Positions 1 to 64,000 of a stretch of DNA of 64,000 nucleotides are shown here, one piece after another (within the stretch, counting starts at the first letter, position 1; each line of letters starts with the position of its first letter). The translations under genes were made by a program, and so were the position numbers. The stretch covers positions 62,001 through 126,000 of the forward strand of contig NZ_JAEQNC010000004.1 in NCBI RefSeq assembly GCF_016722925.1, read 5' to 3'. This DNA is from Phytoamicus setariae. GTDB lineage: Bacteria; Pseudomonadota; Alphaproteobacteria; Rhizobiales; Rhizobiaceae. The notes under the pieces were generated by a model. That model had not been told where the DNA came from and made no database searches. It saw only the letters and a program-made list of their open reading frames with translations.

Positions 1-1847
1 TCAAGAATGACACCGCGACCGGTGCGGCGATCATCGAAATCAAAGGGCTGACGACCAGCGATATGCGCTTTCGGCTTTGCGACCTTTCGGCCGACAAGTA
101 TCTCGGCAAACGTGGGTGGACAAAGCAGCCAGCCAATCTGCCCGCCAGGGTCTCGTTTTCCGAGGACCTTGTTACACTGACGCTCGAGCCCGAGACGGCC
201 AATCGCATCGTTGAACGAGCCAGTCTGACCCTGGAGCAGCCGACGTCAGGCTTTCGAGAGACATTCGTCTGGCCCGAAGCCGAAATCCCGGTGCTGTCCA
301 GCGAGGACCTCCCCCCTCTGGTTCCATTCCCCGAAACCTCACCTGCCGTGTTGCCCGACCTTTCAGCCGAGCCTGCCGTCGACGTGGAGAAACCGGCAGA
401 GCCCGCGATGGCAATACCAGCACGTGAGCCGGAAGAAGCCACTGTTACCGATGACGAAGTTCGTCGCCCCGATTTCTCCGGTCTCGTGCTGGAAGATCCC
501 GGACATTCGTCGTGGTTGCCGACAGCGGTCGCAGCCGCACTGTTTTTCTTGCTGGGTATCGGGCTCTCCTATCTCTGGCTCGGTTCCGGTGAACAGGAGC
601 GCATGCAAACCATCGCCAAGGCTGCTGAAGTTCAACAGCACAAAGTTGGCGATCTGAGTGCCGCACGAGACGCTGCACTGAAAGCAGTTGCCGACAAGGA
701 AAGCGCGCTGCGCGACCTCAAGCAGAAGCTGACCACGGCAAGGGCAGAAGTCGCGACCATGCGGAATGAGGGCGGCAAACAAGCCGACGCGCGGGTTGTG
801 GAGCTGACGGCGACGGTCGATACATTGACGGAAGCCCGCGACGAAGCCCTCAAGGCCGTTGCAGACAAGGATGCGACCGTCAAGGATCTCGAGGAGAAAT
901 TGTCGACTGCCACGGCGGAAATCGAAGCCGGCAAGCAACAGGCCGGCAAGGCTGCTGAAGAACAACAGGCAGCATTGTCGGAGAAAACCGATACGTTGTC
1001 CGCTGCACTCGACAAGGCCAAGGCAGACATCGCTGAACGCGACCAGACACTCAGGGACACGCAGGCCAAGCTTTCGGTCGCCAATGTTCAGATCGATGCC
1101 CTGAAGGGTGTTGCAGGCAAGGCTACCGCGGTCGACCTTGAAAAGGCTTCGCTGGAAGACCGGATTGCCCAGCTGACCGCGGATCTCGATGCTGCAGCCA
1201 AGACTGTCGCCGCCAATGAGAAGGCCGCCGCCGACGCTAACCAAAAGCTCAAGGCCAGCGATGAACGGCTTGCGACGATGACTGCAGAGCGACAGAACGA
1301 CCCCGGCAGTGCATCAACCGGCGCCGATCAGGACGAAGCTGCGGCGCAGTTGAAGAAAGAGCGGGACATCTACGAGCAGGAACTGGAAAAGCTGACCCAG
1401 AATTTCACCGTTCTGAAGAAGGAAAAGGTCGAGCTGGAACAGCAGATCGCAACCCTGCGCAAGGACATCCAGGGGGCAAAGAACCCTGCAACTGACCAAG
1501 CCGGGCAGGCTCAGGTGGCCAGCGTCTGGGGCGCGACTGCCATCGACGACAGTGGTGCGATTTTCGCCGTCAGCAACCAGGCAACGAAAAAGGCAGCACA
1601 AAACGGCGCGGCAGCCAAGTGCCAAAGCCAGTCGGGCTTTGGCTGCATGCCACTGACGGCCTACCGCAACAGCTGCTTCAGCGTCGCCCGGTTCGAAGGC
1701 GAAGGCCCGGCAATCGACAACTACGCCTTCTCGACCGATTCGAACTGGAAGCGCTCTGCTGCCGAGGCGTTGGGGCGTTGCGAGCGGATGGGGCAGGCTT
1801 GCACCGTGCGTTTCACCGCCTGCTCTCCGGAAAACCTGTCGAAGTAA
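1..1847 (+). CDS. Membrane-anchored coiled-coil protein with C-terminal DUF4189-like domain (5' partial)
   Basis: The reading frame is open to the window edge (codons in frame from base 3), so the true start probably lies upstream; the first internal ATG is at 63. Counting from that ATG, an acidic Pro/Glu-rich stretch (about 70-150) precedes one hydrophobic segment (about 151-173, WLPTAVAAALFFLLGIGLSY), then about 290 residues of Ala/Lys/Glu-rich heptad-like sequence (repeated ADKE..., LK.KL.TA) typical of a long coiled coil. The last 105 residues begin VWGATAIDDSGAIFAVS and carry six cysteines, matching the small Cys-rich DUF4189 domain. A bitopic protein with a long extracytoplasmic coiled coil ending in a disulphide-bonded domain is the simplest reading. 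The function is unknown. The gene converges on the CoA ligase with only 9 bases between stop codons. Confidence 0.7.
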   Translation, partial: KNDTATGAAIIEIKGLTTSDMRFRLCDLSADKYLGKRGWTKQPANLPARVSFSEDLVTLTLEPETANRIVERASLTLEQPTSGFRETFVWPEAEIPVLSSEDLPPLVPFPETSPAVLPDLSAEPAVDVEKPAEPAMAIPAREPEEATVTDDEVRRPDFSGLVLEDPGHSSWLPTAVAAALFFLLGIGLSYLWLGSGEQERMQTIAKAAEVQQHKVGDLSAARDAALKAVADKESALRDLKQKLTTARAEVATMRNEGGKQADARVVELTATVDTLTEARDEALKAVADKDATVKDLEEKLSTATAEIEAGKQQAGKAAEEQQAALSEKTDTLSAALDKAKADIAERDQTLRDTQAKLSVANVQIDALKGVAGKATAVDLEKASLEDRIAQLTADLDAAAKTVAANEKAAADANQKLKASDERLATMTAERQNDPGSASTGADQDEAAAQLKKERDIYEQELEKLTQNFTVLKKEKVELEQQIATLRKDIQGAKNPATDQAGQAQVASVWGATAIDDSGAIFAVSNQATKKAAQNGAAAKCQSQSGFGCMPLTAYRNSCFSVARFEGEGPAIDNYAFSTDSNWKRSAAEALGRCERMGQACTVRFTACSPENLSK

Positions 1848-1856
1848 GCGAGCCGG

Positions 1857-3371
1857 TCACGGTGTCGTCGCACTCGATAGCCCTAGCCGCTTCAACTCGT
1901 TCTTCAAAACCTTCCCCGCGCCGCTGCGGGGAAGGTTTTCAATCCGAACATAGTCCCTTGGTATCTTGTAGCGGGCGATCAGCCCTGCACAATGCGCCAC
2001 CAGCGCTTCGCTTGCGACAGCGCAGCCTGGCCTGAGCACTATGAATGCACGGCCGACCTCGCCCCATTTCTCATCAGCCACGCCGATCACAGCGGCATCA
2101 AGAATGGATGGATGCGCGTTCAGCGCGGCTTCGACCTCGACGGGATAGACGTTTTCCCCACCTGAGATGAACATGTCCTTGCGGCGGTCGACGATGGTGA
2201 CAAAGCCGTCTTCGTCACGTCGTGCAAGATCGCCTGTCTTTAGCCAGCCATCTGGTGTAAAGGCCTTTGCCGTCTCCTCGGGCCGGGCCCAATAACCGGG
2301 CGTAACATTCGGCCCCGCCACCAGGATTTCGCCAACCTCCCCCGCACCGACATCCATGCCGGCCTCATCGACGATACGCATGGTCAGACCCGGCGCAGGT
2401 AGCCCGGCCGATCCGGCTTTCGCATCAATGAGGGCGGGGTCCAGCGGCATGCCCAGAAGCGTGCCTGCCTCCGTCATGCCGTAGCCATCGACCATGCGCA
2501 CGCCCTTCCCCAGCCACCAGCGGATATTGGCCGGCGGATTGGGTGCGCCGCCGGTGAACAACGCCTTCAGGCTTCGCCAGTTTTCCGGCGCGAAATTCGC
2601 CGCGCCGCGCAACGCCTGCGCCATCTGCGGCACGCAGAAATAATGGGTGACCCCGAATGCGGCATCCGCCAACCGCGCATTGGTTGTCATCGGATCGAAA
2701 GCGGATGAGACCAGCACGGTGCCGCCCTGCAGCAATGGCGAGTGCATTGATGTAATCAGCCCGATGATATGAAACATCGGCGTATCACAGAGAAACACGC
2801 TGCCCTGCCCGACCTGCCCCAGCACGCCAAAATTGACGGCGGTGGCAAATACATTGCGCCCGGTAATCACCACACCTTTCGGTCGCCCCGAGGTGCCCGA
2901 TGTGTAGAGTATGATGTTGGGCGCATCGGCTGGAGGCAGCGGTTGCGCAGCCGCAGGTGTTTCTCTCGCGACGGCCTCGCGAAATTCCGCAACGGCAATG
3001 TCCTTGCAACCGCGCGGCAAAATCATCCCCGCAATGTCTTCATCCGTGACCAGCAGGCTGGGTGCGCAGCCTGCGAGAATATCGGCCTGTTCGGGTCGCG
3101 ACAGACGCCAGTTGATCGGCACGAAGATTGCCCCGGATCGCATCGCCGCCTGCTGCAGCATCAACAGATCGGCGCTGTTGCGGGCAATCGCCGCAATCCG
3201 CTGGCCGGGCTCGACCCCAAGGCTGGCAAGCGCAGAAACCGTCCGCTGGATCGCGCCGTTGAACTGCCGGTAGTTCCACTGCCGACCAGTGGCCAGATCG
3301 ACACAGGCGAGCTTTTCCGGCTGCGCCTGCGCATATAGCGCCACGGGGTCGGGCGTTCTCCACTCGGGCAT
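1857..3371 (-). CDS. AMP-dependent acyl-CoA ligase, likely hydroxycinnamate (feruloyl/p-coumaroyl)-CoA synthetase
   Basis: ANL-superfamily adenylate-forming enzyme of 504 residues from the chosen ATG at 3371, which has GGGAGG six bases upstream; the frame is open upstream but that part overlaps the next gene and has no family character. The P-loop YTSGTSGRPKG is near residues 156-166, the core motif YGMTEAGT and the hinge TGDLARRDEDGF follow, and the C-terminal lysine motif PRSGAGKVLK is present. The family activates a carboxylate with ATP, then transfers it to CoA. The hydratase-lyase immediately upstream on the same strand suggests the substrate is ferulate, p-coumarate or caffeate. A generic medium-chain acyl-CoA synthetase is the alternative; substrate cannot be read from the sequence alone. 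Confidence 0.8.
   Translation of the reverse strand: MPEWRTPDPVALYAQAQPEKLACVDLATGRQWNYRQFNGAIQRTVSALASLGVEPGQRIAAIARNSADLLMLQQAAMRSGAIFVPINWRLSRPEQADILAGCAPSLLVTDEDIAGMILPRGCKDIAVAEFREAVARETPAAAQPLPPADAPNIILYTSGTSGRPKGVVITGRNVFATAVNFGVLGQVGQGSVFLCDTPMFHIIGLITSMHSPLLQGGTVLVSSAFDPMTTNARLADAAFGVTHYFCVPQMAQALRGAANFAPENWRSLKALFTGGAPNPPANIRWWLGKGVRMVDGYGMTEAGTLLGMPLDPALIDAKAGSAGLPAPGLTMRIVDEAGMDVGAGEVGEILVAGPNVTPGYWARPEETAKAFTPDGWLKTGDLARRDEDGFVTIVDRRKDMFISGGENVYPVEVEAALNAHPSILDAAVIGVADEKWGEVGRAFIVLRPGCAVASEALVAHCAGLIARYKIPRDYVRIENLPRSGAGKVLKNELKRLGLSSATTP
1906..1939. terminator. 14-bp perfect hairpin with flanking A and T tracts, inside the ligase 3' coding end
   Basis: Arms AAAACCTTCCCCGC (1906-1919) and GCGGGGAAGGTTTT (1926-1939) are perfectly complementary around a 6-nt loop. 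It lies 59 nt past the stop of the plus-strand DUF4189 gene and inside the sequence encoding the conserved C-terminal catalytic segment (PRSGAGKVLK) of the minus-strand ligase. A T-run follows on either strand, so it could end the plus-strand transcript. Termination is inferred; the hairpin itself is plain. Confidence 0.6.
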
Positions 3372-3432
3372 TCCCATCCTCCCAGTTCTATTTCGACATC
3401 GACCGGCGCGTCTCTCCTTCACGCCGGTAGTG

Positions 3433-4260
3433 TCAATCCTTCCGCGACTTGTCGTAGGCGCCGAGGCCGGGCTTGTAGGATTTCTCGTCGATGAACTGAC
3501 GGATGCCTTCCTTTCGACCTCCGTCATCGTGGAAATTGGCCGCCTCCTGTGCGCGCACAAGATAATCTTCGGCATTGTCGTAGGTCATTTCAGCCACACG
3601 ACGGATGGCATCCTTGGTGGCCTTCAGCGCCACCGGGTTCTTGCTCAACAGTATCCTGGCAATCTCGGTGACGCGCTCCTTGAGCTGTTCGAGCGGCACG
3701 CTTTCATTGACGAGCTTCCAGGCCGCAGCCTTCTTGCCGTCGATCAACTCGCCGGTCAGCGCGTGGTACATTGCATCCCGCATCGACAGCAGATCGACGA
3801 CGACCTTCGTCGCACCGCCCCCAGGAAGGATACCCCAGTTGATCTCAGACAGCGCAAACTGCGCTTCGTCAGCGGCGACAGCCAGATCACACGCAAACAG
3901 CGGGCCGTAGCCGCCGCCGAAGCACCAGCCATTGACCATGGCGATCGTCGGTTTCTGATACCAGCGCAGCCTGCGCCACCAGCCGTAGGACTCGCGTTGC
4001 GCCTGGCGCACCGCACCCTGCCCCCTGACTTCGGTCTCACGGAAATACTCTTTGAGGTCCATGCCGGCGGACCACGCCGCACCCTCGCCTGACAGGACCA
4101 GTACGCCGACGTCACCGCGAAATTCCAGCGCGTCCAGCACTTCCATCATCTTGCGGTTCAGGTCCGGATTCATCGCATTGCGTTTGTCCGGCCGGTTGAA
4201 ACGCACCCAGGCAATGGCGTCCACTACCTCATAGGTTACCGGATCCTCGGTCTTGCCCAT
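3433..4260 (-). CDS. ech: p-Hydroxycinnamoyl-CoA hydratase-lyase (feruloyl-CoA hydratase/vanillin synthase)
   Basis: Crotonase-fold enzyme of 275 residues. It converts feruloyl- or p-coumaroyl-CoA to vanillin or 4-hydroxybenzaldehyde plus acetyl-CoA. The stretches AGMDLKEYFRE (66-75), MVNGWCFGGGYGP (108-120), LSEINWGI (137-144) and NEDYL-like AEDYL (230-234) follow the Pseudomonas HCHL enzymes far more closely than fatty-acid enoyl-CoA hydratases; E139 matches the catalytic glutamate and Y72/Y233 the substrate-contacting tyrosines as I recall them. The residue corresponding to the active-site serine of that family appears to be G119. The start at 4260 has GGGAGG six bases upstream. With the ligase 61 bases downstream it forms the CoA-dependent non-beta-oxidative side-chain-shortening route; no aldehyde dehydrogenase is in the window. 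Confidence 0.87.
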   Translation of the reverse strand: MGKTEDPVTYEVVDAIAWVRFNRPDKRNAMNPDLNRKMMEVLDALEFRGDVGVLVLSGEGAAWSAGMDLKEYFRETEVRGQGAVRQAQRESYGWWRRLRWYQKPTIAMVNGWCFGGGYGPLFACDLAVAADEAQFALSEINWGILPGGGATKVVVDLLSMRDAMYHALTGELIDGKKAAAWKLVNESVPLEQLKERVTEIARILLSKNPVALKATKDAIRRVAEMTYDNAEDYLVRAQEAANFHDDGGRKEGIRQFIDEKSYKPGLGAYDKSRKD

Positions 4261-4350
4261 CGTAATCCTCCCGTCCTGCGTTGAGAAAGCCAGATGAAAT
4301 CCCGTTCTCATCCATGCTAGTTCTCACCAGCCGCTTTCATTGCGGCACTC

Positions 4351-4370
4351 ATATAGCTATATTATATAGC
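4351..4370. promoter_or_regulatory. Palindromic operator candidate between hydratase-lyase and MarR gene
   Basis: GCTATATTATATAGC (4356-4370) is a 7+1+7 perfect inverted repeat, overlapped on its left by the perfect palindrome ATATAGCTATAT (4351-4362). It is the only AT-rich palindrome in the 150-bp divergent spacer, 40 nt upstream of the MarR start and about 90 nt upstream of the hydratase-lyase start. MarR dimers bind palindromes of this size, and MarR repressors of hydroxycinnamate genes (HcaR, CouR type) sit at this position. The palindrome is observed; binding is inferred. Confidence 0.65.
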
Positions 4371-4409
4371 AATGTTTCTTTTGCAAGGCAATGAATGGAG
4401 GCCAGATCG

Positions 4410-4853
4410 ATGAGCCAGAACCTGTCCGTCAAGCTTGATGATCTGATCGGTTACAACATGCGCCGCGCCTCCGCTTTCATGCTGGGCGATTTCGGCGTCA
4501 TGTTTGCCGATACACCACTGCGGCCAACCAGCTTCAGCGTCGCCTGCGTGATCGGCGAACAGCCGGGCATCACCTCGGCCGAGATCTGCCGCATTCTCGG
4601 CCTGCAGCGGGCAAACATCGTGACGCTGCTTGCAGAACTCGACAGCATTGCCGCTATCCTCCGTGTCGATGACAATGAGGATCGACGTATCCAGCGGCTC
4701 TATCTCAGCGACAGCGGCAAGGCAGACCTGGCGATATGGCGCGACATGGCCCAGCATCACGAAGACCGCGTCCTCAAGCGTCTGAGCGAGCGCGAACGCG
4801 CCGACTTGCTCGATATGCTGCGCCGGGTCTGGCGCGATGACAATGGAGAATGA
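4410..4853 (+). CDS. MarR-family transcriptional regulator, probable hydroxycinnamate repressor
   Basis: A 147-residue winged-helix protein. The recognition-helix region reads TSAEICRILGLQRANIVTLLAELD (about 54-77), and the wing has the DDNEDRRIQRLYLSDSG pattern that is the MarR hallmark (DxRD/R). Two ATGs are in frame (4395 and 4410); GGAGG at 4397-4401 lies inside the longer form and is 8 bases from 4410, so 4410 is preferred. Its position divergent from the ligase/hydratase-lyase genes and the palindrome in the spacer indicate a repressor released by a hydroxycinnamoyl-CoA, as in CouR/HcaR/FerC-type regulators. The ligand is inferred from context. Confidence 0.8.
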   Translation: MSQNLSVKLDDLIGYNMRRASAFMLGDFGVMFADTPLRPTSFSVACVIGEQPGITSAEICRILGLQRANIVTLLAELDSIAAILRVDDNEDRRIQRLYLSDSGKADLAIWRDMAQHHEDRVLKRLSERERADLLDMLRRVWRDDNGE

Positions 4854-4854
4854 A

Positions 4855-5583
4855 ATGGCCCAGAACATCTATGACAAACCGGAATTTTTCGCGGGATACA
4901 GCCAGCTCGGCCGCTCGGTGATGGGGCTCGACGGCGCAGCCGAATGGCCCTCGATCCGCGACCGAATGCAGGATCTTGCCGGCAAGCGCGTCGTCGATCT
5001 CGGATGCGGCTTCGGCTGGGTATCGCGCTGGGCGCGCCAACAAGGCGCAAGTCACGTGCTCGGGCTTGATCTCTCCGAAAACATGATCGCGCGGGCGCGG
5101 GCGGACACCGACGATCCGCAGATCGAGTACCGGATTGCCGATCTTGAGAATCTCGAGCTGCCCGCTGCCAGCTTCGACCTCGCCTACAGCTCGCTTGCGT
5201 TTCACTACATCGCGGATTTCAGCAAGCTGGTGGCCGCTGTGCACCAGTCGCTTGCAAAAGGCGGCCAGTTCCTCTTCACGATCGAGCATCCGATCTACAT
5301 GGCCTCGCGCCAACCGGGATGGCAGATCGACGCCGAAGGCAAGAAATCCTGGCCTGTCGATCGGTATTCGGTCGAAGGCAAGCGAACCACCGACTGGCTC
5401 GCCAAGGGCGTCGTAAAATACCATCGCACCATCGGCACCACTCTCAACACCTTGATCAATCAAGGATTTGCCATCCGCCATGTCGAGGAGTGGCATCCCT
5501 CCGCAGAACAGATCAGGGCGATACCCGATCTGGCCGAGGAAATGGAGCGCCCGATGATCCTCATCGTCGATGTGCAGCGCTGA
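4855..5583 (+). CDS. Class I SAM-dependent methyltransferase
   Basis: A 242-residue Methyltransf_11-type protein. Motif I VVDLGCGFGWVSRWA, motif II LGLDLSENMIARA, then YRIADLENLELPAASFDLAYSSLAFHYI follow the standard Rossmann order for SAM binding. ATG 4855 is used because GGAGA lies six bases before it; two earlier ATGs (4837, 4843) fall inside the MarR gene. It starts one base after the MarR stop, so the two are almost certainly co-transcribed. The acceptor substrate cannot be told; small-molecule methylation is likely. A role in aromatic metabolism is suggested only by linkage to the hydroxycinnamate genes. Confidence 0.75.
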   Translation: MAQNIYDKPEFFAGYSQLGRSVMGLDGAAEWPSIRDRMQDLAGKRVVDLGCGFGWVSRWARQQGASHVLGLDLSENMIARARADTDDPQIEYRIADLENLELPAASFDLAYSSLAFHYIADFSKLVAAVHQSLAKGGQFLFTIEHPIYMASRQPGWQIDAEGKKSWPVDRYSVEGKRTTDWLAKGVVKYHRTIGTTLNTLINQGFAIRHVEEWHPSAEQIRAIPDLAEEMERPMILIVDVQR

Positions 5584-5783
5584 TGTTTGCAGAATCTGAC
5601 TGCGGGACATCTGGTAGGATGGTAGCAAGACACCGCGCGTTTATCGCCATGGCTGTACAGCGGAACGATCCATTTTGGTTCAGCCATGCGGCGAGAACAC
5701 CGATCTTCGCTGCATTGCGGCATAAACATCACGAAACCGGTGGCGTTCCACCAAATGCCTATGGGAAAAACCGCGAAAAACCC

Positions 5784-5811
5784 TTGCATTCACGCGAAAG
5801 CCAGATATTAA
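5784..5811 (+). promoter_or_regulatory. Putative sigma-70 promoter of prs
   Basis: TTGCAT (5784-5789), a 16-bp spacer and TATTAA (5806-5811) match the -35/-10 pattern at four of six positions or better, 35 bases before the prs start. No other convincing pair was seen in the 262-bp gap after the methyltransferase gene. Confidence 0.4.
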
Positions 5812-5845
5812 GCCGCCATCCGGCACGGAAAACAGGCAGCGGGTC

Positions 5846-6781
5846 ATGAAGGTTTTTTCGGGCAATTCTAATCGGCAACTCGCCGAGACGATCTGTTCCT
5901 ATCTCAAAGTTCCACTTGGTAAAGCCAGCGTCAGGCGTTTCGCCGACCAGGAAATTTTCGTTGAAATCCAGGAAAACGTGCGCGGCGAGGATGTGTTTGT
6001 CATCCAGTCGACATCCTATCCTGCCAACGATAACCTGATGGAGCTGCTGATCATGATCGACGCGTTCCGTCGATCGTCAGCCCGCCGTATCACCGCGGTG
6101 CTTCCCTATTTCGGCTATGCACGACAAGACCGAAAGCCTGGTCCCCGCACGCCGATTTCGGCCAAGCTGGTCGCCAACCTGATCACGGAGGCAGGCGCGG
6201 ACCGCGTCCTGACGCTCGATCTTCACGCCGGCCAGATCCAGGGTTTCTTCGATATCCCGACCGACAATCTCTACGCCGTGCCGATCCTGGCACGCGACGT
6301 CAAGGCCAACTATGACCTCAACAACGTCATGGTCGTCTCGCCCGACGTCGGCGGCGTGGTCCGCGCCCGTTCGCTTGCCAAGCGCCTCAGCGACCGCAAC
6401 CTCGCCATCGTCGACAAGCGTCGCGAGAAGGCGGGCGAATCCGAAGTCATGAACATTATCGGCGAGGTTGAGGGCAAGGATTGCTTGCTGATCGACGACA
6501 TCGTCGATTCCGGCGGCACGCTCTGCAATGCGGCTGACGCTCTGCTCGCCAACGGTGCTTCCAGCGTCACCGCCTACATCACCCACGGCGTGCTGTCGGG
6601 CGGAGCAGTCAATCGCGTTTCATCTTCGAAGCTGAAGGAACTGGTGATCACCGACTCGATTCAGCCGACAACTGCCGTCATGTCGGCCCATAATATCCGC
6701 GTCATCTCAACCGCGCCATTGATCGGCGAAGCTATCAATCGCACCAGCCTAGAAGAATCGGTTTCAAGCCTGTTCGACTAA
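5846..6781 (+). CDS. prs: Ribose-phosphate pyrophosphokinase (PRPP synthetase)
   Basis: A 311-residue cytosolic enzyme that makes PRPP from ribose 5-phosphate and ATP for purine, pyrimidine, His and Trp synthesis. The N-terminus [14 protein letters not shown], the block [20 protein letters not shown], the flexible catalytic loop [10 protein letters not shown], the second ATP/regulatory region and the PRPP-binding loop [10 protein letters not shown] are all present. The length is the usual one for class I enzymes. The gene is monocistronic: its own promoter candidate lies upstream and a strong terminator downstream. Confidence 0.97.
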
Positions 6782-6794
6782 AACGCGATACATT

Positions 6795-6816
6795 AAAGGG
6801 GCCGGCGGCCCCTTTT
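6795..6816 (+). terminator. Rho-independent terminator after prs
   Basis: AAAGGGGCC / GGCCCCTTT (6795-6803, 6807-6815) with a 3-nt loop, then T-rich sequence. It lies 14 nt after the prs stop and, being symmetrical, may also serve the convergent regulator gene. Confidence 0.8.
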
Positions 6817-6848
6817 GCTTTTTCCAACGATTGTTAGTTATTCGCGTG

Positions 6849-7811
6849 TCACGCGTGAAGATCGAGTTTGTTGATCTTCCGATGCAGGGTTGCACGGCTG
6901 ATCCCCAGCATCTGCGCCGTCAGCGATACATTACCATTGTTGCGCGACAGCGCCCGACGAAGCGCGGCACGCTCCGCCTCCAGTAGATCGCTGCCCTCTC
7001 GTTCCTGGCTTTCCTGGAGCAGATCTGAGGCGGGAATCCCATGCGCGATCATCATGTCGTCGATCTTCAGCGCCAACCGTGCCGCCCGCGTCGCCCCGGT
7101 CACCATGTCGTCCCGATCGACCGCAAGCAGAGCCGAGCCGGAATGGCTGGCGCCATTGACGAGAACGATGCGCGACCCGCTATAGGCCCGCTTGAACAAA
7201 TTGATCTCGATGCGCGAGGCCGTATCCTTGGCCGCCTGGGCCAGCACCGGCATGATCATTTCGGTCGCATCGCGCCGCGCGGTCGAAATATCGATTGCTG
7301 CCACGATCTGTCCCTTGTGATCGCGAACCGGTGCCGATGCACAAGACAGGCCGATATTTGCGGACAGAAAATGCTGCTCACGAAACACCGTCACCATTCG
7401 CCCGTCGGCGAGCGCGGTGCCGATGCCGTTGGTGCCGACACTGGCCTCGCTCCAGAGCGTGCCGGTCCACAGTCCCAGATCACGAAATTCCTTGTCCTCG
7501 GAGGAGACGCCCCGGCGCTCCAGCACCACCCCGGCGCTGTCGGTAAAGACGAGACAGCATCCGGCCTTGCCGACCATACCGAAGAGCCAGTCGAGCTCGC
7601 TCGATGCTTCTTCGACCACGTGCCCGGAATGCGCCAGGGTCTCCCTGAATTCCGCATCCGTCAATCGCACGGGCTGCCGGCTCTCCTCAGGCGCCAGCCC
7701 ATGCTTGGTCAGACATCGCCGCCAGGAAGCCGCGATCGGAGAACTGGCTGCCCCGGATTTCTCCTGCGCGAGTGCATACACCTTGTCTGCATGCTGGTTC
7801 AGTCCAAGCAT
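6849..7811 (-). CDS. GAF-domain Fis-type regulator, AcoR-like without AAA+ domain
   Basis: A 320-residue protein. The N-terminal SPIAASWRRC is the characteristic start of AcoR/DhaR-type activators, followed by a GAF-like sensory region (about 70-190, including the WSEASVGTNGIGTALA block conserved in that group). A C-terminal Fis-type helix-turn-helix (about 277-318) reads LLEAERAALRRAL...GNVSLTAQMLGISRATLHRKI. The sigma-54-interacting AAA+ domain (GAFTGA, Walker motifs) is absent, so it cannot be a canonical sigma-54 activator and may act by direct binding. ATG 7811 has a GGGAGGA ribosome site. It is a lone gene convergent with prs, and its target is not evident. Confidence 0.75.
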   Translation of the reverse strand: MLGLNQHADKVYALAQEKSGAASSPIAASWRRCLTKHGLAPEESRQPVRLTDAEFRETLAHSGHVVEEASSELDWLFGMVGKAGCCLVFTDSAGVVLERRGVSSEDKEFRDLGLWTGTLWSEASVGTNGIGTALADGRMVTVFREQHFLSANIGLSCASAPVRDHKGQIVAAIDISTARRDATEMIMPVLAQAAKDTASRIEINLFKRAYSGSRIVLVNGASHSGSALLAVDRDDMVTGATRAARLALKIDDMMIAHGIPASDLLQESQEREGSDLLEAERAALRRALSRNNGNVSLTAQMLGISRATLHRKINKLDLHA

Positions 7812-7923
7812 AGGCTCCTCCCAAAGCGACTACCCTGTCATTCCCCCACATAGTATCGTTATGTCATCATGAGGCCTGCCACAAAACAAGCCCGTAAATT
7901 CCACCCTCAAGCCGAGTTTGCAT

Positions 7924-7954
7924 AAAAAAACGCCGGGATCACAATCCCGGCGTT
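7924..7954 (-). terminator. Rho-independent terminator for the minus-strand periplasmic protein gene
   Basis: Arms AACGCCGGGAT (7929-7939) and ATCCCGGCGTT (7944-7954) pair perfectly around CACA; seven A's at 7924-7930 form the U-tract on the minus strand. It lies 55 nt past the stop at 8009. Confidence 0.85.
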
Positions 7955-8008
7955 CGAAGCATCGGACAGCAGTGTCTCAGAACTGCGACAATACAGTCGG
8001 AAAGCCTA

Positions 8009-9463
8009 TCAGATCTTCATTTCCTGGCCATTGATCATCACCTTGCCATCGCGATCGAGCTTGACGTTCCAGATCATGCTGCCATCCGGCTGCTGCTTAC
8101 CAAAGCCCTTGATCATTAGCACCATGAACGATGCCTGGCCGAATTCTGGCACCTTGCTGGCATTGTCCTGCAGGAACTTGATCGTCGTATCGAGATCACG
8201 CGCCGTCACGGTGATGTCAGCTTCGGGCTTGTCGCTCTCATCAGGATTGACCTTCATCGTGCCTGCAAGCGCAATGTCATAGACATCCGACTTGGCCGCG
8301 ACATTGTAGAACTCGATGTTCATCACACCTTCCGGAAGAACGATCTTGGAAAGCGCATCAGACTGTTCGGTCGTCAACGGCTGCGACTTAGTGAAGTCTG
8401 CATGCTCGAGAAGGTAGGATACCACGCCTTCAACATTCATGCCGCCGACAGCGACACCCATGCTGGCGGATTTGGGCAGTGCGCCTTCGGTGCCTGGCGG
8501 CAGCACTCCAGCGGGAATGACAGGATCGTTGAAGCTGAATTCGACGCCCACCCTCGTATCGGCCTTGATGCCATTGAATTCGACCTTGTAGCCCGCCCGC
8601 GCGAGCGAGGCTTCCATCCCTTGCCCCGCAACGGTGATGTCGCGGAAATTGATGTCATAAACCAGATTGTCGACGAAGGGCACATTGGCCTTCATCAGTT
8701 CTTTCAGCCGTGCGTCGTCCTGAGCCGAGATCACATCGTCCTTGGACTTGAGCTTGTCGAGGCCGAAGATCACGAGATCCCGAAATGCGGCGACGCCCAG
8801 CTTATCGGCCTGCGAACGGCCATCGAGCGATGCCGCCGAAACGGTGAATGTGCCGCCCGTCGGGTCTGTGACCGTCTCCGTGAAACCCTTGCCGCTCAGA
8901 TTGGAAACCATGTCGGCCTTGCCGCCATCGATGTTTTCCAGACGCATGTCGGTGCTGTAGTCATCGATATTGGCCGAAACCTTGGTGCTGCCGTCATCGG
9001 AGCTGAAGCGGAGATTCTGCAGGCTGGCATTGGCGGTACGCGTGAAGCTCAGCTCCGGATCGAACATACCTTCGAACGTGATCGTTTCGATCAGATAGGT
9101 AAAATTGTTCTTCTTTCCCTCGGCGGAGAAATGACCCGAAATGTCAAGGCGCTCATTGGTCTCGATCTTCCACAGGCCATCGTCCTGCGGGGTCAAGTAC
9201 TGGACCAATGGCTTGAGGCCGGTAACCGAAAAGTCTTCCGTCTTGATCTTCCGGAGCAAAGCCTCCAGATCCACCGACAGCTCATAGCGGTTGGTGCCGG
9301 CAGTTACCTTGAGAAAACCAGTATCGACCACGTCCTTCGGTAGATAATGCGTGAGCTTTTCTGCTATATCGCGCGCACCGGTTTCGGAAACATCCGCGGC
9401 TCGCGTCTGCATTGGCGCAAGCATGGCAAGAATTGCGACTGTCGAATAAAGCGCACGGCGCAT
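8009..9463 (-). CDS. Exported protein of unknown function (DUF2125-like, tentative)
   Basis: A 484-residue protein with a clear signal peptide (MRRALYSTVAILAMLAPMQTRAADV, cleavage likely after ARA) and no later membrane segment. The mature part is rich in alternating beta-type sequence with repeated D/N-S-A-N and T-V-T-A patterns, which recalls the alphaproteobacterial exported proteins grouped as DUF2125 and the YdgA/AsmA-like beta-rich proteins; I am not certain of either. The start has GGGAG upstream. It is a single gene with its own terminator, between the AcoR-like gene and rplY. Probably periplasmic or attached to the outer membrane; no catalytic motif is visible. Confidence 0.65.
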   Translation of the reverse strand: MRRALYSTVAILAMLAPMQTRAADVSETGARDIAEKLTHYLPKDVVDTGFLKVTAGTNRYELSVDLEALLRKIKTEDFSVTGLKPLVQYLTPQDDGLWKIETNERLDISGHFSAEGKKNNFTYLIETITFEGMFDPELSFTRTANASLQNLRFSSDDGSTKVSANIDDYSTDMRLENIDGGKADMVSNLSGKGFTETVTDPTGGTFTVSAASLDGRSQADKLGVAAFRDLVIFGLDKLKSKDDVISAQDDARLKELMKANVPFVDNLVYDINFRDITVAGQGMEASLARAGYKVEFNGIKADTRVGVEFSFNDPVIPAGVLPPGTEGALPKSASMGVAVGGMNVEGVVSYLLEHADFTKSQPLTTEQSDALSKIVLPEGVMNIEFYNVAAKSDVYDIALAGTMKVNPDESDKPEADITVTARDLDTTIKFLQDNASKVPEFGQASFMVLMIKGFGKQQPDGSMIWNVKLDRDGKVMINGQEMKI

Positions 9464-9732
9464 TATGTAACTCCCGTATCGGACTTATTGAGATGGCGGG
9501 CAAATTGCCCGCTGGCGATAATGCCGTCAATGCCACATATCGAACATCGCAGGCTTTTGCCAGTGCTGCGTTGCAGCGGGCGGGCTTGCGTTTCCAGCCC
9601 TTCTGGGTTATGAGCCCGCATCCGCCCGGACACCCTTGGAGGCACGGCGGAGGTATGCTGTTGGCATATCGGTTTTTGCCCGGGGAATCAGCCTCATGCA
9701 AGGACCCTCCATAACACTTGAAAGGAATAGCC

Positions 9733-10329
9733 ATGAGCCACGTTTCCTACGAGCTCAAGGCCGAGCTGCGCGAACGGGTAGGTAAGGGGTCCTCCCGTGA
9801 ACTTCGCCGCAATGGCCTTATTCCTGCTGTCATCTATGGTGACAAGCAGGCCCCCATCTCCATCACGCTTCCCGTCAAGGAAGTGACGCAGAAGATCCAT
9901 GCCGGCGGTTTCATGACCACCGTTGCAACGATCGAAGTCGATGGACAGAAGATTTCGGTTCTGCCGAAGGACTACCAGCTCGACCCGGTCCGCGACTTCA
10001 CGATGCACGTGGATTTCCTCCGCGTTTCGGCTGACATGAAGGTTACGGTTGAAGTTCCGGTTCACTTCGTCAACGAAGAAAAGTCCCCCGGCATCAAGGT
10101 TGGCGGCGTACTCAACATCGTTCGTCACGCTGTCGAGCTGCACTGCCCGGCAAACGACATTCCGGAATTCATCAGCGCCGACCTCAACGGCCTGAAGATC
10201 GGCGACGCGATCCATATCTCGCACGTCAAGCTTCCGGCTGGCGTTACGCCTGTGATCGCCGATCGCGATTTCACGATCGCTACGATCGTGGCTCCGGCTG
10301 GCGGCATCAAGGAAGAAACCGCTGAGTAA
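9733..10329 (+). CDS. rplY: 50S ribosomal protein L25 (general stress protein Ctc form)
   Basis: A 198-residue two-domain L25/TL5/Ctc protein that binds 5S rRNA. The N-terminal domain ([31 protein letters not shown]) is the 5S-binding part; the C-terminal beta domain contains [20 protein letters not shown] and the terminal LPAGVTPVI. An in-frame TTG at 9718 is ignored because AAAGGA lies eight bases before ATG 9733. The 270-bp gap upstream holds only a small hairpin (9496-9512) and no gene. In Rhizobiaceae rplY is normally followed closely by pth; here about 3.5 kb intervene. Confidence 0.95.
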
Positions 10330-10385
10330 GGTCAAGCATTCCTTCTGACTGCGGCTCCGCTGCAATCGATAGATGCCACCCGATC

Positions 10386-10423
10386 AAGCCCCCGCAATCC
10401 AGAATGGATCGCGGGGGCTTTTG
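10386..10423 (+). terminator. Rho-independent terminator after rplY
   Basis: AAGCCCCCGC (10386-10395) pairs with GCGGGGGCTT (10411-10420) with further inner pairing of ATCC/GGAT, then TTTTG. It isolates rplY from the c-di-GMP gene downstream. Confidence 0.85.
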
Positions 10424-10585
10424 TTTACATTGCAATAACCAAGTATTCTCACGCCTACTCCTGGCTTTCTTCTTTTCAACAACATTTAATATCTGTCGGA
10501 ATAGCTTGACGTCGGAGGCCTGGATCAAATTGGGGCACTCAATCGGTTAGCAATGATCGCGCGACAGAAGGCTGCATGACGCCAC

Positions 10586-12967
10586 ATGATTACCCATTCG
10601 GTTGAAGGACGCTTCATCGCAATCATTCTGGCAACACTCGTCCTTGTTGTAGCCCCCCTCTTCGTCCTTTTTCTCGTGCTCGCCCAGCAGCAGTCGGCCG
10701 ACGAAGCGCTCGAGCGCGGGCGCATCATGATCGAGGCCAACGCGCAGGCGCTTGGCAAACCAGTCTGGGATTTCGATATCGAGAGCGTGCGGCAGATTGC
10801 CCGCGCCGCATCCTCGTCCCGGTCGGTGGCCAGGGTCGACGTGCGCGACAATACCGGCCAGATCCACATCCAGCTTGACGAGCGCGCCATGACCGAGCGG
10901 CATGGAATGATCGTTCTGACGCGGGACATCGAATACAATACGACTGATGGGCCAAAGAAGGTCGGCGTACTGAAGTTGCACCTGATCAAGCGGCCATTCT
11001 TCAACAACGACAACAACACCATCGCTATCCTCGCGATTTTCGCGCTGGCGGTGCTTCTGATCTTCGCGGCAGCCATTATTGGCAACCGCCAATTGGTGAT
11101 CAAACCCCTTGCCAGGCTGACGGCGGCCATCGAAGCCACCAGACGGTTGGGATCGCGCCACAAGGTTGACTGGCACTCCAGGGACGAAATGGGCTCGCTT
11201 GCGGCAAACTTCAACGCAATGCAGACGCATCTGGCCGAAGAAGAGGCCAAGATCAAGGCAGCCCATGAAAGGGCGACCGAGATCTACAATCGCACGCCGG
11301 CAATGCTGTATTCCGTCGATGGCGAGGATAGGTTGACCGCTGTCAGCAATTACTGGCTGCTTGCGACAGGCTATGAGCGCAACCAGGTCATAGGCAGGAT
11401 TTTCGCAGATTTCGTCGCCGAAGACGATGTGTCTGCCTATCGCTTCCGTCATAAACCCATTGACGGTCCGCAGGGGCACAACGGCATTACCGTAAGATTC
11501 TGCCGTGCGGATGGCGAGCTTTCCGACATGCTGATCATGGAAGCCGCGATCGGGCCTGCCGGAACGCGCGAAACATTGTGCGTCATGGCGGATGTGACCG
11601 ACCTCAAGGCCGCCGAGCATCGCAACCATATGCAGGCAATCACCGATCATCTCACCAGCCTGCTCAACCGCCAGGGCTTCGAGCAGGCACTGACACGCAA
11701 GATCGAGGTGGCCGATCGCGATGAAACCGGCCTTGCCTGCCTGTTTGTCGACCTGGACCGGTTCAAGTGGATCAACGACACGCTGGGGCATTCGGCTGGC
11801 GACAAGGTGTTGCAAACCGTCGTGGCGCGGATGCGGGCCCAGTTGCGCCCCGGTGATACCATGGCGCGGCTCGGCGGCGACGAATTTGCTATCCTGATCG
11901 CCGCCCCGGCTCCGGAAAAAGCAGCCCTCGACGTGGCGGAACGGATCGCTCGCGTGATCGATGCGCCCATGGACATCGAAGGACACAGAACCAACCTCAG
12001 CGCCTCGGTCGGGATCGCGCTTTACCCCCAGCACGCCGCCACCGCTGCAGAACTGCTGCAGAAATCCGATCTGGCGATGTACGCCCGCAAGCGCAACGGC
12101 AAGAACGGCGCCCGCCTTTTCGACCCCGAATTGGCGAACGCCGCCCAGGACCGCGTTCAGATAGAAGGTTTCATTACCGACGGGCTGCGCGAAGACTGGT
12201 TCGACGCCCACCTGCAGCCGATCTTCGACCTGAGGACTGGCCGCATCGCCGGCTTCGAGGCTCTGATGCGCCTTGTCCACCCCGAGCACGGCATCATCAT
12301 GCCAGCCGGGATCGTGCGCAACGCCGAGGAAACCGGTAGCATCGGCCAGATCGGCGAGCGCATTTTCGAAAAGGCCGTGAGCCAGTTGGCCAGGCTGTCC
12401 CAATACCCAGAATTCGCCGACGCCTATGTCTCGGTCAATATTTCACCACTGCAGTTCGAGCCGGCACTGCTCGATCGCATGGGCGGTTCGCTGCTGAAAT
12501 GGGGCGTATCACCGCACCGGATCGTCGTCGAGATTACCGAAGCGGTGCTGATGCATCACAATCCAGATGTCCAGAAGATCCTTGAGACATTTGGAAAATC
12601 CGGCTTCCGGCTGGCGCTTGACGATTTCGGCACCGGCTATTCCTCGCTCAGCTACCTCCACAAGTTTCCGGTCGACATCGTCAAGATCGATCAGTCTTTC
12701 ATCCGTTCCCTGACCGAGGACGGGGAGAGCGCCCGCAAGAGAAGCCGCATGCTGGTCGAGGGCATCACCACGATTTCGCATCAGATGAACTGTCTGGTCG
12801 TTGCCGAAGGCATCGAGAAGTCAGAACAGCGCGACATTCTCTCTGTCATGGGCGTCGATGCGGGACAAGGTTATCACTTCAGCCGCGCGCTGACCTCGGA
12901 CGACATCATCCGCCAATTCGCCAGCCATGAATCCATGCCTGCCCAAGCCAATCGACAGGCATCGTAG
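10586..12967 (+). CDS. Membrane PAS-GGDEF-EAL cyclic-di-GMP enzyme
   Basis: A 793-residue protein. Transmembrane segments at about 10-33 and 145-166 frame a periplasmic sensor of roughly 110 residues. A HAMP-like region (170-215), a PAS domain (about 230-340), a GGDEF domain and an EAL domain follow. The cyclase signature RLGGDEF is intact (GGDEF 430-434) with an RxxD inhibitory site RPGD at 421-424. The phosphodiesterase motifs EALMR (559-563), NISPLQ, DDFGTGYSS (680-688) and KIDQSF are also intact, so both synthesis and hydrolysis of c-di-GMP are possible. ATG 10586 has only a weak ribosome site. It is followed 32 nt later by a periplasmic solute-binding protein, which could be the ligand-sensing partner. 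Confidence 0.9.
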   Translation: MITHSVEGRFIAIILATLVLVVAPLFVLFLVLAQQQSADEALERGRIMIEANAQALGKPVWDFDIESVRQIARAASSSRSVARVDVRDNTGQIHIQLDERAMTERHGMIVLTRDIEYNTTDGPKKVGVLKLHLIKRPFFNNDNNTIAILAIFALAVLLIFAAAIIGNRQLVIKPLARLTAAIEATRRLGSRHKVDWHSRDEMGSLAANFNAMQTHLAEEEAKIKAAHERATEIYNRTPAMLYSVDGEDRLTAVSNYWLLATGYERNQVIGRIFADFVAEDDVSAYRFRHKPIDGPQGHNGITVRFCRADGELSDMLIMEAAIGPAGTRETLCVMADVTDLKAAEHRNHMQAITDHLTSLLNRQGFEQALTRKIEVADRDETGLACLFVDLDRFKWINDTLGHSAGDKVLQTVVARMRAQLRPGDTMARLGGDEFAILIAAPAPEKAALDVAERIARVIDAPMDIEGHRTNLSASVGIALYPQHAATAAELLQKSDLAMYARKRNGKNGARLFDPELANAAQDRVQIEGFITDGLREDWFDAHLQPIFDLRTGRIAGFEALMRLVHPEHGIIMPAGIVRNAEETGSIGQIGERIFEKAVSQLARLSQYPEFADAYVSVNISPLQFEPALLDRMGGSLLKWGVSPHRIVVEITEAVLMHHNPDVQKILETFGKSGFRLALDDFGTGYSSLSYLHKFPVDIVKIDQSFIRSLTEDGESARKRSRMLVEGITTISHQMNCLVVAEGIEKSEQRDILSVMGVDAGQGYHFSRALTSDDIIRQFASHESMPAQANRQAS

Positions 12968-12999
12968 ATATCCTACACAGCAGCAAAGGAATACGCATC

Positions 13000-13719
13000 T
13001 TGAGGCTCCCGTTTTTTCTGCTCCCTCTTCTGCTTGCTCCACTGGCTCATGCCGAAGGGATAAGACTGGTGACGGAGGAATATCCCCCGTTCAGCTTCCG
13101 TGACGGTGTTACCTACAAGGGCGTCTCCATCGATCAGATCGAGTTCATCATGAAGCGGGCAGGCATTCCCCACTCCATCGAGATGATGCCCTGGGCTCGC
13201 GCGCTTGCGCTGGCCCAGACGGAACCCCAGACATGCGTCTTCACCACCGTACACAACGAAGATCGCGACAAGCATTTCAAATGGGTCGAGCCGCTTCTCG
13301 AAGGACGGACCGTGCTCATGAAAAAGGCGGGTTCGAACACAAAGCCTGCCAATCTCGAGCAGGCGCGCCGATATCAGCTCGGGACACAGCGCGGCGACTT
13401 CACGGCGGACCTTCTGACGAACCTGAAGTTCGAGAAAGTCGATCTCGCCAGCGATTTCAATCTGACATTCAAGAAGCTGATGCTTGGCCGGATCGACCTG
13501 ATGCCGATCTCGGAGAAATACTACGACAAACTCAAGCGCGAGGGCGCCGAAGTGGAATCGGTACTCGTGCTTGCGACACATACCTATTCTATCGCCTGCA
13601 ATCTGGGCGTTGCCGATGCGGATATCGCCAACATGCAGGCTCAGCTAAACACTCTGCTGACGGACGGCACCCAGGAGGCAATTTTCCACAAATACGGTTT
13701 GGATCAACCCACCAACTGA
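13000..13719 (+). CDS. Periplasmic family-3 type solute-binding protein
   Basis: A 239-residue SBP_bac_3-like protein starting at TTG 13000 (AAGGA nine bases upstream; no ATG fits the signal peptide). The signal peptide is MRLPFFLLPLLLAPLAHAEG. The mature protein opens IRLVTEEYPPFSFRDGVTYKG, the classic start of amino-acid type binding proteins, and continues with VSIDQIEFIMKRAGI and MMPWARALALAQ. No permease or ATPase gene is near; its only partner is the GGDEF-EAL gene 32 nt upstream. Such orphan binding proteins often serve signalling rather than uptake. The ligand is unknown. Confidence 0.8.
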   Translation: MRLPFFLLPLLLAPLAHAEGIRLVTEEYPPFSFRDGVTYKGVSIDQIEFIMKRAGIPHSIEMMPWARALALAQTEPQTCVFTTVHNEDRDKHFKWVEPLLEGRTVLMKKAGSNTKPANLEQARRYQLGTQRGDFTADLLTNLKFEKVDLASDFNLTFKKLMLGRIDLMPISEKYYDKLKREGAEVESVLVLATHTYSIACNLGVADADIANMQAQLNTLLTDGTQEAIFHKYGLDQPTN

Positions 13720-13801
13720 TCTGAGGGGCAAGCGCGCGGTTGACTTTTAGCGCATTTCGAGGCTCTGAAGAACCATCGAAACGAAAGACGACCACCGTTC
13801 C

Positions 13802-14515
13802 ATGCGCATTTTTGCAGGCTTGGGTAATCCCGGCGCCAAGTATCACGCCAATCGGCACAATATCGGCTTCATGGCCATCGATGCGATTCATCGCAAGCTG
13901 CCATTCGGACCGTGGAGCAAGAAGTTCAAGTCGGAGATATCCGAAGGCGAGATCGACGGCGAAAAGATCCTGCTGATGAAGCCGCAGACCTTCATGAACC
14001 TGTCCGGCGAGGCTGTCGGCGATGCGATGCGGTTCTACAAGCTTACGCCAGCCGATATCGTCGTCTTCCATGACGAACTGGATCTTCCCGCCGCCAAGGT
14101 TCGTGTCAAGACCGGAGGCGGCCACGGCGGCCACAACGGATTGAAGTCGATCGACGCCCATTGCGGCCGTGACTACCGCCGCGTCCGTCTCGGTATCGGC
14201 CATCCCGGCGTCAAGGAAATGGTCCACAACCACGTGCTCGGCGATTTCCACAAAGTCGACCAGACATGGCTGGAACCGCTGCTTGACGACATCGCCCTGA
14301 ATGCCGGCCTGCTGCTCAAGGGTGACGGCAGCCAGTTCATGAACAAGATATCCGGGGCCGCGCCGGAACCTAAAAAAAAACCTGAAGCGACAGAAGCTAA
14401 ACCCGCACCGGCCGGCAAGTCACACATCCATCAGGCCCGCAGCCACAAGCCCGCCCTTCCCGCCTCCGGCCCGATGGCCGAAATGCTGAAAAAGCTGCTG
14501 GGGAAAAAGGACTGA
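13802..14515 (+). CDS. pth: Peptidyl-tRNA hydrolase with basic C-terminal extension
   Basis: A 237-residue enzyme that releases peptides from stalled peptidyl-tRNAs. [18 protein letters not shown] holds the Asn and catalytic His; [17 protein letters not shown] and [13 protein letters not shown] complete the family signature. The catalytic domain ends near residue 190; a Lys/Pro/Ala-rich tail of about 45 residues follows, as in other rhizobial Pth proteins. A run of nine A's (14372-14380) encodes the tail's KKK. The gene converges on the FAD oxidoreductase, with 14 bases between stop codons. Confidence 0.96.
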
Positions 14516-14529
14516 CAGTGCTCGGGGCT

Positions 14530-15813
14530 TTATGCTCCGGACTCATCCAGCTTGTCGCGCAGCATGCTCCAGGGCAGCAGCATGTTTGGGGCGTGCTTCA
14601 TCATCCCATGCAGCGGAATCTGCTGCGGCGGGGCAAACGGGATAGGCAAACTGTCCGGATCGGCACCCGTCGCCCAGTCAGCGAGCACGTTGCCCATGGC
14701 CGTTGTCGGCGCGATACCGCGTCCATTGCAGGCAAAGCCAGCGATCAGGCCGGGGCCGAGATCGACCAGATGCGGCAGGAAATCCGGTTCGACCGCAGCC
14801 ATGCCCGACCAGCTATAGGCGATCGGTGGAATGTCAGCGAGTTCGAGAAGCTCTTTCAGCCGCCGGTGAATGGTACGTGGCACCCGCTCGTCTGCTCCCG
14901 GACCGAAGATGTGCATCCCGCCTGAAATCAGCCGGTTGTCCGCATCGAAGCGGAAGGTGAACAGATTGCGCCGTGTGTCTGATACGCATTGATTGCCCGG
15001 CAGCAGCCGTTCGCGTATCTCGCGCGGCAGCGGCTCGGTGGCAATCTGGAAGACTTTCAGCGGGAAATAGGTTTTGGCAAGCTCCGGTTTCGGCGCCTGG
15101 CCATAGGCATTGGTGGCGATGAAGACTTTTCCCGCCCGCACCGAGCCATTGGTCGTCGCCAGGCGATAGCCGTCAGCCTGACGGGCAATGGTTGTCACCG
15201 GGCTTCGCTCGAAGATCCTTGCGCCCGCTGCCTCGGCGGCGTCGGCAAGCCCGCGCGCATATTCGACCGGATTGAGCAGGCCGCCGGAGCGATCTGTCCA
15301 CCCACCACTATAGCCCTTGGCGCCAGTTGTGGTTTCAATCTCGCATTCGTCCAGAATGACAGCCGGCCGGCCGCGCTTTGCCCATTGGCCTGCACGGGAT
15401 TTGACTTTCGCGAAGGCCGCCGCCGAATGCGCCGGCTGTATCCAGCCGCTTTGTTGAGCGGAGCATTCGATGCTGTGGCGCTTGATCAGATCGAAGACCA
15501 GTTCGCCGCTGCCCGCGACAAACGTATTCAGGCGCTCGCCGCGCTCGGCCCCGAGGGCGGCGTTTATGTTATCCGGGTCCATCTTGGCGAAGTTCGGCAC
15601 GACGAAGCCAGCATTGCGGCCGGTTGCGCCCCAGGCGATGATCTCGGCTTCCAAGACGACGACCGACACCCCCCTCTCGGCCGCATGCAGCGCCGTCGAG
15701 AGACCGGCAAAGCCGCCGCCGATAATGGCAAGGTCGGCATCGATATCAGCCGCAAGCGCTGGTCTGTCCCTGCGATTACGGCCCACCGCATGCCAGAGCG
15801 AAATGTCGGTCAT
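14530..15813 (-). CDS. FAD-dependent oxidoreductase of the DAO family (PuuB/OrdL-like)
   Basis: A 427-residue flavoenzyme. The dinucleotide-binding start is DLAIIGGGFAGLSTALHAAERG (about 27-48), with the family's WGATGRNAGFV segment next, the YFPLKVFQIATEPL substrate-domain strand, and a C-terminal FAD-contacting motif GLIAGFACNGRGIAPTTAMG. This pattern fits gamma-glutamylputrescine oxidase-type enzymes, which oxidise secondary or primary amines to imines. It is the last gene of the five-gene minus-strand operon: its ATG overlaps the livM stop (ATGA). The linked branched-chain type transporter suggests that the imported compound, perhaps an amine or imino acid, is its substrate. Confidence 0.8.
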   Translation of the reverse strand: MTDISLWHAVGRNRRDRPALAADIDADLAIIGGGFAGLSTALHAAERGVSVVVLEAEIIAWGATGRNAGFVVPNFAKMDPDNINAALGAERGERLNTFVAGSGELVFDLIKRHSIECSAQQSGWIQPAHSAAAFAKVKSRAGQWAKRGRPAVILDECEIETTTGAKGYSGGWTDRSGGLLNPVEYARGLADAAEAAGARIFERSPVTTIARQADGYRLATTNGSVRAGKVFIATNAYGQAPKPELAKTYFPLKVFQIATEPLPREIRERLLPGNQCVSDTRRNLFTFRFDADNRLISGGMHIFGPGADERVPRTIHRRLKELLELADIPPIAYSWSGMAAVEPDFLPHLVDLGPGLIAGFACNGRGIAPTTAMGNVLADWATGADPDSLPIPFAPPQQIPLHGMMKHAPNMLLPWSMLRDKLDESGA

Positions 15814-16796
15814 GTCGCTGGGCCACTGCTTTGAGCGACGGTCTTTCTTGCTCCGGCAGCGAGCCGGCGGCGCTCCACCAGATTGCCGAACAGACCATTC
15901 GGGCGCACCAGCAGGATGACGCAGAGCATCACGCCGATGGCGACGATCTGCAGTGCCGCAGCACGCGCCTGCTGTTCCGCCGGGAAAAGCACCGAGGTCA
16001 GCGCACCAGAGCCCGCCCAGATCGCCCAGACCAGGACCGAACCGATGACCGCGCCCCGGTTGCTGCCTGAGCCGCCGACGATCAGCATCACCCAGACTTG
16101 GAATGTCAGCATCGGGATGTAGTTTTCCGGCGCGATGAAGCCGATGAAATGCGCCTGCACGGCCCCGGCAAGCCCCATCAGCGCCCCGCCGACCGCAAAG
16201 GCCTGCACGCGATAGAAACGCGCACTCTTGCCGAGCGAAATCGCCGCACGCTCGTCCTCACGCAGTGCCTTCAGCACGCGCCCCCATGGGCTGCGGGTCA
16301 AATGTTGGAGCGCGAGATAGGCAACCAGCGTCACGACCGCGACGATGGCGAGGTTGGAAAGATTGAACAGGATCGGCTTCTCGGCGAGGCTGGCGAACGG
16401 CCGTGGGATGAAACCGATGCCGAAAGCGCCGCCGGTCAACCACTGCGCGTTCAGCGCCACCAGTTGCACCACGACCGCGACACCGAAGGTGGTGATCGCC
16501 AGATAATCCGATTTCAGCCGGAGCGTCGCAAAACCGGTGATGGCGGCGGCAATGCCGGCCACCAGCATCGCCCCCAGCCAGCCCACGACAATGGGCATGT
16601 CGAAGCCGCCGAAACGGGCCGCCTCCTCGGGTGTGGTCAGCAACGCCGATGTATAAGCGCCGATCGCCACGAAACCCGCGACGCCGACATTGAAGAGGCC
16701 GGTCAGCCCCCATTGCAGGTTCAATCCCAGACTGATCAGCGCAAACACCAGCGCCGTCGTGAGGAAGAATGCACCGTAACCCAGGAGATCGATCAT
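15810..16796 (-). CDS. livM: Branched-chain amino acid type ABC permease (LivM family)
   Basis: Inner-membrane permease of 328 residues from ATG 16796, which overlaps the livH stop by four bases; the frame is open further upstream but inside livH. It has eight or so hydrophobic segments, including LGLNLQWGLTGLFNVGVAGF, the LivM signature start, and the cytoplasmic loop SPWGRVLKALREDERAAISLGKS that contacts the ATPases. The C-terminus ends RPNGLFGN, typical of the family. It pairs with LivH as a heterodimeric channel. The symbol denotes the family; the cargo may not be a branched-chain amino acid. Confidence 0.9.
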   Translation of the reverse strand: MIDLLGYGAFFLTTALVFALISLGLNLQWGLTGLFNVGVAGFVAIGAYTSALLTTPEEAARFGGFDMPIVVGWLGAMLVAGIAAAITGFATLRLKSDYLAITTFGVAVVVQLVALNAQWLTGGAFGIGFIPRPFASLAEKPILFNLSNLAIVAVVTLVAYLALQHLTRSPWGRVLKALREDERAAISLGKSARFYRVQAFAVGGALMGLAGAVQAHFIGFIAPENYIPMLTFQVWVMLIVGGSGSNRGAVIGSVLVWAIWAGSGALTSVLFPAEQQARAAALQIVAIGVMLCVILLVRPNGLFGNLVERRRLAAGARKTVAQSSGPAT

Positions 16797-17701
16797 CGCT
16801 CCCTCACTCCGAATATGCCGATTGGTCGGACGAACAACACCGCCATCAGGATGACGAACGAGATCGCGGCGCGCCATTCCGCGCCGACGAGCTGGACTGC
16901 GCCGGCTTCGGCGACGCCGATGATCAGACCGCCGAGAACTGCGCCGGGTACGCTGCCGATGCCGCCGAGGATGGCTGCTGCAAACATCGGCAACAGCATG
17001 TCGAAGCCCATCATCGGACGGATCTGTACAAGGATGCCGATCATCACGCCGGCCACGCAGGCAAGTGCCCCGCCCAGTACCCAGGTGACACGGATAACCT
17101 TTGCGACATCGATGCCGACGACGCGGGCAAGCGCCATGTTCTGGCTGACCGCCTGCATTGACCGGCCTGTCTGGGTGCGCGTCATCAGCAGATGCGTTCC
17201 GGCGACCAGCACGGCCGTGATCAGCAGCAACGCGATCTGGTCCGGCGTGATGCGAATTCCGAAACCGACCGGCATGGCCATCTGGATGGCCTTGGAGAAG
17301 TAGGCCGGCCGCGAGGTGAAGATGAATTCAAGCAGGCTGCGCAGCGCCATCGAGGCGCCGAAGCTGGCCATGACGACGATGATCGCCTGGCCCTTCGAAC
17401 GCAGCCGCGCAAACAGCACAACGTCGAGTGCAAGCGCCAACAATCCTGTAAACGCGCAGCCGAGAATGACAGCGACGATCAGCGGCCAGCCAAAGGAGAG
17501 CGCGCCGATCGGCGCGAACTTGCCGAACATCGCGCCGATGGCGCTGACGACGGCCAGCGTCGCATAGGTGCCCCAGGCCATGAAATCGCCATGGGCGAAA
17601 TTCGAGAACCTGAGGATCGAATAGGTAAGTGTGACGCCGATGGCGCCAAGACCGATCATCGAACCGGTCAACAGTCCGTCGACTATGAATTGCAGGTTCA
17701 T
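16793..17701 (-). CDS. livH: Branched-chain amino acid type ABC permease (LivH family)
   Basis: A 302-residue permease with the LivH hallmarks LLTGSMIGLGAIGVTLTYSILRFSNFAHGD at the N-terminus (here read in two overlapping parts), TGRSMQAVSQNMALARVVGID as the EAA-like coupling loop and a glycine-rich AAILGGIGSVPGAVLGGLIIG segment. Eight membrane spans are apparent. ATGA overlaps join it to livF upstream and livM downstream, indicating translational coupling across the operon. Confidence 0.9.
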   Translation of the reverse strand: MNLQFIVDGLLTGSMIGLGAIGVTLTYSILRFSNFAHGDFMAWGTYATLAVVSAIGAMFGKFAPIGALSFGWPLIVAVILGCAFTGLLALALDVVLFARLRSKGQAIIVVMASFGASMALRSLLEFIFTSRPAYFSKAIQMAMPVGFGIRITPDQIALLLITAVLVAGTHLLMTRTQTGRSMQAVSQNMALARVVGIDVAKVIRVTWVLGGALACVAGVMIGILVQIRPMMGFDMLLPMFAAAILGGIGSVPGAVLGGLIIGVAEAGAVQLVGAEWRAAISFVILMAVLFVRPIGIFGVRER

Positions 17702-18444
17702 GTCGCGCCTCCGGCTTTCTGATGGGCACGTTGGCCGAGATAGAGCTCGGCGACGACGGGATCGTTCCAGAGCTCGGACGCCACGCCCTCGTGGGCATCC
17801 TTGCCCTCGACCAGAACGTAGGCACGATCGCCGATGGAGAGTGCTGCCTTGGCGTTCTGCTCGACAAGCAGGATGGTGACGCCGGTCTTGCGGATATCTG
17901 TCAGCATCCCAAACACCATGGAGACGAATTTCGGCGACAGGCCCGCCGAAGGCTCGTCGAGCACCAGCAGCTTCGGATCGACGATCAGCGCGCGCGCGAC
18001 CGCCAGCATCTGCCGCTGGCCGCCGGAAAGATTGCCCGCGCCGTTGCGGCGGAAGGATTTGAGATCCGGAAAGAGTTCGTACATCCGTTCGATCCGCTCG
18101 GCGGATTCCTTCGGCTTCAGGATGCCGCCGGCGACGCGGAGATTGTCCTCGACACTCATCAGCGGAAAGATGTTTTCCGTTTGCGGCACGAAGGCCAATC
18201 CCCTGCGGACCATCTGGTGCGCCGGAACGGCGGTGATATCGACGCCGTCAAGCAGCACCTGTCCGCTGGAGACCGGGACGAGCCCGGCGACCGCCTTGAT
18301 GAAACTCGACTTGCCGGCGCCATTAGGCCCGAGCACGATGACGATCTCGCCCTTGTTGACCGTGATGGAAGCGCCGCGGACGATTGGCACGCCGGGCTCG
18401 TAGCCCGCGACGAGATCGCGGACCTGAAGAACAGGTTGGCTCAT
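17698..18444 (-). CDS. livF: Branched-chain type ABC transporter ATPase (LivF family)
   Basis: A 248-residue ATPase. Walker A is GPNGAGKSS, the signature LSGGQRQML, Walker B LLVLDEPSAGLSP and the switch region ILLVEQN; the block GLAFVPQTENIFPLMSVEDNL is the LivF-type Q-loop region. It acts with LivG on the cytoplasmic face of the LivHM channel. ATGA overlaps with livG upstream and livH downstream. Confidence 0.92.
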   Translation of the reverse strand: MSQPVLQVRDLVAGYEPGVPIVRGASITVNKGEIVIVLGPNGAGKSSFIKAVAGLVPVSSGQVLLDGVDITAVPAHQMVRRGLAFVPQTENIFPLMSVEDNLRVAGGILKPKESAERIERMYELFPDLKSFRRNGAGNLSGGQRQMLAVARALIVDPKLLVLDEPSAGLSPKFVSMVFGMLTDIRKTGVTILLVEQNAKAALSIGDRAYVLVEGKDAHEGVASELWNDPVVAELYLGQRAHQKAGGAT

Positions 18445-19238
18445 GCCGCACCTCCGAGATAGGCTTCGATAACGCGTGGGTCGCGGGCGACTTCACTGGC
18501 GGTGCCCTCGCAGATCAGCTGACCGCTCGCCATGACCAGCACCCGGTGGCAAAGCCGCGTCACCATATCGATATTGTGTTCGATCAGCAGAAACGTGACG
18601 CCACGTGCATTGATCTCGCGAATGCGGTCCATGATCACTTCGAGCAGCGTTGCATTGACACCAGCAGCAGGTTCGTCGAGCAGGATGATCTCCGGATCGG
18701 CCATCATCACGCGTGCCAGTTCCAGCAGCTTGCGCTGGCCGCCGGAAAGCACGCGGGCCGGCTCATGCGCCAGCCGCGACAAAAGAACCAGATCGAGCAG
18801 CTCCATCGCCTTTTCCTCGGCGACTCGCTCCTCGGCGGCGACCTTGAATGGCCTGAGGAAATTGGCCACCAGGCTTTCGCCCGTCTGCCCCTGCCCGGCC
18901 AGCATGACATTTTCGACCAGGCTGAGATTGGCAAGCGGTCTGGGGATCTGGAAAGTACGACCAAGCCCGCGGCGAATGCGGCGATGCGGCGCATCGCCGG
19001 AAACGTTGGCGCCGTTCAGCACGATATCACCGCTGCTGGGCGGGATACTGCCGGCCAGCAGATCGAACATCGTCGTCTTGCCGGCCCCATTGGGGCCGAT
19101 CAGTCCGAGGATCTCGCCGCGACGCACTTCGAAGGACACGTCGTTGACGGCGTAGAGGCCGCCGAATCGGCGCACGATGTTTCGCGCCGCCAGCACCGGC
19201 CCGTCAGACGCCGCCTTTCTCACTAAGTTCGAGCTCAT
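18441..19238 (-). CDS. livG: Branched-chain type ABC transporter ATPase (LivG family)
   Basis: A 265-residue ATPase and the first gene of the livGFHM-FAD operon. Walker A GPNGAGKTT, the LivG-type insert after it (APHRRIRRGLGRTFQIPRP), signature LSGGQRKLLELAR, Walker B IILLDEPAAGVN and switch FLLIEHN are visible. ATG 19238 is chosen because AGAGGGAA lies just upstream; the frame extends to 19310 but through the operator region. The operon reads away from the GntR gene. Confidence 0.92.
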   Translation of the reverse strand: MSSNLVRKAASDGPVLAARNIVRRFGGLYAVNDVSFEVRRGEILGLIGPNGAGKTTMFDLLAGSIPPSSGDIVLNGANVSGDAPHRRIRRGLGRTFQIPRPLANLSLVENVMLAGQGQTGESLVANFLRPFKVAAEERVAEEKAMELLDLVLLSRLAHEPARVLSGGQRKLLELARVMMADPEIILLDEPAAGVNATLLEVIMDRIREINARGVTFLLIEHNIDMVTRLCHRVLVMASGQLICEGTASEVARDPRVIEAYLGGAA

Positions 19239-19286
19239 TGTTCCCTCTGGCCGAAATGGGTCAAAGCCATTTCGTGATATTTGATC

Positions 19287-19312
19287 TGTGATCACACTTG
19301 CATTGATCACAA
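19287..19312. promoter_or_regulatory. Paired TGATCA operator candidates in the livG/gntR spacer
   Basis: TGTGATCACA (19287-19296) is a perfect 10-bp palindrome and TTGATCACAA (19303-19312) a second site with the same GATCAC core, their centres 15 bp apart, midway in the 131-bp spacer between divergent genes. FCD-type GntR proteins bind short palindromes like these. Binding by the adjacent regulator is inferred from position. Confidence 0.55.
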
Positions 19313-19369
19313 TATTAGGCTTAAAATATTTCGCAAGCAGAAAATCGAAGCGCCCCGAACGGAGTCACG

Positions 19370-20110
19370 ATGTCGAAGGCCGCTATGGATAAAAGCAGTG
19401 ATTTTGCCGTAGGCCATCTGGCGCCGGTTGGCCGCGAGACCGTACAGGACCGCGTCTATACCGAATTGCGCCGCGCGCTGATCGGCGGCCTGTTCGAGCC
19501 AAGCCAGGTGCTGACGATCCGCGGACTCGCCGAAGCGCTGGCAACCAGCACCATGCCGGTGCGCGAGGCCGTAGGGCGACTGATCACCGAAAAGGCGCTT
19601 GAGGCGCTGCCGAACCGGTCAGCGCGCGTACCGCCAATCACGCTCGAGCGCATGGACGACCTGCTGCGCACCCGAATTCTGATCGAAGGCGAAGCCATCG
19701 CATTAGCCGCCACCCGCATGACACCGCGCCAGATCGCCATAGTCGAAGGCCTGCTCGCGGAGTGGGACGAGATGCGCGCGCTCAAGCAGCCGAAGGATGT
19801 CGACCGCGAAGTGACGCTCAACCAGAGCTTCCATTTCGAGATCTATCACGCCTGCGGATCCTCGGTGCTGATCCCGATGATCGAGAGTCTCTGGCTGCAA
19901 TCCGGCCCCTGCATCCGGGTGGCGATCTACGCCTTTTCCGAAGCGGGCGAGGTCGACACGGCCCATTACCACCGCGCCATCGTGGCGGCCCTCGTCGCCA
20001 AGGATCCCGATGCGGCCCGCGAAGCGCTGGCGGCAGACATATCCAGGCCGTTCGCCTTTCTTCGCCAGAAGCTGCGGGCCGAAGCCACATCCAAGGAAAA
20101 CCAAGCATGA
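19370..20110 (+). CDS. GntR-family regulator, FCD subfamily
   Basis: A 246-residue regulator. The N-terminal winged helix (about 22-85) contains VYTELRRALIGGLFEPSQVLT and the recognition segment TSTMPVREAVGRLITEKALE, the GntR signature. The C-terminal all-helical FCD domain (about 95-225) has the usual D/H metal or ligand positions (NQSFHFEIYHA and HYHRAIVAAL). It is divergent from the liv operon and is the first gene of the plus-strand operon, whose second gene overlaps it by ATGA, so it probably regulates both arms. FCD regulators commonly respond to a carboxylate substrate or intermediate. Confidence 0.88.
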   Translation: MSKAAMDKSSDFAVGHLAPVGRETVQDRVYTELRRALIGGLFEPSQVLTIRGLAEALATSTMPVREAVGRLITEKALEALPNRSARVPPITLERMDDLLRTRILIEGEAIALAATRMTPRQIAIVEGLLAEWDEMRALKQPKDVDREVTLNQSFHFEIYHACGSSVLIPMIESLWLQSGPCIRVAIYAFSEAGEVDTAHYHRAIVAALVAKDPDAAREALAADISRPFAFLRQKLRAEATSKENQA

Positions 20111-20595
20111 GCAACCGCGCCATCCTCATCACCGAACCGAAATCCGGCCTGTCCGTCACCGCACCGTTGCTGGACGCCAAGGCGCCCGAAAACGCGGCCT
20201 TCTTCTGGGATTATCTCGCCGAACCGCGGATCGTCGGCGGCCTGCATGCGATGTGGACCGGTCCGGAAATCTCCTGCCCGATCCCGCCCGCACATCTCGA
20301 AGGCGCAGCCTATGCTGTCGCCCTGCCCGCCGAAAACGCCACGCTCAATCCTCAGCCCGGCGATATCGTCCTCTCCTATGTTCCACCGCGCATGTGGGGC
20401 GGAAATCCCAATGCGATCTTCGACATCGGCCTTTTCTATGGCGCCGGCGCCCGGCTGCTGTTTCCGATCGGCTGGCTTGCCGGCAGTGTCGTCGCGCAGG
20501 TCCGGGCGGAAGAGCGCGAGCATTTCGCTGCCGCCTGCGGCGCAATCCGCAAGTCCGGCGCCTGTGACGTGACCTTTGCCCGCGTGGAGATCTGA
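20107..20595 (+). CDS. DUF3830 family protein (cyclophilin-like fold)
   Basis: A 162-residue protein whose ATG overlaps the GntR stop (ATGA). The pattern LLDAKAPENAAFFWDYL near the start, LHAMWTGPEISCPIP, ENATLNPQPGDIVLSYVP and IFDIGLFYGAG matches the DUF3830 family, thought to adopt a cyclophilin-like barrel. No biochemical role is established for the family as far as I know. Here it sits inside a transporter/oxidoreductase island, so an auxiliary role in breakdown or binding of the imported compound is the natural guess. Confidence 0.72.
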   Translation: MSNRAILITEPKSGLSVTAPLLDAKAPENAAFFWDYLAEPRIVGGLHAMWTGPEISCPIPPAHLEGAAYAVALPAENATLNPQPGDIVLSYVPPRMWGGNPNAIFDIGLFYGAGARLLFPIGWLAGSVVAQVRAEEREHFAAACGAIRKSGACDVTFARVEI

Positions 20596-20596
20596 G

Positions 20597-20944
20597 ATGA
20601 GCGACGATAGTTTCGAACTTTACGATCTCAGGGTCGAAGCGGTGATCCCCGAGGGAAAACCGATCTATTGCGGCGCAAAGGAAGGCGACCATTTCGAGTT
20701 GCGCGGCGAAATGCTCTCCATGCCGCCGGGTCAGGGATTTTCGATCTATTCGATTTCCGCCGTGCTGCCGCTGCTGGCGGCCAAGCAACGCCCGACCCAC
20801 AAGAACGACTGGATGACCTCGGACGCCGAGATCGCCTGCCCCGACCCGAACTGCGCAAGCCGACTGCGGATTGTCAGGCTCGACAAGCGCCGTTTCAGCC
20901 ATGCTGCGACTACCGCAGTGCCGTTGCCGAAGGAGTCGGAATGA
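20597..20944 (+). CDS. TIGR04076 family small protein
   Basis: A 115-residue protein from ATG 20597 (GGAG eight bases upstream; the frame is open back to 20576). It shows the family's layout: LYDLRVEAVIPEGKPIYCG, KEGDHFELRGEMLSMPPGQGF, a central alpha helix and a CPDPNCASRLRIVRLDK end with conserved cysteines. TIGR04076 proteins are small, uncharacterised and often found next to metabolic genes. One base after the DUF3830 stop; co-transcribed. Function unknown. Confidence 0.72.
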   Translation: MSDDSFELYDLRVEAVIPEGKPIYCGAKEGDHFELRGEMLSMPPGQGFSIYSISAVLPLLAAKQRPTHKNDWMTSDAEIACPDPNCASRLRIVRLDKRRFSHAATTAVPLPKESE

Positions 20945-20968
20945 CGATGCAAGGCTGGCGATTAAAGG

Positions 20969-21112
20969 CTTGCCTCCCTCTTCTCCCCTGCGGGGAGAAG
21001 GTGGCCGAAGGCCGGATGAGGGGGCCCTTCTCCAGGCCCCGACGTCGCCCCCTCATCGCCTCGCTACGCTCGGCACTTCTCCCCGCTGGGGGGAAGAGGG
21101 AGCAAGCGGCAA
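20969..21112. repeat. RIME-like rhizobial intergenic palindromic repeat
   Basis: About 144 bp in which the left half (TGCCTCCCTCTTCTCCCC, GCGGGGAGAAGGTG, GGATGAGGGGGC) is repeated inverted in the right half (GCCCCCTCATCGCC, CTTCTCCCCGCTGGGG, GAAGAGGGAGCAAGCGGC). Arm order and base composition are those of the Rhizobium intergenic mosaic elements (RIME). It lies between the TIGR04076 and aldo-keto reductase genes within an otherwise tight operon. Assignment is from memory of the element's consensus; the inverted arms are directly visible. Confidence 0.75.
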
Positions 21113-21152
21113 GTCTTCATTTTCGCTTTAACCAATCCGGAAATCGCACACT

Positions 21153-22205
21153 ATGACCAAGACGTTTGAACTCAGCCCCGGCTATCACATTTCCCGCGTT
21201 ATCCGTGGCGGCTGGCAGCTGGCCGGCGGCCACGGCGCTGTCGATCGCGCGCAGGCGGTCAGCGATCTCGTCGCTGCCTTCGACGCTGGTATCACGACCT
21301 ATGACTGCGCCGACATCTATACTGGTGTCGAAGAACTGATCGGTGAAGCCCGGCTGAAGCTCGCCAACGATCGCGGTGCCGATGCCGCAGCGAAGATGAA
21401 GGTACACACCAAGTTCGTGCCGGACCTCGAAGTGCTGCCGCGCATCAGCCGCGACTATGTGAGCGGCATCGTCGAGCAGTCGCTCAAGCGGCTGAAAACC
21501 GATCAGATAGACCTGGTGCAGTTTCACTGGTGGGACTACGACTACCCTGCCTACGTGGACGCCATGGGTTGGCTGAACGAGTTGCACATCGCGGGCAAGA
21601 TCCGAAATGTCGGCACCACCAATTTCGACACGCCGCGCCTGACCGAAATCCTGGCGGCCGGCGTCCCGCTCGTCAGCCAACAGCTGCAATATTCGGTTCT
21701 CGACCAACGGCCCGCCCATCATCTGGCAGCCCTCGCGGCGGAACACAACATCAAGTTCCTGTGCTACGGTTCGGTCGCCGGCGGCTTCATCAGCGACAAA
21801 TGGCTCGGCCAGCCGGAACCGGAGATGCCGCTCGAGAACCGCTCGCTGGTCAAGTACAAGCTGATCATCGACGATTTCGGCGGCTGGGACCTGTTCCAGG
21901 AAATGCTGCGGACGCTGAAGGCCATCGGTGACGTCCATGGCGTCGATATCGCCACCGTTGCCAGCGCCTGGGTTCTGACCCAGCCGCAGGTCGCCGCCGT
22001 CATCGTCGGCGCACGCAACCAGGAACACGCCATGGCCAATGCCAGGATCATGGATATGGAGCTGACAGCCGAAGACCGTGCGCGGATCGAAGCCGTCATC
22101 GCCCGGAGCACCGGCCCCGAGGGCGACGTCTATACGCTGGAGCGGGACCGCACCGGCCGGCACGGTTCGATCATGCACTACAACCTGAATGCGGGGAAGA
22201 AATGA
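21153..22205 (+). CDS. Aldo-keto reductase
   Basis: A 350-residue (alpha/beta)8-barrel NADPH oxidoreductase. The catalytic tetrad is in place: D51 (TYDCADIY), Y56, K87 (HTKFV) and H125 (QFHWW); NVGTTNFD and the C-terminal IVGARNQEH cofactor region follow. The length is 20-30 residues above the typical enzyme because of a C-terminal tail. It is translationally coupled to the NTF2-like gene (ATGA overlap at 22202). In the island it probably reduces or oxidises an aldehyde or ketone intermediate made by the FAD enzyme. The substrate is unknown. Confidence 0.85.
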   Translation: MTKTFELSPGYHISRVIRGGWQLAGGHGAVDRAQAVSDLVAAFDAGITTYDCADIYTGVEELIGEARLKLANDRGADAAAKMKVHTKFVPDLEVLPRISRDYVSGIVEQSLKRLKTDQIDLVQFHWWDYDYPAYVDAMGWLNELHIAGKIRNVGTTNFDTPRLTEILAAGVPLVSQQLQYSVLDQRPAHHLAALAAEHNIKFLCYGSVAGGFISDKWLGQPEPEMPLENRSLVKYKLIIDDFGGWDLFQEMLRTLKAIGDVHGVDIATVASAWVLTQPQVAAVIVGARNQEHAMANARIMDMELTAEDRARIEAVIARSTGPEGDVYTLERDRTGRHGSIMHYNLNAGKK

Positions 22206-22618
22206 ACCTGTTCGATCGCGCCAGCGCCGAGATCATCGCGCTACACCGCTTCTTCGTCGCATGGTTCGACAAGGTAACATCGGCCGATGCCGATTTCAGC
22301 CGCTTCGACCAGTCGATGGGCGACGGCATGCAGATGATCGCGCCGAGCGGGGCGATCCTCGACCGGCAGGCACTCGTTGGCTATGTCCGCGACTGCCGGG
22401 ACACATTCGACGGCGATTTCAGCATCGACATTTCGGACATCCGTCCCGTCTGGGAAAGCGATGACGCGATCGTCGTCTCCTATATCGAAAAGCAGCAGCG
22501 CAAGGGGGTAAAGACCGCCCGCCGCGCCACCGCCCTTTTCACCAAGAGTTCATCGGCGCCATCAGGCGTCGAATGGCGCCACCTGCATGAAACCTGGATG
22601 CAGACGGCAGAAAACTGA
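22202..22618 (+). CDS. NTF2-like (SnoaL/DUF4440-type) small protein
   Basis: A 138-residue protein with the cone-shaped-fold pattern: an N-terminal helix (ASAEIIALHRFFVAWFD), a middle segment FDQSMGDGMQMIAPSGAILDRQALV and three late beta strands ending WRHLHETWM. Members act as small isomerases, dehydratases or ligand binders. It overlaps the aldo-keto reductase stop by four bases. No firm catalytic residues can be assigned. Confidence 0.6.
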   Translation: MNLFDRASAEIIALHRFFVAWFDKVTSADADFSRFDQSMGDGMQMIAPSGAILDRQALVGYVRDCRDTFDGDFSIDISDIRPVWESDDAIVVSYIEKQQRKGVKTARRATALFTKSSSAPSGVEWRHLHETWMQTAEN

Positions 22619-22684
22619 CAGGTCACGCCTATAGCCTCCGTACCTTAAACTGGGAACACATCACACCTAACAAGGGGAACCACC

Positions 22685-23944
22685 ATGAAGAAGACTATCC
22701 TTCAACTGACTGCCGCATTGCTGCTGACCGGCGTTGCCGGCATCGCCAATGCCGCCGACTGCAAGATCACGGTCGGCCTCGTGATGGAACTGACCGGCCC
22801 CGCCGGCGAATATGGCCAGGCCGGTGCAAAATCCGTGGAGATGGCCTTCCGCGACATCAACGAAGCCGGCGGCGTGCGTGGCTGCGATCTCGTCACTGAT
22901 ACCCGTGACAGCCAGAGCCAGGGCAATGTCGCCGTCGACGCTGCGACCCAGCTCGTTCAGGTCAAGAAAGTGCCCGTCGTCATCGGCGGCATCATTTCCT
23001 CCGTCTCGATCCCGATCCTGACCTCGGTCACTGGCCCGGCGAAAATCGTCCAGGTCTCGCCGGCATCGTCCTCGCCGACACTGACGGCGCTCGGCCGCGA
23101 CGGCAAGACCAACGGTATCTTCTTCCGCACCATCACGTCTGACGCACTTCAGGGTGTTGCTGCAGCAAAGTATGCCGTCGACAAGGGCTTCAAGAAGTTG
23201 TCGATCATCCATGTCAACAACGACTTCGGCGTCAACATGGTGGCGGAATTCGCGCGCGCCTATAAGGCGCTCGGCGGCACCATCATTTCCACCACGCCCT
23301 ATAACGAAAAGCAGTCGAGCTACGCATCGGAAGTCACCGCCGCCATGGGTGGTGAGCCTGATGGCCTCTATCTCATCAGCTATCCGGTTGATGGCGCGAC
23401 CATTGCCCGTACTTGGATCTCGCAGGGCGGCCCGCAGAAGTTCCTGCTTAACGACGGCATGAACAGCCCCGACTTCATCGACTCGGTCGGCGCGGAATAC
23501 CTGAAGGACGCCTATGGCACCTCCTCGGGCACAAGCCCGACAGCTTCCACCGACTACTTCATGAAGAACTACAAGGACTTCTCCGGTATCGAGCCGTCCA
23601 ACCCGGCTGCCGACCGTTCCTATGACGCAGGTGCGATCGTCGGCCTGGCGATTGCCATCGCCGGCTCCGAAGATCCGGCCAAGATCAAGGACGCCATGTT
23701 CAAGGCCGTCGATCCCGCCGGCACGCCTATCTATGCCGGCAAGGAAGAGTTCGCCAAGGCGCTCGGCCTGATCAAGGACGGCAAGCCGATCCGCTACGAA
23801 GGCGTTATCGGTCCGGTCAGCTTCGACAAGTACGGCGACATCACCGGCCCGTTCCGTCTCTGGAAGATCAAGGACGGCAAGGTCGAGACCGAAGGCGAAA
23901 TGACCACCGACGACGTCGGCAAGCTGCAGTCTCAGATCCAGTAA
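22685..23944 (+). CDS. Periplasmic binding protein of the branched-chain (Peripla_BP_6) type
   Basis: A 419-residue protein with signal peptide MKKTILQLTAALLLTGVAG...ANA and mature start DCKITVGLVMELTGPAGEYGQ, the LivK/AmiC-type opening, followed by GGVRGCDLV, a hinge near SPASSSPTLTALG and YNEKQSSYASEV. Two early cysteines (DCKI, GCDL) could form a disulphide. It is the last gene of the plus-strand arm with GGGGAA as ribosome site and a strong terminator behind it. It supplies the LivFGHM complex encoded across the divergent spacer. The ligand is unknown. Confidence 0.92.
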   Translation: MKKTILQLTAALLLTGVAGIANAADCKITVGLVMELTGPAGEYGQAGAKSVEMAFRDINEAGGVRGCDLVTDTRDSQSQGNVAVDAATQLVQVKKVPVVIGGIISSVSIPILTSVTGPAKIVQVSPASSSPTLTALGRDGKTNGIFFRTITSDALQGVAAAKYAVDKGFKKLSIIHVNNDFGVNMVAEFARAYKALGGTIISTTPYNEKQSSYASEVTAAMGGEPDGLYLISYPVDGATIARTWISQGGPQKFLLNDGMNSPDFIDSVGAEYLKDAYGTSSGTSPTASTDYFMKNYKDFSGIEPSNPAADRSYDAGAIVGLAIAIAGSEDPAKIKDAMFKAVDPAGTPIYAGKEEFAKALGLIKDGKPIRYEGVIGPVSFDKYGDITGPFRLWKIKDGKVETEGEMTTDDVGKLQSQIQ

Positions 23945-23967
23945 GTAAGTGCTCAACGCACATGACG

Positions 23968-23997
23968 GCCGGTGCAGCTCTTGTTGCGCCGGCTTTT
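23968..23997 (+). terminator. Rho-independent terminator after the binding-protein gene
   Basis: GCCGGTGCA (23968-23976) pairs with TGCGCCGGC (one G-U) around a short loop and is followed by seven T's, 24 nt after the stop. It closes the plus-strand arm of the island. Confidence 0.82.
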
Positions 23998-24177
23998 TTG
24001 CTATCCATTGGCATAGGGCGGCAGCGGTCGGGTAGGACACGACGCGGGCTGCATTCTCGATTTTAAGCTTACTTGCTAACCAGTCTGTGAAATCCGCCGG
24101 TCTGTCTGGAGGGATTCTATGGCCATGGCAGCCCATCGCGTGTATTCGTGTGCAATCAAACTACGATTGGATGTTAC

Positions 24178-25131
24178 ATGCCACAGGAACTTTCCCCTGA
24201 CCGGATCGCCGAAGAACTCGTCACGCTGCGCGATTTCTGGCGCTATGCCATCAGCCGTTTTCGCGCCGCCAATCTGACGTTCGGCCACGGAACGACGACG
24301 GCGACTGACGATGCCGCCTTCCTGGTGCTCGACAGCCTCGATCTGCCGATCGACACACTCGATCCCTTCCTTGATGCCAAGCTCACCGCTTCCGAGCGAA
24401 AACTGCTCGCCGAACGCATCGAGGCGCGGGTGGCCACCCGCAAGCCGTCCGCCTACCTGACAGGCCGGTCCTACATCCAGGGCATCCGCTTCATCGTTGA
24501 CGAACGCGTCATCGTTCCACGCTCCTACATCGGCGAGATCCTGTTTTCCGAATATGCGGACGCGGATGGGGAAGAGTCGGTTTATCTGCCCGACCGCTTT
24601 GGTGTGGAAAGCGTCGTCGATATCTGCACCGGTTCAGGCTGCCTGGCTGTCATCGCCGCCGGCTTGTTTCCGAATGCCGAGGTCGACGCGGTCGACCTGT
24701 CACCCGATGCCCTCGAAGTCGCAAAGCTCAACGTCGCCGAACACAATCTGGAAGAACGCCTCAATCTCCATCACGGGGATCTGTTCGGGCCGCTCAAGAA
24801 CAAGCGCTACGACCTGATCATCACCAACCCGCCCTATGTCGATCACGAGGAAATGGCTGTTCTGCCCGAGGAATACCAGACCGAGCCGGCCATGGCGCTA
24901 GATGGCGGGCCGGATGGGCTCGACCTCGTCCGCCGGCTGATCTCCGAGGCGCCAAAGCACCTCAATCCCGGCGGCGGCATGATCTGCGAGATCGGCACCG
25001 GCCGCGAGATCATCGAGGAAGAGTATCCCGACCTCGATTTCTTCTGGCTCGATACGGAGGAGTCGCAGGGCGAAGTGTTCTGGATTACCGCCGAAGCACT
25101 GGGTGTCACGGACAAAAAGAAGAAGAAGTGA
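24178..25131 (+). CDS. prmB: Ribosomal protein L3 N5-glutamine methyltransferase
   Basis: A 317-residue HemK-family methyltransferase. The N-terminal helical domain (LVTLRDFWRYAISRFRAANLTFGHG) is the PrmB type, the SAM site is VVDICTGSGCLAVIAA and the catalytic motif IITNPPYVD identifies glutamine-amide methylation. PrmB modifies a glutamine of L3 for 50S assembly. The ATG at 24178 gives the usual N-terminus but has no good ribosome site; a GTG at 24148 is in frame, and an out-of-frame ORF with a strong site starts at 24119. A Lys-rich C-terminus (KKKKK) ends the protein. Confidence 0.9.
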   Translation: MPQELSPDRIAEELVTLRDFWRYAISRFRAANLTFGHGTTTATDDAAFLVLDSLDLPIDTLDPFLDAKLTASERKLLAERIEARVATRKPSAYLTGRSYIQGIRFIVDERVIVPRSYIGEILFSEYADADGEESVYLPDRFGVESVVDICTGSGCLAVIAAGLFPNAEVDAVDLSPDALEVAKLNVAEHNLEERLNLHHGDLFGPLKNKRYDLIITNPPYVDHEEMAVLPEEYQTEPAMALDGGPDGLDLVRRLISEAPKHLNPGGGMICEIGTGREIIEEEYPDLDFFWLDTEESQGEVFWITAEALGVTDKKKKK

Positions 25132-25460
25132 GCCAGCGTCGAGCAGATGAAGCCGCAATCTGGGTCTTGATCAACGACGCATGGAAAAACATGTCTCTTG
25201 CACAAAGGAGACTCTGGGAAACCATCAGCATCACGCCGGAAAAGTGGACCTACAAACCACATTCAAACCCGGTTCCGGAAGCTTGGGTGGTGGCTATAAT
25301 AGGTACCTCCCATATTTGGTATGACGACTACTATGATGAAATGTACGATGGCTTTTATGTCTCAGAACACTGCCGTTACGGCGAAACCATTGCACAAATG
25401 AATGGCGGCGGCGGCCTCGAAACCGCCGTCCAGATATTGCTCGAAAAAATAGTCATATAG
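25128..25460 (+). CDS. Small hypothetical protein translationally coupled to prmB
   Basis: A 110-residue frame starting at GTG 25128, which overlaps the prmB stop (GTGA). A later ATG at 25193 (MSLAQRRLWETIS) is an alternative. The sequence has an aromatic, acidic centre (HIWYDDYYDEMYDGFYVSE) and a closing GGGGLETAVQILLEKI helix. Base composition is more AT-rich and codon choice less GC-biased than in prmB, which hints at recent acquisition. I do not recognise the family; small acidic aromatic-rich proteins include toxin-immunity proteins but nothing here proves that. Confidence 0.6.
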   Translation: MSQRRADEAAIWVLINDAWKNMSLAQRRLWETISITPEKWTYKPHSNPVPEAWVVAIIGTSHIWYDDYYDEMYDGFYVSEHCRYGETIAQMNGGGGLETAVQILLEKIVI

Positions 25461-25468
25461 AACTGGGC

Positions 25469-25777
25469 TCACTCCTCCGGCTCGGCCGTGAACATCAGCG
25501 GAAAGCCTGCATCCTTGGCATAGTCCATCGCCTCCTTGACCTTGGTCTCGGCGATATCGCGCGCATAGACCGCCACGACGCAGGAGCCCTTCCGGTGCGC
25601 CGTGATCATGATGTGGTAGCCGGCGGACTCACCGGTCCTGAACACCGCCTGCAGGATCATGATGACGAATTCACGCGGCGTATAATCGTCGTTGAAGAGG
25701 ATGACCTTGTAGAGCCGAGGCTTGTCGATCTTCGGCTTGATCTTGGTCTTGGGCGTCAGGACAATATCGTCGCTCAT
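25469..25777 (-). CDS. clpS: ATP-dependent Clp protease adaptor ClpS (ClpS2 type)
   Basis: A 102-residue adaptor that delivers N-end-rule substrates to ClpAP. The core LYKVILFNDDYTPREFVIMILQ, the MITAHRKGSCVV strand and the ending DAGFPLMFTAEPEE match the alphaproteobacterial ClpS2 paralogue rather than ClpS1. ATG 25777 is used (GGAG seven bases upstream); the frame extends to a TTG at 25795. It stands alone, convergent with the prmB-linked small gene, and clpA is not in the window. Confidence 0.92.
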   Translation of the reverse strand: MSDDIVLTPKTKIKPKIDKPRLYKVILFNDDYTPREFVIMILQAVFRTGESAGYHIMITAHRKGSCVVAVYARDIAETKVKEAMDYAKDAGFPLMFTAEPEE

Positions 25778-25940
25778 CGGTGTCTCCGATGACAAATGAG
25801 ATAACAGTTGAAAATTCCGATACAGCGCTGATCGCGAAACCCCGTACCAGTTCTATTATTCTGCATCGCGAAGATCTCGATTTCAAGACATTCGGCGACC
25901 GGACGTACGAGAGACGGCCATCTCCCATGCGTTCAACCCA

Positions 25941-26972
25941 TCACAGCCAGCCGCGCTTCTTGAAATACAGGAATGGCATGGCGGCCGACAGCACCATCAG
26001 CAGCATCGCCCAGGGATAGCCGATGCCCCACTTCAGCTCCGGCATGATATCGAAGTTCATGCCATAGATCGAAGCCACCAAGGTCGGCGGTAGGAACACC
26101 ACAGAAGCCACGGTGAAGATCTTGATGATCTGGTTCTGCTCCAGATTGATCAGGCCGAGCGTCGCATCGAGCAGGAAGTTGATCTTGCTCGTCATGAAGG
26201 TCGCATGTTCGCCGAGCGAAGTCGCATCCCTCTGGATCAGCTTGATCCGCTGGCGGGCATCCTTGGAAATCTTGCGGGCGCTCGTTTCCAGCGCCGTGTG
26301 ATAGCTGATGAGCCGCGAGATGCTGACAAGGCTTTCGCGAACCATGGTGAGGAAATCGCCCTTGCGGCCGATCTGTTCGATCAGCGACTGCAGGTCATGG
26401 GTCTTCTTCTGAGCATTCGCCACCTTGTTGCGAAACACATCTCGCGAGATCGTATCGATCTCGTTGGCCAGCCGCTCAAGCGTGTCCGCCATCCGGTCGA
26501 TCAGCGATTCCAGCAGCCCGATCATGATCGACTCGCCGGTGATCGCCACGCCCGTACCTTTGGCACGCTGAGCCCGGTTGCTGAAGACATCGAACGGCTT
26601 GTGGTCGGCATAGCGAATAGAGACGAGGCTCGGCCCCTTAAGCGCGAAGGTTACCGGCGTCTTGCGCGGATCGTCGCTGTCGAGATCGGTCAGCGCCGTG
26701 ATCGTCATGAACTCTGCCCCGTCCTCCTGATAGAGACGTGCGGAGAGTTCGATCTCTTCCATCTCGTCGCGGGAGGGAAGTGCAATACCAAGTTCGTGTT
26801 CGACGAGCCGGCTCTCCGACAACAGCGGATTGACGAGATCATACCACACTGACAACTGCGGCTGGACCAGAGACAGGACTTCCGACTGGAGCTGGATTTC
26901 GGTTTCGGGCGCGGAAGCGTTTGCTTCGACGCGGACCAACCGGTCCGCTTCACGTGCGTAGATGCGCAGCAT
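25941..26972 (-). CDS. corA: CorA-family magnesium/cobalt transport protein
   Basis: A 343-residue protein from ATG 26972 (AAGGAGAG upstream; an ORF extension to 27026 lacks a site). A long cytoplasmic alpha/beta and helical part precedes two C-terminal membrane helices separated by the signature YGMNF, the ion-selectivity motif of CorA pentamers. The basic end KKRGWL is typical. The usual cargo is Mg2+, with Co2+ and Ni2+ as possible alternatives. It is a single gene, divergent from the small frame at 27100. Confidence 0.92.
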   Translation of the reverse strand: MLRIYAREADRLVRVEANASAPETEIQLQSEVLSLVQPQLSVWYDLVNPLLSESRLVEHELGIALPSRDEMEEIELSARLYQEDGAEFMTITALTDLDSDDPRKTPVTFALKGPSLVSIRYADHKPFDVFSNRAQRAKGTGVAITGESIMIGLLESLIDRMADTLERLANEIDTISRDVFRNKVANAQKKTHDLQSLIEQIGRKGDFLTMVRESLVSISRLISYHTALETSARKISKDARQRIKLIQRDATSLGEHATFMTSKINFLLDATLGLINLEQNQIIKIFTVASVVFLPPTLVASIYGMNFDIMPELKWGIGYPWAMLLMVLSAAMPFLYFKKRGWL

Positions 26973-27099
26973 GTTACTCTCCTTGCAAGCCTTGCAGCCC
27001 GTCCGGAGAGCGACCCCTAAGATCAAATCACCGAAACAGGCATGATTTTGACGCCGAACTTCGACTGTCGGGGTTCATCGGGGTTGTCCTTTTGAGAAG

Positions 27100-27309
27100 A
27101 TGGCAAAGAAAGCCACGCCATCGAAATTGGCTATGCGCCTCGCATCCGAGCTTGTCAACAGCGCGCAAACGATGCAGCGAGACCTCGCGCTGTCGCTCAA
27201 ACGGCCCGGGGCTCGACCTCGATCGTCACATGCGAAAGATTATCGATATGGGCTAGCTTTGCCCGGTAGCAGGCAGGAGACTGTGGTTTCAGCGACTGCA
27301 GGGAAATGA
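27100..27309 (+). CDS. Possible small protein, low confidence
   Basis: A 69-codon frame from ATG 27100 (GAGAAG just upstream) beginning MAKKATPSKLAMRLASELVNSAQ. The first 35 codons look helical and coding-like, but the last 37 codons run antisense through the end of dmeF, where the frame is probably just a shadow. It may be a small gene, or the remnant of a larger one cut by the neighbour. No family is recognised. Confidence 0.25.
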   Translation: MAKKATPSKLAMRLASELVNSAQTMQRDLALSLKRPGARPRSSHAKDYRYGLALPGSRQETVVSATAGK

Positions 27310-28153
27310 TCGCCGCATGATGGCCGGGACCAAGCTGCCAGACATGCAGATCAGTGATCTCATCGCCCTCGCCTTCAATTGCCGAGCGTATCTGTGCGGG
27401 CAGGTTTTCACCCGGCGGGGCATAATCGATGAGCACCGCACCGGACTGCCGGATCAGGCCCCACGACCAGCGGGCGATGACAACCGCACCCACGACGCCG
27501 ATGACCGGATCGAGCCAGATCCACCCGTAAAGGCTTCCCAGCACCAATGCGACAATGGCAAGAACCGATGTCAGCGCATCGGCAAGCACGTGCAGATAAG
27601 CGGCGCGCAGATTGTTGTCTGCAACATGACTGTATCCGTGATGCGCGTGATGGTGGCCGCCATCATGGCGATGGCCGCCATGGTTATGGCCATGATCCTC
27701 CCGCAAGAGCCAGGCGCTGATCATATTGACAGCGAGGCCGAGCACAGCGACGCCAATGGCTTGGGAAAAGTCGATTGCAACCGGGCTATAGAGACGCACC
27801 AGGCTTTCCCAGCCGATGAGCACCGCGATGAGTGCCAGCACGACGGCGTTGGCAAAACCGGCGAGATCGCCAAGCTTGCCGGTACCGAAGGTGAAATTCG
27901 GATTGTGCGCATGCCGGCGCGCATAGAGATAGGCCAGCGCGGCAATCAGCAGCGCGGCCGCATGCGTGGACATGTGCCAGCCATCAGCCGTCAGCGCCAT
28001 TGAGCCATAGACAGTGCCGGCAACAATTTCCGCCACCGTCATCGCGGCTGTGAGCACGATCGTAAGCCAGGTGCGGCGCTCGTTGCGCGCATGGTTTTGC
28101 CCGAGAAAGACATGCGGGTGGGGAGTTCCCAGGCGGACGAACTGCTCGCTCAT
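27197..28153 (-). CDS. dmeF: Cation diffusion facilitator, DmeF-type Co2+/Ni2+ exporter
   Basis: A 318-residue inner-membrane CDF protein with six spans. ADGWHMSTHAAAL carries the HxxxD-type site in TM2, GTGKLGDLAGFANA is the DmeF signature, DHGHNHGGHRHDGGHHHAHH is a His-rich metal-binding loop between TM4 and TM5, and HVLADALTSV is the TM5 site. The cytoplasmic tail contains DLHVWQLGPGHHA. It exports divalent metals, chiefly cobalt and nickel in Rhizobium and Agrobacterium. The dmeR repressor gene that usually precedes it is not visible here. Confidence 0.88.
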   Translation of the reverse strand: MSEQFVRLGTPHPHVFLGQNHARNERRTWLTIVLTAAMTVAEIVAGTVYGSMALTADGWHMSTHAAALLIAALAYLYARRHAHNPNFTFGTGKLGDLAGFANAVVLALIAVLIGWESLVRLYSPVAIDFSQAIGVAVLGLAVNMISAWLLREDHGHNHGGHRHDGGHHHAHHGYSHVADNNLRAAYLHVLADALTSVLAIVALVLGSLYGWIWLDPVIGVVGAVVIARWSWGLIRQSGAVLIDYAPPGENLPAQIRSAIEGEGDEITDLHVWQLGPGHHAAIISLQSLKPQSPACYRAKLAHIDNLSHVTIEVEPRAV

Positions 28154-28409
28154 TTCGTGGACCTCACAATGGTTTGGATCCGTTCATCTCCGGCGGAGGA
28201 GGACACATCCCGGCTGATATGGCGATGACAAACTCCTAGGCCATCTTGGCGGCATGAGCATGACGCCTTGGTGAGACCGGTATATTCCACCGCACGCATC
28301 ATCTTTCCGCCAACGTTTTTCCAGTCAATTCCCCTTCCTCCCTTGACCTTCCCGGCCGCATTGCCCATAGGCAAGGGCAATCGAGATCTCAAAGACCGGA
28401 CATACTTCC

Positions 28410-29513
28410 ATGGGTTTTAAATGCGGAATTGTCGGGCTGCCGAATGTCGGCAAGTCCACTCTCTTCAACGCGCTGACACGCACGGCGGCAGCACAGGCCG
28501 CCAATTATCCGTTTTGCACGATCGAGCCGAACACCGGCGAAGTTGCCGTGCCCGATCCGCGCATGCAGAAGCTCGCGTCGATCGCCGGCTCCAAGGAAAT
28601 CATCCCGACCCGCATCTCCTTCGTGGATATCGCCGGTCTCGTGCGTGGCGCATCCAAGGGTGAAGGCCTCGGCAACAAGTTCCTCGCCAATATTCGCGAA
28701 GTCGATGCCGTGGTCCACGTGCTGCGCTGCTTCGAAGACGACGACATCACCCATGTCGAAGGCCGCATCAATCCGGTCGGCGATGCCGACACGATTGAAA
28801 CCGAACTGATGCTCGCTGACCTCGAAAGCCTTGAGCGTCGCGTCGACCAGACCCGCAAGCGGGCCTCCTCCAAGGACAAGGATTCGCTGGCGCAACTTCC
28901 GGTCATGGAAGCCGTGCTCAAGCTGCTCAACGACGGCAAGCCGGCTCGCCTGCTACTGAAGACGCTTGCCGCCGACGAGATCGAGATCCTCAAGGGCCTC
29001 AACCTGCTGACCTCGCACCCGGTGCTCTACGTCTGCAATGTGGCCGAAGCCGATGCCGTCAGCGGCAACGAACACACCGAAGCCGTCGCCAAGATGGCTG
29101 AGAGCCAGGGCGCGGAATGCGTGGTAATTTCCGCAGCGATCGAATCCGAAGTCGCCCAGCTTCCCGACGAAGAATCCAAGGAGTTTCTTGCCGCCCTCGG
29201 GCTAGAGGAAGCAGGCCTCGACCGTCTGATCCGCGCCGGCTACCACCTGCTCGACCTGATCACCTATTTCACGGTCGGCCCCAAGGAAACACGCGCTTGG
29301 ACAATCGTACGCGGCACCAAGGCGCCACAGGCCGCTGGCGTCATCCACACGGATTTCGAGCGCGGCTTCATCCGTGCCTTCACCATCGCCTATGAGGACT
29401 ATGTCACCCTCGGCGGCGAAGTGCCGGCCAAGGAAGCCGGAAAGGCGCGCGACGAAGGCAAGGAATATGTCGTCCAGGACGGCGACGTGATCCACTTCCG
29501 CTTCAACACCTAA
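28410..29513 (+). CDS. ychF: Redox-regulated ATPase YchF (OBG-family)
   Basis: A 367-residue P-loop NTPase that prefers ATP and associates with ribosomes. GLPNVGKSTLFNALT is the G1 motif, FVDIAGLVRGASKGEGLGN the G3 region and YVCNVAEAD the altered NKxD site that gives ATP preference; a C-terminal TGS domain begins near TYFTVGPKETRAWT. Length and order are standard. In related genomes it follows pth directly; here about 14 kb separate them. It ends at a strong bidirectional terminator. Confidence 0.97.
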   Translation: MGFKCGIVGLPNVGKSTLFNALTRTAAAQAANYPFCTIEPNTGEVAVPDPRMQKLASIAGSKEIIPTRISFVDIAGLVRGASKGEGLGNKFLANIREVDAVVHVLRCFEDDDITHVEGRINPVGDADTIETELMLADLESLERRVDQTRKRASSKDKDSLAQLPVMEAVLKLLNDGKPARLLLKTLAADEIEILKGLNLLTSHPVLYVCNVAEADAVSGNEHTEAVAKMAESQGAECVVISAAIESEVAQLPDEESKEFLAALGLEEAGLDRLIRAGYHLLDLITYFTVGPKETRAWTIVRGTKAPQAAGVIHTDFERGFIRAFTIAYEDYVTLGGEVPAKEAGKARDEGKEYVVQDGDVIHFRFNT

Positions 29514-29516
29514 ATG

Positions 29517-29542
29517 AAAAAGGCGCCTTCGGGCGCCTTTTT
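29517..29542. terminator. Bidirectional terminator between ychF and the membrane protein gene
   Basis: AAAAAGGCGCC and GGCGCCTTTTT pair perfectly around the stable loop TTCG, four bases after the ychF stop and 21 bases before the convergent stop at 29563. Both strands have a U-tract. Confidence 0.9.
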
Positions 29543-29562
29543 CATATGCTCGCGGGCAATCT

Positions 29563-30750
29563 TCAGCCCAGCACCGGCGGCACCCTGCCGACCAGCGAAT
29601 CCGGCAATGTCTTGATCACCACCCGCCTCAGCGGCTTCCAGCCTATGCCAAGGGTTAAAACGATCACCCCGACAGCGAGCAGGATGACGAAACCGATATT
29701 GTCGGTCGATGCGAGAAACTGCGCGATGCCGCCCTCTTCCAGCAGCACTTTGAATGCATAGCCGAAGGACAGCAGCCCCGAGGTCACGAAGGCGCGCCTG
29801 TCGAGGACGATGCCGATCAGCATCAGAACCAGCACCGCAAAAACGATGATCGCCGCCTGCATCGCCGTCGTGCCGGCTTCGAACCACGACTGCCCACTCC
29901 AGTAGACAAGCGTGATGACGGTGTAGAGGATGGCAGGCGCCGCTGCCAGATGCAGCCAGAAGGCAACGTCGGAGCGGCGCGTCGCACGCAGCCTGTCGGA
30001 GAAATCATAGTAGAGCGCCGTACCGAAGATCAGCGCGGCAAACAGGCCGATCAGCCCCGCCAGCACCAGCGGGTACCTGTCGAGAATGGAAATGTCGCCC
30101 GAGGATTGCAGGATGACAGCCGCAATGCTCATCACGATCGTCCCATAGGCAGCAAGGCACATCAGCGCAAATGCGATGGGCACGCGATAACGCCAGTAGA
30201 ACAGCGCCAGCAATCCCATGACCACAAGGCCGGCGAAAGCGGGTTGCCAGCGCGCCGCAATGATGCCGAATGTTTCGTCAAACAGCGGTTGAATGGCAAT
30301 GCATGCAGCCAGAATGAAAGCAACAGTCAACACGACAGCTGGAAGCGCCAGCCGCTGGCGGCGGATGAGGATCTCCCCGAGGACGATAACAGCTGGAAAG
30401 ACGGCGTAGACGCTCGCCAACCCCACCAGACCGGAAAGCCCGATGATGATACCGATGGTGATAAGAATGTCATGAAAGCCCCGGATGAACCGTGGCGCTT
30501 CACTGTCTTCCAGTTCCGAGGGCCGTTCGGATGCTATCGGGGTATCGAGCGTCTCTGGCTGATTGCCCGCGACCACGCTCGCGGGAAGCGCATGCACACC
30601 GACACCACGTCCAAGCAGGAACTCCGCCAGCCGCGCCGCCTGTTCGCGAACGATCAGCCCTTCATCCGCAGCCGCCGCCAGCACCGGCGCAAGCGCCGAC
30701 TTGCGTCTTTCCCAATCGCCCAGGTCATAATTCACTTGCATCGGCTCCAT
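29563..30750 (-). CDS. Multi-pass inner-membrane protein of unknown function (DUF2157-like, tentative)
   Basis: A 395-residue protein with an N-terminal soluble part of about 100 residues (DLGDWERRKSALAPVLAAAA) and then nine or ten hydrophobic spans through to KTLPDSLVGRVPPVLG. The layout resembles the DUF2157 membrane proteins but I could not confirm it. ATG 30750 is the most likely start; a second ATG three codons on (30741) has GGAG just before it; the frame upstream to 30888 overlaps the promoter and start of the divergent MaoC gene. No transport or enzyme motif is visible. Confidence 0.6.
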   Translation of the reverse strand: MEPMQVNYDLGDWERRKSALAPVLAAAADEGLIVREQAARLAEFLLGRGVGVHALPASVVAGNQPETLDTPIASERPSELEDSEAPRFIRGFHDILITIGIIIGLSGLVGLASVYAVFPAVIVLGEILIRRQRLALPAVVLTVAFILAACIAIQPLFDETFGIIAARWQPAFAGLVVMGLLALFYWRYRVPIAFALMCLAAYGTIVMSIAAVILQSSGDISILDRYPLVLAGLIGLFAALIFGTALYYDFSDRLRATRRSDVAFWLHLAAAPAILYTVITLVYWSGQSWFEAGTTAMQAAIIVFAVLVLMLIGIVLDRRAFVTSGLLSFGYAFKVLLEEGGIAQFLASTDNIGFVILLAVGVIVLTLGIGWKPLRRVVIKTLPDSLVGRVPPVLG

Positions 30751-30799
30751 TGAAATGATTTGCGAGAAGAGATGCTTCTGAAGGACGATGCAAGAGAAA

Positions 30800-31264
30800 A
30801 TGTCAGATATCAGATACTGGTACGAAGATCTCACGCCGGGTCGCGTGTTCCGGCATGGGGACCGCAAAGTAACGGCAGAGGAAATCATCCGTTTTGCCCA
30901 AGAGTTCGATCCTCAACCATTTCATCTTTCAGAAGAAGCCGGCAAGGCGAGCATACTGGGAGGCCTATCCGCATCCGGTTGGCATACATGCTCCATGACG
31001 ATGCGGATGTACTATGACAACATTTTGCGTTGGTCTTCGAGCGAAGGTGCCCCCGGCATCGATACGATCGAATGGCGCAAGCCGGTACTCGCAGGCGATA
31101 CGCTCAGTGGAGAGACCAAAGTTATCGAAGCCCGTGCGCTGAATTCCCGTCCCGGTATCGGCATCGTTCGGTTGCACCACACGATCATCAACCAGAATGG
31201 CGAAACCGTGATGTTCATGGACAATCCCGGCATGTTCAGGATGCGGCTGGGAGCCGACGCATGA
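30800..31264 (+). CDS. MaoC-like acyl dehydratase (first of a pair)
   Basis: A 154-residue hotdog-fold protein. The hydratase-2 motif with Asp and His is seen in RFAQEFDPQPFHLSEEAG, followed by GGLSASGWHTCS. Enzymes of this class hydrate trans-2-enoyl-CoA. ATG 30800 has AAGAGA upstream; an ATG at 30788 is possible. Its stop overlaps the next gene's start (ATGA), so the two are made together and may form a heterodimer. The acyl substrate is unknown. Confidence 0.82.
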   Translation: MSDIRYWYEDLTPGRVFRHGDRKVTAEEIIRFAQEFDPQPFHLSEEAGKASILGGLSASGWHTCSMTMRMYYDNILRWSSSEGAPGIDTIEWRKPVLAGDTLSGETKVIEARALNSRPGIGIVRLHHTIINQNGETVMFMDNPGMFRMRLGADA

Positions 31265-31728
31265 AACTTAGAGACGCCATGAAACCCGGCGAGCCGGTCA
31301 CCATCGGATCCTACACATTCACTTCCGAAAGCATTGTCGAATTCGCCCAAGAGTTCGACCCGCATTTCTTCCATGTCGACGCCGAAATGGCAAAATCGTC
31401 ACTGTTCGGCGGCCTTTGCGCCTCGGGTTGGCACGTTTGTTCCGCCGCGATGAAATGCAACGTCGCCAACATTTTCGAGCAGTCCGCCAAGATTGCCGCC
31501 GCAGGCGGCGAACCGCCGAAGCTAGGCCCCTCTCCCGGCGTGCGCAATCTCAAATGGCTCAAGCCGGTCTTCGCAGGCGACACCGTCACCTACGCTATGA
31601 CCTTCAACCACGACAGGGCGGTGCCGAACCGCCCCGGGCGCAACATCTGTGACCTCACCTACGAAGGCGTCAACCAACGTGGCGAGACGGTGATGCGGTT
31701 TGATTGCACCGTAGTTGAGTTCGATTGA
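31261..31728 (+). CDS. MaoC-like acyl dehydratase (second of a pair)
   Basis: A 155-residue hotdog protein similar in layout to its upstream neighbour: VEFAQEFDPHFFHVDAEMA keeps the Asp and His of the MaoC site, and GGLCASGWHVCSAAM matches the helix-capping stretch. It overlaps the first MaoC gene by ATGA. Tandem MaoC genes next to ychF occur in many Rhizobiaceae. The pair probably arose by duplication and then diverged. Confidence 0.82.
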   Translation: MKLRDAMKPGEPVTIGSYTFTSESIVEFAQEFDPHFFHVDAEMAKSSLFGGLCASGWHVCSAAMKCNVANIFEQSAKIAAAGGEPPKLGPSPGVRNLKWLKPVFAGDTVTYAMTFNHDRAVPNRPGRNICDLTYEGVNQRGETVMRFDCTVVEFD

Positions 31729-31734
31729 CTTGAT

Positions 31735-32379
31735 CTACCGCGCAGCCCAAAGCGCACCGCGCTCGAAAATCATCCGCATCTCGCCAACTGCAAACTCGTC
31801 GGCCACGTGCCCTAGCGATGAATAGAAGACGCGTCCCTTGCCATAGCTCTTCTTCCAAACCACCGGCATCGTCACCCCTTCGATGAAGTCGAGATGCTCG
31901 GCGGAAAACGTCGTCGTTGCCAGCACCTCGTTGGAGGGATCGACATGCATGTAGTATTGCTCTGAGCGATAGTCGAAATCGGCGATGCCGGACATGATCG
32001 GGTCATTGGCGCGGGTGACGTTGACTCGATAGTCGATGATATTGCCGGGGTGGGATACCCATTGGCCTCCGACCATGAACTGGTATTCCGGCTCGTTGCG
32101 GAAGCTGTCTCCCATCGTGCCGTGAAATCCCGCGAGACCCACACCCGACCTTACTGCGGCAAGCAGCGCGCCCAGTTCTTCCTTCTCGATACTCGACATC
32201 GTGACAACGGGAACGATGAGATCGAAGCCTGAAGGATCGCTTTCGGCAAGGCATCCGGTGCCTTGCCGAACGGCAACGTCAAAGCCGTTGCCCTCCAACA
32301 TCGCGCGTACAACGGCCGAACTCTTTTCCGGCGTGTGGCCTTCCCAGCCACCCCAGAACACCAACGCACGTTTTCCCAT
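31735..32379 (-). CDS. ThuA-like domain protein
   Basis: A 214-residue protein of the ThuA class I glutamine-amidotransferase-like fold: LVFWGGWEGHTPEKSSAVV at the N-terminus, VRSGVGLAGFHGTMGDSFRNEP, GGQWVSHPG and the late KKSYGKGRVFYSSLGHVADEF. ThuA proteins of Sinorhizobium act in trehalose and other disaccharide use, converting keto-sugars; no other sugar genes are near, so the role here is open. ATG 32379 has GGGGAGGGG just upstream. It is convergent with the MaoC pair, 6 bases apart. Confidence 0.8.
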   Translation of the reverse strand: MGKRALVFWGGWEGHTPEKSSAVVRAMLEGNGFDVAVRQGTGCLAESDPSGFDLIVPVVTMSSIEKEELGALLAAVRSGVGLAGFHGTMGDSFRNEPEYQFMVGGQWVSHPGNIIDYRVNVTRANDPIMSGIADFDYRSEQYYMHVDPSNEVLATTTFSAEHLDFIEGVTMPVVWKKSYGKGRVFYSSLGHVADEFAVGEMRMIFERGALWAAR

Positions 32380-32399
32380 TGCCCCTCCCCGGGATCCGG

Positions 32400-32942
32400 T
32401 CAGTGACCTTCGAACTCGATCAGCGTCTGAACCTTGACGCCCAGATCCTCCAGCTTTTTGCGACCGCCGAGTTCGGGCAGATCGATGACAAAGCAGGCAG
32501 CGACGATCTCGGCCCCCATCTGACGCAGCAACTTGGTGGCACCCTCGGCAGTTCCGCCGGTCGCGATCAGGTCGTCCACCAGGATGACTTTCTCGCCGGG
32601 CTGGACCGCATCGCGATGCATCTCCATCTCGTCGACGCCGTATTCCAGGCTGTAAGCGATGCGCACGGTATCATGCGGCAGCTTGCCCTTCTTGCGGATC
32701 GGAATGAACCCGGCAGACATCTGGTGCGCCATGGCGCCGCCTAGGATGAAGCCGCGTGCCTCGATGCCGGCAATCTTGTCGATCTTGGTGCCCGCGAACG
32801 GATGGACGAGCTCGTCGATCGCCCGCCGAAACGCCTGCGGATTGCCGAGCAGCGTGGTGATGTCGCGAAACATGACGCCCGGCTTGGGATAGTCGGGAAT
32901 GTTGCGAATGGCCGCGCGGAGCGTCTCCTGAACTGAACTCAT
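32400..32942 (-). CDS. apt: Adenine phosphoribosyltransferase
   Basis: A 180-residue purine-salvage enzyme joining adenine to [25 protein letters not shown] is the family N-terminus, [10 protein letters not shown] the adenine site and [16 protein letters not shown] the PRPP loop. ATG 32942 gives the standard length; the frame continues upstream to 33035 without a better site. It lies between petC and the ThuA gene on the same strand but behind the petC terminator. Confidence 0.96.
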
Positions 32943-33033
32943 GTCTTCATCCATCTTGTGGAAAGTCTGGGTCTGTGGAGCAGTGGTTGCCCCGGTGCGC
33001 GGGACCATACCAATGTCCCATCCTCTTGACAGC

Positions 33034-33062
33034 AAAAAAGGCGGCCTTGGGGGCCGCCTTTT
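33034..33062 (-). terminator. Rho-independent terminator of the petABC operon
   Basis: GGCGGCC (33040-33046) and GGCCGCC (33052-33058) pair around TTGGG, flanked by A's (33034-33039) that give the U-tract on the minus strand and TTTT on the plus strand. It lies 22 nt past the petC stop. Confidence 0.85.
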
Positions 33063-33083
33063 CGTATTATTTATCGCCGAAGC

Positions 33084-33962
33084 TTAGTGCTTGCTGGCAT
33101 AGACAGCGCGCTTGGTCAGGAAGACCAGTGCGCCGAGGGCCGCCAGGAACACCATGACCATGAAGCCGGTGCGCTTGCGGTTTTCCAGCTTCGGTTCCGC
33201 CGCCCACATCATGAATGCGGCAACGTCCTTCGAATACTGCTCGAGCGTCTGCGGGCTACCATCGTCATAGGTGACCTGATCGTCGGAGATCGGCTTTGCC
33301 ATCTTCAAGGCCGTACCACCCACGTAATGCGGGTTGAAATGCGTACCTTCGGCCACCTGCACGCCGGCAGGCGCATCCACATAACCGGTAAGCAGCGCGT
33401 GGATGTAGTCCGGGCCGCCTTCCTGGTAGGGAACAACCATATCGATGACGAACTGCGGGAAGCCGCGCTCGACGCCGCGCGCCTTGGCGAGCAACGAGAA
33501 GTCAGGCGGTGCAGCCCCACCATTGGCAGCGGCAGCTGCTTCATGGTTGGGGAATGGCGACGGGAAGTAGTCAGACGGAACAGCCTTTCGGCTGTACATC
33601 TCGCCATCGGCGTTCGGTCCGTCCTGCACTTCGTAGTCAGCGGCGAATGCCTTGACCTGCGCTTCGGTGTAGCCGAGATCCTCGAGGTTGCGGAAGGCCA
33701 CCTTGCTCATCGAATGACAGGCGGAGCAGACTTCCTTGTAGACCTTGAGGCCGCGCTGAAGCTGAGCCTTGTCATACTTGCCGAAAATGCCGGAGAAGGT
33801 CCACTTCTGTTCTTCCGGCTTCAACACCGGGAAGTGACCGCCTTCGACTGCATGATGGACCTGAGCCGCCAGATCGTGGGCTTCTTCCGCTGCGTTCGCG
33901 AAGCCAGCGCCCGAACCGGCGATGGCTGCTGCGACAACGATGCTTGTGAAAAGCTTTTTCAT
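33084..33962 (-). CDS. petC: Cytochrome c1 of the bc1 complex
   Basis: A 292-residue periplasm-facing haem protein. A Sec signal peptide (about 1-25) is followed by the haem motif CSACH at 79-83, a distal methionine region near GTALKMAKPISDD, and one C-terminal membrane anchor (GFMVMVFLAALGALVFL). It passes electrons from the Rieske centre to soluble or membrane cytochromes c. ATG 33962 (GAGGAGGAG upstream) is preferred over 33983. It is the last gene of petABC, with 17 bases after the petB stop. Confidence 0.96.
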   Translation of the reverse strand: MKKLFTSIVVAAAIAGSGAGFANAAEEAHDLAAQVHHAVEGGHFPVLKPEEQKWTFSGIFGKYDKAQLQRGLKVYKEVCSACHSMSKVAFRNLEDLGYTEAQVKAFAADYEVQDGPNADGEMYSRKAVPSDYFPSPFPNHEAAAAANGGAAPPDFSLLAKARGVERGFPQFVIDMVVPYQEGGPDYIHALLTGYVDAPAGVQVAEGTHFNPHYVGGTALKMAKPISDDQVTYDDGSPQTLEQYSKDVAAFMMWAAEPKLENRKRTGFMVMVFLAALGALVFLTKRAVYASKH

Positions 33963-33979
33963 TGTTGTTCTCCTCCTCA

Positions 33980-35239
33980 TCAAGCCTTGGCGTTCTTTTC
34001 CAGAACGGCTTCCGTAATCGAGTTCGGAATGCGCTTCGGCGTTTCGATCAGACCGAGAACCGGCATGATCACGAGGAAGAAACCGAAGTAATAGAGCGTT
34101 CCGAGCTGCGACATCAGAGTGAAGAGATCGGTAGGCGTACGCGATCCAAGCCAGCCGAGCATCAGGCAGTCAGCAACGAACAGCCAGAAGAACAGCTTGT
34201 ACCACGGACGATAAACGGCCGAGCGGACCTTGGAAGTGTCGAGCCAGGGCAGGAAGAACAGGATGAGGATCGAACCGAACATCACCAGAACGCCGCCAAG
34301 CTTGGAGTCGATCGGGCCGACATTGAAGGTGATCGCGCGCAGCATCGCGTAGAACGGCAGGTAGTACCATTCGGGAACGATGTGTGCCGGAGTCTTCAGT
34401 GCATCGGCTTCGATGTAGTTGTCGGGATGGCCGAGGAAATTCGGCATGTAGAAGACGAACCACGCATAGACCAGCAGGAAGATCACCACGCCGAGCGCGT
34501 CCTTGACGGTCGCATAGGGCGTGAACGCCACGGTGTCGGTCTTGGACTTGACTTCCACGCCTGTCGGGTTGGTCTGGCCGGTTACGTGCAGCGCCCAGAC
34601 GTGCAGGATCACGACGCCGGCGATCATGAAGGGCAGCAGGTAATGCAGCGAGAAGAAGCGGTTAAGCGTCGGGTCGCCAACGGCAAAGCCGCCAAGCAGG
34701 AACTGCTGGATCCACTCGCCCACCAATGGGAAGGCAGTGAAGAAGCCGGTGATGACGGTCGCGCCCCAGAAGGACATCTGTCCCCAAGGCAGCACGTAGC
34801 CCATGAAGCCGGTGGCCATCATCAGAAGATAGATGACAACACCGAGAATCCAGAGGATTTCGCGCGGAGCCTTGTAGGAACCGTAGTAAAGGCCGCGAGC
34901 GATGTGCAGGTAGACGGCGATGAAGAAGAACGACGCACCATTTGCGTGCATGTAGCGCAAGAGCCAACCGTAGTTGACGTCGCGCATGATCTTTTCGACG
35001 GAATTGAATGCGACGGTGGTTTCTGCCGCATAGTGCATGGCCAGCACGATGCCGGTCAGAATCTGGACGACCAGCATCACCGACAGCATGGCGCCAAAAG
35101 TATAGGCCATGTTCAGGTTGCGCGGCACCGGATAGGCGATGAATGAATCATACATCAGGCGCGGCAGCGGAAGGCGGGAATCCACCCATTTCTCTATGCC
35201 GGATTTCGGCTCGTAGGTTGAAGAATGATCAACGCTCAT
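33980..35239 (-). CDS. petB: Cytochrome b of the bc1 complex
   Basis: A 419-residue integral protein carrying both b haems and the two quinone sites. Eight membrane spans are apparent. [19 protein letters not shown] and the paired histidines of spans II and IV are present, as are [16 protein letters not shown] and the Qo-site motif [16 protein letters not shown] 35239 is chosen for the usual N-terminus [11 protein letters not shown] with GAGGGG upstream. The length fits the full-length cytochrome b type rather than split b6/IV. Confidence 0.97.
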
Positions 35240-35256
35240 ATCAATTTGCCCCTCTA

Positions 35257-35835
35257 TCAACCGATACGGATGACTTTATCCGAAATAAAGCTGGATATCG
35301 GAATAGCCATGTTTTCCGGCGCGGGACCCTTACGGATGCGTCCGGCCGTATCGTAGGACGAGCCATGGCAGGGACAGAACCATCCACCGAATTCCCCGGA
35401 CTCGCCAAGCGGAACGCAACCCAGATGGGTGCAGACCCCGATCATGACCAGCCAGTTCTCCTTGCCTTCGCCAGCAGAGCGATCGACATCGGTCGCCTTG
35501 GCATCGGCCGCAATGTTGGCATTGCGTGCGAGCGGATCCTTCAGTTCCGAAAGGTCAACCGCCTTGGCGTCTGCCACTTCCTTGTCGGTGCGGTTGCGAA
35601 TGAATACCGGCTTGCCGCGCCATTTGACGGTCAGCGACTGGCCCGGCTCGAGCGCACCGACATCCACCTCGATGGATGCAAGCGCTAGTGTCGAGGCATC
35701 CGGCCGCATCTGGTCGATGAACGGCCAAGCCACGCCGACAGCGCCAACCGCAGCTGCCATCCCCGTTGTCAAATATAGAAAATCGCGGCGGGTCGGACCG
35801 CCCGCTTCCCCGCCTGTCGTGTCGTGTTCGCTCAC
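35257..35835 (-). CDS. petA: Rieske iron-sulphur subunit of the bc1 complex
   Basis: A 192-residue subunit starting at GTG 35835. A twin-arginine signal/anchor ([24 protein letters not shown], residues 16-39) directs export by Tat. The 2Fe-2S ligands lie in CTHLGC (135-140) and CPCHGSSY (154-161). A tiny out-of-frame ORF (ATG GAT AAG CCG TGA) ends by overlapping the GTG start, so translation may be coupled to it. It heads petA-petB-petC. Confidence 0.95.
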
Positions 35836-36184
35836 GGCTTATCCATCCTCTGCGCGAAGTTTAGTCTCATACACCTAGAAGTCCGGCTTTTCAGTGGTCA
35901 CAATACGGCCACAGATTCCCCCACTTTCGGGCGCGTTCTAAGCTTGATTGCAGAATATGTCCAGTCTTGGCAAGGGGATGAGGGCACAATGTCGCGGTTA
36001 ATTCACCCGCGAGCGATAACTACCCGCAGGAGCAAGCATATTTGTCAGCCATGACGACACAAGGCGCGCAGTTGCGCAATTGTGCCGCGACCGGCGTCAT
36101 CCATTTGGTTGAATTCCTCAACGATTGCGCCCCCGTTGCGGGCGTGTTAGCCGCATAGGCGAACAAAGGGAAATCTGCTCCGAC
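35836..36184. other. Non-coding spacer between petA and the EEP-family gene
   Basis: 349 bp without a convincing gene. It should contain the petABC promoter (minus strand) and the promoter of the plus-strand EEP gene. A small GC-rich inverted repeat (CGCCC / GGGCG, 36128-36144) is present. I could not pick a clear -35/-10 pair for either direction. Confidence 0.5.
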
Positions 36185-37138
36185 ATGAAGTCTGTTTCGA
36201 TCGTCATCGGCACGCTCGCCGCCCTAGCCGTAGCGGCGCTCGCCGGCCGCTACGCCACCGGCTCCTGGATTTTCTATACGATTGCCAGCTTACAGATACA
36301 GGGGGCAGTAGCAGCCTTTGCACTGGCGGCGATTTCCTTTGGGTTTTACCGCCACGCCCTGAACCTGGCTCTGATGGTAGTTGCGATCCTCATCGGGGCG
36401 CACGGCTACATCATGCTCGGCGAGTTCCGCCAGCCAGCGCCACTCGACCCGGCTGCGAAGCCCCTGTTCCGCCTGCTGTCGATCAACATCATGGGCGACA
36501 ATCCACAGGGCGTCAAGGTGGCAGACTACATCATCGGCTCCGGTGCGGACGTGGTTTTCATCCAGGAATCTGCGCCGATCGGCCCACATATCGATCGCAT
36601 CAAGGTGGTCTATCCCTACCGGCTCGGCTGCGGGGCCCAGACGATCACCTGCGATCAATCGCTTTGGTCCAAGCGACCGCTGGCCGAAGGCAAGGTCATC
36701 ACCGCAAGCCCCATTTACCGTGACCGGCTGATGATCGCCACGATCGATTTCGATGGGCGGCCGGTCAACTTCGTCAACGTACACCTGACCAAGCCCTATT
36801 TCGACAATTTCCATGCCTACGAACTGCGCAGGATCCAAAAAAGCATCGCCCCGCTGAAGGGGCCGATGATCCTTGCAGGCGATTTCAATGCTTCGATACT
36901 GACGCCGGACATCAGGGGTTTTCTCAAATCGACCTACTTGATGACTGCCGAAAAAGAGCCGCAGACCTGGCCAGTCAAAGCCACCTGGGCCGGCATGGCG
37001 ATTGATCATGTGTTCGTCCGTGATGCGCTGCGGTTCAAATCGCTTGCCCGCGTCGAGGAGACGCTGGGCTCCAACCACTATGGCCTGATCGCCGACGTGC
37101 TCTGGCAGGACGATACGGCTACTTATCCACCGCAATGA
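36185..37138 (+). CDS. Membrane-anchored endonuclease/exonuclease/phosphatase family protein
   Basis: A 317-residue protein from ATG 36185 (a longer frame to 36125 lacks a site). Three N-terminal membrane spans (about 5-25, 38-58, 62-80) precede an EEP catalytic domain: LLSINIMGDN, VVFIQES with the metal-binding Glu, VHLTKPYF, LAGDFNAS and the closing IDHVFV and SNHYGLIADV. The catalytic domain would face the periplasm. Members include sphingomyelinase-like and phosphatase enzymes; substrate is not predictable. It overlaps the convergent ABC exporter by 20 bases at the 3' end. Confidence 0.8.
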   Translation: MKSVSIVIGTLAALAVAALAGRYATGSWIFYTIASLQIQGAVAAFALAAISFGFYRHALNLALMVVAILIGAHGYIMLGEFRQPAPLDPAAKPLFRLLSINIMGDNPQGVKVADYIIGSGADVVFIQESAPIGPHIDRIKVVYPYRLGCGAQTITCDQSLWSKRPLAEGKVITASPIYRDRLMIATIDFDGRPVNFVNVHLTKPYFDNFHAYELRRIQKSIAPLKGPMILAGDFNASILTPDIRGFLKSTYLMTAEKEPQTWPVKATWAGMAIDHVFVRDALRFKSLARVEETLGSNHYGLIADVLWQDDTATYPPQ

Positions 37139-38981
37139 AACCGCCGGACTGGCGAGCCCACAGATCGGCATAGAGGCCGCCCTTCGCCAACAGTTGCCGA
37201 TGGCCACCCTCCTCGATGATCCGTCCCTTGTCCATGACCACGAGGCGATCGAGATTGGCGATCGTCGACAGGCGGTGGGCAATGGCGATGACGGTCTTGC
37301 CATTCATCAGCTTTTCGAGGTTTTGCTGGATGGCGGCTTCCACCTCTGAATCCAACGCCGATGTCGCTTCGTCCAAAACCAGGATCGGCGCGTCCTTGAG
37401 CAGCATGCGGGCGATTGCGATCCTCTGGCGTTGTCCGCCAGAAAGCTTCACCCCCCTTTCGCCGACATGAGCGTCATAGCCCTTGCGACCGCGGAAATCC
37501 TCGAGGTGGGGAATGAACATGTCTGCTTCGGCCTCGCGCGCGGCTGCCTGCATCGCCTCCACCGTCGCATCCGGCCGGCCGAACATGATGTTGTCGCGCA
37601 CAGAGCGATGCAGCAGCGCCGTGTCCTGTGTGACCATGCCGATCTGCCGGCGCAATGATTCTTGCCGGACCGAGGCGATGTCCTGGCCGCTAATGAGGAT
37701 ACGGCCGGATTCGAGATCGTAAAAACGCAAGAGCAGGTTGACCAGGGTCGACTTTCCGGCCCCCGAGCGCCCGATGATCCCGACTTTCTCCCCCGCCGCG
37801 ATCGACAGATTGAGCCCCTCAATGACGCCGCTACCCCTGCCATAATGGAAGCTGACATTCTCGAAGAGGATCGAGGGCTCTCGAATGACCAGATCGGGAG
37901 CGTCCGGCCGGTCGACGAGTGCAATCGGCGCCGCGATCATTTCCGCTGAATTCTGGATCGTGCCGAGATTGCGCATGATCGCGTTGAATTGCGTCATCAT
38001 CCGGCCGAGCAGCATGTTCATGCGCAGCACGAGACCCAGGGTGAAGGCCACGGCGCCCGTCGTCACCTGCCCGTCCAGCCACAGTTCGATCGTCAAGGCG
38101 CCCACCGCCGTGATCATCAATCCCGACAGAAAGGCAAGCGATGAGCGGACGCCGGTCAGATAACGCGTAAACGACTTCAGCACATCCTGGAACCGCTCGA
38201 AACCGTCTCTGATATAGCGGTCGTTATCCTCCTCGCGGCCGAACAGCTTCAGCGTCTGGATATTGGAATAGGCATCCGTCAACCGTCCGTTCAGCATTGA
38301 AGAGGCTTCCGCAGTCTCGCGTGCATTGCGACGGATTTTCGGCACGAAGAAGCGGGCCAGCACAATGAACGCGACAATCCAAAAGCCCACCAGCGCACCC
38401 AACCTCCAGTCGAGGCTGGAGACCAGCGTCAGAGTCGTCAGCGAATAGATCACCATGAACCAGGCAACCTGCAGCAGCGACACCATGAGGTCGCCGGTGG
38501 CCTGCCCAGCAGCCCAGACCTTGGTGACGATCCGGCCCGAAAAGTCGTTGTGAAAGAAGCTGAGGGACTGCCGGGAAATGTGGGCGTGCGCCTGCCAGCG
38601 CACCAGATTAAAGAAGCCGGGAACGATCACCTGCTCCTCGACCAGCGCCGAAAGCGCAATCGCCGAAAAGCGCACCCCCAGGACGACGAAGGCGATGAAG
38701 GCTATTTCCCGGCCATGCGCTTCGATCAGGCCGCTCCAGCCGTTGCCGGGACCAACGCTGTCCAGAATGTCGACAAGTCGGCCGACGAACCAGAACAGCC
38801 CGGCCTCGAGCATCGCCACGACGCCGCCCAACACCAGCATGGCGAAGAACGCAGCCTTGGCTTGCGAGACATAGTGCCAGATGAATGCCGCCGTGCCCTT
38901 TGGCGGCTGGTAGCTCGCTTTCGGCCCAAAAGGGTCAATCCAGGATTCGAAATAGCGTGCGAGCCGGTGAAATATCATCAC
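37119..38981 (-). CDS. ABC exporter half-transporter, fused permease and ATPase (ABCB type)
   Basis: A 620-residue half-transporter with six membrane helices (about 40-320) and an ATPase domain: Walker A GRSGAGKSTL, Q-loop VTQDTALLHRSVRDNIMFG, signature KLSGGQRQRIAIARM, Walker B ILVLDEATSAL and the H-loop AHRLST. The protein is a close paralogue of the product at 40122-41975, sharing most of its ATPase domain and the end LYADLWARQSGGFIA. Export of a lipid, peptide or drug is likely. Two ATGs stand at the start (38981 and 38978). No ribosome site is strong. Confidence 0.88.
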   Translation of the reverse strand: MMIFHRLARYFESWIDPFGPKASYQPPKGTAAFIWHYVSQAKAAFFAMLVLGGVVAMLEAGLFWFVGRLVDILDSVGPGNGWSGLIEAHGREIAFIAFVVLGVRFSAIALSALVEEQVIVPGFFNLVRWQAHAHISRQSLSFFHNDFSGRIVTKVWAAGQATGDLMVSLLQVAWFMVIYSLTTLTLVSSLDWRLGALVGFWIVAFIVLARFFVPKIRRNARETAEASSMLNGRLTDAYSNIQTLKLFGREEDNDRYIRDGFERFQDVLKSFTRYLTGVRSSLAFLSGLMITAVGALTIELWLDGQVTTGAVAFTLGLVLRMNMLLGRMMTQFNAIMRNLGTIQNSAEMIAAPIALVDRPDAPDLVIREPSILFENVSFHYGRGSGVIEGLNLSIAAGEKVGIIGRSGAGKSTLVNLLLRFYDLESGRILISGQDIASVRQESLRRQIGMVTQDTALLHRSVRDNIMFGRPDATVEAMQAAAREAEADMFIPHLEDFRGRKGYDAHVGERGVKLSGGQRQRIAIARMLLKDAPILVLDEATSALDSEVEAAIQQNLEKLMNGKTVIAIAHRLSTIANLDRLVVMDKGRIIEEGGHRQLLAKGGLYADLWARQSGGFIAVDK

Positions 38982-39063
38982 TGCGATATAGGTTGTTTTC
39001 TCGCCGGCGCAAAGGTCGCCGCTGTCCTGATTTCACCTTGAAAAAAGCGCAAGGAGGGGCTCT

Positions 39064-39201
39064 ATGGCAGACGGAATTTATTACTGGAGGATTTATTCAT
39101 GCATATTGCCATCATCGGAGCGGCCGGAATGGTCGGCCGCAAACTCACGACCCGGCTGGCAACCGCCGGCGAGCTTACCGGCCGCTACATCGAGCGGCTG
39201 A
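39064..39201 (+). CDS. Possible 45-codon upstream ORF overlapping the denD start
   Basis: ATG 39064 has AGGAGGGG six bases upstream, the strongest ribosome site in this gap. It starts MADGIYYWRIYSCILPS and runs out of frame through the first 34 codons of the next gene. The first 12 codons precede denD and are rich in Tyr/Trp/Ile. It could be a leader peptide or chance; no homologue is known to me. Confidence 0.3.
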   Translation: MADGIYYWRIYSCILPSSERPEWSAANSRPGWQPPASLPAATSSG

Positions 39202-40076
39202 CGCTGGCCGATGTGGTGCCGGCCGACGCTCCTGCCGCATTCAAGGGCAATGTCGAGATCGTGGCAGGCGATTTCTCCGGCGAGGCGGAAATCCAGAAAC
39301 TGGTGGACGCTCGCCCCGACGTTATTTTCCATCTGGCTGCAATCGTTTCCGGCGAGGCGGAACTGGACTTCGAAAAGGGCTACCGCATCAACATGGATGG
39401 CATGCGCCACCTGCTCGAAGCGATCCGACATGCCCATGACGAGGACGGCTATCGCCCTCGCCTGGTCTTCACCTCGTCGATCGGCGTCTACGGCAGCCCC
39501 TTCCCTGCCTCCATACCGGATGATTTTCATCTCACCCCGCTCACCAGCTATGGCACCCAGAAGGCGATCTGCGAGTTGCTGCTGGCTGACTATAGTCGTC
39601 GTGGCTTCGTCCAGGGCGTCGGCATCCGCCTGCCGACCATCTGCGTCCGTCCGGGCAAGCCCAACAAGGCCGCCTCGGGCTTTTTCTCGGGGATCATCCG
39701 CGAGCCGCTGGTGGGTGTGGAAGCGATCCTGCCCGTGCCCGATACTGTGCGCCACTGGCACGCCTCGCCGCGCTCGGCGGTGGGCTTCCTCATCCATGCC
39801 GCCGAAATCGACACGATGAAACTCGAGGGCCGGCCGACCCTTACCATGCCCGGCATCTCGGCGACCGTCGAAGAACAGATCGATGCGCTGCGCAATGTTG
39901 CCGGTGAAAAGGCTACCTTGCTCATCCGTCGCGAGCCCGACGAAATGATCATGCGCATCGTCGCAAGCTGGCCCGAGCGCTTTGAAGCGACACGTGCCAC
40001 GGCGCTTGGCTTCAGGGCCGACGCCTCGTTCGAGGATATCATCAAGGCCCATATCGAGGACGAGTTGCAGAAATAG
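39099..40076 (+). CDS. denD: NAD-dependent epimerase/dehydratase family protein, DenD-like D-erythronate dehydrogenase
   Basis: A 325-residue short-chain-type enzyme. The NAD site is IAIIGAAGMVGRKLTTRL, the active site SSIGVYG and YGTQK (Tyr-x3-Lys). RLPTICVRPGKPNKAASGFFSGIIREPL and WHASPRSAVGFL match the D-erythronate dehydrogenase group, which oxidises D-erythronate at C2 for breakdown to DHAP. A GGAGG site precedes ATG 39099. The usual partners (OtnC, OtnK, OtnI) are absent, so the physiological role may differ. Confidence 0.75.
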   Translation: MHIAIIGAAGMVGRKLTTRLATAGELTGRYIERLTLADVVPADAPAAFKGNVEIVAGDFSGEAEIQKLVDARPDVIFHLAAIVSGEAELDFEKGYRINMDGMRHLLEAIRHAHDEDGYRPRLVFTSSIGVYGSPFPASIPDDFHLTPLTSYGTQKAICELLLADYSRRGFVQGVGIRLPTICVRPGKPNKAASGFFSGIIREPLVGVEAILPVPDTVRHWHASPRSAVGFLIHAAEIDTMKLEGRPTLTMPGISATVEEQIDALRNVAGEKATLLIRREPDEMIMRIVASWPERFEATRATALGFRADASFEDIIKAHIEDELQK

Positions 40077-40087
40077 CAGGCAATAAC

Positions 40088-40120
40088 AAAGAGGCCGGGG
40101 TTTTCGCCCCGGCCTCTCTT
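40088..40120 (+). terminator. Terminator after denD, shared with the convergent exporter
   Basis: GAGGCCGGGG (40091-40100) and CCCCGGCCTC (40107-40116) pair around TTTTCG, 12 nt past the denD stop and just before the exporter stop at 40122. The T-tract is modest on both sides. Confidence 0.8.
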
Positions 40121-40121
40121 A

Positions 40122-41975
40122 CTACTCCGCCGCTTGCTCCGCGTCGGCGTCATCGGCGATAAATCCACCGGACTGACGCTTCCAGAGATCGGCATAGATA
40201 CCGCCTTCGGCCACGAGCTCGGAATGGCTGCCCTCTTCGCGGACCGCCCCCTTGTCGAGCACGATCACGCGGTCCATCTCCGTCAGCGTCGACAGCCGGT
40301 GGGCGATTGCAATAACCGTCTTGCCTTCCATCAGCTCGAACAGGTTTTCCTGGATCGCCGCCTCGACTTCGGAATCGAGCGCCGAGGTCGCCTCGTCGAG
40401 CACCAGGATCGGCGCATCCTTGAGGAACACACGCGCGATCGCCACGCGCTGCCGCTGGCCGCCCGACAGTTTCACGCCACGTTCTCCGACCTGCGCATCA
40501 AGCCCGACGCGCCCATGCGGATCCACCAGCGTCTCGATGAAGTCCCAGGCATTCGCTCGCTTGGCCGCCTCGATGATCTCGGCATCGCTTGCGCCCGGGT
40601 TGCCATAGGCAATGTTGTCGCGAACGGACCGGTGCAGCAGCGAGGTGTCTTGCGTGACGACACCGATCTTGCTGCGCAGGCTGTCCTGCGTCACCTTGCT
40701 GATATCCTGCCCGTCGATGCGGATCTGCCCGCCCTCGAGATCGTAGAACCGCAGCAGCACATTCATCAGCGTCGTCTTGCCGGCCCCAGAACGGCCGACA
40801 AGGCCGACCTTTTCGCCTGGCTGGATGGCTAACGAGATATCGTTGATGACGCCCTTGTCCTTGCCATAGTGGAAGCGGATCTTGTCGAACTCGATCTTGC
40901 CGCCGCTGGCACGAAGTGTCCTGGCGTCCTGGCCATCGCGGATGTCCTGCTTCTTGGAAAGCATTGCCATGCCGTCATAGACAGTGCCGATGTTCTCGAA
41001 CAGCGCCGAGACTTCCCACATGATCCATTGCGACATGCCGTTGATGCGCAGGGAAAGCGAGATGGCGACAGCGATGGCACCGAGCGAAATCGAACCGCCG
41101 ACCCAGAACCAGATCGACAGGGCTGTCGTCAGGAATGCGAGAAGCGCGTTGTTGAGGTGCACCAGCGCATGGAAGGTGGTGATGAAGCGCATCTGGCCGT
41201 GCACGGTTTGCAGGAACTCATCCATGCCCTTCTTCGCAAAGGTCTCCTCACGCCCCGCATGCGAAAACAGCTTGACCGTGGCAATGTTGGTGTAGCTGTC
41301 GACGATCCGGCCGGTCATCATCGAACGGGCATCCGCCTGCCGTTCGGAAATCTTCCGCAGCCGGGGGATGAAGTACCGCAGCAGGCAGGAATAGACGACC
41401 ACCCAAAGAGCCAGCGGCCCCATGAGACGCCAGTCGGCGGTACCCACCACCACGAACATGGAAATGAAGTAGCTCAGGACATAGACGAAAACGTCCAGAA
41501 CCTTCATCGCAACTTCGCGCACGGCCAGCGAGGTCTGCATCACCTTGGTGGCGACACGGCCCGCAAACTCGTTGGAGAAGAAGCTCATGCTCTGGCGCAG
41601 CAGATAACGGTGCATCTGCCAGCGGCCAATCATCGGGTAGTTGCCGATCAGCACCTGATGGATCACCAGCGACTGAAAGATCACCAGACCCGGCAGAACA
41701 ACGAGAGCGAACACCGCCATATAGGCAAGCGTTGTGCCCTCGGTGGCCAAGAAGGTCTTGGGATCCGACTTCGACAGCCAATCGACGATCTGGCCGAGGA
41801 AGTTGAACAGCATGACTTCGCCGACACCGATCGCAGCAGTGACGACAGCCATCAGCACCAGCCAGCCGGCCACCGGCTTCGAGTAATGCATGATGAACGC
41901 ATAAAGCGTGCTGGGCGGGCGCGAGGGATCCTCGGCGGGATAGGGATTTACACGGCTTTCAAACCAGGCAAACAT
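40122..41975 (-). CDS. ABC exporter half-transporter, paralogue of the one at 37119
   Basis: A 617-residue protein from ATG 41975 (GGAG upstream; the frame extends to 42074 without a site). Six membrane helices lead to an ATPase domain with Walker A GRSGAGKTTL, Q-loop VTQDTSLLHRSVRDNIAYG, signature KLSGGQRQRVAIARV, Walker B ILVLDEATSAL and AHRLST. The start MFAWFESRVNPYPAEDPSRPP and ending GLYADLWKRQSGGFIADD-like sequence parallel the other exporter. The two genes flank denD in the same orientation, suggesting a duplication later split by denD. Confidence 0.88.
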   Translation of the reverse strand: MFAWFESRVNPYPAEDPSRPPSTLYAFIMHYSKPVAGWLVLMAVVTAAIGVGEVMLFNFLGQIVDWLSKSDPKTFLATEGTTLAYMAVFALVVLPGLVIFQSLVIHQVLIGNYPMIGRWQMHRYLLRQSMSFFSNEFAGRVATKVMQTSLAVREVAMKVLDVFVYVLSYFISMFVVVGTADWRLMGPLALWVVVYSCLLRYFIPRLRKISERQADARSMMTGRIVDSYTNIATVKLFSHAGREETFAKKGMDEFLQTVHGQMRFITTFHALVHLNNALLAFLTTALSIWFWVGGSISLGAIAVAISLSLRINGMSQWIMWEVSALFENIGTVYDGMAMLSKKQDIRDGQDARTLRASGGKIEFDKIRFHYGKDKGVINDISLAIQPGEKVGLVGRSGAGKTTLMNVLLRFYDLEGGQIRIDGQDISKVTQDSLRSKIGVVTQDTSLLHRSVRDNIAYGNPGASDAEIIEAAKRANAWDFIETLVDPHGRVGLDAQVGERGVKLSGGQRQRVAIARVFLKDAPILVLDEATSALDSEVEAAIQENLFELMEGKTVIAIAHRLSTLTEMDRVIVLDKGAVREEGSHSELVAEGGIYADLWKRQSGGFIADDADAEQAAE

Positions 41976-42332
41976 TGCGGAATTCTCCAGATGAAAACGC
42001 GGCGAGCGCGTCCCTTTGGGGGAGCCGGCGGAGCGGAATCTGCTCGGCGCTAAAAGTACGCCGCGGGCACTCAACCGGAATATATGTGAAGGCGAAGAAT
42101 GTAAGAAAAGATCAGAACGACTTCGGCGTCATTCGAAGAAGGCGCCAGTTGCGACAATTAATATCCATGACAGCCTCCCAATCCTTCGCGTTAAAGACAG
42201 CATTCTGCATAGACCGATTTGCGAAAAATCGCTAGAGCACCGGCGCGGTCTTTTTACGGAACCTGCTCATCAATTAGCCATTTGTTGCCAAATGAGCACA
42301 GCCGACGCGCGAAGAAAGTTTTGAGGACGAGC
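41976..42332. other. Non-coding spacer upstream of trmL
   Basis: 357 bp without a supported gene. An inverted repeat TGCTCAT / ATGAGCA (42264-42270, 42292-42298) with a nested CATTTG / CAAATG lies 35-69 nt before trmL and may fold in its leader. A five-T run precedes it near 42251. Several short frames cross the gap but none has both a ribosome site and coding character. Confidence 0.45.
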
Positions 42333-42809
42333 ATGCCGGGTCTGTCAATCGCACTCTATCAGCCGGATATCGCCGGAAACACCGGCACGATCCTCAGGCT
42401 CGCCGCATGCCTGGGTATAAGCGTCGAGATCATCGAACCGGCGGGCTTCGATACGTCGGATCGCAATCTCAGGCGCGCCGGCCTTGATTATGCCCAGACC
42501 GCACAGTTGACGCGCCATGTCGACTGGGCGCATTTCGAGGCATGGCGCGTTGAAACCGGGCGCAGACTGGTTCTCGCGTCGACAGGGGCTGCGGCCCCCT
42601 ACACGTCAATCGAATACCGTAGTGACGATATCCTGCTTTTCGGCCGGGAAAGCGCTGGCGTGCCCGAACACGTGCATGAAAAAGCCGATCTGCGCGTCAT
42701 CATTCCAATGGTCGCGGGACAGCGTTCGATCAACGTTGCGATGTCGGCGGCGATGATTTCGGGTGAAGCGCTGCGACAGACCGGGTTTCCAGCTTTGGCG
42801 CACCTTTGA
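42333..42809 (+). CDS. trmL: tRNA (cytidine/uridine-34 2'-O) methyltransferase
   Basis: A 158-residue SPOUT-class enzyme. IALYQPDIAGNTGTILRLAACLG is the N-terminal SAM-binding signature; LDYAQTAQLTRHVDW, ILLFGRESAGVPEHVHEKAD and IPMVAGQRSINVAMSAAMISGEALRQ complete the knot. It methylates the wobble nucleotide of leucine tRNAs. ATG 42333 follows GAGGACGAG; the frame runs upstream to 42219 without family sequence. In Rhizobiaceae it normally stands between petABC and hemF, as here apart from the inserted exporters and GGDEF/EAL gene. Confidence 0.92.
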   Translation: MPGLSIALYQPDIAGNTGTILRLAACLGISVEIIEPAGFDTSDRNLRRAGLDYAQTAQLTRHVDWAHFEAWRVETGRRLVLASTGAAAPYTSIEYRSDDILLFGRESAGVPEHVHEKADLRVIIPMVAGQRSINVAMSAAMISGEALRQTGFPALAHL

Positions 42810-42824
42810 GATAGACCGAAGGGT

Positions 42825-44813
42825 TCAGGCGCTGACCGCCTTGCTGGCCTCTTTGCCGATACCGGCATAGCAGATGAAATCATCGACCGGCAGCGGCTTG
42901 GACCAATAGTAACCCTGACCGAAGTCGACGCCGAGCAACCCGAGTATGTTGGCGGCACGTTGCGTCTCGACTCCTTCGGCAACGATCTTCAGGCCGAGCG
43001 ACTTGCCCATCCGCACGATCGCCTCGACAAGCGCGCTGTCCTGCGTCGTGTCAAACATGGCAAAGACGAACGACTGGTCGATCTTGAGCGTTGCAATGTC
43101 GAACTTGCTGAGGTTGCCGAGATTCGAGTAGCCCTTGCCGAAATCATCGAGCGAGAAGGTCAGACCCTTGGCCGCAAGCCGGCTGATCTGACCCTTGATG
43201 TCGTATTCGTCTTCGAGCAGCAGCGATTCCGTCAACTCGAGTTCCAGATACTTCGACTCCAGCCCGCTGACATAAAGCGCATCGAGCACGATATGTTCGA
43301 GGTTGCCTCGCTTGAACTGCACGGCCGAAATATTGACCGCTACGGCAAAATCTGGCGAGCCGAGCTCATGGATCCGCTTGCATTGCAGGCAGGCCTCGCG
43401 AATGACCCATTCGCCGATCTCGACGATCATGCCGGTGCTTTCCGCCACCGGAATGAACTGGTCCGGCGGCACCGGGTCGCCGCCTTCGGGGAACCAGCGC
43501 AGCAGCGCTTCCGCGCCCTTTATCTTTCCGGTGTCGAGATCGATCTTTGGCTGGAAGTACAGGCTGAATTCATGCCTGTCGATCGCCGTCTTCAGATTGG
43601 CCGCCATTGTCACCGAAGCGATCGCCTGATTGCTCATAGTTTCGTCATAGAGCTTGACGACGTTTCGGCCAGCGGTCTTGGCCTTGTACATGGCGATGTC
43701 GGCTTCGCGTCGCAGCCGCGCAAATTCAAACGCCCCGTCTTCGCGAATTGCCGCGCCGATAGAGCAAGTCAGCATGATGAACTGATGGCCTGAGCCGAGC
43801 GGCTCGGCGATCTTCTTGCGGATCATCTCGGCAATGTTGGCAACAACCTCAGGCTCGACAGCCGCTTCGGTCATGATACCGAAGACATCCCCGCCGATGC
43901 GGAAGACGAAGCATTCTGGCGTGGCAAGCTCGGTAAGCCTTTCGGCCACGGTCTTCAAAACGCTATCGCCGAAGACATGGCCGAGTGAGTCATTGACCAC
44001 CCGGAGATTGTCGAGCCCGATGACGAACAGACTGACCTTGGGGCTGCCTGCGGCAGCATAATGGTCGCGATACTTCTTCTCCGCCATGAACAGATTGGGC
44101 AGGCCCGTCAGCGGGTCGTGGTTGGCAAGCCGGAATATCTCATCCTCGGACGCCTTGGCCTTGCGGTACTCGCTGTTGTAGCGCGACAGCAGGTGGCGCA
44201 TGTCGTTGGCAAGCATGAAGACCGTGACGGCGGTGACCGAGTAGAGCATCACTGCATCGCCGACATTGGACCAGTCAAAGTAGAACGCGCCGAAATCGAC
44301 CCAGTGGTTCTCGTTGGCGATCCCGAGCGCGACCGCGTTGAGGATAACAGCGACATACATGATGGCAAAGTGCTTGGGCGTAGCCAGGATCGCGGCAAAG
44401 ACCAGGGCGATCGAATTGCCGAGGATGATCTGGTCGCGAAGCCCGTCGCCCATCCATGTAATGTAGGTTACCGCCGAAAAGATGGTCCACAGGAAGATGA
44501 ACTGGGCCGCTGACGGGTTTTCGTTGTCATAGAAGCGCCGCGCGACAAACAACACGCAGAACACGGACGCCGCAGCGATCGTCAGCCAGATACCACGCTC
44601 GAATATCAGATTGTTGACGATGGAGAGCACGATCAGAAAGTTGATCGCGACAATCATCTGCTTGACGCGCCGCGCATTGTATTTGGCAAGCGCCTGGATG
44701 ACATCGAAACGGCCTGGTTCGGCACCATGAAGGACATCGGGCGCGCGGCTGCGCTTCACTGACAGCGCAGTGTCCGAACCTCTCCCAAACTTTCGTATCC
44801 AGTTAAATGCCAT
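42825..44813 (-). CDS. Membrane GGDEF/EAL protein with degenerate GGDEF
   Basis: A 662-residue protein from ATG 44813; a GTG at 44852 would add 13 residues. Five or six hydrophobic spans in residues 50-205 form a membrane sensor. The cyclase motif is GGDVF (about 307-311) instead of GGDEF, so the catalytic glutamate is lost and the domain is probably inactive or a GTP sensor. The EAL domain looks functional: EALLR (435-439), NISAVQF, ELTESLL, SLDDFGKGYS, KIDQSF and AEGVET are present. A c-di-GMP phosphodiesterase is the best call. It is convergent with trmL, 15 bases apart. Confidence 0.88.
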   Translation of the reverse strand: MAFNWIRKFGRGSDTALSVKRSRAPDVLHGAEPGRFDVIQALAKYNARRVKQMIVAINFLIVLSIVNNLIFERGIWLTIAAASVFCVLFVARRFYDNENPSAAQFIFLWTIFSAVTYITWMGDGLRDQIILGNSIALVFAAILATPKHFAIMYVAVILNAVALGIANENHWVDFGAFYFDWSNVGDAVMLYSVTAVTVFMLANDMRHLLSRYNSEYRKAKASEDEIFRLANHDPLTGLPNLFMAEKKYRDHYAAAGSPKVSLFVIGLDNLRVVNDSLGHVFGDSVLKTVAERLTELATPECFVFRIGGDVFGIMTEAAVEPEVVANIAEMIRKKIAEPLGSGHQFIMLTCSIGAAIREDGAFEFARLRREADIAMYKAKTAGRNVVKLYDETMSNQAIASVTMAANLKTAIDRHEFSLYFQPKIDLDTGKIKGAEALLRWFPEGGDPVPPDQFIPVAESTGMIVEIGEWVIREACLQCKRIHELGSPDFAVAVNISAVQFKRGNLEHIVLDALYVSGLESKYLELELTESLLLEDEYDIKGQISRLAAKGLTFSLDDFGKGYSNLGNLSKFDIATLKIDQSFVFAMFDTTQDSALVEAIVRMGKSLGLKIVAEGVETQRAANILGLLGVDFGQGYYWSKPLPVDDFICYAGIGKEASKAVSA

Positions 44814-44874
44814 TGCCAACCCGAACGACCCAACTGCCACGGCAAGCGACACGTGACAATCCGGCCTCTATTGT

Positions 44875-44905
44875 GCACCATCGTTCGTATTCTGAACAAT
44901 GGTGC
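44875..44905. promoter_or_regulatory. Long inverted repeat upstream of the GGDEF/EAL gene
   Basis: GCACCATCGTTC (44875-44886) and GAACAATGGTGC (44894-44905) are complementary at 11 of 12 positions around a 7-nt centre. It lies in the divergent spacer, 62 nt before ATG 44813 of the GGDEF/EAL gene and 211 nt before hemF. It has no U-tract, so an operator is likelier than a terminator. Which protein would bind is unknown. Confidence 0.5.
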
Positions 44906-45115
44906 GGGAATATCAACTCTGCCAAGACGCCCCTTGTGAAGACGACCTGGCGCATCGTATGTTCCGCTTAAACCCGGATGCTCTAGCAAACGCTTAAAAC
45001 CGACATCTTAAATCGGCATTTCTACGACTATTTGCCTGAATGGTTGATTTTCCGTTTAGGATTTTCAATCAATTGTCGCGATCAGTGCGAATCAAAAGAA
45101 TGGGACTTGGACGTC

Positions 45116-46027
45116 ATGGAACGACCGGTACTTCCACAGGGCCTTCCGGCCGATATCGAAGACAAGAAGGAAGCGGCCCGGCAGTGGTTCGAGAGCCTGC
45201 GAGACGGGCTTTGTGCAGCTTTTGAGGCGCTGGAAGCCGAGCTTACCGGGCCGCTATCGGATTACCCCGCAGGAAAGTTCCATCGCAAGGACTGGCTGCG
45301 CGAAGATGGTCGTGGCGGCGGCGGCACGATGTCCATGCTTGAGGGACGCGTCTTCGAGAAGGCAGCCATCCACACATCCACCGTCTATGGCGAATTTTCG
45401 CCGGAATTCCGCCAGCAGATGCCCGGCGCGTCGGAAGACCCGCGCTTCTGGGCTTCGGGAATTTCGCTGATTGCGCATCCGGTCAATCCGCACGTCCCAG
45501 CGGTGCATATGAACACCCGTATGGTGGTCACAAGCTCGCACTGGTTCGGCGGCGGCGCCGACCTGACACCGGTCCTGGGCCGGCGTCGCACCCAGGAAGA
45601 TCCGGACAGCCAGCTCTTCCACAGGGCGCTGGAAATTGCCTGCTCGCGCCATGCGGTTGCCGACTACCCGAAATACAAAGACTGGTGCGACGAGTACTTC
45701 TTCCTCAAGCACCGCAACGAGGCGCGTGGCATCGGCGGCATCTTCTTCGACTGGCAGAACTCCGATAACGAACAGGGCGGATGGGATGCCGATTTTGCCT
45801 TTACCCGTGACGTCGGCCGCGCTTTCGGCCTCGTCTATCCCAAGATCGTGCGCAGCAATTTCAACACGCCCTGGACAGAGGACGACCGGGACGAACAACT
45901 CATCCGTCGCGGCCGTTATGTCGAGTTCAACCTGCTCTACGACCGCGGCACCATGTTCGGTCTCAAGACCGGCGGCAACGTTGAAGCGATCCTTTCCTCA
46001 CTGCCTCCGGTCGTTCGCTGGCCTTGA
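45116..46027 (+). CDS. hemF: Oxygen-dependent coproporphyrinogen III oxidase
   Basis: A 303-residue enzyme of haem synthesis that decarboxylates coproporphyrinogen III with O2. [54 protein letters not shown] and [20 protein letters not shown] are the family blocks. ATG 45116 fits the usual N-terminus; the frame is open to 45032 but without a convincing site. It is divergent from the GGDEF/EAL gene. Confidence 0.95.
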
Positions 46028-46130
46028 CGACGGACATGTGAATTCAGGGGAAAGATTCGCGATCGTCATATTTCTGAGACCTAATATATGCTAGGTTACC
46101 TCCGTCCCTGATGAGCTGGAGGAGTTAGTC

Positions 46131-46337
46131 ATGGCAACGACCGAGACCACTCGCGTCACCACCGAGGAGGCCGAAGGATTGCGCAACGATCAGGCGGTCA
46201 ATCTCGCCGACCGCGATTCCTATTTTGAGCATCTTGCTTCCATGAAGGCCGACAACCGCAAACTGTCTGCAGCGCTTCGCCTGCAGACGTCGGCCTGCTT
46301 CGAATCCTGGGCCTTGCCGGACTATATGCGCCATTGA
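46131..46337 (+). CDS. Small protein of unknown function
   Basis: A 68-residue acidic/polar protein with an excellent ribosome site (CTGGAGGAG, seven bases before ATG 46131). It begins MATTETTRVTTEEAEGLRND and ends CFESWALPDYMRH; mostly helical, no signal or membrane segment. The site and codon use argue that it is translated. Its 3' end faces the sRNA gene encoded on the other strand 35 bases beyond. No family recognised. Confidence 0.6.
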   Translation: MATTETTRVTTEEAEGLRNDQAVNLADRDSYFEHLASMKADNRKLSAALRLQTSACFESWALPDYMRH

Positions 46338-46371
46338 CGCGTGTGATAAGCGCGGGAAATCTGGAACGGGG

Positions 46372-46490
46372 ACAAATAAAAAGCCCGGCGCGGGAGGAGG
46401 TGCACCGGGCTTTAATCATGACTGACAACTGGGAGGAGGAGTGTTGTCAGTCGCTATGAAGAGGTTCGGGAGGAGGTGAACCGCTTCATT
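46372..46490 (-). ncRNA. Three-hairpin sRNA with CCUCCUCCC (anti-Shine-Dalgarno) loops, Cuckoo/CcsR type
   Basis: Read on the minus strand, three hairpins each show CCUCCUCCC in the loop. The stems are 46456-46467 with 46478-46489 (11 pairs, one mismatch), 46420-46429 with 46443-46452 (10 perfect pairs), and 46380-46388 with 46405-46413 (9 perfect pairs). The last is a Rho-independent terminator with TTTTTATTTG after it on the minus strand; the plus strand has only TTTAATC, which fixes the orientation. The motif is complementary to AGGAGG ribosome sites. It matches the CCUCCUCCC-motif RNAs of alphaproteobacteria (CcsR of Rhodobacter, Cuckoo RNAs of Rhizobiales). It lies 75 nt after the cca stop on the same strand, so it may have its own promoter or be processed from the cca transcript. 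Confidence 0.85.
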
Positions 46491-46496
46491 AATCAG

Positions 46497-46526
46497 ACTG
46501 TAATATTGCACCGCAGAAATGACAAG
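46497..46526 (-). promoter_or_regulatory. Putative promoter of the CCUCCUCCC sRNA
   Basis: On the minus strand TTGTCA (46525-46520) and TACAGT (46502-46497) are 17 bp apart and place a start near 46490. The same stretch also reads CTTG-N17-TATTAC, compatible with an RpoH (heat-shock) type promoter, as known for the Rhodobacter CcsR RNAs. The two readings cannot be separated by eye. Confidence 0.45.
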
Positions 46527-46564
46527 CGAAAAATTGCGGCATTGCAATATTTTTCATTCGCATA

Positions 46565-47809
46565 CTATTGAATAGCCAGTCCGACGAGCTCGTCCCTCGT
46601 CAGTGAGAAGTTCGAGGCGATCCAGTCTTTTTCCAGCCGCTCGAGCATGGCCCCCATTTCCGGTCCCGGCTTGAAGCCAACGGCAAGCAGGTCGGCCCCC
46701 TTGACCGGGAGATTCGGGCGTTGCCATTGTTCGGTGGCCTGCAAAAGCTTCTGCAGATAGCCCATGCGCTTCAGCTGATCGAGATCATCCTCACCTTTCG
46801 AGAGTGCATTCGCGATCGCCAGCTTAAGCCTGGCCACCGACCCGGCTGCGCCATGCTGGTAAAGCAGCTTCTCCCAGTCCGTCTTGGAAATCGTCTCGAC
46901 GAAGTTCGGAAACTCCGAAAATGCCTCCAGGAACTCCCGCTCGGCACCGGACATTCTCAGGCGATCGGCCATCGCTTCGAGCCTGTCGCTTACCGGCGGG
47001 ACCATTGCGGCAAGTCTGAGGAGCGGATTTACGGGCCAGCCGAATTGATCTTCTGCGCGCACTAGCGCCGGAACTGCGTCGATGCCCCACTTTTCGGTTT
47101 CCGGCAGGACTTCCGTCAGTACGCCCGACGTCCGCATCCACAGCAGCGCCCGGAACGGGTCTGGCGCCGAAAGCAGCTTGCGCATTTCGGCCCATATCCG
47201 CTCGGCGGAAAGCGCGCCAATGCTTTTCTTGGCAACCGCACAGGCTTTCAGTCCCTCTGCATCCGGCCGTCCCTTGCCGTAGAAAGCAAAGAACCGGAAG
47301 AACCGCAGGATACGCAGATGATCCTCGGCGATCCGCTCGGCGGCCGAACCGATAAAGCGGATCGTTGCCGATGCGATATCCGGCAAGCCACCCACATAAT
47401 CGTAGACCTCGCCGTCTTTGTCGGCATAGAGCGCGTTGATCGTCAGGTCTCGGCGCTCGGCATCCGCCTTCCAGTCATCGGTGAACTCCACTTCGGCATG
47501 CCGGCCATCGGTATCGACATCCTTGCGCAGCGTTGTGACCTCGAACGGCTTGCCATCGACAACAAGCGTCACCGTGCCGTGCTTGATGCCGGTCGGCACG
47601 CATTTGATGCCTGCTGCCTCGGCGAGCGCCTGCACTGCCTCGGGTCGATGGGTGGTGGCGATATCCATGTCGCTGAGCGGGATGCCCATCAAGCTGTTGC
47701 GCACCGCGCCACCGACAATGCGCGCCTCACCGTCATCGCGGTTGAGCAGCGCCAGCACACGTTGAAGCCCCTCAGCCTTGAACCAGTTTTCGCTGGCGAT
47801 GTTGGTCAT
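46565..47809 (-). CDS. cca: CCA tRNA nucleotidyltransferase / poly(A) polymerase family
   Basis: A 414-residue class II nucleotidyltransferase that builds or repairs the tRNA CCA end. RIVGGAVRNSLMG and DMDIATTH hold the catalytic Asp pair, KHGTVTLVVDGKPFEVTTLR the third carboxylate region, and RRDLTINALY and RIAEDHLRILRFFRF the nucleotide-selection and neck motifs. It is the last gene of DUF1285-NUDIX-cca; its ATG overlaps the NUDIX stop (ATGA). The sRNA described above follows its 3' end. Confidence 0.93.
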   Translation of the reverse strand: MTNIASENWFKAEGLQRVLALLNRDDGEARIVGGAVRNSLMGIPLSDMDIATTHRPEAVQALAEAAGIKCVPTGIKHGTVTLVVDGKPFEVTTLRKDVDTDGRHAEVEFTDDWKADAERRDLTINALYADKDGEVYDYVGGLPDIASATIRFIGSAAERIAEDHLRILRFFRFFAFYGKGRPDAEGLKACAVAKKSIGALSAERIWAEMRKLLSAPDPFRALLWMRTSGVLTEVLPETEKWGIDAVPALVRAEDQFGWPVNPLLRLAAMVPPVSDRLEAMADRLRMSGAEREFLEAFSEFPNFVETISKTDWEKLLYQHGAAGSVARLKLAIANALSKGEDDLDQLKRMGYLQKLLQATEQWQRPNLPVKGADLLAVGFKPGPEMGAMLERLEKDWIASNFSLTRDELVGLAIQ

Positions 47810-48462
47810 TCGTAGAACCTCTCGTAGAGCGAGCGAACGATGCCCGCCGTGATGCCCCAGATGCGCCAGTCGTCGTAGGTCATCGCGTAATAATTTCTCT
47901 CGAGATCGCGAAACGTCGTGCGCTCCCGAACGTGGTTTGCCGGATCCATGAGGAATCCGAGTGGCACCTCGAACACATTCTCCACCTCGTCGGGATTGAG
48001 CTTGAGCTCGAAGCCCGGCCTGACGGTCGACAAGACAGGCGTGATCCGAAACCCGGAAAGCACCGGAATTGACGGCAGACGGCCGATGATATCGACGAAG
48101 TGCCGGGCCAACCCGATCTCCTCCTCGGCCTCGCGCAGCGCTGCAATCTCCGGAGACTCGTCCTCGTGGTCGAGCTTGCCGCCGGGAAAAGCGATCTGGC
48201 CGGAATGCTTGCGCAGGGACGACGTCCTCTTCGTAAAGATGACCGTTGCCTGATCGCCATGATCGACCACCGGCACCAGCACCGCTGCGTCCTTGAGTTC
48301 CATTCCCTCAAGCCCATGCTCGACGCCGGGATTGATCTTGTAGTCGCCGTAGAGAAGAAAATCACCGGGGTTGCCGTTGATGTGGTCCTCGGCCCTGCGC
48401 CGGAATTCGCGGGCAGTAAAACCCGTTGTCGTCGCTAGCGCGTGGTGATCGTTGATTGTCAA
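47806..48462 (-). CDS. NUDIX hydrolase, CoA pyrophosphatase type
   Basis: A 218-residue protein starting at TTG 48462, which overlaps the DUF1285 stop. RKHSGQIAFPGGKLD followed by ESPEIAALREAEEEIGL is the NUDIX box with the UPF0035 motif that marks CoA/acyl-CoA diphosphatases (NudL/YeaB). ELKLNPDEVENVFEVPL is also typical. The middle of a three-gene coupled operon whose order (DUF1285, NUDIX, cca) recurs in Rhizobiales. Confidence 0.87.
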   Translation of the reverse strand: MTINDHHALATTTGFTAREFRRRAEDHINGNPGDFLLYGDYKINPGVEHGLEGMELKDAAVLVPVVDHGDQATVIFTKRTSSLRKHSGQIAFPGGKLDHEDESPEIAALREAEEEIGLARHFVDIIGRLPSIPVLSGFRITPVLSTVRPGFELKLNPDEVENVFEVPLGFLMDPANHVRERTTFRDLERNYYAMTYDDWRIWGITAGIVRSLYERFYE

Positions 48463-49082
48463 TGCGATAGTCTTTCAAGTTCGTCTGCCCGCATCACCGG
48501 AAACAGAACTCCGGCCGAACGGACGCAAAACATGACCTCTCCGTCGATCTCGGCTTCTTCTCCAAGCTCGACCAGATCATACATAACGGCGCGCGAAACC
48601 AGGGCCTCGAGATTGCCGCGCACATGTAGATAGGGCTTGAGCTGCTGGTTTTCACCCGCGATCTCGAAACGCATGCTGTGATCTGGCCCGGCGGCCACCA
48701 CGTCACCGACGTTGGTTCTGAATGTCAGAACGCGCGACGCGCCATTGCCCTCGGCTACCATTTCCACCGCGACGAAAGGAGCATCCTCGATGCGGATACC
48801 GACTTTTTCGACCGGGGTTACCAGATAAGTCTTGCCGTCATCGTCCTTGCGCAAGACCGTGGAAAACAGCCTGACCAGCGGCTGTCTGCCGATCGGCGTG
48901 CCCATATAGAACCAGGTGCCGTCCGCCCGGATCTCCATATCGATATCGCCGCAATAGGGTGGATGCCAGCGCTCGACCGGCGGCAGGCCGCGACCCGGCT
49001 GATTGGTGTCGGCCGCGGCACGCGCAATCAGCGCGGCGAGACTGCCGGCATCTTTTTGCGCCTGAAATTCACCGCTTGCCAT
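48459..49082 (-). CDS. DUF1285 family protein
   Basis: A 207-residue protein, first of the operon with cca, with GAGGAC before ATG 49082. The sequence LPPVERWHPPYCGDIDMEIRADGTWFYMGTPIGRQPLV (read in parts) and a later YLHVRGNLEALVSRAVMYDL match DUF1285, a beta-rich family of unknown function common in Proteobacteria. No signal peptide. Divergent from the MoxR operon with 144 bp between. Confidence 0.85.
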   Translation of the reverse strand: MASGEFQAQKDAGSLAALIARAAADTNQPGRGLPPVERWHPPYCGDIDMEIRADGTWFYMGTPIGRQPLVRLFSTVLRKDDDGKTYLVTPVEKVGIRIEDAPFVAVEMVAEGNGASRVLTFRTNVGDVVAAGPDHSMRFEIAGENQQLKPYLHVRGNLEALVSRAVMYDLVELGEEAEIDGEVMFCVRSAGVLFPVMRADELERLSH

Positions 49083-49226
49083 TCTTATGTCCTCATCGGG
49101 GCCGATATGCTGACGCTATCTTGGTAGGAATCGCGCTTGTCAGCCGTTGTTACCCCTGTCACTTTACAAAGCAAGCAAGCATAAGTGCAAATTACGAATC
49201 GAAATCGCCATCACCCGGAGGGTCCT

Positions 49227-50252
49227 ATGGGCGCAATGACACCGGCAGACACCGCCATCGACGAAGAAACCGTTGTGGCGGTCGCTGAGAAGGCGCTCCA
49301 GGACATAGCCAACATCAAGGCCGAAACGGCCAAGGTGATCTTCGGCCAGGAAACCGTCGTCGAACAGACCTTGCTTGCTATCCTGTCGGGCGGCCACGCC
49401 CTTCTGGTGGGCGTGCCCGGCCTTGCAAAGACCAAGCTGGTTGCCACGTTGGCCACCGTGCTCGGATTGGACACAAGCCGCATCCAGTTCACGCCCGACC
49501 TCATGCCGTCAGATATTCTCGGCTCGGAAGTAATGGACCAGGATGACAAGGGCAAACGCAGTTTCCGCTTCGTCAAGGGGCCGATCTTCACCGAATTGCT
49601 GATGGCCGACGAAATCAACCGCGCCAGCCCCCGCACGCAGTCGGCACTGCTGCAGGCGATGCAGGAATATCATGTCACGATAACCGGCCAGCGTTACGAC
49701 CTGCCGCAGCCGTTCCATGTGCTCGCCACCCAGAATCCGCTGGAGCAGGAAGGCACCTATCCGCTTCCGGAAGCCCAGCTCGACCGTTTCCTGCTGGAAA
49801 TCGATGTCGAATATCCCGACTTTGCGGCCGAACGCCAGATCCTGCTCGAAACGACAGGCATGTCCGAGGCGCGTGTGGGGGGCATCATCGATGCCGCCCG
49901 CCTGCTGGAAATCCAGACGTTGGTGCGCCGGATGCCGGTGCCGGAAAGCGTCGTCGACGCCATCCTGACGCTGGTGCGCTCCGCCCGCCCCGGAAATGGC
50001 AGCGAAATCGCCGACAGTCGCATTGCCTGGGGCCCAGGCCCACGTGCCGGCCAGGCGCTGATGCTGACAGCCCGCGCCCGCGCGCTCTATCACGGGCGCT
50101 TTGCCCCTTCGATAGATGATGTCGTCGCACTCGCGGGCCCGGTTCTGCAGCATCGCATGGCCTTGACCTTCGCCGCCCGCGCCGATGGCGTGACCATGAA
50201 GGACGTGATCGCCCGGCTGGTCGAACCGTTGAAGCATTCATCGAAAGGCTAG
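49227..50252 (+). CDS. MoxR-family AAA+ ATPase
   Basis: A 341-residue AAA+ chaperone-like ATPase from ATG 49227 (GGAGGG four bases upstream). Walker A is GVPGLAKTK (about 62-70), Walker B LLMADEINRASPRTQSALLQAMQE, and sensor 1 VLATQNPLEQEGTYPLPEAQLDRFLLEI is the MoxR signature. MoxR proteins act with VWA-domain partners in assembling or activating complexes. It leads a four-gene operon with DUF58, BatA/DUF4159 and VWA proteins. Confidence 0.93.
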   Translation: MGAMTPADTAIDEETVVAVAEKALQDIANIKAETAKVIFGQETVVEQTLLAILSGGHALLVGVPGLAKTKLVATLATVLGLDTSRIQFTPDLMPSDILGSEVMDQDDKGKRSFRFVKGPIFTELLMADEINRASPRTQSALLQAMQEYHVTITGQRYDLPQPFHVLATQNPLEQEGTYPLPEAQLDRFLLEIDVEYPDFAAERQILLETTGMSEARVGGIIDAARLLEIQTLVRRMPVPESVVDAILTLVRSARPGNGSEIADSRIAWGPGPRAGQALMLTARARALYHGRFAPSIDDVVALAGPVLQHRMALTFAARADGVTMKDVIARLVEPLKHSSKG

Positions 50253-50260
50253 CAAACCAC

Positions 50261-51178
50261 GTGGCTCCCATCGGCCATAGAGTCGCCGCAACGACACCGG
50301 GTGCAGCACTGGTCCGGGCGCGCGAACGCGCACGCCTGCTGCCCGACTGCCTCGTGGAAGCAAGACGCATAGCCAACACGGTGATAGCTGGCTGGCACGG
50401 GCGCAAGAAACGTGGCGTGGGCGAAAACTTCTGGCAGTTCAGACCTTTCGTGGAGGGCGACAGCCTCTCGCGCATCGACTGGCGCAGGTCGGCACGCGAC
50501 GACCACACCTACATTCGCGACCGGGAATGGGAAGCTGCCCACACGATCTGGCTCTGGGCAAGCCTGTCGCCGTCGATGATGTTCAAGTCGAACCTGGGAT
50601 TGGTGTCCAAGGAGAGCCGCGCATTGGTGCTGATGCTGGCGACGGCGGAAATCATGGCCCGCTCCGGCGAGCGCATAGGATGCCCCGGCATCATGGAGCC
50701 GATCGCCGCACGAAATGCAGCCGAGCGCTTGGCCCATGCGCTGATGCATGCCGACCTGCAGGAAAGCCTGCCCGAAACGTCAATGATCCGGGGTTCCAGT
50801 GACATCGTGTTGTTCGGCGACTTCCTCGCACCGGTGGAGGAAACGCTTGCGCGGCTGCAGCCGCTTACGAGCCGTGGCCTTCGCGGCCATGTGATCGAGA
50901 TCGCCGACCCTGTGGAAGAAACCTTCCCCTATATGGGCCGTATCGAATTCAACGACCCAGCCACCGGACAGAAGTTCCTTTCGGGACGTTCCGAGATCCT
51001 CAGGGACGAATACCGGCTCGCCTATTTTGCGCGCCGGGAGAGCCTTCGTGACGGCCTCCGGCACATGGGCTGGAATTTCATCGCTCACAACACCTCGCGG
51101 CCGGCTTCCGAGGCACTGGCAGCAACGCATATGTATCTTTCGGGCCAGCCCGGCCGGCACGAGCATGAGGGGCGCTGA
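50261..51178 (+). CDS. DUF58 domain protein
   Basis: A 305-residue protein starting at GTG 50261, eight bases after the MoxR stop. VGENFWQFRPFVEGDSLSRIDWRRSARDD (read in parts, about 57-80) is the DUF58 signature; the C-terminal half resembles a VWA fold with SDIVLFGDFL in place of a full MIDAS. It almost always follows MoxR and is presumed its partner. It overlaps the next start by one base (TGATG). Confidence 0.9.
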   Translation: MAPIGHRVAATTPGAALVRARERARLLPDCLVEARRIANTVIAGWHGRKKRGVGENFWQFRPFVEGDSLSRIDWRRSARDDHTYIRDREWEAAHTIWLWASLSPSMMFKSNLGLVSKESRALVLMLATAEIMARSGERIGCPGIMEPIAARNAAERLAHALMHADLQESLPETSMIRGSSDIVLFGDFLAPVEETLARLQPLTSRGLRGHVIEIADPVEETFPYMGRIEFNDPATGQKFLSGRSEILRDEYRLAYFARRESLRDGLRHMGWNFIAHNTSRPASEALAATHMYLSGQPGRHEHEGR

Positions 51179-53964
51179 TGGCCGCACTTGCCTTCACATC
51201 GCCTCTGTTGCTGATGGCGCTTGTCGCTCTGCCGGTGATCTGGTGGCTGCTGCGGATCACACCGCCGAGGCCCGAAAAAGAGGTATTCCCTCCCTTTCGC
51301 ATTCTCCTGTCGCTGCGCAAGCGCGAGGAAACGCCCTCCACCACGCCGTGGTGGCTGATGCTCTTGCGGCTTCTGCTCGCCGCGGCGGTGATCGTGGCGC
51401 TCGCTGGCCCGGTTCTCAATCCCAATGCCGGGTTTAGCGGCATCAACGGCCCCCTGGTGATCGTCTTCGACAATAGCTGGGCCAGTGCCCCCACATTCGA
51501 CAAGCGACGGGCGACGGCCGAACTGCTGATCCGCGAGGCCGCAGACCAGGATCAGCCGGTCAGTCTGGTGTTCACGGCCAACGACACGAATGACGCCACG
51601 CCAAGGCGCGCCGACGAGGCGCTGCGCATGCTTGCAGCTGAGCGGCCCCTGCCCCTGCCCGCCAGCCGGGGCGCCGCCGCAGCCGCGCTGACTTCGGCAT
51701 TTTCTGGCCAAAAGCCCGGACTGCTGGCTTTCATCAGCGACGGCATCCGCTCGACGGACGACCCGCTGATGTATGACGCGCTCAAGGCAGTTGCGGGAAA
51801 TGACGTCCGCCTCTATGGCGACAAGAATCCCGCCGCGATGACCATTACCGGGGCGGCCAACAGTGCAGACCGCCTGACCTTGAACGCCACTCGGCTCGAC
51901 ATCGACACTCCCCAATCAGCCATCGTTTCGGCCCGCGACATGCAAGGCCGGGTTCTGGCAACGACGAGACTGGAATTTGCCGCCGGAAAAACGGATGCGA
52001 CGGCCGCTATCGAGACGCCCTTCGAACTGCGCAACGATTTTGCGCGGCTGACGATCGATGACTACGACACCGCCGCAGCCGTGCGCCTGCTCGACGACAG
52101 CTTCAAGCGCCGCAGCGTCGGCATGATTTCAGGTGAAGCGGGCGACCGCAGTCAACCCTTGCTGTCGCCGCTCTACTATATCACCCGGGCGCTTTCGCCC
52201 TTCGCCAATCTGGCGGAAGCGGTCGGCAGCGATCTGGCCACGTCCATTCCGACCATGGTGAAGGCTCACCCCTCTGTCATCATGCTCGCCGATATCGGCC
52301 GCATGCCGCCGACCGCCGAAGCTGCCTTGCGCACCTGGGTGGAAGAAGGCGGCACGCTTGTGCGGTTTGCCGGTCCGCGTCTTGCTGCTGCGCCGGCCGA
52401 AGATCCGCTCGTGCCCGTTCGCCTCAGGCAGGGCGAGCGCTCGCTCGGCGGCTCGATGTCCTGGGCAGAGCCGCAACCTCTCGACGCCTATCCGCCCACC
52501 AGCCCTTTCGCAGGTCTGGGCGCGCCCAAGGGTGTGCTTGTCAATCGCCAGGTTCTCGCCGAACCGACCAGCGACCTGCAAAACCTGACCTGGGCCAATC
52601 TCAAGGACGGAACACCGCTTGTGACCGCCCGCAAGATCGGCGCAGGCCGCATCGTCCTGTTCCATGTCAGCGCCGAGTCCTCGTGGTCCAACCTTCCGTT
52701 GTCGGGCGATTTCGTCGAGATGCTGCGCCGGATCGTGCAGATGTCGCACAGCGCATCCGGTACAGCATTGAACGCGGACGGCAAAGCTGTGCTCGCGCCC
52801 TACCGACTGCTGACCGCAGATGGCCAGCTGACGACGGAAAAGGGCCTCGCCAAGCCGATTGAAACGGCGTCCCGGCCAAAGATTTCCAGCGCCAACCCGC
52901 CCGGCCTCTATGGCAGCGAAGACGGTTTCGAAGCGCTGAACCTTTTCGACGAGACCGCAAAGCTGGAGCCATTGGCAATACCGGCTGATGTCCCCTTTGC
53001 ACTGAGCGGCTTTGCCGGCGACGGCAGTCTTTCGCTGAAACCATGGCTGCTTTCCATAGCCTTGGCCCTCGCACTGCTCGATACGATCATCATGCTGTTT
53101 CTTGGAGGCGCATTTGCGCGCCGCGGTGCAACCGCCGCAGCAATGCTGGCCGTCGCCATCTTTATGGGAGGCATAGACGCGCCTCCTGCTCGTGCTGACG
53201 ACACCCGTCCAGGCGATGCGCAATTGATGGCTCGCCTCGACAAGACCCATCTCGCCTATGTCATTACTGGCGAGGCAGAGGTGGACAGGATCTCGGAGCG
53301 TGGACTGACAGGCCTTTCCGACTACCTCTACTACCGCACCACACTCGAACCGGGGGCGCCGGTGGGTGTCGACATCGCCAGGGACGAACTGGCGGTCTTC
53401 CCGATTCTCTATTGGCCGGTGACGGCAACCGCTCCCATGCCTTCCGAAGAGACGATCAGCCGCGTCGACGCCTATATGCGCTCCGGTGGCACTGTGCTGT
53501 TTGACACCCGCGATCAGGTCTCGGCGATCACCGCAACCGGCAATGTCAGTCCAAATACCGAACGGCTGCGGACCATTCTCGCCGGCATAGACATTCCCTC
53601 GCTGGAGCCTGTGCCTTCGGACCACGTATTGACCAAGGCCTTCTACCTGCTGAAATCCTATCCGGGCCGCTATGCCGGCAGCCCTCTCTGGGTCGAGGCG
53701 CAGGCGCGCGGCAAGGCCGACCCGAACCGGCCTGCGCGCGCTGGCGACGGCGTGACGCCGGTGCTGATCACGGGCAACGATTTCGCCGGCGCCTGGGCGA
53801 TAGACGGCATGGGCGCGCCTTTGCTGCCGCTGGTGCCACCCGACGAAAACCAGCGCGAAATGGCATACAGAACCGGTGTCAACATCATGATGTACATGCT
53901 GACGGGCAACTACAAGGCTGACCAGGTGCATGTGCCGGCGTTGCTGGAACGGTTGGGCCAGTGA
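51178..53964 (+). CDS. BatA N-terminal / DUF4159 membrane protein
   Basis: A 928-residue protein. The first 80 residues (two spans, LLMALVALPVIWWLLRITPP and WLMLLRLLLAAAVIVALAGPV) are BatA-like. A VWA-type region follows in which the metal motif is broken: VIVFDNSWAS (94-103) lacks the final serine of DxSxS. A central region resembles a class I amidotransferase-like fold. A membrane pair near 620-660 precedes a signal-like stretch, and the last 230 residues (from about DAQLMARLDKTHLAYVITG) form a DUF4159 domain in the periplasm. The role is unknown; operon context points to envelope or complex assembly. Confidence 0.85.
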   Translation: MAALAFTSPLLLMALVALPVIWWLLRITPPRPEKEVFPPFRILLSLRKREETPSTTPWWLMLLRLLLAAAVIVALAGPVLNPNAGFSGINGPLVIVFDNSWASAPTFDKRRATAELLIREAADQDQPVSLVFTANDTNDATPRRADEALRMLAAERPLPLPASRGAAAAALTSAFSGQKPGLLAFISDGIRSTDDPLMYDALKAVAGNDVRLYGDKNPAAMTITGAANSADRLTLNATRLDIDTPQSAIVSARDMQGRVLATTRLEFAAGKTDATAAIETPFELRNDFARLTIDDYDTAAAVRLLDDSFKRRSVGMISGEAGDRSQPLLSPLYYITRALSPFANLAEAVGSDLATSIPTMVKAHPSVIMLADIGRMPPTAEAALRTWVEEGGTLVRFAGPRLAAAPAEDPLVPVRLRQGERSLGGSMSWAEPQPLDAYPPTSPFAGLGAPKGVLVNRQVLAEPTSDLQNLTWANLKDGTPLVTARKIGAGRIVLFHVSAESSWSNLPLSGDFVEMLRRIVQMSHSASGTALNADGKAVLAPYRLLTADGQLTTEKGLAKPIETASRPKISSANPPGLYGSEDGFEALNLFDETAKLEPLAIPADVPFALSGFAGDGSLSLKPWLLSIALALALLDTIIMLFLGGAFARRGATAAAMLAVAIFMGGIDAPPARADDTRPGDAQLMARLDKTHLAYVITGEAEVDRISERGLTGLSDYLYYRTTLEPGAPVGVDIARDELAVFPILYWPVTATAPMPSEETISRVDAYMRSGGTVLFDTRDQVSAITATGNVSPNTERLRTILAGIDIPSLEPVPSDHVLTKAFYLLKSYPGRYAGSPLWVEAQARGKADPNRPARAGDGVTPVLITGNDFAGAWAIDGMGAPLLPLVPPDENQREMAYRTGVNIMMYMLTGNYKADQVHVPALLERLGQ

Positions 53965-53965
53965 G

Positions 53966-56035
53966 ATGACACTGATTTTCGAACCACTTCTCCCGCTCTT
54001 TCTGATCGCCATACTGGCAGCGATCGCCCTGACACTGTCGGCCTTCGGGCTTTATCGACGCCAGCGCGGCGCGGTGTTGCGGGCAATTGCGCTACTGTTG
54101 CTGGTCGGTGCGCTTGCCAATCCGGTTTTTCACAGCGAGGAACGCGAAGCCTTGTCGACTGTGGTGGCGATCGCCGCCGACCGCAGCCACAGCCAGGAGG
54201 TCGGCCCGCGCAGGGAGCAGACCGACAAGGCCATCGCCGCACTCAAGGATGCACTCGGCCGCTACAAGGGTATCGAGACCCGCGTCATCGACGCAAGCGC
54301 CCTTCAGACCACGGACACACCGTGGACCCGGATCTTCTCCAGCCTTGCCAGCGCGCTCGAGGACGTGCCGCCATCACGCATCGGCGCAGTCATCGCCGTT
54401 ACCGACGGCCAGGTGCACGACGTGCCTGAAGACGGCAAGGTCAAGGGCATCGACGCGCCTGTCCATGGATTGATCACCGGTCATGAAGGCGAATTCGACC
54501 GCCGGATCCAGATAGTCAAGGCGCCGCGCTTCGGCATCGTCGGCCGCGATCTCGAAATGTCGCTCCGTGTCGTGGACGATGGTGGCCAGCAGGCCGCACC
54601 GGCCGAAATCACCATCAGGATCAATGGCGAAATCGTCAACCGCCTGGATACGGCCCCTGGCGTGACCCGGACGGCACGTTTCCGGCTGGCGCGCGCTGGC
54701 AGCAACATCGTGGAAATCTCCGTCGCCGAAATCGATGACGAGGTTACCGGCATCAACAACCGTGTCGTCCAGACCATCGACGGGATTCGTGAAAATCTCC
54801 GCGTGCTGCTGGTGTCGGGCGAGCCCCATGCCGGCGAACGCGCCTGGCGAAACCTGCTGAAATCCGATGCCTCGGTGGACCTGGTTCACTTCACCATTCT
54901 CAGGCCACCGGAAAAGCAGGACGGCACGCCGATCAACGAGCTTTCGCTGATCGCCTTTCCCACCCGCGAACTGTTCGTCGAAAAGATCAAGGACTTCGAC
55001 CTGATCATCTTCGACCGATACCAGCACCGGGGCGTGCTGCCGATCCTCTATTACGACAACATCGCGCAGTATGTGCGCGAAGGTGGAGCGCTGCTGCTTG
55101 TCTCCGGCCCGGAACATGCAGGCAGCGAATCGCTCGCCTATACGCCGCTCGAATCCGTTCTGCCAGCCAGCCCCACCGGCAGCATGAACGAGAAGGCATT
55201 CTTTCCCCGACTCTCCGAGGTTGGGGCAAAACATCCGGTCACGCGCGGCCTGCAAGGCGCCCAAAGCGAGCCGCCGCACTGGGGACGCTGGTTCCGCTCG
55301 GTCGGCGTCAGGGCGCCCGAAGGCAATGTCGTCATGGATGGGCCGGACGAGTCGCCGCTGCTGGTGCTGTCGCATAATGGCGAAGGCCGCGTGGCCATGC
55401 TGCTATCGGACAATGGCTGGCTCTGGGCACGTGGTTTCGAGGGCGGCGGCCCGCATGTCGACCTCTATCGACGTATCGCCCACTGGCTAATGAAGGAGCC
55501 GGCGCTGGAGGAAGAGGCGCTGACGGCGCGATCGCTCGGCCGCGAAATCGAGATCACCCGCCAGACCCTGGGCAAGACCGCCGAGAAGGCGATCGTCAGG
55601 AAGCCGGACGGAACGATTGCTGAGGTGACGCTTACACCCTCAGAGCCCGGATTGTTCCGCGGCACGCTGAAGACGACCGCCAACGGCCTGTACGAAGTCT
55701 CCAACGACGATTTCTCGACCCTCGTTCATGTCGGCGCTGTCGATGCGCCGGAGTTCCGCGAGATGGTTTCGACCACCGAGAAGCTCGCGCCCGTCGCCAA
55801 AGCCACCAAGGGCGTTGTGAAACGGCTGGACGACGGAAACGGCGGCATCACCTTGCCCCAGATCCTCACCGTGCGCGGACAGGTGCGGCTGGACGATCCG
55901 GACCGCATGGTCATCCGGATGACGGACGAGACCGCACTGAAGGGCATCTCTTCGCTGCCGCTGTTCTCCGGTCTGCTTGGCCTTGGACTGCTGCTGCTCG
56001 CGATTGCTTCGACGTGGTGGCGCGAAGGGCGATAA
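53966..56035 (+). CDS. Large membrane VWA-like protein of the MoxR operon
   Basis: A 689-residue protein from ATG 53966, two bases after the previous stop. Two N-terminal spans (about 9-50) lead to a VWA-like region with intact metal-binding motif DRSHS (72-76) and TDG (146-148). A beta-sandwich stretch and an amidotransferase-like domain (ENLRVLLVSGEPHAGERAWRN and YVREGGALLLVSGPEHAG) follow, and one C-terminal span ends at TWWREGR. It completes the MoxR-DUF58-BatA/DUF4159 set; the intact site here contrasts with the broken one upstream. Confidence 0.8.
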   Translation: MTLIFEPLLPLFLIAILAAIALTLSAFGLYRRQRGAVLRAIALLLLVGALANPVFHSEEREALSTVVAIAADRSHSQEVGPRREQTDKAIAALKDALGRYKGIETRVIDASALQTTDTPWTRIFSSLASALEDVPPSRIGAVIAVTDGQVHDVPEDGKVKGIDAPVHGLITGHEGEFDRRIQIVKAPRFGIVGRDLEMSLRVVDDGGQQAAPAEITIRINGEIVNRLDTAPGVTRTARFRLARAGSNIVEISVAEIDDEVTGINNRVVQTIDGIRENLRVLLVSGEPHAGERAWRNLLKSDASVDLVHFTILRPPEKQDGTPINELSLIAFPTRELFVEKIKDFDLIIFDRYQHRGVLPILYYDNIAQYVREGGALLLVSGPEHAGSESLAYTPLESVLPASPTGSMNEKAFFPRLSEVGAKHPVTRGLQGAQSEPPHWGRWFRSVGVRAPEGNVVMDGPDESPLLVLSHNGEGRVAMLLSDNGWLWARGFEGGGPHVDLYRRIAHWLMKEPALEEEALTARSLGREIEITRQTLGKTAEKAIVRKPDGTIAEVTLTPSEPGLFRGTLKTTANGLYEVSNDDFSTLVHVGAVDAPEFREMVSTTEKLAPVAKATKGVVKRLDDGNGGITLPQILTVRGQVRLDDPDRMVIRMTDETALKGISSLPLFSGLLGLGLLLLAIASTWWREGR

Positions 56036-56107
56036 CGTCGTGGGTCTGGCCATACGACGGTCCCTGCCCGAGCACGCCGGAAATAGCCCGTCCGGCATGG
56101 TCAGATT

Positions 56108-56647
56108 TCAGGCAACCGCCTTGGCCGTGGCCATCATCTCGCCGTCGCACTTGCGCCAGCCGATTTTGCCCTTGAGCCGCGCATGGACGCCGTCTGCATA
56201 GGGCACCACAAGCACCCGCCCCGGATCGACCGGCGCTGGAAACACCAGTGCGCCATAGGAGACCCGTTCAAAACCGAGCTGCATGTAATAGGGCGGATCG
56301 CCAACAAGAATGGTGGCTTCCGAGCCATGCCTGCGCGCCGCTTCCACCGCGATCCGAACAAGCTCGCGACCGATGCCCATGTTCTTGTGCGACGGCCGGA
56401 CCGCCAGCGGACCCAACAGGTGTCCCTTGACGCCACCGGCAAGCACCGGCGTCATCCGCACCGATGCAATGGTCTCGCCCCGGTCAGCGCAGATAAAGGA
56501 CAACGAAGCGTCATGCGGACCCTGCTCGCGAATACGCGCTGCTGCCCGCGCAAAACGGCCTGGCCCGAAGGCTTCTTCATTGATGAGTTCGATAGCGGCG
56601 TCATGCGACGCGTCTTCCGTCAGGTAGACAAGATCATGCTTTTTCAT
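56108..56647 (-). CDS. GNAT-family N-acetyltransferase (YhbS-like)
   Basis: A 179-residue acetyltransferase. The acetyl-CoA loop is LAVRPSHKNMGIGRELVRIA, preceded by VKGHLLGPL and followed by GDPPYYMQLGFERVSYG, as in YhbS. ATG 56647 is used because the upstream TTG at 56662 has no better site. The acceptor substrate is unknown. It converges on the MoxR operon 3' end, 72 bases away. Confidence 0.85.
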   Translation of the reverse strand: MKKHDLVYLTEDASHDAAIELINEEAFGPGRFARAAARIREQGPHDASLSFICADRGETIASVRMTPVLAGGVKGHLLGPLAVRPSHKNMGIGRELVRIAVEAARRHGSEATILVGDPPYYMQLGFERVSYGALVFPAPVDPGRVLVVPYADGVHARLKGKIGWRKCDGEMMATAKAVA

Positions 56648-56897
56648 GGAAAGGACACGCAATTTTCGACTGACAATAACGATGATGCCGGCGCGCGTTC
56701 AGCGGCTGGCGAAAAAGCTTCATCGTGGTCGTCGTAGCAATGTCATGCCTGGAAAGGCCCCATCGTTTATTAGGTGAAAGCGCGATAGCAGGAAAATTCT
56801 TGTTCGCCAAGTCCTAAAACGCACTGTTCAACAAATCGGCTCTCGTAAAAGCCCCGGCTGACTGCGACATTAGCAGCAATTCAAAAGGAGAATTTTC

Positions 56898-57851
56898 ATG
56901 GGGCTGTTGGTTGACGGCGTCTGGCATGACGTTTGGTACGATACGAAGACATCGGACGGGCAATTCGTTCGCGCGGCGTCGCAATTCCGCAACTTCATCA
57001 CGCCGGATGGATCGGCCGGCCCTACCGGCAAGGCGGGCTTCAAGGCCGAGAGTGGTCGTTATCACCTCTATGTTTCCTACGCCTGCCCCTGGGCGCACCG
57101 GACCCTGATCTTCCGCATTCTCAAGGGGCTGGCGGACCACATTTCCGTTTCTGTCGTCCATCCGCTGATGCTCGAAAAAGGCTGGGTCTTCCACGAGGAG
57201 AACGGCGCTACGCCCGATCACCTGTTTGGCTCTGCCACACTTGCCGATATCTATCTGCGCGCCGACCCCACCTATTCCGGCCGCGTAACCGTACCCGTGC
57301 TCTGGGACAAGCATACCGGCACCATCGTTTCCAATGAATCGGCTGAAATCATCCGCATGTTCAATTCCGCTTTCGACGGCCTGACCGGCAATGAACTGGA
57401 CTTCTATCCCGAAGACCTGCGAAACGAGATCGATGAGCTGAACAGCTATATCTACGACTCCGTCAACAATGGCGTCTACAAGTGCGGCTTCGCAACCAGC
57501 CAGGCAGCTTACGAGCGGAGCTTCGACTCTCTGTTTGCAGCGCTCGACAAGCTCGAAAGACGGCTGGAGGGTCACAGATACCTGGTCGGCGACCGACTGA
57601 CTGAAGCGGACTGGCGCCTGTTTACGACACTCATCCGTTTCGATGCCGTCTATGTCGGCCATTTCAAATGCAACAGGCAGCGCATCGTCGACTACCGGAA
57701 TCTACAGCGCTATCTGAACGAGCTTTACTTGATGCCGGGCATCAGAAAGACGGTAAACTTCGATCATATCAAGCGGCACTATTATGGTAGCCACAAGACA
57801 ATAAATCCGAATGGCATCGTACCGCTGGGGCCGCAACTCAATATCGGATAA
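56898..57851 (+). CDS. Glutathionyl-hydroquinone reductase (YqjG/Xi-class GST)
   Basis: A 317-residue soluble enzyme. SYACPWAHRTLIFRILKGL carries the catalytic Cys (C63) in the CPWAHR motif of the Xi class. VPVLWDKHTGTIVSNESAEIIRMFN is the glutathione site and LVGDRLTEADWRLFTTLIRFD the helical domain signature. These enzymes remove glutathione from glutathionyl-hydroquinones in quinone detoxification. AAAGGAG precedes ATG 56898. It is a single gene; the 250 bp before it carries no gene. Confidence 0.9.
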   Translation: MGLLVDGVWHDVWYDTKTSDGQFVRAASQFRNFITPDGSAGPTGKAGFKAESGRYHLYVSYACPWAHRTLIFRILKGLADHISVSVVHPLMLEKGWVFHEENGATPDHLFGSATLADIYLRADPTYSGRVTVPVLWDKHTGTIVSNESAEIIRMFNSAFDGLTGNELDFYPEDLRNEIDELNSYIYDSVNNGVYKCGFATSQAAYERSFDSLFAALDKLERRLEGHRYLVGDRLTEADWRLFTTLIRFDAVYVGHFKCNRQRIVDYRNLQRYLNELYLMPGIRKTVNFDHIKRHYYGSHKTINPNGIVPLGPQLNIG

Positions 57852-58085
57852 TTTACGGCTTCGCCCCGCAATTTTGAGTATTCTCCGAAGAAGCCGACCG
57901 AGAGCTTTTCGATTTCGTTCGTATTTTCCTTTCTTGAAGCAAGGCAAAATGAAACGAAAGCCCACTCAACTATCTAAAATTGCTGTAACTTCAGAATGTT
58001 ATGATAAACTTTCATTAACAGAGCAGGCGTAGAATCCGCCTCCAGCACCGATAAAACAATTCGTTTCGGTAGCCTGGGGGCAAAT

Positions 58086-59792
58086 ATGGCAATACTGGGT
58101 TTTGGCAGTCATGATGCGTCAAGTGAAATGGAAGCTATCGGCGCTTCGCAAGCAGTAATCAAATTCACCTTGGAAGGCATTATTCTCGACGCGAACGCAA
58201 ATTTCTGCCAGGCGCTGGGCTATGATCTCAAGGAAATAGTCGGCAAGCATCATTCGATGTTCGTCGACCCAGACTATGCCAAGAGCCAGGAGTATCGTGA
58301 CTTCTGGGCGAACCTGAAGTCCGGCAAGTTCGACCGCCGCCAATACAAGCGGTTTGGCAAAGGCGGCAAAATGCTCTGGATCGAGGCTTCCTACAATCCG
58401 GTGCTCAAGAACGGCAAGCCGGTGAAGGTGATCAAGATCGCCACCGACATTACCGAAGCCAAGCACCAGGCCTTGGAAGACGCCAGCAAGTTGGACGCGA
58501 TTTCCCGCTCTCAGGCGGTCATCGAATTCACGCCCGCGGGCATTATCCTGAATGCAAACGATAATTTCTGCGGTGCATTGGGCTACGGCCGCGATGAGAT
58601 CGTCGGCAAGCATCATTCCATGTTCTGCGATCGCGATTATGTGAAGACCGAGGACTACCGCATCTTCTGGCAGCGGCTGGCCAATGGCGAGTTCTTTTCC
58701 AACGAGTATGTGCGCTTCAGCAAGACCGGCGCAGCAGTGTGGATCCAGGCAGCCTACAATCCTATTTTCGACGACGCCGGTAAGGTCACCAAGGTGGTGA
58801 AATTTGCCACCGACGTCAGCCAGCGCATGAACGCCGTCGACAAGCTCGGTAGCGCAATTTCGCAAATCGCCCATGGCAATCTCACAGCCAGCATCGACCA
58901 GCCGCTGGTGCCGAGCATGGAGAAAATCCGCAACGATTTCAACGCGGCGGCAGCCAAATTGCGTTCTACGGTGCAAGGCATTCTCGAGAATGCCGGTGTG
59001 ATCTCCAACAACGCCCAGCATCTGCAGGACGCATCGGGCACAATTGCCAAGCGCACCGAACAACAGGCAGCCTCGGTTGAGGAAACGGCCGCAGCGCTCG
59101 AGGAAGTCACCACCACGGTTGCCGATTCATCGCAGCGTGCCGTCGAAGCCGGCCAACTGGTCGTCGCCACAAGGATTGCGGCGGAAAAATCGGGGCAAGT
59201 TGTCCAGACCGCGATCCAGGCAATGGAGCGGATCGAGAACTCCTCCAAGGAAATCAGCAACATTATCGGCGTCATCGATGAAATCGCCTTCCAGACCAAT
59301 CTGCTGGCGCTGAATGCTGGCGTGGAGGCGGCCCGCGCTGGCGAATCCGGCAAGGGCTTTGCCGTCGTCGCCCAGGAAGTACGTGAACTCGCACAGCGTT
59401 CGGCGAAGGCGGCAAAGGAGATCAAGGCGCTGATCAACATCTCCTCGCAGCAGGTCGATACCGGGGTGACGCTCGTCAACCAGACCGGTGTCGCACTCAC
59501 CGAAATCGTCGGCCAGGTGGCGCGCATCGATCATAACGTATCGGCTATCGTCGATGCGGCCAAGCAACAGGCGATCGGCTTGAAGGAGATCAACAGCGCG
59601 GTCAACCTCATCGATCAGGGCACGCAGCAGAATGCGGCCATGGTCGAGGAGTCCAATGCGGCCAGCGACACGCTCGCCAATGAAGTCCAGTCGCTGATCG
59701 ATCAGCTGCGGCAGTTCCAGGTTGACAACGATCTGGACCATCATGGCGGAACGCACAGTCGGCATGCACCGCGCCTCAGCGTGGTGCATTGA
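58086..59792 (+). CDS. Soluble tandem-PAS methyl-accepting chemotaxis protein
   Basis: A 568-residue receptor without any membrane span or signal peptide. Two PAS domains (about 15-125 and 135-250) are similar to each other: each has QAVI.FT..GIIL.AN.NFC and GKHHSMF. A short HAMP-like linker leads to an MCP signalling domain (about 300-540) whose tip reads IDEIAFQTNLLALNAGVEAARAGE. No CheR/CheB tether pentapeptide is seen at the C-terminus. Such cytosolic receptors (AerC/TlpS-like) commonly sense redox or metabolic state through PAS-bound haem or FAD. An AT-rich 234-bp spacer upstream holds its promoter. Confidence 0.9.
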   Translation: MAILGFGSHDASSEMEAIGASQAVIKFTLEGIILDANANFCQALGYDLKEIVGKHHSMFVDPDYAKSQEYRDFWANLKSGKFDRRQYKRFGKGGKMLWIEASYNPVLKNGKPVKVIKIATDITEAKHQALEDASKLDAISRSQAVIEFTPAGIILNANDNFCGALGYGRDEIVGKHHSMFCDRDYVKTEDYRIFWQRLANGEFFSNEYVRFSKTGAAVWIQAAYNPIFDDAGKVTKVVKFATDVSQRMNAVDKLGSAISQIAHGNLTASIDQPLVPSMEKIRNDFNAAAAKLRSTVQGILENAGVISNNAQHLQDASGTIAKRTEQQAASVEETAAALEEVTTTVADSSQRAVEAGQLVVATRIAAEKSGQVVQTAIQAMERIENSSKEISNIIGVIDEIAFQTNLLALNAGVEAARAGESGKGFAVVAQEVRELAQRSAKAAKEIKALINISSQQVDTGVTLVNQTGVALTEIVGQVARIDHNVSAIVDAAKQQAIGLKEINSAVNLIDQGTQQNAAMVEESNAASDTLANEVQSLIDQLRQFQVDNDLDHHGGTHSRHAPRLSVVH

Positions 59793-59803
59793 CCATCAGG
59801 CGT

Positions 59804-60295
59804 TTACCAGAGTTCGTCATAATCTGCGGCGCCTGAAAGCTCCTTCAGGCGCCGCAGCGTTGCCGACGTTGTTCCCGCCGGCAGCGCATCGAGCGCAAAG
59901 AAGCCGCTTTCGACGATCTCCCTATCCCTGAGGCGCGGCGCGGTCTGCCGCACCCTGCAACGGAAGAACACCACGTGGTCGCGCTTGGAAGTTCGGCTGT
60001 TGAAATAGACATGAATGAGTTCGGCCGGTGCGGTCAGTTCGAGGTTGCCCTCCTCGCGCAGTTCTTTCTTCAATGCCTGCCTGACGGTTTCGCCCCGCTC
60101 GACACCGCCGCCGGGCATGTGCCAGCCGGGGATGTAGGAATGCCTGACGAGGAAAATCCGTCCCTGATCATCAAAGCAGGCAGCGCGCACGCCAATGGTC
60201 ATGCCCTTGATGAAAAAATAGGCCGTATGGGCGACGCGCGTAAGGATCCGATACCTGAGCGCACTCATTTCAGGAGGCGTGACTTCATCGCTCAT
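59804..60295 (-). CDS. NUDIX hydrolase
   Basis: A 163-residue enzyme of the Nudix superfamily. HMPGGGVERGETVRQALKKELREEGNLEL is the NUDIX box (read in parts, about 64-92) with the REExGN ending slightly altered in the last residues. The N-terminal MTIGVRAACFDDQGRIFLVRH strand is standard for nucleotide-sugar or (d)NDP-type substrates. It starts 29 bp from the divergent metallophosphoesterase, so the two likely share a promoter region. Confidence 0.85.
   Translation of the reverse strand: MSDEVTPPEMSALRYRILTRVAHTAYFFIKGMTIGVRAACFDDQGRIFLVRHSYIPGWHMPGGGVERGETVRQALKKELREEGNLELTAPAELIHVYFNSRTSKRDHVVFFRCRVRQTAPRLRDREIVESGFFALDALPAGTTSATLRRLKELSGAADYDELW
59824..59857. terminator. 14-bp perfect hairpin inside the NUDIX 3' coding end
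   Basis: CTGCGGCGCCTGAA (59824-59837) and TTCAGGCGCCGCAG (59844-59857) pair perfectly around a 6-nt loop, 32 nt past the chemoreceptor stop and within codons for LRRLKELSGAA of the convergent NUDIX gene. There is no T-run, so a factor-dependent pause or mRNA end protection is as likely as intrinsic termination. Confidence 0.5.
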
Positions 60296-60324
60296 CGCTA
60301 TTGCCCCACTCCTGCGGAAACCCT

Positions 60325-61248
60325 ATGCTGCGGGGAATGTTTACGCTTGCCCACATTTCCGATGTTCATCTCGGACCTCTCCCCGACATTTCGTTTGGCG
60401 AATTGCTATCGAAACGCATCACCGGATATGTGAACTGGCAGCGCAACCGGCGCAAGCACCTTTTTGGCAACACACTGGAATTGCTGGTGGAAGATCTCTA
60501 CGCCAGGGTGCCCGATCATCTCGCCATAACCGGCGACCTCGTCAATCTTGCGGCAAGCATCGAAATCGATGCAGCTGCAGCCTGGCTTCGGTCGCTCGGC
60601 AAGCCGCACGACATCTCCGTCGTGCCCGGCAATCACGATGCCTATGTCCCGAATGCGATCGACGAAGCCGTATTCAAGTGGAACTCCTGGATGAGTGGCG
60701 ACGAGATGGGAGAGGGAGACCGTCGCTTCCCCTTCCTCAGAATCCGCGGCAAGATTGCCCTGATCGGTCTTTCCACCGCCACAGCCACGCCTCCCTTCAT
60801 GGCATCGGGGTACTTCGGCAGCAACCAGGCCCGCCGCTTCGCCAACATTCTCAAGCAGACCGGCGATGCGGGGCTCTTCCGCGTGGTGATGATCCATCAT
60901 CCGCCGATCCGCGGCGCCACCGCGAACTACAAGCGCATGATGGGCATCCGCCGCTTCGGTGCAGCTGTTCATATCGGTGGAGCCGAGCTGGTGCTGCATG
61001 GCCACACGCATCTCAATACCGTCAACTGGCTGCGCGGCCCGACCGATGCGCCGATCCCTGTCGTGGGCATCGCCTCGGCTAGTCAGGGCCAGGGCGGCAG
61101 GAAGCCTCCCGCCGCCTATAATCTCTTCCATATCGATGGCGAGAAGGGCAGCTGGTCGATCAAGCGCGAGCGCTACCAGTTGACCGGCGATGGTTCGGCA
61201 TTCCTGCTCGACGAGACCAGCGCCTTGATCAATCCAGCGTTCGCCTGA
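60325..61248 (+). CDS. Metallophosphoesterase (calcineurin-like)
   Basis: A 307-residue phosphoesterase with the dimetal motifs in order: LAHISDVHLG, ITGDLVN, VPGNHDAY, IHHPPIRG and LHGHTHLNT. Related enzymes include cAMP phosphodiesterase CpdA and UDP-diacylglucosamine hydrolase-like proteins, but the substrate is not settled by the sequence. ATG 60325 is preferred to 60337 because the GGGGA before the latter has no spacer. Its 3' end overlaps the ABC-2 permease gene by 20 bases, tail to tail. Confidence 0.87.
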   Translation: MLRGMFTLAHISDVHLGPLPDISFGELLSKRITGYVNWQRNRRKHLFGNTLELLVEDLYARVPDHLAITGDLVNLAASIEIDAAAAWLRSLGKPHDISVVPGNHDAYVPNAIDEAVFKWNSWMSGDEMGEGDRRFPFLRIRGKIALIGLSTATATPPFMASGYFGSNQARRFANILKQTGDAGLFRVVMIHHPPIRGATANYKRMMGIRRFGAAVHIGGAELVLHGHTHLNTVNWLRGPTDAPIPVVGIASASQGQGGRKPPAAYNLFHIDGEKGSWSIKRERYQLTGDGSAFLLDETSALINPAFA

Positions 61249-62365
61249 ACCGCAGGAGAGCCAACCCGGCATAGGCGAGGATGAAGACGATCAGCATCGT
61301 GACTTCGAAAGAGATCGCCTGCCAGTCCGAGCCCTTCAACATCACTGCCCGTATAATCCTGAGGAAATGGGTCAGCGGAAACAGTTCGCCCAGCCATTGC
61401 GCCCATTCGGGCATGCCGCGATATGGAAACATGAACCCGGAAAGCAGCAGTGACGGCAGAAAGAAGAAGAACGTAAGCTGCATCGCCTGCATTTGCGAAC
61501 TTGCCAGCGTCGAAATCGTATAACCGAGCAACACCAGGGCCAGCACGAAGGCCAGAACCGCGCCGATCAGCAATGTCATCGAGCCGGCAAACGGAACGTG
61601 GAAAACGACCTTCGAAGCGACCAGCACCACCATCACCTGTACCGCCCCCACTCCGAGATAGGGCAGGATCTTGCCAAGCATGATCTCGAAAGGGCTCACC
61701 GGCATCGCCAGCAGATTTTCCATGGTGCCACGCTCGATCTCACGCGTCAGCGCCATCGATGTCATCATTACCATGGTCATCTGCAGGATGACGCCGAGCA
61801 AGCCCGGCACGATGTTGTACTGGGTAATGCCCTCGGGATTGTATCGTCGTTGCACGACGACCTCGAGCGCGTTGCGAGCCGCTTCCTCCGACTGAATCTC
61901 GGCGCTCTGCTCACGCAGCAGCGCCTGGCTGGCGACCGTCGCAAGCGTCGAGATCGCACCGGACGCGACGGATGGATCTGTCGCATCCGCCTCGATCAGA
62001 ATCTGGGGGTGGTCGCCGCGATCGACCCGGCGGGCGAAATCCGAAGGAATCGTCACGACGAACGAAACCTGCCCGCTCTGGATCAGATGCTCGGCCATCT
62101 CCGCGCTTGTTCCCGCTGACACGAAGCGGTAGTAGCCGGTCAGCTCCAGTGCCGAAACCATCGCACGCACGTAGTGGTCGGACGACGAGGTAACCAGGGC
62201 TGCCGGCAATCCCTTCGGGTCGTTGTTGATCGCAAAGCCGAACAGCAGCAACTGCATCAGCGGCACGCCGAGCATCATCGCGAAGGTGATGCGGTCTCTT
62301 CGCATCTGGATGAATTCCTTGGCGAGCAAGGCAAACAGCCGCGAAGGGGACAGGATACGGTTCAT
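61229..62365 (-). CDS. ABC-2 type permease (YbhS/YhhJ-like)
   Basis: A 378-residue inner-membrane protein. One N-terminal span (MMLGVPLMQLLLFGFAI) is followed by a periplasmic domain of about 130 residues and five C-terminal spans, including QYNIVPGLLGVILQMTMVMM and the conserved TREIERGTMENLLAMPVSPFEIMLGKI loop. This is the layout of drug-efflux ABC-2 permeases of the YbhRS type. ATGA overlap with the ATPase gene upstream. Only one permease gene is visible, whereas Escherichia coli has two. Confidence 0.87.
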   Translation of the reverse strand: MNRILSPSRLFALLAKEFIQMRRDRITFAMMLGVPLMQLLLFGFAINNDPKGLPAALVTSSSDHYVRAMVSALELTGYYRFVSAGTSAEMAEHLIQSGQVSFVVTIPSDFARRVDRGDHPQILIEADATDPSVASGAISTLATVASQALLREQSAEIQSEEAARNALEVVVQRRYNPEGITQYNIVPGLLGVILQMTMVMMTSMALTREIERGTMENLLAMPVSPFEIMLGKILPYLGVGAVQVMVVLVASKVVFHVPFAGSMTLLIGAVLAFVLALVLLGYTISTLASSQMQAMQLTFFFFLPSLLLSGFMFPYRGMPEWAQWLGELFPLTHFLRIIRAVMLKGSDWQAISFEVTMLIVFILAYAGLALLRFRRTLD

Positions 62366-63279
62366 GACATGTTGTCCTTGGACGCGCTCATGAACTGGAT
62401 GAAGACATCTTCCAGACTCGTCTCGCCTTCTTCAATCGTAAGACCCGGCCGTTGCCGATAGGGGCGGAGTACCTCTTCAAGCTGCTCCCTGTCGCGGCCG
62501 ACAACATGCAACTGTGCGCCGAAGGACGCTACCTGATCGATACCCTCGCGGGCGCGCAATTCCGCGGCGATGTCGCTCAGCCCCTCCCCGTCAACCACAT
62601 AAGTGTGTAGGCCAGCATCGCGCACGACGTCTTCAACCGTCCCGCTTGCCAGCAGTTTGCCATAGGAGATGTAGTGGATCCTGTGGCACCGCTCGGCTTC
62701 GTCCATGTAGTGGGTGGAAACCAGTACTGTCAGGCCACGGGCAGCAAGGCGATGGATCTCATCCCAGAATTCCCGGCGCGCCTTGGGGTCGACACCGGCT
62801 GTCGGCTCATCGAGCAACAACAGTTTTGGGTTGTGCATGGTGCAGGCGGCCAGCGCCAGCCGCTGTTTCCAACCGCCGGACAACTTGCCAGCGAGCTGTT
62901 CTCTCCGCGAGGCGAGACCTAAGTCTTCGAGCGTACGGGCCACGTGTTCGCCAGCGGGCTTCAGTCCATAAAGACGCGCGACGAACATCAGGTTTTCCTC
63001 GATCGAAAGATCTTCGTAAAAGGAGAACTTCTGCGTCATGTAGCCGACTTCGCGCTTGATCTTCAGGCTCTCGGTTGCCAGATCGAACCCCAGCACCGAG
63101 CCGGACCCCGCATCCGGAGTCAGCAGCCCGCACATCATCCGGATCGTCGTGGTCTTACCGGAACCATTCGGGCCGAGAAAACCGGCGATTTCACCGGTAG
63201 CGACACTCATGGAAACATGGTCCACGACCGTTTTTCCCCCGAATGTCTTGACGAGGCCAGAAACTTCGATCGCGTTCAT
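62362..63279 (-). CDS. ABC transporter ATPase (YbhF-like)
   Basis: A 305-residue ATPase. Walker A is GPNGSGKTTT, the Q-loop GYMTQKFSFYEDLSIEENL, the signature LSGGWKQRLALA (Trp in place of Gln/Met, as in this family), Walker B LLLLDEPTAGVD and the H-loop STHYMDEAERC. A C-terminal regulatory domain of about 75 residues ends the protein. It powers the ABC-2 permease and couples by ATGA to the genes on either side. Confidence 0.9.
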   Translation of the reverse strand: MNAIEVSGLVKTFGGKTVVDHVSMSVATGEIAGFLGPNGSGKTTTIRMMCGLLTPDAGSGSVLGFDLATESLKIKREVGYMTQKFSFYEDLSIEENLMFVARLYGLKPAGEHVARTLEDLGLASRREQLAGKLSGGWKQRLALAACTMHNPKLLLLDEPTAGVDPKARREFWDEIHRLAARGLTVLVSTHYMDEAERCHRIHYISYGKLLASGTVEDVVRDAGLHTYVVDGEGLSDIAAELRAREGIDQVASFGAQLHVVGRDREQLEEVLRPYRQRPGLTIEEGETSLEDVFIQFMSASKDNMS

Positions 63280-64000
63280 CGAGCAGTTTCCGGCAGTACT
63301 ACATCGACGATCTGCCCCGGGTTCAACTCGCTTTCAGCGGTGTCTGGGCGGGCCTCGATGAGATAGACGAGCTTCTGACGGTTCTCGAGTGAATAGATCA
63401 CCGGCGGCGTAAATTCAGGGCTATCGGACACGTAGGATATGCGCGCCGTCAGGCCCTTTCGGCAACCATCGCAGCGCACCGCGATTTCCGCTCCCAGCTT
63501 CAGGCCGGACATATAGCGTTCGGCGGCGTAAAGCCGGAGCTTGACAGCGCCATCAGGCAGATAGGAGACTACCGGTTGGGAAGGTCCCGCAACCTCGCCT
63601 TCCCTACGCACGATGTCATCGACAACCCCATTGTCGGGTACCCTGAGCTGGCGGTGGTCGAGCCGCCAATGGGCGTCGGCGAGCTTGGCTTCTGCCTGTT
63701 TGACCTGAGCCTCGGCCGCGGTGATCTCCATCGGCCGCGCCGGCAACCTTGCGACATCGAGATTGGACGATGTCTGGCTAACCAGCGCATCGGCCAGCTG
63801 CATGGCTGTCGATGCCTGGTCGAGATTGGCCTTGGTGCTGACGCCGCGCTCAGCAAGCAGGCTTTCCCGGTCAAACACGCGTCTGGCCTCGGCCGCCTGG
63901 GCTTTCGCCGACAACATCGAAGCCTCGATGACGGCGATTTCCTCCGGCCTCCTGCCTTCCCTAAGATTGGCGAGCTGGGCCCTCGCCTGCTCCAGCGCCG
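63276..64000 (-). CDS. HlyD/YbhG-type membrane fusion protein (5' end beyond the window)
   Basis: The frame is open to base 64000, so the N-terminus with its signal or anchor is missing; an internal ATG at 63917 is not the start. The visible part has an alpha-helical hairpin (LLAERGVSTKANLDQASTAMQLADALVSQ), the lipoyl-type half motif HRQLRVPDNGVVDDIVRREGEVAG and beta-barrel sequence to the end. It links the inner-membrane ABC exporter to an outer-membrane channel. First visible gene of the efflux operon. Confidence 0.87.
   Translation of the reverse strand, partial: ALEQARAQLANLREGRRPEEIAVIEASMLSAKAQAAEARRVFDRESLLAERGVSTKANLDQASTAMQLADALVSQTSSNLDVARLPARPMEITAAEAQVKQAEAKLADAHWRLDHRQLRVPDNGVVDDIVRREGEVAGPSQPVVSYLPDGAVKLRLYAAERYMSGLKLGAEIAVRCDGCRKGLTARISYVSDSPEFTPPVIYSLENRQKLVYLIEARPDTAESELNPGQIVDVVLPETAR

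Follow-up and report, generated by a model that had tools for sequence, protein, structure and literature searches.

Genetic organization of the hemF-cca locus

The window, i.e., the whole 64-kb stretch of DNA that was analysed, includes a small RNA gene located between a short ORF and cca. In order of coordinates the locus consists of hemF (nucleotides 45116 to 46027, plus strand), coding for coproporphyrinogen III oxidase (Pfam PF01218); a small conserved ORF of 68 amino acids (46131 to 46337, plus strand) with no Pfam match; the RNA gene (46376 to 46494, minus strand), which as delimited by its Rfam match (RF02344, ar14) and its fold would specify a whole RNA of about 119 nt; and cca (46565 to 47809, minus strand), the tRNA nucleotidyltransferase gene (PF01743, PF12627 and PF13735), whose nearest named relative, from Rhizobium sp. 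G21, shows 66% identity. The small ORF is the convergent neighbor of the RNA gene, while cca lies upstream of it on the same strand with its stop codon 70 nt from the RNA 5′ end. Two minus-strand ORFs, 46198-46428 and 46125-46334, had no Pfam match. Similar ORFs to the one of 68 amino acids are found between hemF and cca in seven genomes of the same genus, and on this account it is probably a real small protein. This ORF and its seven relatives all end at the C terminus in CF-x2-WA-[LM]-PD.

The minimum free energy (MFE) and centroid structures of the minus strand agree on three consecutive hairpins. Hairpin 1 (46456 to 46489) exposes the motif CCUCCUCCC at 46476-46468; hairpin 2 (46420 to 46452), a perfect 10-bp inverted repeat whose loop carries CUCCUCCUCCC, has the motif at 46439-46431; and hairpin 3 (46380 to 46413), also recorded as inverted repeat I2, has it at 46400-46392. 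The MFE of nucleotides 46494-46376 was −49.6 kcal/mol as compared to −22.4±3.1 kcal/mol for 200 dinucleotide shuffles, none of which was as low (z = −8.7). The sequence CCTCCTCCC occurs three times in all on the two strands of the 64 kb, always in these three loops, and simulations at Markov orders 1, 2 and 5, with 60 windows per order, gave no window with three occurrences within 120 nt. The fold and the motif search thus confirm the initial annotation, which had proposed three minus-strand stem-loops with CCUCCUCCC unpaired in each. It had also taken the last one as an intrinsic terminator, and this too holds, as hairpin 3 has a GC-rich stem followed by UUUUUAUUU; it is absent from the list produced by the terminator scan because the scan allows loops of up to 8 nt and that of hairpin 3 has 10. 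The location given there (46372-46490) was correct, with ends shifted by 4 nt with respect to the Rfam match at 46376-46494.

Assignment to the ar14 family

The RNA matches the Rfam family ar14 (RF02344) over the complete model (positions 1-123 of 123) with a score of 106.9 bits (cut-off 58.8, E = 9.3e-19), and this is the sole Rfam match above cut-off in the whole 64-kb window. CcsR1 (RF02791), which aligned to the first two hairpins, reached 45.4 bits with a cut-off of 65.3, and CcsR was rejected as the family for this reason. Matches to anti-hemB, Scr3202 and the Betaproteobacteria toxic sRNA were weak, far under their cut-offs, and were treated as chance. Therefore, while the view of this element as a CCUCCUCCC-type anti-Shine-Dalgarno sRNA is upheld by sequence and structure, the CcsR-type membership suggested at first has to be replaced by ar14, the family founded by NfeR1, to which the full-length match and the sub-cut-off CcsR1 score assign it. 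The score above the covariance cut-off, the three predicted hairpins with the motif in their loops, the varying but paired stems and the multiple copies in the Rhizobiaceae all agree with ar14. The family and its loops have been described, with six copies in Sinorhizobium meliloti (PMC7143759), and RFMSmelA075 was reported to form three hairpins that have variable stems and CCUCCUCCC in their loops, and to be present in several copies with a fragmented synteny (PMC3927594). From its sequence, the element looks like an intact sRNA gene of this known rhizobial family; only its place beside cca and the details of its promoter appear to be new here.

Copies of ar14 in the genome, the genus and the order

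Matches to ar14 above cut-off were found in 37 of 61 genomes, namely 36 of the 37 of the same family (the host's own included) and one of the 24 from other families of the order; eight more of these 24 had weaker matches (E≤0.001). The genome that includes the window has four copies, the best of which scores 107.7 bits as compared to 106.9 for the copy studied here. For comparison within the host genus (Rhizobiaceae), eight other genomes were used, giving nine with the own genome (G000-G008). A set of 54 copies was assembled from 49 of the 51 matches in these nine genomes (one each in G005 and G008 was left out) and five from S. meliloti 4H41, and it was divided by eye into groups A to D on the basis of sequence and flanking ORFs, some rows for G003 and G004 being partial. 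Group A is present once per genome in one conserved place, the own copy (contig C8) being about 450 nt before a DUF1127 gene. Group B is present once per genome in a second conserved place (own copy on C5), and its Rfam match includes two motif hairpins, with a further motif just upstream in eight of nine. Group C, characterized by a terminator like GCCCGGYGCA-loop-GCRCCGGGC, is found in several unrelated places and includes the window copy and another of the same genome (C37). Group D is the remainder, 18 copies with some weak hits among them.

Among the copies listed, no cluster of ORFs within 2.5 kb was common to the window copy and another copy, and over the RNA and 60 nt of promoter its identity to the nearest among the 53 others is no more than 70-73%. 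A few observations on the other copies can be added. A further CTCCTCCC is located less than 60 nt upstream of eight of the nine group B matches (L124, G000:C5:93142-93241, and orthologues) and less than 40 nt upstream of 10 of the 18 in group D, so that the RNAs of these two groups may be longer than the Rfam match. In four genomes of the genus a group C copy lies less than about 200 nt after a gene that by eye is htpG-like (L147, L155, L160, L172). At L123, L137 and L148 the same neighboring gene is followed by copies of different groups, which in the own genome is group C and in two relatives group D, as if this place had been re-used, and at L137 the end of a DUF1127 gene (Pfam PF06568) is found just before the ar14 copy.

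Conservation of the loops and covariation of the stems

The initial annotation had argued that one conserved loop carried by different stems indicates selection on the loop. Fourteen aligned group C copies were analysed with the structure taken from the window row and with 500 shuffles as reference; the first hairpin of G008c is visibly misaligned. Both sides had changed in 23 of the 33 pairs, and there were 61 double-changed cells as compared to 28.8±4.6 after shuffling (none of 500 as high). Paired cells amounted to 83%, and to 29-49% in slid versions of the structure, a comparison that favors the unshifted structure because this was derived from the window row. Four of five covariation measures exceeded all 500 shuffles, while the fifth, further pair types, was unexceptional (reached by 50 of 500). 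In hairpin 1 all 10 outer-stem pairs had a two-sided change in one or more of the 14 copies, with 82% of the cells paired. Hairpin 2 gave the weakest result, with two-sided changes in 6 of 10 pairs and 70.7% of cells paired, due in part to alignment slips, and in hairpin 3 the cells were paired in 97% of cases. The loop positions of this alignment are for the most part invariant or close to it. Throughout the 54 copies, 138 of 147 motif blocks fall in hairpin loops of the MFE structure, and the weak matches G005_e, G005_f and G006_f have none there. The stems therefore covary around loops that are nearly fixed, which supports the proposed selection on the loops. The loops are kept as well as the terminator, so that the refuting outcome named in the initial annotation, conservation of the terminator alone, is not what is seen.

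A probable insertion next to cca

In all seven other genomes of the genus in which cca was found (eight were searched, and none was found in G006) the stop codons of the small ORF and of cca are separated by 15-48 nt. In the window this gap is 227 nt and contains the RNA and its promoter, and since these are absent from the seven relatives the unit was probably inserted. The search was extended to 80 named Rhizobiaceae cca loci, five of which (L034-L038) apparently belong to the same genomes as five of these seven. In each of them exact CTCCTCCC occurred at most once on either strand, with flanks of up to 3 kb, a search in which diverged copies may escape because only exact CTCCTCCC was counted. 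There is likewise no CTCCTCCC within 3 kb of cca in S. meliloti 4H41, and hemF is present in 65 of 88 cca loci (own locus counted, and five genomes apparently twice). As it is found neither in the seven genomes nor, at the level of exact CTCCTCCC, in the 80 named loci, a conserved link between cca and ar14 was rejected and the place beside cca is unique to this genome among those examined. The gain of a unit is, from these sequences, simpler than many losses, and we infer that the sRNA with its promoter was inserted beside cca rather than lost elsewhere. The proposal of a lineage-specific arrangement is in this way sharpened to a probable insertion. The contrast drawn there with copies next to DUF1127 genes is also fair: the genome has four DUF1127 matches (two on C8, and one each on C12 and C1), the C8 copy of ar14 precedes one of them, and there is none on the window's contig (C32).

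These comparisons bear on a simpler reading, in which the three hairpins simply belong to cca, as its 3′ untranslated region with the terminator, and are generated by read-through or processing, with hairpin 3 ending the cca transcript and no independent role as an sRNA. The position and orientation of cca would permit it, and no terminator is listed between cca and the RNA, although the same scan, with its loop limit of 8, missed hairpin 3 as well. We consider it highly improbable: the sequence is absent at cca in the seven relatives, exact CTCCTCCC occurs at most once on either strand in the 80 named loci, of which five apparently overlap with the seven, and the promoter layout described below is common to copies with other neighbors. 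Hairpin 3 may serve both as cca terminator and as part of an sRNA.

Predicted promoter and putative operator

A sigma-70-type promoter, TTGTCA-17-TACAGT, was predicted by consensus scan at 46497 to 46525 on the minus strand, 2 nt before the start of the Rfam match. Its hexamers agree with the consensus in 9 of 12 positions, and one such promoter was found as compared to 0.2±0.5 in shuffled sequences; transcription would be expected to start near 46494-46489. Within the genus a like layout precedes the 12 other copies of group C, and it is also found at one copy of S. meliloti. An operator-like inverted repeat (46502 to 46551, minus strand) with 19-nt arms at 46551-46533 and 46520-46502, 79% complementary, flanks the −35 hexamer.

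The group C promoters have in common an element, similar to TGCGAYGCAGCAT, that lies between −35 and −10. Each of the 13 copies that the genus has in group C, and also one from S. meliloti, carries a TGCGATGCAGCATTAT-like sequence whose first base is located at −25 to −18, with scores of 11 to 16 out of 16 that have no equal in 43-75 control stretches per copy; the window copy scores 12 of 16, and none of 74 control stretches was as good. In a test of a 12-base element the result was clear for 10 of the 13 group C copies, the weak cases being G003_e (12 of 182 controls as good), G007_d (15 of 182) and G008_c (4 of 101), while among the ar14 loci of the rest of the family few gave a clear result. 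With a 16-base element none of the 13 was weak. As the consensus was read from the same copies, there is some circularity in the two tests. The element is also found at the group B copy G007_e and at a second S. meliloti copy (SmC1a). In the 21 best loci of other genera of the family the site at L011 was equalled by no control, those at L005, L024, L026 and L031 were equalled by 2 to 10 of 102-103 controls, and the remaining ones were ordinary; the notion that the element is a general feature of ar14 was rejected on this basis. In group C the element may be the binding site of a regulator.

The boxes published for LsrB and its orthologue VtlR (PMC10746234, PMC7486931) were scored as TGCA-N6-GCAT and GCAT-N3-TG-N3-T, respectively. 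The S. meliloti copy SmC9_2, which is taken to be NfeR1, has an exact match to each of the two, and the promoter of the window copy has neither in exact form. In exact forward orientation the VtlR box is found in two of the 13 copies in group C, in one of which it lies just over the −35, in seven of the 18 in group D, none of nine in group A, none of nine in group B, and one of five from S. meliloti, with a background of 28 in 2137 stretches; the LsrB form is found in 2 of the 54 copies (G007_b and SmC9_2; background 20 in 1811). As a consequence of the absence of both boxes, the known activator of NfeR1 may not act on the window copy, and another regulator is a fair guess.

A wider proposal can be made tentatively, and we hold it to be somewhat less than an even chance. 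In group C the sRNA, its terminator and its promoter, with an operator between −35 and −10, could form one self-contained module that spreads to unrelated sites in the Rhizobiaceae, keeping the same three-loop output with an input other than LsrB. Some other regulator would read TGCTGCATCGCA-type sites, present as an inverted pair around the −35 of the window copy, and the NtrBC loop (see below) would have been lost in the genus.

The copy could also be a silent duplicate, i.e., a young member of the family that is hardly expressed or not at all and is maybe decaying. Since Northern blots of S. meliloti reliably revealed only one of its six copies (PMC7143759), the window copy may be weak or silent, and both its position beside cca, unique in the data examined, and the lack of a VtlR or LsrB box would fit. 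Against this, the three motifs, the stems, the terminator and the −35/−10 layout are all intact, and the Rfam score is close to that of the best copy in the genome. In addition, the stems still pair although the nearest copies are only 70-73% identical, which would hardly be the outcome of decay. On balance we regard a silent duplicate as unlikely.

Proposed mode of action and targets

The most probable explanation, to which we give a probability of roughly 0.85, is that the element is a paralogous, trans-acting ar14 sRNA with its own promoter, an inserted unit that blocks Shine-Dalgarno sites by means of its three loops. A unit of about 180-210 bp would have been inserted between the small ORF and cca. 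Transcription would proceed from TTGTCA-17-TACAGT toward the small ORF and end at the RNA's own terminator hairpin, the stems would hold the three identical CCUCCUCCC loops open, and any of these could pair with the purine-rich Shine-Dalgarno sequence (GGAGGAGG type) of mRNAs made elsewhere, blocking translation in trans, with decay of the mRNA to follow. The family assignment, the predicted structure, the loops and covarying stems, the absence of the unit in relatives and the promoter layout of the sibling copies were computed here; by analogy, the window copy would be expressed and act like NfeR1.

In S. meliloti NfeR1 has a role in salt survival and nodulation (PMC7143759). It is activated by LsrB and repressed by NtrC and in turn silences translation of ntrB, a loop that has been called likely conserved in α-rhizobia; it pairs with mRNAs through three loops that are redundant in target silencing, and a loop mutant loses its effect (PMC10746234). 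In S. meliloti 4H41 GGGAGGAG, a natural partner of the loops, is found before the ntrB start and is likely the NfeR1 pairing site. It is absent before ntrB in all nine genomes of the genus, as read by eye in a set of ntrB start regions (L181-L189 and L191); seven ntrB leaders have GCGAGG, that of G001 keeps GGAGG and that of G007 has neither; in G008 a GGAGG is located just after the start codon. The own ntrB, with AGCGAGGCCGC, has a predicted duplex of −10.1 kcal/mol, which is not special as it ranks 21 in comparison with 59 ORFs of the window. The S. meliloti ntrB pathway can therefore not be assumed here. The leader of the 68-amino acid ORF, CTGGAGGAG, could pair with the loops according to the duplex model, at −15.4 kcal/mol, and only three of the 59 window ORFs were better, in a scan that took the first ATG as start, which may be wrong, and in which at least one top-scoring ORF was apparently mis-started.

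The main partner could instead be a protein or the ribosome, the loops acting as a decoy that mimics the 3′ end of the 16S rRNA or binding a DUF1127-type protein. The sequence CACCUCCU is the core of the bacterial anti-Shine-Dalgarno; a search of this assembly for a 16S gene, whose tail would serve for comparison, gave none. CcsR-like RNAs often accompany short DUF1127 genes (PMC10253847) and the DUF1127 protein CcaF1 assists in the processing of CcsR RNAs (PMC10253847, PMC12501420). The available text on a tetracycline-induced DUF1127 leader (PMC12218461) has no mention of these RNAs. Some ar14 copies do adjoin DUF1127 genes, but the window's contig has no DUF1127 match and NfeR1 acts by pairing with mRNAs, an effect lost upon mutation of its loop. 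A protein or ribosomal partner is for these reasons quite unlikely, and pairing with mRNAs is the preferred mode of action.

The element is an additional, well-formed copy of a regulatory RNA that is already known, and little is learned from it about mechanism. It is of use for evolutionary questions, as the cca site without the unit in close relatives suggests that such an sRNA can arrive whole, promoter included. The missing ntrB site is a warning that the NtrBC-NfeR1 loop of S. meliloti should not be presumed in this genus.

Comparison with known systems

The closest known system is NfeR1 (SmelC397) of S. meliloti, the founder of ar14, with which the window copy has in common its length, three hairpins with CCUCCUCCC in all loops, hypervariable stems, the role of hairpin 3 as terminator and the presence of multiple copies per genome. 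The two differ, apparently, in their neighbors, which here are hemF, the small ORF and cca, and they differ in the absence of a VtlR or LsrB box and the presence of an inverted repeat around the −35 in the window copy, and in the S. meliloti ntrB pairing site, which is absent in the window's genus. RFMSmelA075 (PMC3927594) is alike in that it forms three hairpins with CCUCCUCCC in their loops, has several copies per genome and shows a microsynteny that is fragmented, unlike RFMSmelA099 of the same report, which has four hairpins; in the main text of that paper (2011) cca is not mentioned. CcsR1 (RF02791) and the Cuckoo RNAs have the CCUCCUCCC motif, according to the Rfam description, but the CcsR1 model spans only two hairpins, and in contrast to the CcsR/Cuckoo CIN1 locus the window copy does not adjoin a DUF1127 gene. 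AbcR1 and AbcR2 (ar15) are also trans-acting rhizobial sRNAs with anti-Shine-Dalgarno motifs, and their targets have been predicted to overlap those of NfeR1 (PMC10746234, PMC7143759); they form a separate family, only ar14 being above cut-off in the window.
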